From NCBI RefSeq assembly GCF_002104995.1, contig NW_024468303.1:1-52228 (forward strand): a DNA stretch of 52,228 nt, written 5' to 3'. Position 1 is the first letter of the stretch. The number at the start of each line of letters is the position of its first letter. Below are positions 1-52,228 of this stretch, piece by piece. Source of the DNA: Linderina pennispora (Eukaryota; Kickxellomycota; Kickxellomycetes; Kickxellales; Kickxellaceae). The translations under genes were made by a program, and so were the position numbers. Below the pieces are notes generated by a model that did no database searches, was not told the origin of the DNA, and was given only the letters and a program-made list of their open reading frames with translations.

Positions 1-403
1 GGCTCAAGCCCTGGTTCAACACGGCGCATCTGTTGCTGAATTTGTTCCTAGGGATGCAGGACTCCCAGCTTATTTTTTTTCTCGTTGTCCATAGACATGT
101 GCAGAAGATACACTAAGTCGCAATGCCATTGATACAATCTGTATAGACAGGTAAATCAAATATACTTTCCCATTCCTACGCTCATACTTGATAACTGAGC
201 TTGCACGCCGCTCCAACATAGCAATTGAGGAATCTGCCAAGGAAATCATCCACGCTGTCGGTGTCATCACCTATAAAGAGCCATATTGGGCCGTGTATCC
301 TCTCACCACTGCAGTATCTTCCAAAAGCCTTGCACCTGGCCATGGTCGACTAGGGCCAGGAACCCAAGTGATTCAGGTATGGTCCTTCCTATTTAATCTG
401 CAC
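1..403. other. Left-edge repeat debris, no confident gene
   Basis: An open frame enters from the window edge at base 2 and stops at 92-94 after 30 codons, ending in residues PAYFFSRCP. It could be the tail of a gene or transposon ORF cut by the window edge. A second frame from about 188 to 424 has only a TTG start and runs into the LTR that follows. I recognise no domain in either. The neighbouring LTR suggests this is retrotransposon-rich intergenic DNA. Confidence 0.3.
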
Positions 404-662
404 TGTGGTTCCAAATCCACATGATTTCAGGAACCCATGGATCATGACCCTTGGGCCACAATGGCAATCCATACTATTCCGGGCGGCTGGCGCCACTACT
501 TAGACGGGCACCCACCCTTTTCACCTGGCGATTCCTCCTTCCTCTTTCATATAGCATATTTCATACGTTCAATATACGTCGAGAAAGGTGCTTGGAGAGT
601 GACTGTACTCCAGACAGTTGCAGAGGCTGTCTATCTAAGTGTATCGTACCCGAGACACAGCA
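404..662 (+). repeat. Solo LTR-like repeat, copy 1
   Basis: About 259 bp that begin TGTGGTTCC and end GACACAGCA (TG...CA). They match, at high identity by eye, the reverse complement of 19537-19797. The flank GCAC occurs just before the start, and GCAC also follows the shorter possible end at 659, so a target duplication is possible but not exact here. No internal retrotransposon sequence adjoins it, hence a solo LTR. The boundaries are better supported by the second copy, which has a clean 5-bp duplication. Confidence 0.7.
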
Positions 663-1641
663 CGCATAGAAACCATCAATGTGTTGTTGGACTAGAGCAT
701 AAGGTGGGAAATACAGGTCCGTGAGGAGAGGCAAAGCCAAAAAAGGAATGAGTAACGCAATACATGATATGCCGATATGTGTGTATCTTCGTTGAGTCCG
801 CGTTGTGAACGAATCTTCCAACAACGATGTATCAACCCAGAAGTGTGCAAACTGTGTGAGCTTCATATAATCAAAAGGTGACAGTCCAATGATTGTATTT
901 ACATATGAAAAGCAAAGAAAATGGAAAGAATGAGGGTGAGCGTAAATGCTCTATAACCATCACTCAGGTAGCACAGCCAAAATCTGATGATAAATGAAGG
1001 AAAAGTAAATAACAGGAAGAAAACCTATAGTTCGAGATAATCGGATATTGATATTAGAACGATTATCTTCGACGTTATAAACTCTTATATTAAACATTGT
1101 CTACAGCAATGGCATTACATTAAGCCGAGCAGCTTATACGCGGTCACAGCGTGGCATATAAAGCAGTAATGGATACACAACTAGATTGAGCTGTGCCTAA
1201 TTCAACATGTTGAATATATGAAGTAGGATTCAAAACATCAATGATCATCAAACTATGATAAATGAATCATAGCCAGAGTGATATGAATATGCCAAATAGC
1301 ATAGCTACACAAAGTAATATCGCAGAACTTGGGAGGACGTGAAAACACCAATATCCCATGATCATGAGAAAAACGAATAGGTAAATCGATGGAAATAAAT
1401 ATAAACATGGTACTGAATTGATTCAACAATAATATGATTTGGGAAACTAAGCATATACACCACCGCGCTGTACATATAAATAAGTAGAGAGATATTCATA
1501 TTTATTCCTAGTTTCAGCTGCTACACTGCCACGAATGTCAGAAAAAACCAAATGAATGATCATCCATATCTTTATGGATGATTTAAATTATCCACAACTC
1601 AGCGGATTGAACGATGATTATCTCGGGAAAAGCGCTTCAAA
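663..1641. other. AT-rich intergenic DNA
   Basis: I see no convincing gene. The sequence is AT-rich with frequent stops in all frames. The last 28 bases before the tRNA (from about 1614) match the 5' flank of the second tRNA-Glu gene, so that flank was duplicated together with the tRNA. Confidence 0.6.
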
Positions 1642-1713
1642 TCCGCAATGGTCCAGTGGCTAGGATCCGACGCTCTCACCGTCGTGGCCGGGGTTCGATT
1701 CCCCGTTGCGGAA
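1642..1713 (+). tRNA. tRNA-Glu (anticodon CTC)
   Basis: A 72-nt tRNA gene with no intron and no encoded CCA. The acceptor stem TCCGCAA pairs with TTGCGGA, and A1713 is the discriminator. The anticodon stem CGACG/CGTCG encloses a loop with anticodon CTC, and the T arm contains GGTTCGATTCC (B box). The A box is around TGGTCCAGTGG. A T5 run at 1720-1724 serves as the RNA polymerase III terminator. The gene body is identical to the tRNA at 20268-20339, and about 28 bp of 5' flank is also shared. Confidence 0.97.
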
Positions 1714-3107
1714 CTTCTCTTTTTACAAAGCTGTTGAATCCGGTGGCAGTTCACATTTGCCTCTTATTAAAGCGCTGCAAGTGCTTATTTAGCGAGATTG
1801 TCTGTATATTGCTCTAAGGGAACCTGGTGGTTTTTATAGTTGGCATTATTAACAAATCAGCCAATCTGGTGTTTGTAACTTCTTATTACTGCCTGTGGAG
1901 TGCTCACTTAATCAATGTGAACTTGAATGACTCTCAGTTTCAAGTTAACCCATTCTAAACACTACAGCAATATGCTACTGGCCATTTTTTGTGCATTAAA
2001 TGTTGAGAGCAAATTATTGTTGATATATTCCAAAGATGCAGTAGGTTGTACTATGTAGTATGATTCCTGCCACTAGGGGGTACTAAGAACTATTTATCAA
2101 TGCACTGAGTGTAAATAAAGAATTCTAGGGTTTACCACAAGCATAGTTGGTACTGATACTCTATAGAGGTCATTTGGAGTTAGTTATCTGCACAACAACT
2201 ATTTATGCATGTTAAAACTATTGGCAATTTCAGTGAAATAAAAATTTCACCCAAACTGCCATCAGCATCTTGGAAAAGTTTCAGTAAACATAATTTCCTT
2301 GTGGTTGCTTAGCCACACCTATTGAGATATTGACTTTTGTTACCTAATGATAATTAACCCTAAATATGCAAAGGTTTTTCTTTCTGGTTGAAATTATGTT
2401 CACTGAAACTTTTCCAAGATGCCAATAGCAGTTTGGGTAAAATAGCAAAAAATAATATTTGTATTTTAGAAATCAATTATACATATAAAAACATTCTGGA
2501 CATAATAATTATAAATATCTATTCCAAAAATATCTAATAGCAAAAAATGATTCTGAAAATGACTATTCAAATATCTATCTAACTAAATTGCGAATATCTA
2601 AAATTTACAAGTCTAGGAATGACCCCCTATATTCTAAATATCTTTTACCTAGTTTAGTGATTGTGAATAACCTCCAGTAATTTGTTGTTAGGACTATCTA
2701 TGGCTTCAGCTAGTGATGCTGAGCAGGGCATCTACTTTATAATGCAACTGGCTGTAATTGCCCTATACTTTTGCGGCATTCACTATCAACAGTATTCTAT
2801 TGTACTAGCTGCAGCGTAGTGCAACTGTAATATCTTATGCTGGTTCGGTTAAGCATTTAGTGTGGTAGAGTCAGGAGAAGGACCCCGCTGGCTTGCAATT
2901 TGTGCCTGTAGATTGGCTGCGCACATTTCTGCCGAATCGCCTGATCGATTAAGACCGCATTAAATCTAAGGTTGACCTCACCACTGATCTGGATTCGCTT
3001 TTTTCGCTAGCAGTTTCGCTGGCTGGTCTCTTTATCTCCATCACCTCCTGTCCTTTCGAATTCACTGTCGCAGCTGCAGCTGTTTGAATAAACAATTTCC
3101 TTGCATA
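1714..3107. other. AT-rich intergenic DNA between tRNA-Glu and SerRS
   Basis: No gene is visible. The stretch contains the MITE-like inverted repeat described at 2244-2443. The last 200 bp become less AT-rich and form the likely promoter and 5' leader of the seryl-tRNA synthetase gene. Confidence 0.6.
2244..2443. mobile_element. MITE-like element with ~54-bp terminal inverted repeats
   Basis: Arm 2245-2297 and the reverse complement of 2390-2443 agree over about 54 bases with a handful of mismatches. Both arms end outward in a shared ACCCAAACTGC core and contain GCATCTTGGAAAAG. The 90-bp centre is AT-rich and non-coding. Total size is about 200 bp, typical of a non-autonomous DNA transposon (MITE). 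I could not fix a target-site duplication, so the superfamily is unassigned. The arms could fold into a long hairpin if transcribed. Confidence 0.7.
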
Positions 3108-4682
3108 ATGACACTGTGCCGGCTGCAGACGCTGCTTCGTTTACCTGTCCACCGACGCCAACCACTCGCGGTCAAGCTGCTGAAGCGGACACTGATCCAA
3201 CCGTCGTTTAATTACAAATATATCCGGGACAATGCAGACGAGCTGCTGGAGAATGCCAAGCAGCGCAACGTACATGACGCACAGCCTCACCGAGTAGGCA
3301 TTCTGTATGACGAGTTTCGGGATATAATGTCGCAGATCAACGAGCGCCGCAGCGAACTCAATGTCCTATCCAAACAGCTGGCACAGCAAGCCAAGTACAA
3401 GGGGCTGCAGGTCAACGCTGAGGAGCACAGGGCGATGATGAGCGATCTGCGGAGTCAGGCTAAATCGTGCAAAGCTCTAGTCCAGGAGCTGGAGCGCAAA
3501 GTCAGTAGCGTCGAGGCACAGTTGATGCATGAAGCTGCAAAAATCCCAAACCTGACACATCCGGACACACCAGTGGGTGGCGAATCGAATGCGCGAACAG
3601 TCAGAATCGAAGGTTTGCTACACACGGTTGACCGGATACCTAACAACCCAAGCGATCTGTCACATCTGTCCAGTGTCGAGTTCCGCGATCACTACGATTT
3701 GGTACGCGACCTTGATATTGTCGACATGCAGGCTGGAGCGCAGGTAGCTGGCAGCAGATTCCACTACTGGAAGGGAGCTGGGGCGCTGCTTGAGCTAGCA
3801 CTGGTGCAGTATGCAATGACTAGAGCGAGCGCAGCAGGATTCATTCCGCATATCACTCCTGATGTCGCACGCAGCAGCATTGTTGACGCATGCGGGTTCC
3901 GGCCGCGCTCTAGTGCCGAGGAGCTGGAGCTGGACAATGCGCTCAGTGGCGATCTCAAGGCTAAGGCTAACAGCCAGCCATTGGGCGAGGCTAGCCAGAT
4001 CTACCGGGCCATCCCGGTTGCTGAGGAATCGCGCAACGACGATAATAATGGCTCCGACCCACTGTGTCTGGTTGCTACGGCAGAGATTCCGCTGGTGGCA
4101 ATGAAGCAGAAACAGATCCTTGATGGGGCAACACTTCCATACGCAGTGGCCGGACTCAGCCATTGCTTCCGTGCCGAGGCCGGTGCGCGCGGACGCGACA
4201 CCCGCGGAATCTACCGGCTGCACCAGTTCACAAAGGTCGAGCTGGTATCGCTCGCGTTGCCAGAGCAGAGCCAGACCGAACTGGAGCGCCTGGTGGGCTT
4301 CCAGACAGCACTGTACCGAGATCTGGGACTGACGTTCCGCATCTTGCAGATGCCTACGCATGAGCTGGGCGCCAGTGCATTCCAAAAGTTTGACATTGAG
4401 GCGTGGATGCCTGGACGCAAGGCGTGGGGGGAAATCTCGAGCGCATCGAACTGCACCGATTACCAAGCGAGACGGCTCGGCATTCGTGCTCGTGTGGCTG
4501 GCGGGGATGGTGGGCCCCCGGTGTTTGTCCATACGCTGAACGCGACGGCGATTGCTGTACCGCGTTTGGCTGTGGCACTGCTCGAGTCGTTCCAGCGTCC
4601 GGGAGGCGAAGTGGTTGTGCCGCAGGTGCTCCGGCCGTGGATGATGGGCATGGATGTGCTCAGGCGGCCGGCTAGCAGCTGA
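3108..4682 (+). CDS. DIA4: Seryl-tRNA synthetase, mitochondrial type
   Basis: A class II aminoacyl-tRNA synthetase that charges tRNA-Ser with serine. The 524-residue protein starts at the first ATG of the frame (3108); the frame also extends upstream to a TTG that is not a plausible eukaryotic start. Residues 1-32 are rich in Arg and Leu and lack acidic residues, as expected for a mitochondrial presequence. An N-terminal long coiled-coil arm (about 45-145) follows, then the catalytic core. Motif 2 starts with FRAE at 354-357 and continues GARGRDTRGIYRLHQF. TAEIPL precedes it, and the C-terminal motif 3 contains an N-A-T-A-I-A-V-P-R stretch. A charged, low-complexity insert (EESRNDDNNGS) lies just before TAEIPL. 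There is no intron. Mitochondrial targeting is inferred from the N-terminus only. Confidence 0.93.
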   Translation: MTLCRLQTLLRLPVHRRQPLAVKLLKRTLIQPSFNYKYIRDNADELLENAKQRNVHDAQPHRVGILYDEFRDIMSQINERRSELNVLSKQLAQQAKYKGLQVNAEEHRAMMSDLRSQAKSCKALVQELERKVSSVEAQLMHEAAKIPNLTHPDTPVGGESNARTVRIEGLLHTVDRIPNNPSDLSHLSSVEFRDHYDLVRDLDIVDMQAGAQVAGSRFHYWKGAGALLELALVQYAMTRASAAGFIPHITPDVARSSIVDACGFRPRSSAEELELDNALSGDLKAKANSQPLGEASQIYRAIPVAEESRNDDNNGSDPLCLVATAEIPLVAMKQKQILDGATLPYAVAGLSHCFRAEAGARGRDTRGIYRLHQFTKVELVSLALPEQSQTELERLVGFQTALYRDLGLTFRILQMPTHELGASAFQKFDIEAWMPGRKAWGEISSASNCTDYQARRLGIRARVAGGDGGPPVFVHTLNATAIAVPRLAVALLESFQRPGGEVVVPQVLRPWMMGMDVLRRPASS

Positions 4683-5037
4683 TATTAGCAGGGCAGCTAG
4701 CAGTTCCTTTTTGGCGCACGCATGTGTAGCCTGCAGCCCAGTGCAGCATGCAGCACATATTGGCAATGCACGGACATGCGCGACATGCACAGCCCATGGC
4801 ATCCGTGTCACCGAGTGGGAGCCGAAAATTTAATCATCCGGCTTCCTGCCAGGTCCCCTCAATGAGGAGTTTTGTCGGACAAGGGAGAGGCGGTTCGGTT
4901 TAAATATGCGCTCATCCAGCCCAGTCGCCTGGCCCCAATTGACTTTTTCTCCTCAACTTTAATCTCTGCTCTTCTGCACTAGTGCTGGTAGCTTTTTGGT
5001 TTTCGCATATTAATTGACGCCACCCTTCCAGCCAATA
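4683..5037. other. Intergenic region, SerRS to CoA ligase
   Basis: About 355 bp with no gene. The distal half is pyrimidine-rich (CTTTTTCTCC-like tracts) with TTTAAATA near 4900 and is the likely promoter of the downstream ligase gene. I see no other structure. Confidence 0.5.
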
Positions 5038-6727
5038 ATGCCAGTGAGCTCACCAATCGCCAATGTCGCGATTCCAGACCAGGACATCACATCGTACTTC
5101 TTCGAGCAGGCACAGCGCCGGGTAGACCGGCTGGGCACGCAGGGCTGCACAGAGCCTGCAATTGTCACCGACGCACAGACCAAAGCGACGCTGCGCTTCT
5201 CTGATATCAAGTGCCAGGCACAGCGAATCGCTGGATTTCTCCGGTCGCTTGGGTTCGGCGGACCGGCTCAGGGCAGTAATCTACCTGATGGGCTCAACGA
5301 CGTCGCTGCAGTGCTCGCGCCCAACGACATTGCATTTAGCGCCATCCACTTTGGCACGCTGATTGCAGGCGGCACATACATGGCCGTCAACCCCCAGCAG
5401 AGTGTGCAGGCCCTGGCACACCAGCTCAAAGACGTTGACGCGCGTGTTGTGTTCACTACAGCCCACCTGCTCCCGGTTCTGCAGCAGGTATGTGACGCAG
5501 CAGGCCTGGACATTCCCACATCCAACATTGTTCTTATCCAGGGCTGCAGCGACGGATTCACAACGCTGGAAACGGCCATTGATGGAGCTGCTGCCATTGA
5601 GTCCCACCGAGTCACCAGTCCAGAAGAGCTTAACCGGGTTGCACTAATCGTATACTCGTCGGGAACGACCGGCAAAGCCAAGGGCATCATGCTAACGCAT
5701 CGCAACATCGTATCCATGTACGTCATGGTGGGCGGGTACTCTGCGCGCAGCCACGCGCATGGCGACAGCGACTCTGCTGCCAGTGTTCAACCACAGAGTA
5801 ATGTTTTGTCAGCCTTGCCGCTGTACTTCCTGTATGGCCATTGTGTGCTGTGCTACCAACCGCTGACCAGCGGCGACCTGATCGTACAAATGGCTGGGTT
5901 TGAGCTCGACCCGTACCTTGCAGCCATTGACTCATACAAGATCAATCGGCTGAGCCTGACGCCGGCAGTTTTATACGACATCGCAGCAGGGATTACAAAG
6001 ATGGGTAGCATTGCACAGTCAGCAGCAACTGGAAACAGGTACGACATTGGCTCTGTCAGGATGGTCGGGTGTGGCGGGGCGTCGCTTCCGCATGCGCTGA
6101 AGAAGTCGTACTCGCAGCTCCTCAATGGGTCGCCGATTATCCAGGGCTATGGCATGGCCGAGTCGACGTCGATAATCGCCGGCAGTTCCTGGGCCACGCC
6201 GTGTGAGGGTGCTGTTGGAGTGCTGTATCCGAACAGCTCAGCCATGGTCATTGGCACTGACGGACAGGAAACTGGTGGGTTTGGTGAGCTGTGTGTGAGT
6301 GGACCCCATGTGATGCATGGGTACGTCAATACTGCCACGTCACCAGTTGCCAGCGGCTTTTTGCGCACAGGCGACTATGCACGCGTGAGCACCGATGGCC
6401 ATGTGTTTTTGCGTGGACGAATTGCCGACATAGTGTATACAGCAGAGGGAGCCGTGGTTCCTACCGATGTGGAGAATGCTCTGGCCAACTGCTCGCTGGT
6501 CAGGGATTGCGCTGTCAAGGGCGAGGGCCCGAAGGGTTCGGCGATGCCCGTCGCCTATATCGTGCCCAGGGAGGCTGCTGCTAGCGACAATACGCTGCAG
6601 CAGATATCCCAGTGGGCCAAGACGCACGCAGGAGTCGCCGTCGAGTGCAGAAGCGGTCGAGGCTATCCCGAAAAGCCCTGCAGGAAAGGTGCTCCGCTAT
6701 TTGCTGGGCCAGGCAAGTGCGCAGTAA
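5038..6727 (+). CDS. AMP-forming acyl-CoA / 4-coumarate-CoA ligase-like enzyme, frame break near C-terminus
   Basis: An ANL-superfamily enzyme that would adenylate a carboxylic acid and transfer it to CoA. It resembles 4-coumarate-CoA ligases, but the substrate cannot be read from sequence. Start taken at ATG 5038; the frame upstream opens only with TTG. The P-loop YSSGTTGKAKG is at about residue 206, GYGMAES at about 370, and the hinge region LRTGDYARVSTDG and R-G-R-I-A-D-I follow. The first frame then loses homology near 6640. The expected C-terminal catalytic-lysine motif IPKSPAGKVLRYLL lies in the +1 frame and ends at TAA 6725-6727. A one-base error or real mutation near 6635-6650 explains this; I found no plausible intron. 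The nominal frame would instead run to 6747 with a nonsense tail. No SKL-type peroxisomal signal is visible. The next gene (DGAT2) may work in the same acyl-lipid pathway, which is inference. Confidence 0.85.
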
Positions 6728-6972
6728 AGCACCGCCAAGAGAGCTAGAGTTCGAGAACCAACTTCGCTGTCTTGGCTGTGCCGGTTGTGTGGCCAGAAAT
6801 AAGCACTTACTGCTGGCTGGAAGGCAGGGCCAGCAGCAGGGTTGCGTGCCTCCGCATCCTCTCCAGGCGTCTAGCAGTGCACGTTACCTCTTCCCACCTC
6901 ATTGCCCGCCTTTTTGCTAGTATACAGCTTCACTTTGGAATTCACCATTTTCGTACTCTCATTTCTGTGTGC

Positions 6973-8202
6973 ATGGCCCGTGTAGAGACCGCAACCTGTA
7001 TGCAAGGGACGCCAGACTCGCTGGGCCACTGTGCCGGGCTTGCCAAGAGCTTACTCACTGACAGCCCTGTCAAGCCCCCGCTCGCCAGTGAGTCCACCAC
7101 AGCCGCACGGCCAGAAGCATGGCCAGCGTCCGAGTCTGCCGCAGCTCTGGGCATCAACCGGCGAACCCCCAGTTCAGCACATGGCTCCACAGGAGCAGAG
7201 ACAGAAACCGAGCCGCTGGTTTTCGATCCCGAACCCGAGGTTCTGGAACTGTCGCGGCAAGGCGGACTAGCAGGCATCGTGCAGCCGGTAGCTGCAACAG
7301 TGTTCACAGCCCTGATATTTGTGCTGCCCGTTCTTTTCATTCTGGCCTTTGTATATCTGCCGTCGCTGCGCATCCCGCTCGCACTGTATGTAGTATTCTG
7401 CTATAACGACCCGGCCATCAGCAATGGGGTAGGGCGCCCAGCATTGTGGGTGCGGCGCTTGGGTATATGGCGGTACATCAGTGCCTACTTCCCGGTGCGT
7501 GTGGTGCTGGAGCAGCGCCTGGATCCGAAGCAGTCGTATCTCCTGGGGATTGCGCCCCATGGTATCCTGGCCTTTGGCGGACAGGTCGCAGTGGGGGCGC
7601 AGAGCAGCGCCCTGTACCGTGCACTGGAAGGGACCACAGTGCATGTAGCTGCACTCCGTCCAGCATTGACACTGCCAGTATTCCGCGACTACCTGCTGGC
7701 ACTGGGAGCGATTGCATCGTCGCGAGCGGCGATCCGCGAGTGTTTGGCGCGGGGAAAGGGACACAGCGTCGGGATCGTTGTGGGCGGTGCCAAGGAGAGT
7801 CTGTATACAAACCCAGGCCACCGCAAAATCGTCATGCGCCATCGCAAGGGATTCGTGCGGGAGGCCATCATGGCTGGCGCCCCGCTCGTGCCTGTCTACG
7901 TGTTTGGCGAGAACGATATCTTCACACAAGTCATGCACCCGCCATTGCGCAGGCTCCAAAAGTGGCTGCAAACAAAAGTCAAGTTTGCACTGCCAGTGTT
8001 CTACGGCCGCCTTGGCATGGTGCCGCGCCGCTCTCCGCTGACCGTTGCCATAGGAACGCCAATCGCTGTGCCCAAGATCGAGGCACCGACTGCAGAGGAG
8101 ATAGACCATGTTCATGCTGACTTCATCCTTCAAATGGGCCGCCTGTACTCCAGGTTCCAGCCCATATACGATCCGCAGGGCGGAGACCTTGTAATAATCT
8201 AG
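6973..8202 (+). CDS. DGA1: Diacylglycerol O-acyltransferase, DGAT2 family
   Basis: Acyl-CoA:diacylglycerol acyltransferase, the final step of triacylglycerol synthesis, at the ER and lipid droplets. It has 409 residues from the ATG at 6973; the longer open frame upstream looks non-coding. Residues 1-100 are a Ser/Ala/Pro-rich, probably disordered leader. A hydrophobic hairpin (roughly 103-150) is followed by the acyltransferase domain. LLGIAPHGIL holds the family active-site motif at 194-197, here APHG rather than the usual HPHG. VGGAKESLYTNPG and YVFGENDIF are the other DGAT2 hallmarks. The C-terminal EEIDHVHADFI segment is also typical. The 245 bp upstream contain no gene. Family assignment is firm; monoacylglycerol or wax activity cannot be excluded. 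Confidence 0.92.
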   Translation: MARVETATCMQGTPDSLGHCAGLAKSLLTDSPVKPPLASESTTAARPEAWPASESAAALGINRRTPSSAHGSTGAETETEPLVFDPEPEVLELSRQGGLAGIVQPVAATVFTALIFVLPVLFILAFVYLPSLRIPLALYVVFCYNDPAISNGVGRPALWVRRLGIWRYISAYFPVRVVLEQRLDPKQSYLLGIAPHGILAFGGQVAVGAQSSALYRALEGTTVHVAALRPALTLPVFRDYLLALGAIASSRAAIRECLARGKGHSVGIVVGGAKESLYTNPGHRKIVMRHRKGFVREAIMAGAPLVPVYVFGENDIFTQVMHPPLRRLQKWLQTKVKFALPVFYGRLGMVPRRSPLTVAIGTPIAVPKIEAPTAEEIDHVHADFILQMGRLYSRFQPIYDPQGGDLVII

Positions 8203-8269
8203 TGCTCAGCTAGCTTATCCGTGCTATTTGTAATACTACAGCTCTACTTCTTCATCCAAGTATTCTATC

Positions 8270-8545
8270 ATGAAGCATCCGCCTGGATCTCTTTTGTGGA
8301 GCAGGACTCGTAGACCAGTACAGGCCCTGCGGCAGTTTAGTCGCAAGCCAAATGATACGCAGCGTGCTGCTGCACATAGCAACCGGAAGGAGCAGTTTGC
8401 TGTATACCGGATCGATACCAACGGCGTCCAGCATCCGCTGCAGGGAAAGTACAACACGCGGGCGGAAGCAGAGCGCGTTGCCTCCCACTACGATAGTCTT
8501 GGGCATAAGAACGGGTATTTTGTCAAGCGTGTCACTGGGGGCTAG
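8270..8545 (+). CDS. Small uncharacterised protein, possibly mitochondrial
   Basis: A 91-residue ORF with an ATG start 67 bp after DGAT2. The N-terminal 40 residues are basic (several Arg and Lys, almost no acid) and could be a mitochondrial presequence. The remaining 50 residues (EQFAVYRIDTNG onwards, ending KNGYFVKRV) alternate hydrophobic and charged residues, like a small folded alpha/beta domain. I do not recognise the family. Low stop density alone does not prove coding, but the composition and tight packing between two genes favour a real gene. It converges on the vezatin-like gene with 31 bp between stop codons. Confidence 0.55.
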   Translation: MKHPPGSLLWSRTRRPVQALRQFSRKPNDTQRAAAHSNRKEQFAVYRIDTNGVQHPLQGKYNTRAEAERVASHYDSLGHKNGYFVKRVTGG

Positions 8546-8576
8546 AATAGCTGGCACATGAGCTGCTGCGGTCGCC

Positions 8577-10327
8577 TCATTTCCTAGATCTTTCGTCAAT
8601 GGCAGACCGAAGCTCGTTCAGCATGCTGTGGATGTCGTTTCTGCGCTCGCGTGCCTCGATCTCGCCTTCACGTTTCTGGCGCTGCAGCCGGATACGCTCA
8701 CTGCGGTCAAGGAGCTGCGGTTTTCCGTTAGAACTCTGCCCACGCGACTCCTGAATCGCTGGATCGGCCTCGAAGGTTTGCTCAGGAACATCCAAGTCGT
8801 TCAGGTCAAACCCCGAGTACCCTAATACGCGTGCACCATCGGGAATATCGTGTTGGTCAATCACACAGGTTGTGCTTTCTCTGCAGCTGCTCGACGCCTG
8901 TGGCCCCTCACAATCATCGCATGTCAAGACCGTCAGTGCTGCCTGGTATTGGGCATTGAGGGTGTCCAGTTCTGCTTTTAGTGATGAAAACAGCCGGGCT
9001 GTTGCTTCTGGGCTAGGTCGGTTTACCGCACCGCTGTTCAACTCCTGGCACCCATCATCATCCAGCCCAATGCTTTCACGGCAGACTATTATCTTCGCCC
9101 TAAGAGTATGCAGGGATTCTGACATGGCACTGAGCAGCCGAAGCAGGCGGGTGTTGGCTAAGCGTGCGGTCAGACTTGATATCCATCAGCGATGCCCACC
9201 TGTGCCGAGGTATGCGCCGAATTTTCAACCTTCCGTATCATGTCTACACCCTTTTCTGATGCAGCTCTGATATGTGCAAACGTGGCTAGTGTATTTCCCG
9301 AAAGTCCACTCTGCAGTGCTGCAGCGGAGTTCATCGTGGGTAAGGACAGTGGCTCGGCAGTGTCAAGCACTCGCTGCAGCCATCGCCGGCGTAGACTAAA
9401 GTGCAGCTCAAACCGGGCCCGTAGTACTTCGAGTGACAGCCCGCTGTCGCTAAAATCGGTGTGCTGGGTGAACTTTTCTCTGGTTTGCGATAGCTCAAGC
9501 AGGGTATCCTGGTCGGCAACCTGCTCAACAGCCAATGCAACCGCGTCAAACGATTCGCGTAATGCCTCACCAACTGCATTGCGTAGGTATACTGCAGTGC
9601 GTATGGCTCCACGGCCTGGTCGGGCATCAACACCAGGTATGGAGCTGGGTGATGCCCAGCGAAACCCACGAGCTACAAGCTCAGTCTCCTGTACCAACCG
9701 CAGCGCGCGCTGTATCGCTACGTCTAGCACACGGCTCGATTGACACATGTCCGTAAGACTGTCAATATACTCCTCGGCTCGACGTGCTGCTGCTATTTGA
9801 CTGGAGTACTTGTGCCATGATGACCAAACGACTGCAGCAGCTATGAATGCACTCAGGGCCATCAGAGCTGGCCGTACACTGCTTCTAGTCCTGATTAGGA
9901 AAGCGGCACCAAGCACCAGTGGCCCAACCGTATGCTTGGCTATGTCGTTGCTACGACTGCTACGCGGTCTTAGATCGCCCAATTGTTGGCTAGGCATATC
10001 AGTGGCATGCTTGTGGCTAGTACGTGGCGTGTACCGTACCGCCATATGGCCAGAATTTGCCAGCGTACGCACAATGCTATCCCACAGCACAGAGCACAGC
10101 CTGGCTTCGAACTCCTTATCAGAACTATTTCCTAAAGATAGATTGCCATGCAGCCAGCTTTGTGCACGGGTCCAAAGCGATAGCGGGATAGGGGATTTCG
10201 CATGGTCTGGCCCACCGGTCGTGGTAAATCCAGCTTCATTGCTGTCAATGATCAACGATTCACCCGCTGCAATATCCCTCAAGTAATCTCCAAGTGGTGA
10301 GTCTTCAAACGCGACCAGTTCAGTCAT
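8577..10327 (-). CDS. Vezatin / myosin-binding-domain protein (Inp2-like), two exons
   Basis: This resembles the fungal vezatin (mysoin-binding) family, which includes proteins linking membranes such as peroxisomes to myosin. Proposed exons: 10327-9250 and 9157-8577, giving 552 residues. The 92-nt intron starts GTGTAG and ends CTTAG with a CTGAC branch site; it keeps frame, but the donor choice is mine. Start is the ATG at 10327; the frame further upstream has only a TTG. A transmembrane segment lies around residues 145-170 (PALMALSAFIAAAVVW). The core motif LVQETELVARGF lies in exon 1. Exon 2 carries LRAKIIVCRES and a charged coiled-coil tail. Role is inferred from family resemblance. Confidence 0.72.
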
Positions 10328-11267
10328 AATGGGCAGGTGGTAATATAATATCTGGAAATAAGTGAATAACCGAAGAAGGCAAACGCTACCAAGAAAAATA
10401 GAGTATAATCCCAAATACCCAGTGGCTCACTGTTTTTGAAAACAAACGCTACCGGGATAGGAATAGATTATGGAGATGGATGGTCTGTGGCTGATTCCAA
10501 CGTGGGTGGAAAATAGCTGGTATAAGTGATATGATAATCGAAATTTGAAACTGGGTATCACATTGAACCATCTGCTTGACAAAGTGACTACATCTGCTAG
10601 ACTGATATTATGTAGTATCACTATCCTCAAAGCCACAGAAAATGCAGTGGTAATACACTGTGAGCACAGGTGTAAACCTATGTGTATTTGTGAACAAAAG
10701 CATGAACTAAGGAATAGTATAGGTGAGTTAGGGCAGAGGAAATAGAGGGAGAGATAGAGGGGGCAGGTAATTGTGTAAAATAAGCATATAGCTGATATCA
10801 CATAATGATATATGCTATTATTACCTTAATATGACAGATACTTGAATGATAGATATCTATCATAGTTACTATAATGTAGTAAAATAACTATACCTAAAAG
10901 TATTTATTAAATAGTGAGCCCTAGCGAATCAGTTGAAGTTTTTTTTAGGATACCAAAGGAGGTTTTGGAGAACAACTATATTTGGCATCGTTTGTTTAAT
11001 AGTTCATTTAATTATTATATTCACAATAGATACCACAACATTTTGGATATAGCAAATGGATAAGTATATTAATAAATGATTTCTATATCACTATTTGAAT
11101 ATTCTTTTACAATGTTCATCTCTTAGAATGACTGCCATATATGATCACCCCACCTTTTATTAATCGACTGTTAGACCATGTCTAACACAATGTCGAGCTG
11201 TCCTGCAAATAATGCAGCTGCCAACACCCCAGCCAAATTGATTACTGAAGCTATATTATCACACCTA
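10328..11267. other. AT-rich intergenic DNA
   Basis: Very AT-rich sequence between the vezatin-like gene and the repeat block. Short frames are present but none has gene-like composition. The proximal 100 bp would be the promoter of the minus-strand vezatin-like gene. Nothing else is recognised. Confidence 0.6.
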
Positions 11268-11971
11268 TCATGCCGTAATCGGTCCACGATTGAACCATGG
11301 CATGGTTACACATCAGAGTTTCTTTTTTTTTCCTTTTTCCCTTCTCTTTTCTCCCGTTCTTTTCCTTCGTCACATGCTGCTGTTCTGCTATCTTCGGTAA
11401 CTGTTCCTGACCATCGCTGGCCTATTCGATACCCACGAATGGATTTGCTGCGATGCGTCTGGCTCTCAACATCTACTAACAGATGGCCTCCAATATGCAT
11501 TTATCGGGTCTCTACTGACATGGGTGCGCCGTCCCGAGGTCATCTGGTAGCCGATAGCGGCAAGTATCATGCTCCGTTCGCCGAAGTCCATCCTGCCGAG
11601 TGGGTATAGATACGGCCATGGACAGCGAGCTAAATTTAGTTTCATTGTCTACTTTTCAGAATATTATCCCTCCAAAAAGTTCACTTAGTTATATTCTATT
11701 AGGTTTTCCAAGAGTCATTGTCAGGAACGTTACAATCGAAGCCGTAGATTGTCCCACAGATTTCCACGAACGAAAGAAAGAGCTTGCTAGTTTGCTACTT
11801 CACAAGATTATTCATATTTGCACGACAAGTACTAGTTATTTATATTCACAGAACTCGTTTGTTTATTTCGAGCAAGACCAGCGACTACTATGTCTTCCGC
11901 GACCGACCCAGACAGGGCTGGGGATCGACCCACTCACCAGGCCTCTCCTTCACTCCTTTTAAATTTCACAT
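11268..11971 (+). repeat. Long inverted repeat, left copy (A-C repeat, ~704 bp)
   Basis: This matches the reverse complement of 19236-20220 along its whole length, once the 266 bp of solo LTR plus target duplication in the right copy are removed (704 versus 719 bp). Order inside: a tip hairpin at 11269-11304, a long pyrimidine tract near 11325-11370, a TATA-like box TATAGATA at 11605-11612, and an inward-reading ATG at 11890. The first 24 or so codons from that ATG are conserved with the right copy (AGDRPT then QASPS). The repeat therefore looks like a promoter-bearing element end with the start of an ORF. At 11682-11686 it keeps the uninterrupted target site (CACTT) of the LTR inserted in the right copy. 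It could be a TIR of one large element or an LTR from an independent insertion. Confidence 0.85.
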
Positions 11972-11981
11972 ATCAGCTGTT

Positions 11982-12167
11982 ATGCCCGTCGTTGACGATC
12001 ATGAAAATGATGCTGAGATGCTCCCGGATCAAGATCAAGAAGCAAGACTATCCCGCGTCTCCCCGCCTGTCTCAGTTCCAAGTCCACAAGACCAGTCTCA
12101 TAGCCATGCGACAATGGTTGACCCGATCACCGGGATTCCTATTGTCCATGCAGCTCCCAGACTCTAG
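11982..12167 (+). pseudogene. ORF remnant related to the 18644-19018 protein (C-terminal module)
   Basis: A 61-codon ORF just inside the left inverted repeat. It has an acidic DQDQ-containing start and ends DPITGIPIVHAAPRL. The C-terminus matches the ORF at 18644-19018 (DPNTGIPIVYATHKV), and both share the acidic D/E/H-rich stretch with GATCAA microsatellite codons. It lacks the N-terminal part found in the right copy. I recognise no domain. It is most likely a fragment of an element-encoded gene. Confidence 0.45.
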
Positions 12168-13068
12168 TGTGCATCGGAGTATATAAGCACATATCTTGTA
12201 GATGCACATAGATAGGAGGACAGAGAACCCGACTCAGAACCCGACTCAGCTACTTTGATCTCCTGAACCCGACCTCTTCAATACATAGTATATTCGATAG
12301 TATTCCTGTATTCCGTGGAAACTCGGTAGGCTCCGATTCGAGCACTTCCTTCCACTCCGCCAATTCCCTATCACCCGAGGCAGGTGACAACACATGTCGT
12401 GTGTCTACGACGACTGGACTTGAAGCTCCGAGTCGAACCCCGGAAATGCCCGAGTGATCGTCAGTGACTGGTTATTACTGCGCCACCCGATACACCAAAT
12501 ATGTCATGCCGCTAGGGTAGTTCCGACTCACCCTAGGCGGATTACTCACTGAGAGTGGCGCAGCTTTATCCAGGGCCGTACGCGGCTTAGATGAGGGCTC
12601 AGTATGCGCACTCGGCGCTTGCTTAAATACCCCTTGCTGGCTCCTAAAGGCAGGGATTCCTTCTGGTTTTTCCAATATATTTTTGTGAACGCTTACTTTT
12701 GGTTTTATCAGCACATTTACAATCATCACTAGGAGAACACGCTACCTAGTTTCCTCTTCCCTGACATTTGACCTAGGTCGTTTTAGGCACGCGCCGTATT
12801 ATTGAAGTATACTTTGTGGGGTATGATGAGTGCTGACAGAAGAAAGGCACCTGGCACCACAAATATGGGCTATATGCATGTATCAACCTTCCATAGTCGT
12901 GCATAAGTGCCCGACGCTGACAAATGCAGTCAAAGTCGGCGCGTTGTGTGGGGTAAAATCTCGATATAAAGAACATCGAAAGAGATCAAGGGACATCATC
13001 ATGATCGAGAAAACGACATCGACGACCGACGACCGACGACGACGACCACTGGGCAGACTTGCCTATTT
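12168..13068. other. Repeat-derived spacer inside the accessory block
   Basis: 12270-12410 is related, on the minus strand, to about 19050-19235: both encode an ELA...E.LE.EP-like acidic stretch after an ACATGT motif. A tandem pair of AGAACCCGACTC occurs at 12228-12251. A GAC-rich microsatellite lies around 13015-13048. The minus-strand frame 12729-12475 (84 codons) is open but unrecognised. I see no intact gene. Confidence 0.5.
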
Positions 13069-13239
13069 TTTTTTGTGATTCCATATTATTTCTATTTTTT
13101 GAGCACTGTTATGATGACGCCCACTTCTGCAAGCATGTCGAGGGCCGCAGGTGCCACAAGCCCGAATGCCCCTTAACCAACTCTGTGGAAACAGTCATCC
13201 CCAACCAGGAGGAATCGCTGTTCCCCACAGACACGACAA
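13069..13239 (+). repeat. 171-bp direct repeat, left copy, flanking the GC-rich island
   Basis: About 95 percent identical by eye to 18602-18772 and in the same orientation. In the right copy the sequence encodes the start of a 124-residue ORF (from MTTPTSASMSR). Here the same frame begins MMTPTSASMSR but hits TAA after about 21 codons, because CCCC is followed by TTAA. Similarity ends abruptly at about 13239, and the GC-rich island follows. Confidence 0.88.
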
Positions 13240-13280
13240 ATGGAGCCCGACGGGGAGGAATCTAACATGATAGTGATATG

Positions 13281-13304
13281 CACGGCGTCTCTCCGTACGC
13301 CGTG
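13281..13304. terminator. Perfect 8-bp stem hairpin 3' of the orphan ORF
   Basis: CACGGCGT at 13281-13288 pairs perfectly with ACGCCGTG at 13297-13304 around an 8-nt loop. It sits 22 bp beyond the stop of the long minus-strand ORF, at the 3' edge of the GC-rich island. It could be a 3'-end processing or element-terminus structure. Function is inferred from position only. Confidence 0.45.
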
Positions 13305-13326
13305 AAGTGAGGCAGAACAGCCCGCA

Positions 13327-16300
13327 CTACTGGAGCAAAGATAAAAGGTCATCAGCCAGCATGGCATAAGACGTCGCGCAACAGCACGTCTCCGCCTCTC
13401 CACAGCGGAGTACCCCTTCATCATTCCACTGCTCGATGGCGGCTGACACCCGTGCCTCGACGCTCTCTTTCCAGCAGGTTAAGGTGCCTGCAAGTAGTGG
13501 ATTCTGGAATTGCCCTGCGCTGGCGCTCGGCCACACCTCACCACCCTCGTCGTCCACCAAGCCTGATGAGCGCCACACTCCCTGGACTCTGCGGACACTG
13601 GCACACGGCCCGGCACAATCATCAACCGCCGCTGCAACGTGGCCGAGGGCCCAGAGGGCCAGAGCCAGACCCTCTGGGGCAACAGACGCTGAGAAAAGGG
13701 GTGACGAGTCTGAATCTGGGGGTTCAACACCAGCCGAACCGCGCACACTAGCCAGGCAGGGCCCCAGTTGTCCGGTCGGCCCGGGCGCGGGAGCGCACTG
13801 CCGGTGCACTACCCCGCCCCCAATGCACCTCCCCGCACCAGGTCCCTGTTCAGCTCTGCCCTCAGACACGCCCGCGGCAACAGCTGCAAGTTTTCTTCCA
13901 ACTCTCAAGGTGTTGGGCAGTGTCACCCGACTCCTCAGGACTGCACCGCGCCTAAGCCCGCGCCCGCATGCGGGACCTCGGGTCCACGTGTGCCCGGTCC
14001 GGCAGCAGTCCACTGTGGTGGCTGGTCCATGGTGCCTCGCGGCCACCGTGGTGTCCTGGACCACCTGCGCAGGAGGGCAAGCGTCTTCTAATTCAGCAAA
14101 CAAGCGGAATGCAGAATTGCCTGTAGCCACACGCACACTCCGCTCTGACCCAGGGCAGGCCGGCGTCTCGTCACGCACCACGCCGCTGGCACAGGCAGGC
14201 GACCATCCGGCCGCATCACCCACAGCTTGCTGTGCCCCAACCAGGTGCATCGGAACCGTCCTACTCGCCGCAGCCCCAGCGCCAACATCCGTGGACGGAC
14301 CCGTGCGGTGTGGTGCAGCAGTATCCAAACCCACCGCTCGCGTCCCACTCAGCCCCTCAGCAGCCCAATGCTGGATGCCCCCCGTTAGGAATTCCCGGCA
14401 GAGAGCCCCAACAGCAGCGTGAGCCACACCAGGGTTGCAGGCAACTGGCCAAGCTTCAAGGAGAAGTGTCGCATCCACTCTCCCCCCCCCCCCGCGTGAC
14501 CCCCGGTCCACTCGGGTACAGCCTGGCATCCTGTGACCATGCGCAAGCACCTGCGCACCAGCATCATGCGCAGCGTGGCCAAACCAGGTTGTGGGGCCGC
14601 GGGTCCTTTGCAGGCCTGCATGGTGCCATCGCCCAGCATTTCCCCCGCGTCTGCAAGCTGGCGGCTGGTCTCGGGAGAGCGCACGACACCACACCAATGA
14701 CAGGTGCAGTGTGCGGCGTGGTCCTTGCTGCCAGTGTCAGTCAATACCAACGTAGCCAGTGCTGCGTACACCAGCGCCAGTGCAGCCGCCACTTGCAGCT
14801 GAGCACGCCTGATGCGGGCGAGTGAGTCGTCCCCGGCGGCAGCTCCAATTTCCTGGGCTGTGTGTGGCCTGAGGCGAGCTGGCCGAGCGGGCTGGCGGCG
14901 CACGTCTCTCCCAGCCGGGAAATGCGGCGGGTGTGGGCGCCCCACTGCTGCGCCTAGCACTTCAGGATCCAGGCCCGGCAGCTTCTGCCCGCATGCCTTA
15001 AGAATCTCCCTGCAATCCACCACTGACAGACTCACACTGCAGCTTGGAAAGCCGCGCAGGCCTGTCTTTACGCTAGCGGCGCCCAGTGGCCCACGCTGGC
15101 CCAATTGTCCAGGAAGGCGTGATGAGACCCCGACGCTGCCCACTCCCTGGCAGCCAGGGAAAGAGCCTTCAGCGGTGGCCTTGGGACGCAGACAGCGCGT
15201 GGTCCAGCCAGTGGAGTGAGCCTGGTCTTCGCAGCCCGCAGTGACACCAGCACACGCCAGGCTTGCAGCTATGCTGACAGCATCACAAGCGCCAGCTGCA
15301 CGGAATAGCTCGTGCTGGCGGCACACCCTCACGACTGAGGCCTTTCCCCCCGCGCTCCCAGTCCAACCCCTGAGCCTAGTGAGCCGGGTGTATCGCCGGG
15401 AAGCGACACCATAGTCACCAGCGCCCCGGCCAGCCATCCCCCCCCGCTGAGAAGGATGGGCAGGGCCACTGCTTGGGGGTCCAGTACCACAGCCTCCGCC
15501 GACCACACCCCCAGCGCACAGTTGGACGCCGGTGTGCCGGCTGCCCCAACACTGGGGCTATCAACCCACAGTGCCTTCTCCCGGATCCAGCCTGGCAGCA
15601 GGGGTTGCCGTGGCGCGCAAGCCCATTGCCCAGCAATGCCCTCAGTGTGCCAGGGTGTGCCTACGCCGCGGCCCACCACCGTCCGCCCAACCACACGGAC
15701 AGCGCAGCAGCCGGAGCCTGCTGCTCCACCACCACTAGTGAGGTGGCGGCTCCCAGCAAGGCCCGCGGCTCCGTCGGCCTGTGCTAGCTTGCTCGCCACC
15801 TGCAACATACCATAGGGAGCTGGGCCTGCGCAACTGATCCCTAACGGTACGCAATACCTCACTTCTCCAGCCCGTGCGACAAGCTGCTGCACCCTGCCAG
15901 AGCGGCGGCAGCCATTCGGGGCCCCGGTTGGCAGTACGGCATTGCCGGCCAAGGCACACCAGTCCGCCAGGGCCTGAGTGCCATCCTCAGCCAGTCTTGA
16001 CCCCGTGGCCAGCAGTGGCCCACAGAACGCATGTTCTGGCACTTGTTCAACCCATATGGGCACAAAACGCAGGGTGTTTCCAACCGCTCCGAGGCTTGAC
16101 CCTTCTGCCTGACCAGCGTATTCCCATATGCCCCACCACTGCACCCCGGAGACCACTGCCAAACTGACAGTGGCAGCTGGCACACGCCCTGGTAACATGG
16201 CGGCCAATGAGTGTATTTTCCTGTTGGGCACTAGCCCCACACAAGTGCTAGCCCTCAGTGCAGCAAGATGCGAGTCCAAATCACTGCCAGAGGGGATCAC

Positions 16301-18490
16301 ACCACAGTGGCCTGACAACAGGGCCACAGGTAGTATCACCTGCCGCCCACTTGGCCCTGCTGGCTCTGGTGGTGTGCTGCCACCAGCAACCGAGCTAGTG
16401 GAAGTGGGTTCCCCAGAGGCCGCCCGCGTCCGCCGACACACGAGCAATGCAACCGTGTGACTCAGGGGGATCGTAGGGGCACCGCGCCCCGCCTTCCCAC
16501 AGGCTGGTGGCAACCGTGAACCGTCTGATAAGAAGTGGGCCCGCCTCACCTGCCTCCAAGGCCCGACCCACCCCGAGCGCTGGACGTGGCCTGGCTCTTC
16601 AAGTAGGAGCTGCAAAACCATGCCCAAGGGTATCCACAGGTTGGCTTCAGCCGCCACCCACGCGCCACCGCACTCTGCGGCCAGCCGCCCGCGCGATCGA
16701 CTCCCAACCTCACCGAAGCCCAAGCCACCCAAACAGCCATGTTTTCCACTACATGCTCCAGCCGCTAGGGGCAGTAAGCGCAAAACCGGATGCTGCGCGC
16801 TAGCACGTAATGCAGCTGCCATGATGCGTCTGTAGCGCAGAACCACTTCCACCACCCAGCCACGCAGCCCCGGGTGGCCTGGTGCTGCACCACTGACTGC
16901 TGGTGGAAGCCAAGCTGCCTCGGTCGCAGGGCGAGGTTCCTCGGTGCCTCCAGCACCGCGCATCGTGCAACAGGGGCACTCGACGCAGTCGAACGGTGCG
17001 CACAGCCTACCCTCCATGGCTATCGTCACTGATGGGCCTAGCGCAGCTTCCTCGCGGTAAGCTGTCGTGACTAGTGGCCCGAAGAGCAGGTGGCCCAGGC
17101 GCACGGGAATGCCTCCGGGGAGGGCCTGCCCACCATATAGCTGTGATGGCTTGGCGCCGCACGCCGCAGCTACCACCTCAGGCAGCCGGTAAGCCAAAAC
17201 TGCCCCCGTACATAGGGCGCAGGACACCTTTAAGCCATCCACCCCAGTGCGGCCAGCCCGCCACATGCGAGCCCCTGAGCAGATAGACCACACTTGGCCA
17301 ATGACAGCACTCAGCACTAGGCGTTGTGGGGCCCTTCCGAACATGCCAGGGTCACTCAGGGCCGCAACGCCAGCCTCGAAGAGTGCCCCAGTCTTAGACG
17401 GCGGGACTAACGACGGGAAGAAGCAGACGTCCCCGGAGGGTGAGCACCAGTCGTGGCACTCGAAGTCCGAGGCCAGGACTTCGGCCACACCCCCAGACAA
17501 CAGGGCGCGCTCAGCTGGCCCGCCGGTGAAATACCCGGCAGCGCCGAATCCAATACCCGCCAGCCAGCCATCCATCACTGCGGCCGTCTTAACACACAGG
17601 CCAGCACAAGCCTCGCCACAGCGACCCTCCCCAAAATCTGCGGTGCGAGCATGCCCGCGTGTGTGGCCCCGGCGGCGGCACACAGCGACAGCTATGTCGT
17701 ACCCACTCTCATATGGGACTCGGACCCAGCCTGACCGCAGCAGCGCATGAGGCCTGTCCAAGAGCAACCCGGGCTGATGGGCGGCCAGGCCAGCTCCGCC
17801 CACGGACTGTGTGCCGCTGCGGTGCCTGCGCGCACCCGTGCCACAAACGATCCTGACCGTTGCCCGCACCACGTTGCCTTCAGTGCACGCTGGCTGCCCG
17901 GCCCAGTGGCTTGCCGCCCACCACCGTAGAGTGGCCGTTGCTGCGGCCACAACAGGCCCCCGTGGCAAGGCTGGCCCTAGTCCCCGGCCTTCCAAGTACT
18001 CGTCAGCCCAGGCCTCAGCGGAGGCTGCACCAATCCCTGACAGCCGACCGCTAAGCTCAGCGGCCACCACGCCATGCTGCCCCAGCATACCACTACACGC
18101 CAACGCGGCCCCAGCAAGGAGTGGCCTGCTACACTCCCCAAAGCCAGTGAGACCTCCAACGAGCCTGGATCCGCCAACCGGCTGCGCTGCGCCAACCCCT
18201 GGATCTGCCCGTTCCTGCCAGGCGGCGACAATCGACCACCACACCCCCTTGCCCTCCTGGGCTGGGTGCTCGACCTGCCGGGACAGCGGTAGCCACCCAC
18301 TTGCAGCCGCGCAAAGCTCCGCCCGTGCAGGCAGTGGTGTGCTCCAACCAGCCGATGCACCACATGGCACCCCTGCGGCACAGGCCTCAACAAGCGCACT
18401 GGGCCCGGCGTTGTAGCTGAATGAACTGCCATCCCGTCCCAAGTTGCTCCCACGCAACACTAGTGGGTTTTCTTGCGTTGAACGATCCAT
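13327..18490 (-). CDS. Orphan GC-rich giant ORF (~1,721 codons across two -1 frame breaks)
   Basis: Three overlapping minus-strand open frames tile the island: 18490-15329 (1,053 codons), 15506-14385 and 14697-13327. Each handover is a -1 shift at a G run (8 G at about 15438-15445 and 12 G at about 14482-14493). With two -1 shifts the span is exactly 1,722 codons including the stop, so it reads as one gene. An uninterrupted run of 1,053 codons cannot be chance even at this GC content. The protein starts at ATG 18490 and is rich in Gly, Ala, Leu, Val, Trp and Cys. Cys pairs occur (CALC, VECPCC, CTCHWC) and hydrophobic stretches such as LQVAAALALVYAAL. I find no reverse transcriptase, transposase, helicase or polymerase motif set. 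It may be a new mobile-element protein or an old viral (for example large capsid-like) insertion; I cannot tell which. Base composition is far more GC-rich than the DNA on both sides. Confidence 0.7.
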
Positions 18491-18601
18491 GTGGATGACC
18501 TCAGTGTCTGATATGTATTGCTGACTATTTAGAAACTCTGATTTTAAGGGTAATTCGAAAATGACTGATTGGGAGAGGATGAAACAATTCTGTGTGAAGA
18601 T
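18491..18601 (-). promoter_or_regulatory. AT-rich leader upstream of the orphan ORF
   Basis: Composition switches sharply from GC-rich to AT-rich at the orphan ORF start. These 110 bp separate the ORF from the right direct repeat and must hold its promoter and 5' leader if it is expressed. I see no clear TATA box at a fixed distance. Confidence 0.35.
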
Positions 18602-18772
18602 TTTCTTGTGATTTCATGTTATTTCTATTTTTTGAGCACTGTTATGACGACGCCCACTTCTGCAAGCATGTCGAGGGCCGCAGGTGCCACAAGCCCGAAT
18701 GCCCCCCAACCAACTCTGTGGAAACAGTCATCCCCAACCAGGAGGAATCGCTGTTCCCCGCAGACACGGCAC
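18602..18772 (+). repeat. 171-bp direct repeat, right copy
   Basis: Partner of 13069-13239, equal in length. Here the repeat includes the ATG (18644) and first 43 or so codons of the 124-residue ORF, without the stop seen in the left copy. Sequence diverges immediately after the shared CAGACACG. The two copies bracket the GC-rich island in direct orientation. Confidence 0.88.
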
Positions 18773-19018
18773 ACAGCAGCTTTTACGATTGTTATGCTCA
18801 ACTCAGATGAGCATGAACATGACGAAGTCCACCTTCGAGATCAAGATCAAGATCAAGACCCGGGTCAAAACAACGTCACACATGCGCAAGGTTCCACTCG
18901 GAATGCAAACACAAGATCAAGTACACTGCCTCACCTACGGAACAAGTCCGCCCTTTATGCTCCTCTTACGGATCCTAACACAGGAATTCCTATCGTATAT
19001 GCTACACATAAAGTGTAG
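18644..19018 (+). CDS. Uncharacterised 124-residue element-associated protein
   Basis: An ATG-initiated ORF: MTTPTSASMSRAAG, a Ser/Thr/Pro-rich N-terminus, then an acidic His/Glu/Asp segment with DQDQDQD (GATCAA repeats), then the C-terminus DPNTGIPIVYATHKV. The C-terminus is shared with 11982-12167 and the N-terminus with the left direct repeat. I recognise no domain. It resembles the kind of low-complexity gag-like or accessory product carried by mobile elements, but that is inference. It ends about 220 bp before the right inverted repeat. Confidence 0.45.
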   Translation: MTTPTSASMSRAAGATSPNAPQPTLWKQSSPTRRNRCSPQTRHTAAFTIVMLNSDEHEHDEVHLRDQDQDQDPGQNNVTHAQGSTRNANTRSSTLPHLRNKSALYAPLTDPNTGIPIVYATHKV

Positions 19019-19235
19019 TCAAGACACTCGTTGACTACTCCATATATATGGAGAAGTCAGACCGACAGGACAAGACAAGAACAACAAGCCCCCGAATATT
19101 CCTTAACTCAGAACCTGTTTTACAATATAACCCGTTATGATACCGACCTTCTCTCCCCGACGTCTGAGCTCCGGTTCGAGCTCTTCCAATGCTAGCTCCT
19201 TTGCTAGCATATTATCACTCCCACCGAGCGATAAC

Positions 19236-20220
19236 ATGTGGGGTTTAAAAGGGGTGAAGGAGAGGCTTGATCAGTGGGTCGATCACCAGCACTGTCTGTG
19301 TCGGGCGCGTAAGACATAGTAGTCGATGGTCTTGCTTGAATACAATATCCGCGAGTAAACGGTAATAATAATAATGATAATAATAATAATGGTCGCGGGA
19401 AATTCAGATATCCTAGTGAAATAGTAAACTACCAAGCTCTTTTCTCTCGTTCGTGGAAATCTGCGAGGTAATCTACTACTTCGACGGTAACGGTCCTAAC
19501 TATCTTTGGAAAACTAAATAGAAATATAACTCAGTGTGTTGTGTCTCGGGTACGATACACTTAGATAGACAGCCTCCTGCAACTGTCTAGAACACGTTTA
19601 CTCTCCAAGCACCTTTCCACGATGTATATTGAACGTATGAAATATGCTGTATGAAAGAAGGAAGGAGGAATCGCCAGGTGAAAGGGCAGGTGCCCGTCTA
19701 AGTAGTGGCGCCGGTCGCCCAGAATAGTATGGCCGGCCATTGTGGCCTAAAGGTCTTGATCCATGGGTTCCTAAGATCATAAGGATTTGGAACCACACAG
19801 TGAACTGTTTCTTAACGAGATCATATACTAAAAAGTAGACAATAAAACTTGATGTTGCTCATTGTTCATGGCTGTATTTATACTCGTTCGGCAGGATGGA
19901 CTTCGGCAAACGGAGTATGCTACTTGCTGCTATCGGCCGCCGGGTGACCACGGGACAGTGTTCCCTCATCCGTATAGACCCGATGTATACGCATCAGAGG
20001 CCATCTGTTGGTGGACGTCGTGAGCCAGGTACATCGCCACGAATCCATTCGTGGGCGTCAACTCGACCGGCGATAGTCAGGGGCGGTCCGTCCTGATAGC
20101 GGAACAGCGGCATGTGACGAAGAAGAGAAGAGAATTAAAAGAAAAAAAAAGGAAGACAAATAAAACTCCTTAATGTGTAACCATGTCGGGGTCCAACTGT
20201 GGACCAATTACGACATGACA
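19236..20220 (-). repeat. Long inverted repeat, right copy (interrupted by a solo LTR)
   Basis: Reverse-complement partner of 11268-11971. Read on the minus strand: tip hairpin 20217-20182, pyrimidine tract, TATAAATA at 19882-19875, the inserted LTR (19797-19537), then an ATG at 19317 starting the same conserved peptide as the left copy (AGDRPT, QASPS). Downstream of it (about 19235-19050) a shifted frame reads an acidic stretch with a KELALEELEPELRRRGEK core. A TAA microsatellite lies at about 19363-19390. The outer tip ends about 47 bp upstream of tRNA-Glu. Without the LTR and its duplicated target the copy is 719 bp, against 704 bp on the left. Confidence 0.85.
19537..19797 (-). repeat. 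Solo LTR, copy 2, nested in the right inverted repeat
   Basis: A 261-bp element with TG...CA ends (TGTGG to ACAACA on the minus strand), homologous to 404-662. It is flanked by perfect 5-bp duplications, CACTG at 19798-19802 and 19532-19536 (minus-strand reading). The left inverted repeat has the empty site with a single CACTT at 11682-11686. This is direct evidence of LTR-retrotransposon insertion followed by LTR-LTR recombination. It also shows the LTR is younger than the duplication of the 0.7-kb repeat. Confidence 0.92.
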
Positions 20221-20267
20221 AACAACAGCAGCTTGTAAGATGATTATCTCGTGATGAGCGCTTCAAA

Positions 20268-20339
20268 TCCGCAATGGTCCAGTGGCTAGGATCCGACGCT
20301 CTCACCGTCGTGGCCGGGGTTCGATTCCCCGTTGCGGAA
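20268..20339 (+). tRNA. tRNA-Glu (anticodon CTC), second copy
   Basis: Identical in sequence to 1642-1713: 72 nt, anticodon CTC, intact A and B boxes, no intron. A T5 terminator starts directly at 20340-20344. The upstream 28 bp resemble those of the first copy (GATGATTATCTCG shared). The tip of the 0.7-kb repeat ends at about 20220, within the zone just upstream of RNA polymerase III genes that tRNA-targeting retroelements favour. Confidence 0.97.
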
Positions 20340-20344
20340 TTTTT

Positions 20345-20660
20345 ACTTTTGCTCCTTGCGAGTCGAATCTCTTGTTTTTATACTTCTCACCCTTGTTGAA
20401 GCGGTAGCTAGGTCTATCTGGTGATATAATATCACTCTTTCCTATTTCATCCTTTGTTTTTGTAACCGTTATTGAATCCGTTTCTTGTCTTTACCATTTA
20501 TCATGCCATGTAGTATCATTGTTATTGTTACAGATATTTCATGCGAAAGCTGGTTAGGATTATCTATATTAGTTGAGCTCGCATCGGAAGCGCCACAAGT
20601 CTAGTATATCTATGTTGTAACATGTACATAGAACTATACGCCATATTGGTGGGTCTATTA
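20345..20660. other. AT-rich intergenic DNA
   Basis: Nothing recognisable follows the tRNA terminator. T-rich runs are frequent and there is no open frame of note. Confidence 0.6.
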
Positions 20661-21163
20661 TTAAGCCGGTATCAGCCTACTGAATAGTGCACCCGCTCCT
20701 TTATACCATTTTTGGATTCCGTTCACTATTCCATCAGGCAGTGGTACTGCTTTTTGCCAAATCTGGGTGCCAGCATCAATGATGTCACCAATGACGGTGG
20801 CCAGGGCCACGCCTGTGATAACCGAGGCTCCGGTCCAGCTGCGAACAATAGCAGCTCGGATTCAGACTTCTGAAGGACAATGTTACATGGCCGTGGCACG
20901 AGCATCTTCGATTTTAGTATGGCCAAATCCAACTCCTGTTGGTTTCCTTTTGTGTTTTCCAAATAAACCCCTTCCAAAACTTTAGCACCATATATATCAA
21001 TAAGCACCAACAATAGTTCTAAATCACTTTGAGATTTTGTGGTTTTGTATTCCTGGAGCACATTTATAAATCGAATTATATAATCCCATGTGCATGTTTT
21101 CGGCACAAGCACGCAAGGGCAGCCGTGGTATTTCCATTGTGATGGTGATGGTGCAATGTGCAT
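20661..21163 (-). pseudogene. Unrecognised ORF, possibly spliced or frame-broken
   Basis: From ATG 21163 a 145-codon frame runs to 20726. Its last third is less protein-like than a second minus-strand frame that runs from about 20850 to TAA at 20661-20663. That second frame encodes a Gly/Ala/Val-rich, membrane-helix-like segment (VITGVALATVIGDIIDAG) and then GIQKWYKGAGALF. A one-base error, an intron I cannot place, or decay would connect the two. I recognise no family. Composition is closer to a real gene than to the AT-rich spacer. Confidence 0.35.
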
Positions 21164-21343
21164 TTATTGCTTGGATCCATAGTATTCAGTAATTACAATT
21201 AGATTTATTGATTAATATTTCGTCGATGGAGTTTTTTTTGCTGATCTGTCTGTCTTGCTGTTAACTGACACTTCCCTTTTCCTCTTAGCAGCCTCAGCAT
21301 CGATTTCTTGAGTTTTCACGTATACAAACGCGCCTGGAGAAAA

Positions 21344-22084
21344 ATGTCCAATTCAGACGAGAGAATGGAGGTGGCATCGACAAAGCCGGCCAAACGCAAA
21401 ACGGCGGCTGAGATCAGACATATCCATAAGGAGCAGCAGCGGATTGCTCGTGAGGGTTCAGCCGAGACGCGGGAAGGGGCACACGCATATCTCCAGCAAT
21501 GGGAGGAGGAGCGCGATGCATGGAAGTTCAATAAGGCGAAGCAAAATTGGATTATTCGGCATCTGTACGTCGCAACGCAGATACCCGAGCCCCAGTTTGC
21601 CATAGCCTTAAAGTACTTTTCGGTGCTGACTGGAAAGCTGCGCGACAGCTTACTAAAGGAGGCGAGGCTGGTGCGCGACCCAGTCACAGCCGATTCGCCG
21701 GAGCTACAGCAGCTGAGATCGAAGGCTCTCGGTGTGCTGCCGTCGCATGTTACCAAGGCACAGGCAAACTCAATCAAGAAGGCGAGGCGCGAGGCACGAA
21801 TCGCCAAGGCATTGAATGAGAGCGAGAGCGGGGCAACAGCGAAGGAAGAAGAGGAGTCGGATGGTGATAAAGAGGAGTCGGCAGTGGCTGTTTCCGAGAC
21901 CGTAATCAAGCGGGCTGAGCGCATGATCGAGGTGTTAACCAGCCCGCCGGAGAATACTAACGATGAGGGCAAGAACAAGAAGGACAAGAAGGACAAGAAA
22001 CGCAAGCACAAGGATGAAGATGGCTGCGCAGACGGCGACTCTGAGAGAAAAAAGTCAAAAAAGTCCAAGAAGGAATCAAAATAG
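21344..22084 (+). CDS. WKF-domain protein (C7orf50-like)
   Basis: A 246-residue, highly charged protein. Start is the ATG at 21344 (MSNSDERM); the frame also extends upstream to a TTG. The family signature WKFNKAKQNW is at about residues 58-67, followed by a helical QIPEPQFAIALKYF region. The C-terminal third is acidic (EEEESDGDKEES) and then Lys-rich (KNKKDKKDKKRKHK and KKSKKSKK), consistent with a nucleolar protein. The WKF family includes human C7orf50; its molecular role is not well defined, with ribosome biogenesis suspected. No intron is seen. Confidence 0.85.
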   Translation: MSNSDERMEVASTKPAKRKTAAEIRHIHKEQQRIAREGSAETREGAHAYLQQWEEERDAWKFNKAKQNWIIRHLYVATQIPEPQFAIALKYFSVLTGKLRDSLLKEARLVRDPVTADSPELQQLRSKALGVLPSHVTKAQANSIKKARREARIAKALNESESGATAKEEEESDGDKEESAVAVSETVIKRAERMIEVLTSPPENTNDEGKNKKDKKDKKRKHKDEDGCADGDSERKKSKKSKKESK

Positions 22085-22138
22085 CTAACATTTTATTCCG
22101 TCAACTAGACGTGTTGCAGCAAACATATCTAATGAAGC

Positions 22139-22534
22139 CTAGCGCACATAGAGATCGCGGTCCTTCATCATCCAGACGATGGAGGTCAGTGCAACGCAGA
22201 ATGTGCTGATGACAGGGCCAGGGAACCGGACAGACTTGTAGACGACGGTCTCGGAAACAAAGTGCGTGCAGGCAATGACATACGACCAAAAGGTGATGTC
22301 GTAGACCATAGCATTGTTCATGTTGTAGGCGCACTGGTACCGAAGGATTGCCGACAGGGCAGTCCATGCAGCAAAGACATGCGATGTCAGCTGCGTTACC
22401 TGCTCGGGCTGGCGCGAGTAGATGCGGCGGGTGAGGCCGAGCGGGGAGAGAATGCACTGGGCAGTATTGAACACCGAGAACACTGCTGAGAGCAAAATGA
22501 ACTTTGGGAGACCGCCAACAGGGAGCGCAAACAT
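22139..22534 (-). CDS. ERG28: Ergosterol biosynthesis scaffold Erg28
   Basis: A small ER membrane protein that tethers sterol C-4 demethylation enzymes (Erg25, Erg26, Erg27) in yeast. It has 131 residues from ATG 22534; an upstream in-frame TTG was not used. Four hydrophobic segments are visible. Conserved features include LPKFILLSAVFSVFNTAQ, LTRRIYSRQPEQVTQLTS and the C-terminal SIVWMMKDRDLYVR. Length agrees with the family (about 130-150). It diverges from TVP18 across a 292-bp shared promoter region. Confidence is high from the length, topology and motif order. Confidence 0.9.
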   Translation of the reverse strand: MFALPVGGLPKFILLSAVFSVFNTAQCILSPLGLTRRIYSRQPEQVTQLTSHVFAAWTALSAILRYQCAYNMNNAMVYDITFWSYVIACTHFVSETVVYKSVRFPGPVISTFCVALTSIVWMMKDRDLYVR

Positions 22535-22826
22535 TGTCGTTGTTTGGAGGTACAAGTTGTAAGGCGTTGGGAGAGAGAGCGAAAGAATGACTGAGGCGCT
22601 TGGTCTGTCAAGGGTCTGGAAAATCGGCTGTATGCAAGCGACACAGTCAAGTGGTTATGGACGATCAAGAAAGGAAGGAGCAGCAAACAAAGCTTGGCTT
22701 CTTGGCGCATTTTTCTCCTTTACTTCTTCCTCATTTGCGGCTCATTCCCATCACCCTTCTCCTTTAATCACTTCCTGCATTCGAGCTTTCCAGCCGCAAC
22801 GACATAGCGAGAGAAGCAATACGACC

Positions 22827-23572
22827 ATGGGCTTTGTTGAAGAACTCAAGACCGGAAACTTTAGTCTCTATGGGCAATGGCAAGTGCTAAGCAGGCGGCC
22901 AGAGAGGAGCATGGAAGGAGGAGTGCGAACCAAACACAGGGAACTGGAACACTCGTATACTAATGCGATAATTTCTCCTGTGTAGGATGGCGCTATTGTC
23001 TGGAGTGCGTAAGTTGTTGCCGTACATACCCGGCACATTGTGTTTTGCAAGAGGTTTGCACTGGCACTTTCTGAACGTGGTAACTAACCGCTAGGAGGTG
23101 TATGTCGTTTGCTGTAGTTCTTATTGTCCTCGGTGGGGTGACGTTCTTGTTCCACATTGTGTACTCGATTCTGGCGATCGTGTTTGGCGCCATCTGCATC
23201 CTGATCGAGATTCCGTTCTTAATGAAGCTGTGTCCGACGGGGCCGGCGTTCGACAGGGCGTTCGGCGGGCTCAAGAACCATTGGTGGCGGTTTGTTGCAT
23301 ACTTGGTGTAAGTAGTTCTGCGCATAACGCAGGGGGTTCGCCGTATGGTCTGTCGCTGACGCTGCTGGCTTTGTAGGTTTGCGATTGTGATGTGGTCGTC
23401 ACTAGCCAAGGGCGGGGGCGTTCTGGCAATTGGGGCGGTGACGATTACGTTGGCGGCGGCGTGCTACTTTGTCGCCGCAGTGAAGAAGCAGGCCAAGGTC
23501 ACATCGGCGATGTTTGGCGGCGGCAACGAGAGCCATCACGGCTTTGACACCACAAACGCGCTTCCGATCTAG
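22827..23572 (+). CDS. TVP18: Golgi membrane protein Tvp18, four exons
   Basis: A Tlg2-vesicle/Golgi membrane protein of the fungal TVP18 family. Exons that close in frame: 22827-22883, 22986-23008, 23095-23307 and 23377-23572 (162 residues). Introns are 102, 86 and 69 nt, with GTGCTAAG or GTAAGT donors; intron 2 has a CTAAC branch six bases from its AG. The protein begins MGFVEELKTGNFSLYGQW, matching the family NFSLYG motif. It contains four hydrophobic helices, including IEIPFLMKLCPTGPAF (family PFLLRICP equivalent), and ends in a short polar tail. Exon 2 is only 23 nt. Confidence 0.9.
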
Positions 23573-23754
23573 GAATGCAGGCTAGGGGCAGGCAGGACTA
23601 CCGCTGCTAGCCATGTGGGCCAGTGTTTGGTTTGCACGTGATCGGGCGGACGTAATCAGGGGCATGGGAGCGTGGTCGCTGCTTCCTGTCTCTCACCTCT
23701 TTCTTCTTTTAAGCTATACTTATCTTGTTCAAGCCTTCTCTATCGATTACACCT

Positions 23755-25269
23755 ATGAAACTTTATTCTTCCGGCCTTTTGGCGCTGGTGGCAGCCATGG
23801 CCTCGCTTGCCGAGGCATCACCAGCTCAGCATGTCTTTCAGCCGCACCTGGGCGGTCTGACCAGCCACGTGCCCAGCCGCCTGATGGCTTCGGCCCGCGA
23901 GCCGACTGCCAGCCTCCTGAGCGACGCCAAGTGGTCCAAGGTCGAGACCATGGCAGCCCTGCCTAACTACCAGCTGCGCATCAAGCAGCCCCATCTGTGT
24001 GCAGCCAACACAACGCAGTACAGCGGCTATCTCGACACCGACGACGACAAGCACTTTTTCTTCTGGTTCTTTGAGGCGCGCAATGCACCGCGTGACGACG
24101 CACCAGTGATTCTGTGGATGAACGGCGGTCCTGGCTGCAGCTCGTTCACTGGACTTCTAATGGAGCTCGGCCCGTGCCGCGTGGACAAGGGCGGCAAGTC
24201 GGCATCCGACCATGTGTATGGATGGAACGACAAGGCCCACGTGATTTTCATCGACCAGCCGCTCAATGTCGGGTACTCGTACGGCAAGGACGTCTTCAAC
24301 TCGATTGCCGCTGGCAAGGACGTGTACAACTTCTTGCAGCTGTTTTACCACTCGTTCCCCGAGTACGCCAGCAGCGAGCTGCATGTGTTTGGCGAGTCAT
24401 ATGGTGGCCATTATGTGCCAGCGACTGCCAAGGCTATCCATGAGGCCAATCTGGAGTTCACCTCGAAGCAGGCGCTCGGTGCACTGAGTGTTGCCGAGAA
24501 GGAGAAGCGTGTCCTGCCGCTGACATCTATTGGTGTCGGCAATGGCCTGACGGACCCGCTGACGCAGTACCGGTACTACGGAAAGATGGCCTGCAACTCG
24601 ACATACCCGCCTGTTCTCCGGCAGGACCAGTGTGAATCTATGGACAGCAAATACCCGACATGCGCACGGCTCATCGAGGCTTGCTACAAGTGGCAGAACT
24701 CGTTGGCGTGTTACCCGGCCGAAATGTACTGCAACAGTATGATGGTCGCGTACCAGCAGTCAGGCGCCAACCCCTACGACGTGCGGATTCCGTGCGAGGG
24801 CGGCAACCTCTGCTATCCTATCATGTCCGACATTGACGCGTTCCTGAACGACCCGGCGGTGCAGCAGGAGCTGGGGTCTGATGTCTCCAAGTTCGAGTCG
24901 TGCAGCCAAAAGGTTTACAGCGGGTTCATTCTCAACGGCGACTGGATGAAGCCGTACCACCGCGAGGTCCCACCGCTGCTGGAGGCTGGAATCCGTGTTT
25001 TGATATATGCTGGTGATGCAGACTGGATATGCAACTGGTACGGCAACAAGGCGTGGTCCGAGGCGCTGGAGTGGTCCGGCAAGAGCGGGTTCCAGGGTGA
25101 GAAGGACAATGATTGGGTCGTGGACGGCAAGGCTGCTGGCGAAGCACGCACACACAAAAACTTTTCGTTCCTGCGTGTCTTTGGTGCCGGGCACATGGTG
25201 CCCTACGACCAGCCCGAGAACTCGCTGGACATGATTAACCGGTGGATCGCGAACAAGCCCTTCTACTAG
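23755..25269 (+). CDS. PRC1: Serine carboxypeptidase, CPY type (S10)
   Basis: A vacuolar or secreted serine carboxypeptidase that removes C-terminal residues. It has 504 residues from ATG 23755, with a signal peptide (KLYSSGLLALVAAMASLAEA). The catalytic triad is visible: Ser215 in FGESYGGHY, Asp423 in GDADWICNWYGNKAW and His480 in GAGHMVPYDQP. NGGPGCSSFTGL forms the oxyanion/substrate region. Several Cys residues are positioned as in CPY, and NGTY/NFS-like N-glycosylation sites occur. A propeptide of about 80-90 residues precedes the mature domain. There is no intron. It converges on the Fanzor gene, with 262 bp between stop codons. Confidence 0.95.
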   Translation: MKLYSSGLLALVAAMASLAEASPAQHVFQPHLGGLTSHVPSRLMASAREPTASLLSDAKWSKVETMAALPNYQLRIKQPHLCAANTTQYSGYLDTDDDKHFFFWFFEARNAPRDDAPVILWMNGGPGCSSFTGLLMELGPCRVDKGGKSASDHVYGWNDKAHVIFIDQPLNVGYSYGKDVFNSIAAGKDVYNFLQLFYHSFPEYASSELHVFGESYGGHYVPATAKAIHEANLEFTSKQALGALSVAEKEKRVLPLTSIGVGNGLTDPLTQYRYYGKMACNSTYPPVLRQDQCESMDSKYPTCARLIEACYKWQNSLACYPAEMYCNSMMVAYQQSGANPYDVRIPCEGGNLCYPIMSDIDAFLNDPAVQQELGSDVSKFESCSQKVYSGFILNGDWMKPYHREVPPLLEAGIRVLIYAGDADWICNWYGNKAWSEALEWSGKSGFQGEKDNDWVVDGKAAGEARTHKNFSFLRVFGAGHMVPYDQPENSLDMINRWIANKPFY

Positions 25270-25459
25270 CAATTTTTGCAGCTCCAAACGACATTCGCGG
25301 GCTTGTTTGCTAACCCATGGCACTAGCCAAAGTGCAACTGTCCCCGTGAGCAACTGCAATCGCTTATCTGGCAGCTGAGCGGTGAGCGTGACAAATACAT
25401 AGTTCCATACTAGAAATACTCTGCTCGCGATGCGAGCTCGGCTGCTAGTCAGCATGGGT

Positions 25460-25508
25460 TGACACGTCGATAAGGGCATCACGGCGAACCGGTCATTTGA
25501 ACGTGTCA
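25460..25508 (-). ncRNA. Stem-loop just 3' of the Fanzor ORF, candidate guide-RNA region
   Basis: TGACACGT at 25460-25467 pairs perfectly with ACGTGTCA at 25501-25508. The 33-nt loop contains a smaller CGGCGAACCGG-type element. The structure begins 24 bp beyond the Fanzor stop codon on the Fanzor sense strand. In Fanzor and TnpB systems the guide-bearing fRNA/omegaRNA is usually encoded at the 3' end of the ORF and just beyond. The hairpin could equally be a 3'-UTR element of either convergent gene. Confidence 0.35.
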
Positions 25509-25531
25509 GATGGTTGTTGGTGCAATGTCGA

Positions 25532-28144
25532 TCATGGACATCTCCCATCTTGATGGCCTGCTCTGCGTAGGCGCTTCAGCGCTGGCTCGCTGCTGCTGGC
25601 AACAGAATCGCCTGCTGCTGCACGCCTCTTGCGCGACCTCTTTGTTGCAGGGGTGGTGCCAGAAGTATCGGCAGCAATGGCCGTAAAGCGACGGAACCGT
25701 TCAGGAATACTGCCTGAATCACAGAGTGACTGGAAAATGAGTCTGAAGTTTAGAACTGCTGCGAGATCGCGGTTCAAGAGCCGAGACGAATAGGCTCGCC
25801 TGTATTGTGCCATGGCCCGCTTACATGACTCGCTTGTACAGCGGAGAAGGCCATGGCACTTCACAGTTGGGTTCTTCGATCTCTGGTAGGGCCGCGGATT
25901 GGGAACATGCCGGAATGTCTGCAGTGACTTATCGCAGCAGAACGGGCACACCGATGATGTCCGGAATTCGTCGATCAGATAGACTTCAAAGCCATGGTGC
26001 TTGAACTTGTCGCGCCATCCCTTGCCACGAATCGGCGCATGGTGCCGGGCCATCGGCGCACTCCAATTGCCCATGATCAGCACTGGATCTGGACCGAACT
26101 TGCTCCGGAGTTTCGCGGCAAGCCTGTGGTCTGCACGGGCCTGGTTCATGAATGAATCAAGGCGCAGCTTGCGGTGAAGCGGGTACACCTTGGGACTGGT
26201 CCCGACACCCGGATGGGCCTTCCAGCGCCTCTGATGCTGCTTGTTTGACTTAGTGGGCTGCTGCTCTAGTAGCCTTCGCGCTGTCATCGTGTTGGCATAA
26301 AATGGTGCTAGGACACACCGCACAGATGCACGGGCAGCAACATAGGCACGGAATTTTGCTGGGCTAAGGGTCCGGCAGCAGTGCTTGGAAAGCTCTGCCT
26401 CTGCTCTGCGGACAGCATCTTCTGGGACTTGATCCTTTGTAGCCTGACGAATCCTGTCATAGTGGCGCAACTTGAGCTCCTTGTTGCGCTGCTGCCGTGT
26501 GTAGCGGTAGAGCATTTTTTCACCCTCCTTCCCATTGCTGCTATTTTCGTGCATCATGTATAGCAAATCGCCCCGACCTGGATCGATGAATACACAGCGG
26601 CCTTTCAGATTCTGCAGCTCTGGCTGTGGGATCTGGTGGATATAGCGACAGTCAGCTATAGTACTGCCTCCCACAGCATCACCTCCTGCAACATCGCCTG
26701 TAGCATCGCCTCCCACAGCATCGCCTGTAGCATCGCCTCCTGTAGCATCGCCTCCCACAGCATCGCCTGTAGCATTGCCTCCCGCAGCATTGCCTCCTGC
26801 AGCACCAGCCTTAGGTACCTTGTCTTGTAACAAAATGCATATCGTTACACCATCTGTTGTCGCCATTCCGTGGAATTTTCTATCACCATGCGCCTTAAAT
26901 GGCTTCGATGTTAGATCTGCGACCCGGCCCCACACATCCCACACAGGTTGTGTGATCCCTTGGACCGGGTCGTGTGCACAGACTGGGGGTGCTGGTGCAT
27001 ATGCATTGTTAAGTGCTGCAACAGTGTCTGCTGCTGCCGCCGATGCACCAGCAAGTGAATCAGCCGCTACTGCTGCAGTTGCTGCAGTGGCCTCTGTTGC
27101 ATCCGATGGCATCTTCGCTGCTTTGCGTGCAGCCTTCTTGGCCAATTTTTCGCTTTTTTCTGCTGCTTTCCTTGCCTCTGTTGCTGCCCTCTTTGCTGCG
27201 TTGATCTTGGTAACCTCCTCACGTGTTTTCGAAACAAACACCTGCTTGATTATTTGCTTGTCTAAGCGCACATGGCCTGGGATCCATGATGTCCGCAGAG
27301 GCAAGCATTGAGGGGGAGACTTGCCAAGCTGCTCATTCTCGATAAGCTGGCATAGGCGAATGTATGCACGCAGATGCTGAAGTGGATTTACCTTGGCATC
27401 ATAGTATCGGCTGTCTTTGGCGAATCTGTACTTGGCACCATAGGCATTAAGGACTGGTGCCAGCTTGTTGTAGATTGCAAGCATCGGTGGGGTGAGCACA
27501 CTGAGATCAGGGTGTCTAGAGGCAACTGCCTGGCGGAGCTTCTGTGTGGGTGTATAGATACACACTTGACATGCATTATTGAACTCAGCCTTGGACACAT
27601 TGCCCATTGTACTGTGCAGTGTGTTTTTGCGGCTGCGAATATCAATCAATTTGGCCAGAATCCGCTGTAGGCAACTGCCATAGTGCAACACAATGTTGTT
27701 CTTGTATGCTGTCATCAGCTCGGTATCCACGTATGTCGCTACCTGATTCATTTCACGTACGCCATGTAGCTCGATATCGCCATTATGTAATAGATAATCA
27801 TAAATATGATATCTAACTACATCACCGAAATCTGCGCTCGACAGTTCTGACCTGTCCTTCCGGTTGACAAAATCCTCGGCAGATATGACAGTCTTCGCCT
27901 TCAGGTTGCGATAAATAAATAAATAAATGGAACGAAACAACCCCTTTTTCACAAATATTGCAGGGTCAAAGGCATCATCGTCAGCTAGTTGATGGAGTAA
28001 TATCCATCGTGCAAGCATGTATGTATGCTCTTTGATGATATTGACGCTGTGTACAAATTGCTCTAGGCGGGGCAACATAGAATCACGGAAGCCAATACCA
28101 CCAAGTGATGTCTTTATGACAGTAGTGCTGCGGGTAATATCCAT
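25532..28144 (-). CDS. Fanzor (TnpB-like RNA-guided DNA endonuclease), intact ORF
   Basis: An 870-residue intronless ORF from ATG 28144. The C-terminal half has the split RuvC nuclease of the Fanzor/TnpB family: Asp521 in CVFIDPGRGDLL (RuvC-I), Glu726 in YLIDEFRTSSVCPFC (RuvC-II) and Asp793 in LLNRDLAAVLNF (RuvC-III). A zinc ribbon lies between the last two (Cys733, Cys736, Cys769, Cys774). MGNWSAPMARHHAP precedes RuvC-II, as in eukaryotic Fanzors. The N-terminal 300 residues would form the recognition lobe. Two low-complexity inserts lengthen it: a Lys/Ala/Glu helix-prone stretch (about 306-385) and a GGDATGD repeat (about 446-493). Basic nuclear-localisation-like clusters KRSRKRR (835-841) and LKRLRRAG close the protein. 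All catalytic residues appear intact. No transposase gene or clear terminal repeats were found beside it, so it may be an isolated or domesticated copy. Confidence 0.93.
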   Translation of the reverse strand: MDITRSTTVIKTSLGGIGFRDSMLPRLEQFVHSVNIIKEHTYMLARWILLHQLADDDAFDPAIFVKKGLFRSIYLFIYRNLKAKTVISAEDFVNRKDRSELSSADFGDVVRYHIYDYLLHNGDIELHGVREMNQVATYVDTELMTAYKNNIVLHYGSCLQRILAKLIDIRSRKNTLHSTMGNVSKAEFNNACQVCIYTPTQKLRQAVASRHPDLSVLTPPMLAIYNKLAPVLNAYGAKYRFAKDSRYYDAKVNPLQHLRAYIRLCQLIENEQLGKSPPQCLPLRTSWIPGHVRLDKQIIKQVFVSKTREEVTKINAAKRAATEARKAAEKSEKLAKKAARKAAKMPSDATEATAATAAVAADSLAGASAAAADTVAALNNAYAPAPPVCAHDPVQGITQPVWDVWGRVADLTSKPFKAHGDRKFHGMATTDGVTICILLQDKVPKAGAAGGNAAGGNATGDAVGGDATGGDATGDAVGGDATGDVAGGDAVGGSTIADCRYIHQIPQPELQNLKGRCVFIDPGRGDLLYMMHENSSNGKEGEKMLYRYTRQQRNKELKLRHYDRIRQATKDQVPEDAVRRAEAELSKHCCRTLSPAKFRAYVAARASVRCVLAPFYANTMTARRLLEQQPTKSNKQHQRRWKAHPGVGTSPKVYPLHRKLRLDSFMNQARADHRLAAKLRSKFGPDPVLIMGNWSAPMARHHAPIRGKGWRDKFKHHGFEVYLIDEFRTSSVCPFCCDKSLQTFRHVPNPRPYQRSKNPTVKCHGLLRCTSESCKRAMAQYRRAYSSRLLNRDLAAVLNFRLIFQSLCDSGSIPERFRRFTAIAADTSGTTPATKRSRKRRAAAGDSVASSSEPALKRLRRAGHQDGRCP
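26667..26808 (-). repeat. Minisatellite inside the Fanzor gene
   Basis: Imperfect GCATCGCCTGTA / GCATCGCCTCCCACA units alternate along about 140 bp. On the coding strand they encode an alternating GGDATGD / AVGGDATGD linker just upstream of RuvC-I. All units are multiples of 3 nt, so length changes keep the frame. It is expected to be variable among strains. Confidence 0.8.
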
Positions 28145-29364
28145 TTGAGAAGTTCAATAGGCAAGTAAGAAGAGAAATGATGCTGTTCAGTTTTGCTGTA
28201 TTGCGTGTGCATAGCATTAAGAACTTTTTATTAAAGATTTTCTGGCTTGCATGGTTCTTGGGGCCCTTAGCACTGATATAGTCTCTTGAATCAGTCTATA
28301 CATACTGGGTCCGTTGTGACCCAAATACTACCGCTTACGCATGTTCATAAGACAAATTAATTTATAAAATAAACCCACAAATATTGCATAACCACCAGAA
28401 GAGCTATATGGTCTTATTCAATAGGTGCTCATAAATAAATATCATAAGAGTGTTGCGCAGCCGGTGATGACCACCATGATGATGGCATGGAAGTTATCAG
28501 GCCGACCGACAATGAGAGCAGCTCTTGCGCTGAACCAATGGAGATATATAGTGGAGACCTGTGACCACTACAATAACAACTTGTCACCCTGGTTTCACCG
28601 ATGAGATCAGATGCCACACAAGATCAAAAGGAGTTTACAGAGCAAGTCACTCAAACCCGTGTTGAAGCTTAAGAGTTTTTTTTTAACCAATTAAATAATT
28701 TCTAGCGGACGGTCGGACACTTTTTGGACTATAAAATCTTATATATAGGTAAAGAAGATGCTCACGGTACCAACAGTGACGTGTTTGGTCTCCCCCTTTT
28801 CACCTTTCCCAAATTGCACCATTTAGAATGATTGATCCTGGCCCAGTGTACCGACAATGTGCGTGGCACGAGGGGATAGTGGCGACATGTTTACTGGATG
28901 ATGATCAGCCTGTTATATAGCGGCGAGTGAGGGATGAGTGCCGGTATATGGCATGCACGATGTAGTCTCACGAGGGTATGCATGTCTCATTTCCTTTCTT
29001 GCAGCAAATGTGCCGGAAAATGATCAGCGCTTTCTCAATCCTAGAAAAGCATCGCTGGCAATCTCTTTGACGGGCTATCACGCTGATGTGCGGTAAATGA
29101 CTCCAAATCCGAGCGAGTTGGGGCTGTGCCATCCAGACCTGGCTGTGAAGGATAAAAGCAGCAGTCTCTGGACCGCTATCGCATTAGCCGATGCCCTTCA
29201 ATATAATCTGCCCGTTGTCTTGTTTATCAATTGGAATCGTATTGTTCCTCCTGTACGTGGTCCCCGCACACCAACCACCGGTCTCGTTCAAGACTCAGCA
29301 CCTTTTTACATTTCTTTGCAGCGTCGGCTATTTCGGACTGCTTTCTTCCCTGCTCACCCTTATA
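28145..29364. other. Intergenic region between Fanzor and PI-PLC genes
   Basis: About 1.2 kb, AT-rich near the Fanzor start and more mixed towards the phospholipase gene. It contains a small GGGTC/GACCC hairpin at 28307-28322 and TATATATA near 28740. I searched by eye for inverted repeats matching the region 3' of Fanzor and found none. The last 100-150 bp, with a pyrimidine-rich tract, should be the promoter of the phospholipase-like gene. No other gene is supported. Confidence 0.5.
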
Positions 29365-30390
29365 ATGAAACTACTCTTCGTCTTACCGCTGATCCTTGTG
29401 TCTTCTGTGTTTTCGCTCAAGTGCCACAGTCAGCAAACGTGTGCGGGGCATGCCGCTCTGTGTGCCAAGCCGTACAACAAGGTGTCCTTTGCCACCACGC
29501 ACAATGCATACTCATATGCACCACCGGCCGGCAGCCCAGCGCTAAACCAAGAGCGCACAATCCAGCAGCAGCTCGACGACGGCATCCGCGCCTTCATGCT
29601 CGACACGCACAAGCCCTTGGAAATCACAGGAGTGTGGAACAAGATCGTGGCGTGGTTCCAAACCACCTTCCACCGCACAAACACCGCCGATGCGCCCGAA
29701 ATCAAAGGCGTGCATCTCTGCCATCAGTCATGCGCGCTTGTGGATAGGGGCACATTGTACGACACACTGAAGGTGTTCAGGCAGTTCCTCAATGAGAATC
29801 CAGGCGAAATTGTGACGTTTATTATCGAGAATTTTGATGCATTCGAGGCAAGCCAGCTCAGCCCCAGCTTCAAGCTCGCCGACCTCGAGCGCTCGGCATT
29901 CGCGCCCACATGGGAGCACTCCACAAGCAACCAAAACTACACGTGGCCGACACTCGGGGAGATGGTCGACAGAGACCAGCGCCTGGTTGTGTTCGTCGAC
30001 AGCCATACTGACACCGCAAAGGTGCCCTATCTGCTTGCTGAATGGGACTACGTGATCGAAACACCATACGCCAACATCCACCCAGTCAGCGAGTTCCCGT
30101 GTACGCAGGACCGGCCACGCGACCATGTCCCACGCGACCTGCTTGTGGCCAACCACTTCACATATAATCGCATCACCATTGGTGATAGCAATATCGATGT
30201 GCCACTGACGGCGAAACAGCTGCAAAAGTACGGGTACAATAGCAAGGAGCAGCTGCAGACTCATCTCGATACATGCACAAAGGTTTGGGGCGCCGAGCGG
30301 GTGCCAAACTTTATTACTCTGGACTACTACGACGTCAGCGGCTCAACGCTGCTTGACACAGTGAACAGGGTTAATGGTGTTAGTTCATAG
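29365..30390 (+). CDS. Secreted PI-PLC X-domain-like phosphodiesterase
   Basis: A fungal PLC-like TIM-barrel phosphodiesterase of the GDPD/PI-PLC_X type. It has 341 residues from ATG 29365, the Met directly before a signal peptide (KLLFVLPLILVSSVFS); the frame continues upstream without gene-like content. Candidate general acid/base histidines are His46 in ATTHNAYS and His120 in LCHQSC. Between them lie QQQLDDGIRAFMLDTH and, later, GEIVTFIIENF. Several Cys may form disulfides. The substrate is not known; family members include bacterial-type PI-specific PLC-like proteins of unclear specificity. It converges on ULA1 with 25 bp between stop codons. Confidence 0.88.
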   Translation: MKLLFVLPLILVSSVFSLKCHSQQTCAGHAALCAKPYNKVSFATTHNAYSYAPPAGSPALNQERTIQQQLDDGIRAFMLDTHKPLEITGVWNKIVAWFQTTFHRTNTADAPEIKGVHLCHQSCALVDRGTLYDTLKVFRQFLNENPGEIVTFIIENFDAFEASQLSPSFKLADLERSAFAPTWEHSTSNQNYTWPTLGEMVDRDQRLVVFVDSHTDTAKVPYLLAEWDYVIETPYANIHPVSEFPCTQDRPRDHVPRDLLVANHFTYNRITIGDSNIDVPLTAKQLQKYGYNSKEQLQTHLDTCTKVWGAERVPNFITLDYYDVSGSTLLDTVNRVNGVSS

Positions 30391-30415
30391 GCTTAATATT
30401 TCAACAAGTATGATG

Positions 30416-33415
30416 TTAGACCGCCACAAAGATGATGCGAGCACTGGCACCGTCGATGATGCACCCGTTGTTAGCTGGCACGTACTGGTGTGTGACCAGC
30501 TTGATGGCCTCCTGCGACACAATTCCACCAGCAAGCGACGCGATGTTGTGGAGTTCGGCATGGCCTGAGCGTGCCAGTTCACGCACCACATCCTCGGCAA
30601 CCTCCGACTCAATACTCCACTGCACCAGCAGCTCATTGGCAATTGCCACCAGTTCGGCTGTGTCGTTGTTCACCACGTCATTGCCATCGCCCTGCGTCGA
30701 GCTGTCAGCCACGCCAGGGTGCCGCTTGTGCTTGGCAAAGAACACATCCGACGCGCGGAATGCCACGTACTGGTCCAGCGCTCCAGCGCTCACCAGCGCC
30801 GAGGCATCCTTGGGTCCCGACTCGAGCTCGTCGTGCAGGGGTGTAAACCGCAGCAGCCGCAGCCGCCTTGCGTCCTTGCAGTACGCGTCGATCTCGCCCT
30901 GCGAGATGAAATCAGGCGGTAGGTCTAGTGATGCCAGCGACTCGCGTACATGGCGTGCATACTCGGCCTTGTCGGCATCTGCCTTTTGCTTGTACACACG
31001 CTGCAGCGCAATGTAGCTCTTGGTGTCGGCCTTCATGTCTGGAATGGTGCCGCTCAGCGGCAGCTGGCCATCGGCATACGGCGAGGCCATGTACGCGCGG
31101 AGGGCGTGGGCCATAATCCAAAACTTCTCCGACTATAGGACCAGAGCAGTGGAAGAGAGGGAGGCTGTTAGTGTGTGGGCTTACTGCGCGACATGTATTG
31201 TCCAGGCCTGCACTACTGCCCCATTATCGCCGTGTCTCTGGTGTAGAGTGCCGCGCAACTGTGGCCACTCCTTTCTGAGACAGTGCAAAGGGGGCAGTCA
31301 TGTGGGTGAAGCGAGCGGTCACTCTGGCCGCTTGTCCTGCAAATTAAATGTCCGCATGGGTGCCCATTGACAATTACTGCGCACTATTGCCCAACCGACG
31401 CACATATATATGTGCATTGTGTGGGACTGCATTGCCGGGACCTACCTTTGCAGTGATGTTCTGGGCGGCGGGGTCGCTGAGAATGCGGCACACCTCGGCT
31501 GGGATCTAAAAATGGTTCTCAAGGGCAGTGTGAGATACGAATGCTCGGTTTCCTACATACACACAGCCGGCCTCCCTGTCTGCTGCCTGTCTGCTGCCTG
31601 TCTGCTGCCTGTTTCTACTTGCCTGGTACGGAATCACGTCGCCGTTGACCTTGTCGTGGGCCTCTCTAAAGTTCTCCTCGTCCATATTAGGCGCCATGCC
31701 CAGAATCTCCTCTTTGATCTTGCGCTTTTCAGCATACGTGATCGCAGTGTCGCGGCGCACCTCGCGCCCGTTGGCAGTGGCCCAGCTGCGCAATGCCTTG
31801 AGCACGAGAACCACATATGGGACGTGGGCCAAATCAACGTGGTCAAGGGTGTCCAGGTCAATGGAGTCGCTGTGCTCGGCTAGGCCCGGGAATGGCGCTT
31901 GAATCCGCAGGTCGGGCGCCAGCTCCTCATGTGACTCGACCACTATAAATAAATATCAGGTGTCAGCATCGGCAAAACATGTGAGTGGTAAAAACCAAAA
32001 TCAGTAGTAGGACGGGACGGCGTCGGAGGATAGAGAAGCGGTAAAATACGCAAAGGCGTGACCACCGTGGTGAAAAGCAGTCCTCTCCGGCAATGTGACC
32101 TGCTCAGGTCACCGCTGCCTCCAATCTGCAATATGGACATCCGGCCCCCGCCGTCGTCCCCCGCAGAAAGAAGAGGTAAGCACAGGCATTCCTTGGCTTT
32201 GATGCCGAGCCGCCTGGCACATGCCCGCATATCGCGTGCCCAGGCACGCAGAAAGAAGTGACAAATCAAAGCACGCCACTAGCAAATGGCGGGGACTTCC
32301 TCCAGTGCTGAGAAGGCGTGCGGAGGGGCAGGCAGGAAAATAAAATATCCAGGCCGACCCACCGGCGTCGAATGAGAGGAGTGAGACTTACCAGCGTGCT
32401 CCGGAATAGCCGTGCGGAGACGGGCAGCAAATCCTGCAGTATCGGCGACCACCAGCGCAATGTTCCTCTCCCAGCACAGCCTACTGATTCGCTGGACGGT
32501 GTGCGCAGGCAGGCCGCAGGCAATGACCAAGGTGGCCGACTCAAGGATGTCTGTCTCTAGGGCGCTCTCTGCCGACTTCACCACAGCGGAGCCACGCACA
32601 TCTGGATTGAGCTCAGTGAGCTGCTCGACGATTGCCTCGGCGCGCGGCTTGCCAAGATCAGCGGGTGCAACAAAGAAGTTTGTCAGCACATCCTGCTCGC
32701 CAACGGTCGCATCGTCAATAACCACAAACTCGCCAATGCCTACAGCAGCAAGCAAGCAAACAACAACAGCGGCGGAGCGGGAGCCCACGCATCACTTGCC
32801 CATTTGTTAGTTGGAAAGAGTGTGTTATCTCTCGGATACGACTGGATCCGCGGGAGGGGGACTGCTTCGGCTTTGCATGAAGGGTTGGACAGAGATAATC
32901 ACACACTGCGAATAGGACCGCGAAGGTGTGGGAATCGCCGCCTGCCAATCAGCTCAGTGCAAGGCGGGAGCCTGGTTCGCTCTGTGCGAGGATTCTCCAG
33001 CTGACCGGTCCGTTCCTGAGGCAAACAAGAACAACGCCTGGATGGGAGCCAATGCCCGCGGTCCCAGACGCGGCAGCTTCAGGAAGCACGCTCTCAGATG
33101 ATGCCGCCGGCTCTTCCAATCATGCTCCCAGAAGTCAAAATATCCACATGGTGCATCTGCTCACCTGGTAGAATGAGGTTCTTCAGCGACTCTGCCGCCA
33201 GTGCCGATGACCCAAAGACACTCACGCGCGCGGTCTCCAGGGCCTGCTGTCCGGTCTCCTGCCACAGCCTACACAAAACGCGGGTTTAGCTGGTGCTGCT
33301 GCTATGGTCCGAGCGGCGCCTCGGTACTTTTGCTTTGCACTTGCCTGAGCTGGCGATCGTAGCGCTGGGCCTTGTCGGTTGCTGCGGTCGAAGTAGATTC
33401 GGGAGTAGCCCTCAT
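30416..33415 (-). CDS. ULA1: NEDD8-activating enzyme E1 regulatory subunit (APP-BP1/ULA1), six exons
   Basis: Partner of Uba3 in the heterodimeric E1 that activates NEDD8/Rub1 for cullin modification. Exons, from the start: 33415-33345, 33268-33165, 32739-32392, 31942-31623, 31505-31446 and 31132-30416; total 540 codons, 539 residues, matching the family (human about 534). Landmarks: YDRQLRLW across the first splice, LKNLILPGIGEF across the second, then DDATVGEQDVLTNFF, KPRAEA and the C-terminal HNIASLAGGIVSQEAIKL. Introns 1 and 4 use GC donors (AG then GCAAGT); the others are GT-AG. Intron 4 contains an 11-bp tandem repeat (about 31575-31612). Every phase closes. The exon model is my own, with no transcript evidence. 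Confidence 0.93.
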
Positions 33416-34076
33416 TCGCTTGTTTTGTTTCTCGACTGAATCCGCCGCAAGCGTGCGTCGCATCACTAATAGAGCAGAATAAGTTGAAGCAGAAATACAG
33501 TTCAAAAGAGACGTCGGTGCCTTTCTGCTGCGGGTGGTGCTGAATGAGCCGGCAGCGCAAGTAAAACAGCAAAAAACCGAGTGATGACGAATCACTTTCC
33601 ATGAAAACATCGGCAGCAGCGGCTCTTGGCGCTTTTGCGGGACCTGCGGACACTGGCTGGCTGGCTGAGTAATGGGACGCGGGCCAATCACAGCGGCAGC
33701 CAGGGCGGGTGGTGTGCCCGGGCAACTCGGGGTCAGCTACCCCTCCGCGAGAGGAGGCTGATTATTTTTGTCGCTCTGAGCAAAGTTGCCTCCCAGCCAT
33801 CCTCATATATGGAGTGACCGCTGCGGGCGAAAAAGGTTGCATGGACGACACGCTTTCTTCTTTTCCCTCATCGCCGCTTTTATTCTCTCGGGACCTTTTT
33901 TCCTACTCTTTCAGCACCAAGCTCACACACTCTGCCTAGCACGCAGGCACGCACACAAGCAACTCTTATATCTGTATTTCCTGCCGCAGGAGAGAAACTA
34001 AGCACCGCTTGCACTCTCCACCTATTTTATTTCCCCCTCCAACCTTTCAACGTTTGTAAAGGCTTTTGAAAGGACT
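33416..34076. promoter_or_regulatory. Divergent promoter region, ULA1 and bHLH genes
   Basis: About 660 bp between two divergent genes with no supported ORF. The bHLH side has long CT-rich tracts (33855-34060), typical of fungal promoters and 5' leaders. I could not assign specific factor sites. Confidence 0.45.
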
Positions 34077-35391
34077 ATGAGCGGCGAGCCGCGGAACACC
34101 ACCATCGACCCGACGCTTCTGCAAAGCCTGGCCCAGCAGCACATCGCGACATCCCCCCACCTCTCGAGCTTCTCGCAGCTCCAGATAACAACGGAGAACA
34201 CAGACATGGACACGTCATCGCGTGGCACAGCGCCCATCAACATCAACCGTGGGCAGCAGCAGCAGCAGCAGCAGATTGCCGGGTCGGCAGCCTCATTTGG
34301 CACAGACTACGAGCGCAGCGGACTGGCCGGTAGCTTCCACCAGATGCAGCAGCAGCACTTCCACCACCAGCAGCAGCACGGGCAGTTCCGGCCGCACCTG
34401 GGCTCGCCCGGCACCGAGGACTTTGACAATATCTCGCCCACGGGCAGCTATCCGGGCCACAGCCTGGCAGCGATGGCTGGCAACACAATCCCGACCGGCA
34501 TCTCCAGCAACCTGTTCCCACACGCGGGTGGGCCCGGAGGCAGCCGGCTGATGCGGGTGCAGAACATCAGCACCAGTCCGCCCACAAGCCCGGGGTTCCA
34601 GAGCATGTCGCTTCCGAACCACCCCGAGTGGTTCGACGGCACGCTGATGCAGCAGCAGAGCATTGGGTCGACGCTGGACCCGTCATCGTTCCAAGCTCAG
34701 CAGCTGGCCGCGCACAATGCCGCTGGCTTCTCGCCGCAGGACCCGTCGCTGATGTCGCTGCTGGATGAAGGCGAGGCCGACACGCCGCAGAAAGCGTAAG
34801 TATTCTTGTGTGAAATCCCCCATCATTGAGGCGGCAGAGGAAAATGCCAGCCATCCATTTTCTCCCTCTCCCTTTGTGTGCTGGGAGAAAAAAGCAGGCG
34901 CTTGGCTCCCTTTATCGCTATGCTGGGTGTATTGTACTGACTCGCTGCACTTTTGCCTCCCCTTCTATTTCTGTAGCGCACTAATGACATACGAGAAGCG
35001 TCGCCGCCGTCGGGAGAGCCACAATGCAGGTATGGTATCAGTCTTGTTTTTTTTTTTTTGCGTGTGTATTTTTGGCAAGCGACGTGTCCATTGGCAAGCG
35101 TGTTTTTTATTACTGAAATCCAAGTGTTCACACCTCGTTCTTTTTGTGTGTTTGCACAATCCAGTAGTCGAAAGACGTAGACGCGACAACATCAACGACC
35201 GCATCCAGGACCTGTACACGCTGCTGCCCGAGACCATGATTGACGCCAACACCAAGCCGAACAAGGGTATCATTCTGAAGAAGTCGGTTGACTATATCCG
35301 GCAGATGCAGCAGCTGGTGCACTCGCTGGCGCAGCAGATCCAGGAACTGGGCGGAGTGCCCAACCACCTGATGCAGCAGCTTGATCCGCAG

Positions 35392-35429
<38 letters not shown>

Positions 35430-35544
35430 CTCGCCCACCCAGCAGCAGCAGCAGCAGGCCAGCGGACTGGCAGCGATGCTGGCAGGCACGGCCAGCATGA
35501 ACGTGGCACGGAACGACGGTGGCGCAGGCCACGGCGGAATGTGA
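34077..35544 (+). CDS. bHLH transcription factor, MiT/TFE-like DNA-binding domain, three exons
   Basis: Exons 34077-34795, 34977-35029 and 35165-35544 (383 residues), with GTAAGT and GTATGG donors and phases that close. The N-terminal 240 residues are Gln, Ser, Gly and Pro-rich with polyQ and HHQQQ tracts, as in activation domains. The basic region begins [13 protein letters not shown] (exon 2) and continues [14 protein letters not shown]. Helix 1 is [10 protein letters not shown], and loop plus helix 2 is [29 protein letters not shown] follows, possibly a short zipper. The ERRRR.NINDRI...NKG.ILK.SVDYIR pattern resembles MiT/TFE and related E-box binders. A polyQ tail (CAG/CAA) follows. Target genes cannot be inferred. 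Confidence 0.9.
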
Positions 35545-36026
35545 AAGCAGCAGGAGAATGCACACACAGCAACCTAATATTTCAGCTTATTTTGTAACTC
35601 ATCTGTGACATCTCTTCTATCTTCGCGCGCTCCACCTCCCAGTTCTGCTACACCGCTCGCCAACGGGCACATATCTTCTTCTCTCTTCTCCATATGTATT
35701 TTGCTTAGCTGCCGTCTTCTTTTCTTCTACACTATCTTCCAGTTCATTCCAATGTGATTGAGATACTCTACGTAAATCCAGCTAGTGTTGCAATCTTGTG
35801 CGCGCAGTCTGACCGTCCTGGCCAGGAAAGTGGTGGACGAAACAAGGGTATTTGCGGGCAATCGCAGAATAGTGCTGGCACATGACCCGTCGCTGTGGAC
35901 CCAGGCTCCAGCTTTTTTATTTTTATTTTTTGTCTAGGCGGCAATGTAAACGCATTTCGCCAATCGCGTTTGTCCTCTCTTTTGCTTTCGAATTAGTTGT
36001 ATCTATCACTCTGGTAGGGAGCTTGA
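35545..36026. other. Intergenic region, bHLH to LCL3
   Basis: About 480 bp with TTCTCTTC-type pyrimidine runs, presumably 3'-UTR of the bHLH gene and promoter of LCL3. No ORF is supported. Confidence 0.5.
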
Positions 36027-36731
36027 ATGCGCAGCAGCAACAGCAACAGCAACAGCACCCGCCCACCCTCCAGCACAGACAGCTACTCTGAACGGTTCTA
36101 CACGTACGCAAAGCACGGACTCTACCTCGGACTCACACTGGGCATCAGCTACAGACTATACAGAATGTTTCAGCGGTACCAGACAAGCGCAGACATCCCC
36201 GACAGCATAGTCAAGTCGCACCGGCCAATCCACGGCATCGTCATCGACGTATCCGACGGCGACACCTTGCGACTCTACCATACCCCGGCCCTGCAGTGGT
36301 TTTCAGCGCCGCCAGAGAAAAAGCGCGGCATGTCCAAATGGTCGATTTCCGTGCGTATCTCGGCGGTGGATGCGCCCGAGGTGTCGCATTTCGGCAAGCC
36401 CGCGCAGCCATTGTCGAATGAGGCCAAGGAGTACTTGGCCAGCCAGGTGCTGGGCAAGCGGGTGACCGTGGTGCCGCTGGCCAAGGACCAGTATGGCCGC
36501 ATTGTCGGCTCGGTGTACTACCGGTCCATGTATGTGTTCAAGTACGATGCGTCGCATGAGATGCTGAAGGCCGGGCTGGCTGTGCTGTACCGCGGCGGCA
36601 ACGCGCAGTACAATGGCGAGAAGGAGCTGCTCGAGCGGATCGAGGAGGAAGCAAAGCGGGCAAAGCGCGGCGTGTGGGGCCTGAAGGGCAAGTTTGAGAC
36701 ACCGGCCGCTTACAAGGCCAAGCACAAGTAA
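36027..36731 (+). CDS. LCL3: Membrane-anchored SNase-like endonuclease Lcl3
   Basis: A staphylococcal-nuclease-fold protein of the fungal LCL3 family, reported at mitochondria or membranes in yeast. It has 234 residues from ATG 36027. A Ser/Asn-rich N-terminus is followed by a transmembrane segment (GLYLGLTLGISYRLYRMF) and the nuclease domain. The domain shows VSDGDTLRLYH, RISAVDAPEVSHFGKPAQP, LAKDQYGRIVGSVYY and MLKAGLAVLYRG, the expected metal- and active-site blocks (Asp in DGDT and VDAPE, Arg in the later blocks). Its C-terminus is Lys-rich. Its stop is only 41 bp from the SAM50 stop on the other strand. No intron is seen. Confidence 0.92.
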   Translation: MRSSNSNSNSTRPPSSTDSYSERFYTYAKHGLYLGLTLGISYRLYRMFQRYQTSADIPDSIVKSHRPIHGIVIDVSDGDTLRLYHTPALQWFSAPPEKKRGMSKWSISVRISAVDAPEVSHFGKPAQPLSNEAKEYLASQVLGKRVTVVPLAKDQYGRIVGSVYYRSMYVFKYDASHEMLKAGLAVLYRGGNAQYNGEKELLERIEEEAKRAKRGVWGLKGKFETPAAYKAKHK

Positions 36732-36772
36732 CAGGATATATCTTTTTTTTGAAACCGGGTCACTCAAATACA

Positions 36773-38269
36773 CTAGAGGAACTGGAACCCAAGGCCAAAC
36801 TGCAGCTTCGGGTCGGGTCTATCTGTAATAGACGCTGTCAGCGGGAAGCACAGCGACAACTCGGCCCTGACGAGGCTGTGGCGGTACACCAGCCCGACGC
36901 CCACGGATGTCGACGGCGACATCAGGAACCGGCTGACGTGGGCCTTGGTCTGCAGGCCGCGCGAGTCCAGCAGTGCACACTGCCCGGCATTGGCAAACAC
37001 GTGGCCACGCAGGGCATCGGTCCTAACAAGCGGCAGAGGCGTCAGCAGACTGACACCGGCAGCGTAGAACACATCACCGCCCAGCGCATCGTTGTGGTCG
37101 CGCGGGCCGATCCCGCGGTGCTCGAAGCCGCGCACGCTGGTGGGCCCGCCGAGGAAGAAGCGGTCAGCCATGGGCGTCCTGCTGCCGCCCAGGCCCCAGA
37201 GCAGCCCCGCCTGGGCGCTGGTGGTCAGCGACCAGCGGTCAGCCAGACCCTGGTTCGCTTGCACCTCAGCGAGAGCCTTGGCAAACTGCACATCGCCGCC
37301 CAGGCCCGCTACCTCCACCGACGTCTTCACTAGATTGCCTGTGGTGGGCACGGTAGGGGAGTCGCGCGAGTCGCTGGTGAACGTGTAGGCTATGCTGGAT
37401 TTGAGGGTGTGGCCGGCCTCGCTGCGCAGCGACGGCGACGCGGCAAATCCGAGGTTAGCGAGCTCGCGCCATGCCGCCACATACACAAGCTCATGCTGCG
37501 CGCGGTCCCGGCTGACTTTGTATGCCAGCCCGACGGACCGCCTTACCTCATCACAGCTCGAGTACGGCCGGTGGTCCAGCGTCGCCTGGTGAACCATCAG
37601 CTCGACCTTGCGCAGCGGATCGGCATTGACTGGCACACTCAGCAGGCCCTGGAATGCCCCCAGCGTCTTGGTGCCGCGCGCATAGTTTGCCTCCAACGAC
37701 TCACCGCCGCCCCACATGTTGTTTAGCCGCGCCATCACATTCGCCGTGCCCTCGTGGTCAGACGCGCCGACGCCCGTGGTGATTGCGTATCGCCCGCCGT
37801 CCTCGCAGTCAAAGCTGACGCCGACCCCGTCGTCATCGGCCTTGTCCAGGTTTATCTGCACGCGCTTGGCGATTCCCAGCAGCTCGAGCTTTCCAGCCGC
37901 ATACCGCAGCTCTTCAATGGCTCCCTTGACGGTTGTGGCTGCAAAGGCTGGCGCGACAATCTCGTTGAACACGCTGCGGCGGATCCGCGTTGCGCCTGTG
38001 ATCGAGACATTGCTGATGTGCATTTTCTGCGCCCCGATATCCAGCGACTCGGGCGAGCGCTGGGGCCGCCGCAGGGCAGCACCCAGAATCCCGCGTGCGG
38101 TGAAACTGCTCTCGTCAGCCGCTGGGCCGTTCTCGGTGTCGTTGCTTCGAGTGAATCCGAGCGGCAGTGTCTAAGAGCGAAAGCATTGCTGGTCGGTTAG
38201 TCATGTTCCTTTAGAGAAGTAGGCTCACTGGCAGTTGCATTCGCCACGTACGTCGTCTGGTGCGCTCAT
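36773..38269 (-). CDS. SAM50: Mitochondrial outer-membrane sorting component Sam50/Tob55, two exons
   Basis: An Omp85-family beta-barrel that inserts barrel proteins into the mitochondrial outer membrane. Exon 1 is 38269-38252 (MSAPDD) and exon 2 is 38170-36773, separated by an 81-nt GTACGT...TTAG intron; 471 residues in total (yeast Sam50 484). The N-terminal POTRA-like region contains ISNVSITGATRIRRSVF. The barrel includes RGFEHRGIGPR, the conserved loop-6 (V/I)RG(F/Y)-type motif. The protein ends PKLQFGLGFQFL, a good beta-signal. The divergent SEN34 start lies 182 bp away, so the two share a short promoter. Confidence 0.94.
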
Positions 38270-38451
38270 TGCAAGTGTATGAAAAAAGTGTAATCAGCAA
38301 GACAAGATACGTGTTCCATACTCTTGCCAGCCCTCGCCCCTACAACAAGCCGTTGCCATTGCTCAGGCAGCGTGCAGATTTGATCGTGCACTGGCTTAGC
38401 TGATTTTCGCTTCCTGATACCCTCAACGTCTCTCCTGCCCTTTCGACAAGA

Positions 38452-38998
38452 ATGAGCCCCAGCCAGCCGCCTTTCGCGGTCGAGTGCACCGGCGGCAATG
38501 TCCTGGTGACCGATGTTGCCACGGCCATGGCCCTGCGTCGCGACCACCGCATCGTCGGCGCGCTAATCGCCTCGCACCCGGCCAAGCCTCAGCAAAACAA
38601 CTACCTTGGTCTCCCGCTGCAGCTGCTGCCCGAAGAAGCCGCCGTGCTGCAGCAAACCAACATCATCACCATTACCGGCGACAAGTTCGCCTGGCCGCAG
38701 TCCGACCGCGACACTGTGCGCCTCAAGCTGTACAAGCACTTCCGCGATCTGGGGTACTATGTCACACGGGCCGTGAAGTTTTGGCGGCGACTTCCTTTTG
38801 TACCCAGGCGAGCCAATGCGCTATCATTCACCGTTCGTAGCCACCCTGGTTGGGTTTGACGAGAAGTTCAGGCCCAGGGAGCTGGTTGCGCTGGGGAGAC
38901 TTGGCACCAATGTCAAAAAGACCAGGCTGATGTGCGCGTGGGATGCGGACCGCCAGACATTCAGCATTATCAGCATGAACTGGTCTGCCATGGGCTGA
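38452..38998 (+). CDS. SEN34: tRNA-splicing endonuclease catalytic subunit Sen34, one-base frame break
   Basis: A catalytic subunit of the tRNA intron endonuclease. The first frame starts at ATG 38452 and shows YKHFRDLGYYVTRAVKF. It then loses homology at a TTTT run (38779-38782), reading WRRLPFVPRR. Removing one T restores FGGDFLLYPGEPMRYHSPF, with the family Tyr and His, and later VKKTRLMCAWD with the catalytic Lys. The restored frame stops at 38996-38998 and gives about 181 residues, compact compared with yeast (275). The gene is essential in yeast, so a homopolymer error in the assembly is the likeliest cause. A natural pseudogene is possible if another copy exists. Confidence 0.85.
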
Positions 38999-39193
38999 TG
39001 ATCCGCATAACGAAATCGCCCACCTTTGAAACCAAGCATACATACTGTTTCTCTACATTCTTCTGCCTCCAACATCTGCGTCGCCCAACGTGTCTAAGAA
39101 AGTAAAATACCATCGGATAGTATAAAAGTAGACGGGAATATAAATTTTTAAGGAGGTTTTCCGAGTGAGAGCGAGCAAGAAGAAGGAAAGACT

Positions 39194-39761
39194 CTAGTTC
39201 TTTGTGCTGGTGAGCTTGCCGTAGATGTGCAGCAAGAACACCGACGCAATGAACACAAGGCTGAGCACAAGCACAACCACCGGATCCACCTTGAGGCCCG
39301 GCGCATCGTCCGTGTACAGCCGCATCATCGTCTGAGTGCTGCCCGTGGCCCGCGACACCTGCCGCCCAGTAGCTCCACCGCGGCTCGATGCCTGAGAGCC
39401 ACCACGACGAGCCCTATGCAGAAATTACGAGCGGGGGATTAGCCAGTATATCGGATGCTGATACCGTCAGTCCCTCGGTCCTGGGCGCGGGGGGAGATCG
39501 TCATCATTGGTCGGCGCCGTGCCCAAATCAGGGCGCGCTTTAGTCTGAAACTTACCTCAGGTTGCGAGGACCGGCACCAGCGGGGACCGGGGCGTTCTTA
39601 GCGGACGAGGATTCAGCCTATTCAGCAGTGCACGCAGTTAGCTCTATGAACAACTCTGGCCCCTCATCGCCTCCTCAATGCGAATTCCCGAACCGGCATT
39701 CTCATCTGACGATGACAACGCGCCAACAACCAGCACAAGTGCCCGCATATATACTTACCAT
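39194..39761 (-). CDS. SBH1: Sec61 translocon beta subunit, three exons
   Basis: A small tail-anchored subunit of the ER protein-conducting channel. Coding exons are 39761-39759 (the ATG alone), 39617-39556 and 39413-39194; 94 residues. Introns of 141 and 142 nt have GTAAGT donors; intron 1 has a CTAAC branch site. The protein begins [13 protein letters not shown] and has a Gly/Arg/Ser-rich linker. It then shows the family core [17 protein letters not shown], followed by the single membrane helix [21 protein letters not shown] and a short tail. All phases close. It is too short and too split for simple ORF calling. Confidence 0.94.
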
Positions 39762-40269
39762 TGCGAATATAGAGGTGTTCGTGTGTGTATGTGTATGTGT
39801 GTGCTTGCTGCAAAGGTGCTCTGCTTGCTAGAGAAAGGTTCTGTGCTCTTCTTTTCTTCTCTGTAGAACGCGACTGAGGTAACCCGGGAGGAAGGGCCTG
39901 GAAATGGAATACAAAGAGCTGGGTGTGGGAACAAGACCCTAAGGAAAGATATATTACTAAAAGTGAGGAGGCTAAAGAGGAAAACCAGGAGCCTGCTAGA
40001 ACCTGCGACTTTTCGTTAAGGCTGCCAGTGCGTTCAGCGAGCCCGGCCAAAAAACCTCCTAGGTACTGTTCGTGTTCCCAGCCTGTGTGCCCGGCCTGCG
40101 ATCTCTACAGCCAGAGTCGCTGGGCATTGGAAAAAGTTGGCTATTAAAAGGCCGATCGCACTGGCAGCCAATGGGTGCGCGCAAACAAATGGCATCGACT
40201 GTGATCGCTAGATTACAGACGGGTCAGCTGGCCCAGGTGATCAAGGATAGGAGTGAGGCGTTTTATTCT
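39762..40269. other. Intergenic region with GT-rich microsatellite
   Basis: About 500 bp. A GTGTGTATGTGTATGTGTGTG-type microsatellite lies at about 39779-39803, in the 5' leader/promoter of SBH1. The rest is mixed sequence without a supported gene; it serves as the promoter of SBH1 on one side and the 3' flank of the SDR gene on the other. Confidence 0.5.
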
Positions 40270-41040
40270 CTAAGCACTGTACTTGGCAAGCTCAGGGTCG
40301 CTGTACCGGATAAACCTTCCAGTCAGACCGTGGTCGGCTCCAAGAGCGAGGTTGCAGATGATGCGTCCTGGAATGTCTGCCGCAACCTTGCTCGCCTGAA
40401 GGATGCTATTGACGTTGCTGCTCTCGGGTATCGTATCCTCGATCTCGTTCATCAGACAGGTAAGCATGTCGGTTTCGACAACTCCCGGGTCCAGAGCAAC
40501 AAAAGTGATGCTCGGCTCCTCAAGTGCTAGCCCTGCAGTAACGAGATTCAGCGCTGCCTTCGACGCCCCGTACGAAGATTGATTAACAAACGGTTCTTTG
40601 CCTGCCAAAGACGACACATTCACAACCCTGCCTTTCGTCTGGCGTAAATAGGGGAGCGACTTCTGGATCAGACCAACAGGTGCAGTGACATTAGTAGCAA
40701 ACACCTCTGCCAAACTGTCAAGTGGTTTGGTTGCAAGGGCACCGTATGTTCCCAAGGTGGCAGCGTTATTGACTAGCGCGACCAGTGTGCCAGCTTTAAC
40801 CGCCATATCAACCGCCTGCTGCTGGGTGGACTCGTCCTTGACATCGCCGGCAAGTGGAAGGAACTTTGCGGAAACTGGGAGTTGCGCCGCTTCCCTTGAC
40901 AGGGACTCAAGGCTGCTGACGTTGCGGGCCATCCCAACAACAGATATATCCTTGGACAAAAGAAAAAGCGCGACGCTCCTGCCGATTCCACGCGAAGCAC
41001 CAGTTACTATGGCGACGTTGTTAGGTTTGTCAGGGAACAT
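40270..41040 (-). CDS. Short-chain dehydrogenase/reductase, Irc24-like
   Basis: A classical SDR of 256 residues from ATG 41040, Rossmann fold. The cofactor motif is TGASRGIG, with NNAA further on. The catalytic set is the Ser of VVNVSSLAG and the YGASK motif. The C-terminal PGVVETDM and GRFIRYSDPELAKY segments resemble yeast Irc24/benzil-reductase-like proteins. The substrate is unknown; an Arg in MARN after beta-2 fits NADPH preference (inference). No intron. It diverges from the giant repeat gene's 3' side and stands alone. Confidence 0.9.
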   Translation of the reverse strand: MFPDKPNNVAIVTGASRGIGRSVALFLLSKDISVVGMARNVSSLESLSREAAQLPVSAKFLPLAGDVKDESTQQQAVDMAVKAGTLVALVNNAATLGTYGALATKPLDSLAEVFATNVTAPVGLIQKSLPYLRQTKGRVVNVSSLAGKEPFVNQSSYGASKAALNLVTAGLALEEPSITFVALDPGVVETDMLTCLMNEIEDTIPESSNVNSILQASKVAADIPGRIICNLALGADHGLTGRFIRYSDPELAKYSA

Positions 41041-41593
41041 AGTGATATATAAAGTGTATTAGGCAGTGAAGTTGAGTGAAGAAAAAGTGTTGCTGGGTAG
41101 CTGGCCATCGGGGTTCACCTAGTGCTTCTTCAGCCACCTTTTGACCAAATAATGTCCAGTTTTAGGCGCAGTGTTGTCAGGCATCTGCTGGCTGTGTAGC
41201 GCAACAGGACAGTTGCCCAATGTGAATCAAATAGCGTCTATGTATATAGATGCACAATCACCATTGTCTGAAAATGGTTAGAGATCTTGCTGTCTTGGCA
41301 AACGAGCTCCTTGCGAGAGGGTGAAAATAGTGCAATATGGCATGCTGAGCACACGCTTCATGGCAGCCATGATTCCCCTATCACCCTCCAAGATACGTAT
41401 TGCAGCTCATTAGGTGGTTAAATCGTTGAAAGCACCTCCTACAAAATGGACCCATCTGTTGTAGTCTGGCCACATGCGCTTCTGACTTGTGAAAATAAAA
41501 TATACACGGCATAGCATTGTAAACACTTCATGTTGGATGTATTGGGACATTCAAGTAAAAGGGAGATTTGGCACAGGCAAATGATCAACATGC
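41041..41593. other. Intergenic region
   Basis: About 550 bp between the SDR start and the giant gene's stop. The 41080-41560 stretch is AT-leaning with no gene-like frame. It holds the SDR promoter. Nothing else is visible. Confidence 0.5.

Positions 41594-52228
<10,635 letters not shown>

Follow-up and report, generated by a model that had tools for sequence, protein, structure and literature searches.

The 52,228-nucleotide stretch of DNA from the soil fungus Linderina pennispora analyzed here (hereafter the window) carries a Fanzor1 gene on a 3.35-kb mobile element at about 25410-28758. We are very nearly certain that the gene is a Fanzor and its carrier a Helitron, and consider it likely that this is a non-autonomous element of the Helitron1 type, moved by RepHel proteins and perhaps retained through RNA-guided action of the nuclease at the empty site. 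The finding bears on why eukaryotic transposons carry RNA-guided nucleases, as passages of PMC10432273 describe their biological role as unknown and suggest Helitrons as a possible parallel to TnpA/TnpB. A role in homing or retention is directly testable here, since a single genome holds the nuclease element, its deletion derivatives, and empty alleles together with RepHel Helitrons that share its 5' end, and since mutations among the copies suggest that the nuclease has been kept in spreading lineages.

The Fanzor1 protein

25532..28144, minus strand: intact Fanzor1 open reading frame, 870 codons (family majority stop at codon 861)

The earlier note had read this interval as an intact 870-codon Fanzor frame, and the homology searches agree, with matches well beyond chance. 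The best PDB match is Parasitella parasitica Fanzor1 (1.1e-83, in four matched stretches), followed by Spizellomyces SpuFz1 (5.9e-36) and Guillardia Fanzor1 (2.8e-6), and homology extends over the REC/WED, RuvC, and TNB parts of these three characterized chains. The single open frame lies on the minus strand; the plus-strand reading has stops throughout. Among 28 copies the majority stop is at codon 861, the window copy being nine codons longer. Judged by its sequence, the frame is a real, intact Fanzor1.

The three RuvC acidic residues named earlier are in place: D521, E726, and D793 align with positions 777, 935, and 1000 of the 8gkh chain, corresponding to D383, E541, and D606 of SpuFz1 (residue names as given in a section of PMC10432273). 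An alignment of 42 relatives shows no variation at D521 and C736 and keeps E726, C733, and C769 at 90% or more; D793 and C774 fall below 90%. The predicted four-Cys zinc ribbon sits between the Glu and the last Asp (C733/C736 and C769/C774, with C737 and C763 also present), and the C-terminal basic clusters, likewise noted before, begin at residues 835 and 857. A protein search with residues 505-815 gave 107 relatives; this segment was used because a whole-protein search, probably dominated by low-complexity words, gave one. A Pfam-A scan of the frame yielded TNB only, below threshold (E 0.023). The D/E/D triad is read in 20 of the 22 copies keeping all three catalytic codon positions, the exceptions being L020 (N521) and L022 (G521). 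PpFz1 of P. parasitica (PDB 9cf0-9cf3), the closest solved relative by sequence, has an FRI insertion in RuvC that the Linderina protein lacks (26 residues versus 101 in the alignment gap), whereas an Ala/Lys-rich insert (~303-401) and a length-variable Gly/Ala/Asp repeat (~442-497) are the latter's own.

Ends and class of the element

25410..28758, minus strand: whole Fanzor-bearing non-autonomous Helitron (common ends in fetched copies; 42 flank pairs)
28755, minus strand: core 5' end TCTTTACC, the common start in fetched copies
28756-28758, minus strand: extra TCT, taken as part of a variable 5' repeat by analogy with the L070 empty site
25410..25413, minus strand: Helitron 3' terminus CTAG (CTRR), from copy ends and flank pairs
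25423..25437, minus strand: subterminal 3' hairpin GCTCGC-ATC-GCGAGC, of Helitron type

The element boundaries come from comparing copies. Twenty matching stretches were fetched with their flanks, which are mostly unrelated; 15 start at the identical base and four more within 4 bp, while L013, the remaining copy, has no 5' part in its matched stretch. At the other end, each of the 20 stops at the identical base or up to 15 bp beyond. Across the genome, a 29-bp 5'-end pattern (1 mismatch allowed) has 99 matches against 0 for its control, and the 3'-end pattern has 116 against 0 for the reversed control. Forty-two flank pairs were assembled from the window, 16 fetched loci, five further copies, and 20 of 30 unfetched end-pairs, leaving out L013, L014, L015, and L025 (5' end shifted or missing) and L042/L043. 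The 5' end is TC in 39 of the 42 (exceptions TT, CC, and AC) and the 3' end CTAG or CTGG in all of them, counts that are favored because at least 20 of these copies were chosen by end patterns. The 6-bp hairpin stops 9 nt short of CTAG; Helitron 3' hairpins usually lie 10-12 nt from the terminus.

An end-to-end comparison found no terminal inverted repeats, which rules out a TIR transposon. Helitron2 was also rejected, as the element shows neither asymmetric terminal inverted repeats (no match of 6 or more) nor a 5' hairpin (5' fold z +0.78). The ends are of the canonical Helitron1 type, and because RepHel Helitrons with the same 5' end occur in this genome, a non-autonomous Helitron is the most likely reading. 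The earlier observation that no transposase or terminal repeats flank the gene is thus true locally, but the element has exact ends here and RepHel elements share its 5' end elsewhere.

Copies, insertion sites, and empty alleles

The Fanzor protein has at least 77 matching stretches in the genome, nine of them covering residues 1-870; of the element's dozens of copies, many are broken or carry internal deletions. Among the 100 of 116 3' ends listed, 55 have no 5' partner, and 23 of the 45 end-pairs are 1.36-2.52 kb long. L047 and L050 share deletion breakpoints at different loci, and copies without the catalytic core have also spread, so Fanzor is dispensable in cis for some transpositions.

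25408..25409, minus strand: target TA directly after the element, predicted last two motif bases of the empty site (A^TA)

Insertion is mostly at A^TA, without target duplication. In the 42 flank pairs, position +1 is T in 42, +2 is A in 41, and the raw -1 base is A in 32, against a TA background of 3.6% in the window. The motif is not strict, given five GTA sites (two adjoining a RepHel end), four TTA sites, and one CTA site. Empty sites were recovered for five other copies and show no regular duplication. Copy and empty-site counts are lower bounds because the genome searches scored part of their candidates: 52 of 585 with the Fanzor protein, and 40 of 94 in the second empty-site search, which 20 of the 42 flank pairs entered (L009, L019, and L060 had been dropped from the 42 in the first). 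A mariner-type TA duplication was rejected: 41 of 42 pairs have TA after the element, while the 5' side has A in 32 and other bases elsewhere, and the empty sites contradict it too.

The window copy itself is absent from a counterpart contig, C24, that is 98-99% identical.

RepHel Helitrons of the same genome

28675..28755, minus strand: 5'-terminal 81 bp, 100% identical to the 5' end of the L042 RepHel Helitron

The PF14214 profile has 13 matches in the genome, and one RepHel locus, L043, contains PIF1 (2e-78) and Helitron_like_N (2e-49) domains. At five of six RepHel loci, the 29-bp 5'-end pattern occurs upstream of Helitron_like_N, 1.7-1.8 kb from its start, with none listed at the C2 locus. 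Fanzor-element and RepHel 3' ends resemble each other in form only, and no intact frame of this RepHel family was established. We think it highly probable that RepHel mobilizes the Fanzor element in trans.

Alternatively, Fanzor and RepHel could form one composite element, of which solo Fanzor copies would be fragments using an internal 5' end. All seven observed RepHel 3' ends (L009, L014, L042-L045, and the flank of L060) are followed directly by a TCTTTACC-type 5' end, shortened by a few bases in L014, L042, and L043, although this count is biased because L009, L014, and L060 were reached via the Fanzor gene or 5' end. Divergences match between L014 and L044/L013 (RepHel 5 substitutions in 421 bp, Fanzor 1.5%) but disagree between L009 and L014 (4 in 421 bp versus 5.5%) and between L009 and L043 (2 in 423 versus 2.9%), and a different element follows L045. 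With divergences disagreeing in some pairs and agreeing in one, a composite as the sole mobile form was rejected, and the composite reading overall seems somewhat improbable beside separate elements with a common 5' end.

Selection on the Fanzor coding sequence

Variants in 28 sequences (the window copy, the 20 fetched, L042, L043, and five further) indicate that the Fanzor protein was kept functional by purifying selection in the transmitting lineages. This lends indirect weight to the earlier note's view that the nuclease may be active. Over core codons, with codons 427-500 and above 810 left out, nonsynonymous plus stop to synonymous changes number 115:113 among shared variants and 218:96 among singletons (p=1.1e-5 by Fisher's test, which assumes independent variants, whereas these copies are related by descent). 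The corresponding ratios are 1.02 for shared variants (0.77 for those in three or more copies) and 2.27 for singletons, against a neutral expectation of 2.52, so that singletons look close to neutral. The depletion persists when the count is limited to the 21 full-length copies, when CpG is left out, and when variants must occur in at least three copies. Shifted frames and 5'UTR pseudo-frames show no depletion of amino-acid changes; in the shifted frames, the ratio moves the opposite way (p 0.015 to 0.23), which would be expected if the shared changes fall on true third positions. Above codon 810, the C-terminal tail shows no constraint (24:14 shared, 26:12 singletons).

These patterns bear on whether Fanzor is simply a passenger that adds nothing to spread, RepHel alone mattering. 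Helitrons are known to carry genes, and many deletion derivatives lack the RuvC core, but in a pure passenger neither variant class should depart from neutrality, and the contrast between shared variants and singletons makes this reading unlikely. Still less likely, in our estimate, is that Fanzor works in transposition itself, opening or trimming donor or target for RepHel, rather than in homing. The head-to-tail junctions couple the Fanzor element physically with RepHel, and the A^TA motif would suit both roles; however, derivatives without the catalytic core have moved, so any such help must be in trans or dispensable, and the characterized Fanzors are RNA-guided nucleases, as described in part of PMC10432273.

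23725..25269, plus strand: serine carboxypeptidase (Peptidase_S10, CPY/PRC1-like), outside the element

A domesticated host gene, single-copy and retained by the fungus in a conserved neighborhood, is extremely improbable: although the intact frame adjoins a conserved carboxypeptidase and its family shows purifying selection, a single-copy gene is contradicted by the empty C24 allele and by dozens of copies that share their ends but not their flanks, and the window copy bears private changes as other copies do (0.0042 per site). The housekeeping setting that the earlier note had weighed as a sign of domestication therefore lends no support to it. Of the two neighbors it named, PRC1 is present as the carboxypeptidase (Peptidase_S10 in Pfam, 5.7e-111; 91% identical to Linderina macrospora), with the element lying ~140 bp downstream of its stop codon. 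A PI-PLC gene did not appear among the 26 window ORFs scanned with Pfam, from 54 listed of 150 aa or more and with introns not modeled. The data suggest instead that the enzyme is preserved for its value to the element, not tamed by the fungus.

Comparison with known systems

Fanzor1 on Helitrons is known already from algal Helitron2 elements: Bao and Jurka (2013, PMC3627910), in the sections drawn on here, describe Fanzor1-only non-autonomous Helitrons CRe-1, CRe-2, and CRe-3 of Chlamydomonas reinhardtii. According to those sections, these resemble the Linderina element in encoding Fanzor1 only, in ends resembling those of resident Helitrons, and in internal deletion copies, but are Helitron2 elements with a 5' hairpin, asymmetric terminal inverted repeats, insertion after TTTT, Fanzor genes of five or ten exons, and 5'-truncated copies with variable TSDs. 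The Linderina element, by contrast, is fungal, with Helitron1-type ends, mostly A^TA insertion, no TSD, a single frame, and RepHel head-to-tail junctions. In the literature searched, no Helitron1-type Fanzor element was found in a fungus.

SPu-1 of Spizellomyces punctatus, which encodes SpuFz1, is alike, on the evidence of passages in PMC10432273, in being a fungal Fanzor1 with a single ORF and the same triad, in its many copies and Fanzor-less 'ghost' copies, and in the conservation of the sequence that separates the stop codon from the right end. As described there, it differs in having 30-nt inverted repeats, with no transposase found within, where Linderina has Helitron ends and resident RepHel Helitrons. 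The pairing of a single-strand HUH transposase with an RNA-guided nuclease also recalls IS200/IS605 TnpA and TnpB, a parallel to Helitrons drawn in part of PMC10432273. IS200/IS605 is bacterial and one compact element, whereas in Linderina transposase and nuclease sit on separate elements with one common end.

Proposed mechanism and candidate guide RNA

RepHel proteins would move the element in trans as single-stranded DNA, recognizing it by the common 5' end and by the 3' end with its hairpin and CTAG. Fanzor may bind an RNA made from the element's final ~90 nt, with ~15-20 nt of the right flank serving as guide, recognize the motif re-formed at an unoccupied site (predicted ATA or RTA), and cut ~16-21 nt into it; the cut chromosome would then be repaired from the element-bearing one. 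At the occupied site, the right junction reads G-TA (CTAG|TA) and the left one A-TC, which would protect it from cutting. The whole would be a eukaryotic counterpart of TnpB working with the TnpA single-strand transposase. We give the homing or retention role of the nuclease an even chance. More specifically, the last ~50-90 nt might serve as both Helitron terminus and guide scaffold, A^TA as the nuclease motif, and the C24 allele might be a Fanzor-cut scar; this is possible, though we lean against it. If true, transposon and nuclease use one address system. The PpFz1 TAM, 5'-ATN in the portion of PMC11423790 used here, would fit the A^TA site.

25414..25505, minus strand: constrained 3' stretch, candidate omegaRNA scaffold overlapping the Helitron 3' end (variant counts and folds)
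within 25412-25422, minus strand: short stem AGA/TCT (fold)
25388..25407, minus strand: predicted guide of the window copy, 20 nt after TA (by position)

The element's last ~92 nt are constrained as well and could act both as guide-RNA scaffold and as Helitron 3' end. Shared to singleton variants number 6:24 at 25414..25505, versus 98:105 in the 5'UTR and 118:101 at third codon positions, although such constraint alone is no proof of a guide RNA because Helitron transposition needs the 3' end anyway. No covariation across copies supports a guide-RNA fold, there being too little variation among them, and the fold of a longer 3' stretch is unremarkable (z -1.0). The sole Rfam match, isrG, at 23 bits against a gathering score of 100, was taken as chance.

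25388..25392, minus strand: GTCAC, right copy of the 5-bp repeat bounding the segment missing from C24
28776..28780, minus strand: GTCAC, left copy of that repeat

Relative to the inferred empty site, the C24 allele has lost 39 bp (17 bp left of the insertion point, 17 bp right of it, and one copy of the GTCAC microhomology). At the five other empty sites, no loss is seen at the distance where a cut is predicted. The 34 bp missing from C24 do not belong to a dispersed repeat: the segment's right half has one match in the genome, and its left half one exact match and three with 2 mismatches. The right breakpoint in C24 lies 17-22 nt beyond the insertion point. SpuFz1-type cuts would fall nearby, following bases 16-17 and 20-21, or two bases later if TA is counted in the motif.

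The Fanzor1 protein and its element

The frame that the earlier note had described as an intact Fanzor at 25532-28144 does exist, with the correction that it lies on the minus strand, the plus strand being full of stops. It is most likely carried by a non-autonomous Helitron (hereafter the Fanzor element), and the relevant window features are:

about 25410-28758, minus strand: Fanzor element, 3.35 kb
25532-28144, minus strand: Fanzor1 ORF
about 26646-26865, minus strand (element positions 1891-2110): in-frame Gly/Ala/Asp repeat
1642-1714 and 20268-20339: two tRNA-Glu (CTC) genes

Among PDB chains, phmmer matched the ORF to Parasitella PpFz1 (1.1e-83), SpuFz1 of Spizellomyces (5.9e-36) and Guillardia GtFz1 (2.8e-6). 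Residues D521, E726 and D793 align with positions 777, 935 and 1000 of the SpuFz1 chain in 8gkh, corresponding to D383, E541 and D606 as named in the available text of PMC10432273. In an alignment of 42 relatives, D521 and C736 never vary; conservation is at least 90% for E726, C733 and C769 and lower for D793 and C774. The majority of the 107 relatives listed are from Coemansia, with Mucorales among the rest. The Gly/Ala/Asp repeat separates the WED/REC from the RuvC parts and differs among copies: gaps fill 12% of the cells across it in the alignment of copies, and protein and DNA matches split there.

The Fanzor element starts with TCTTTACC and terminates in CTAG or CTGG, with nine bases between these and an upstream 6-bp hairpin. 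A search of the element turned up no terminal or asymmetric inverted repeats and no 5' hairpin. In 42 flank pairs, the first base after the element was always T and the second A in 41, compared with TA at 3.6% of window dinucleotides; the preceding base was A in 32. Counted before 5' repeats were trimmed, the 42 sites read ATA (31), GTA (5), TTA (4), ATT (1) and CTA (1), and two of the five GTA sites adjoin the end of an element encoding RepHel, the Helitron transposase. Junction-spanning empty sites for five other copies (L017, L020, L023, L051 and L070) are consistent with insertion at A^TA. Minor differences near the site amount to 3 bp (L051), 8 bp (L017), 11 bp (L020) and 2 or 4 bp (L023, according to the choice among four repeat copies); L070 has an extra TCTTTATCT that is part of the insert. 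Variable runs of TCTTTA-type units occur at the 5' ends of L010, L016, L048, L058, L068 and L070. Since the L070 empty site assigns such units to the insert, the 5' terminus may undergo growth or slippage as the element replicates.

Fanzor on a Helitron is already known: the available text of PMC3627910 places Fanzor1 inside non-autonomous Helitron2 elements in Chlamydomonas and in other transposons in Mucorales. Accessible portions of the open-access literature on Fanzor, Helitron, TnpB, Coemansia and Linderina yielded no fungal Helitron1 bearing Fanzor, and relative to that literature the Helitron1-type fungal version is apparently new.

Copies and selection

The Fanzor protein matches at least 77 stretches of the 26.2-Mb genome, nine of them spanning residues 1-870; this is a lower bound because 52 of 585 candidates were scored. 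When a 9.5-kb window query was compared with 20 fetched copies, the 5' start fell exactly at 28755 in 15 and within 4 bp in four more (the matched piece of L013 lacks the 5' part), and the 3' end of all 20 coincided with 25408 or lay no more than 15 bp past it. Flanks were mostly unrelated, except for a RepHel flank common to L009 and L014. The Peptidase_S10 gene adjoining the window element has 91% identity to Linderina macrospora. End patterns matched genome-wide 116 times (3') and 99 times (5'), with no matches for either reversed control. From the 100 3' ends listed and the 99 5' ends, 45 elements could be paired: 23 measure 1.36-2.52 kb, 19 measure 3.03-3.44 kb and three exceed 5 kb. The other 55 3' ends had no partner. 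Five short pairs that were fetched are Fanzor elements with internal deletions; the codons for D521 and E726 are missing from all five and from the L042 copy. Frames of at least 857 codons persist in 8 of 22 aligned elements, and 14 have early stops.

A passenger Fanzor should look neutral in both shared and single-copy variants. In the core codons of 28 copies (codons 427-500 and >810 left out), singletons comprised 218 nonsynonymous or stop versus 96 synonymous changes, a ratio of 2.27 against a neutral expectation of 2.52 with transitions weighted fourfold, whereas shared variants numbered 115 versus 113 (p=1.1e-5, by a Fisher's test that treats copies as unrelated). The 21 full-length copies alone gave 88:96 shared and 190:88 singleton core variants, and the depletion persisted with CpG sites excluded and with three or more copies required of shared variants. 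Frames shifted by one or two showed no depletion of the shared class (3.4-3.7 vs 2.1-2.7), the two classes did not differ in 5'UTR pseudo-frames, and the tail beyond codon 810 showed no constraint (24:14 shared, 26:12 singleton). Because shared variants are poor in amino-acid changes and singletons are near neutral, these patterns indicate that the Fanzor protein is kept in spreading lineages and that single insertions decay. By the same logic, the last 92 nt before CTAG are constrained: 6 variants are shared and 24 singleton there, whereas the 5'UTR has 98:105 (p=0.005) and third codon positions have 118:101 (p=0.0007).

RepHel elements as probable partners

In the same genome, 13 matches to PF14214 mark RepHel genes, and locus L043 encodes both Helitron_like_N (2e-49) and PIF1 (2e-78) parts. 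The first 81 bp of the L042 RepHel element are identical to those of the Fanzor element, and its own hairpin-CTAG end is unlike that of the Fanzor element in sequence. At five of six RepHel loci, the 5'-end pattern precedes the Helitron_like_N start by 1.7-1.8 kb; the matches listed include none at the C2 locus. A RepHel CTAG abuts another 5' end at L009, L014 and L042-L045, that end being shortened by a few bases in three of the six and belonging to a Fanzor element in five; a seventh such junction flanks L060. At L045 (C2:647500-651400), a different element, about 0.65 kb long, comes directly after the RepHel element. It shares the 5' end, has a body of its own and finishes with a related 3' terminus, and is probably another non-autonomous member without Fanzor.

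RepHel parts differ by 4 substitutions in 421 bp between L009 and L014 and by 2 in 423 bp between L009 and L043, versus 5.5% and 2.9% for the adjoining Fanzor parts. Since RepHel is less diverged in these pairs, we read the elements as having joined mostly independently, for example by a RepHel circle that would integrate through the common 81 bp. Between L014 and L044/L013, RepHel is not less diverged (5 substitutions in 421 bp vs 1.5%), and joint movement is possible in one case. About 500 bp of the L042 RepHel part (composite 2643-3142) also match in inverted orientation, and L009 contains a similar inverted piece, possibly reflecting recurrent Helitron rearrangement. L035 (C68:196743-200150) has a weaker Helitron_like_N match (5.8e-24) in an unbroken 1989-aa frame, possibly a different, intact Helitron lineage.

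Predicted motif and the C24 counterpart

PpFz1, the closest characterised relative, has a 5'-ATN motif (PMC11423790, available text), comparable with the mostly A^TA insertion site here. An IS607 TnpB draws the fixed flanking base into its RNA scaffold (available text of PMC10711439). By analogy, the TA after CTAG would be part of the motif and the guide would start at the third flanking base; ATA at an unoccupied site would license cutting, and the occupied right junction (GTA) would be poorly recognised. GTA, TTA, ATT or CTA at 11 of 42 sites weakens a strict ATA rule.

Contig C24 holds both flanks of the window element, at 97.6 and 98.7% identity in one comparison and 98 and 99% in others, and lacks the element itself. 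Read along the element, the window sequence runs GTCAC, 17 bp, element, 17 bp, GTCAC, and C24 has one GTCAC only. Away from the site, the aligned contigs show 40 substitutions and two gap runs in 2105 columns. The simplest reading is that the C24 allele arose either through a microhomology deletion that struck an empty allele or through removal of the element together with its flanks. Alternatively, 34 bp could have been inserted, with duplication of 5 bp, before the element arrived. A genome search for a second copy of either 17-bp half found only three 2-mismatch matches to the left half. Under the deletion or loss reading, the right breakpoint lies 17-22 nt from the insertion point, in this one case near the SpuFz1-type cutting distance (after bases 16-17 and 20-21; PMC10432273, available text), and the other five empty sites show no loss at that distance. 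Window stretches 23700-25392 and 28776-30400 match, at 98-99% identity, parts of C24 (L099; 729 kb) that lie next to each other, so C174, the window contig, possibly represents a second haplotype that the assembly retained. Contigs C106, C206 and C218 likewise match flanks of copies on larger contigs.
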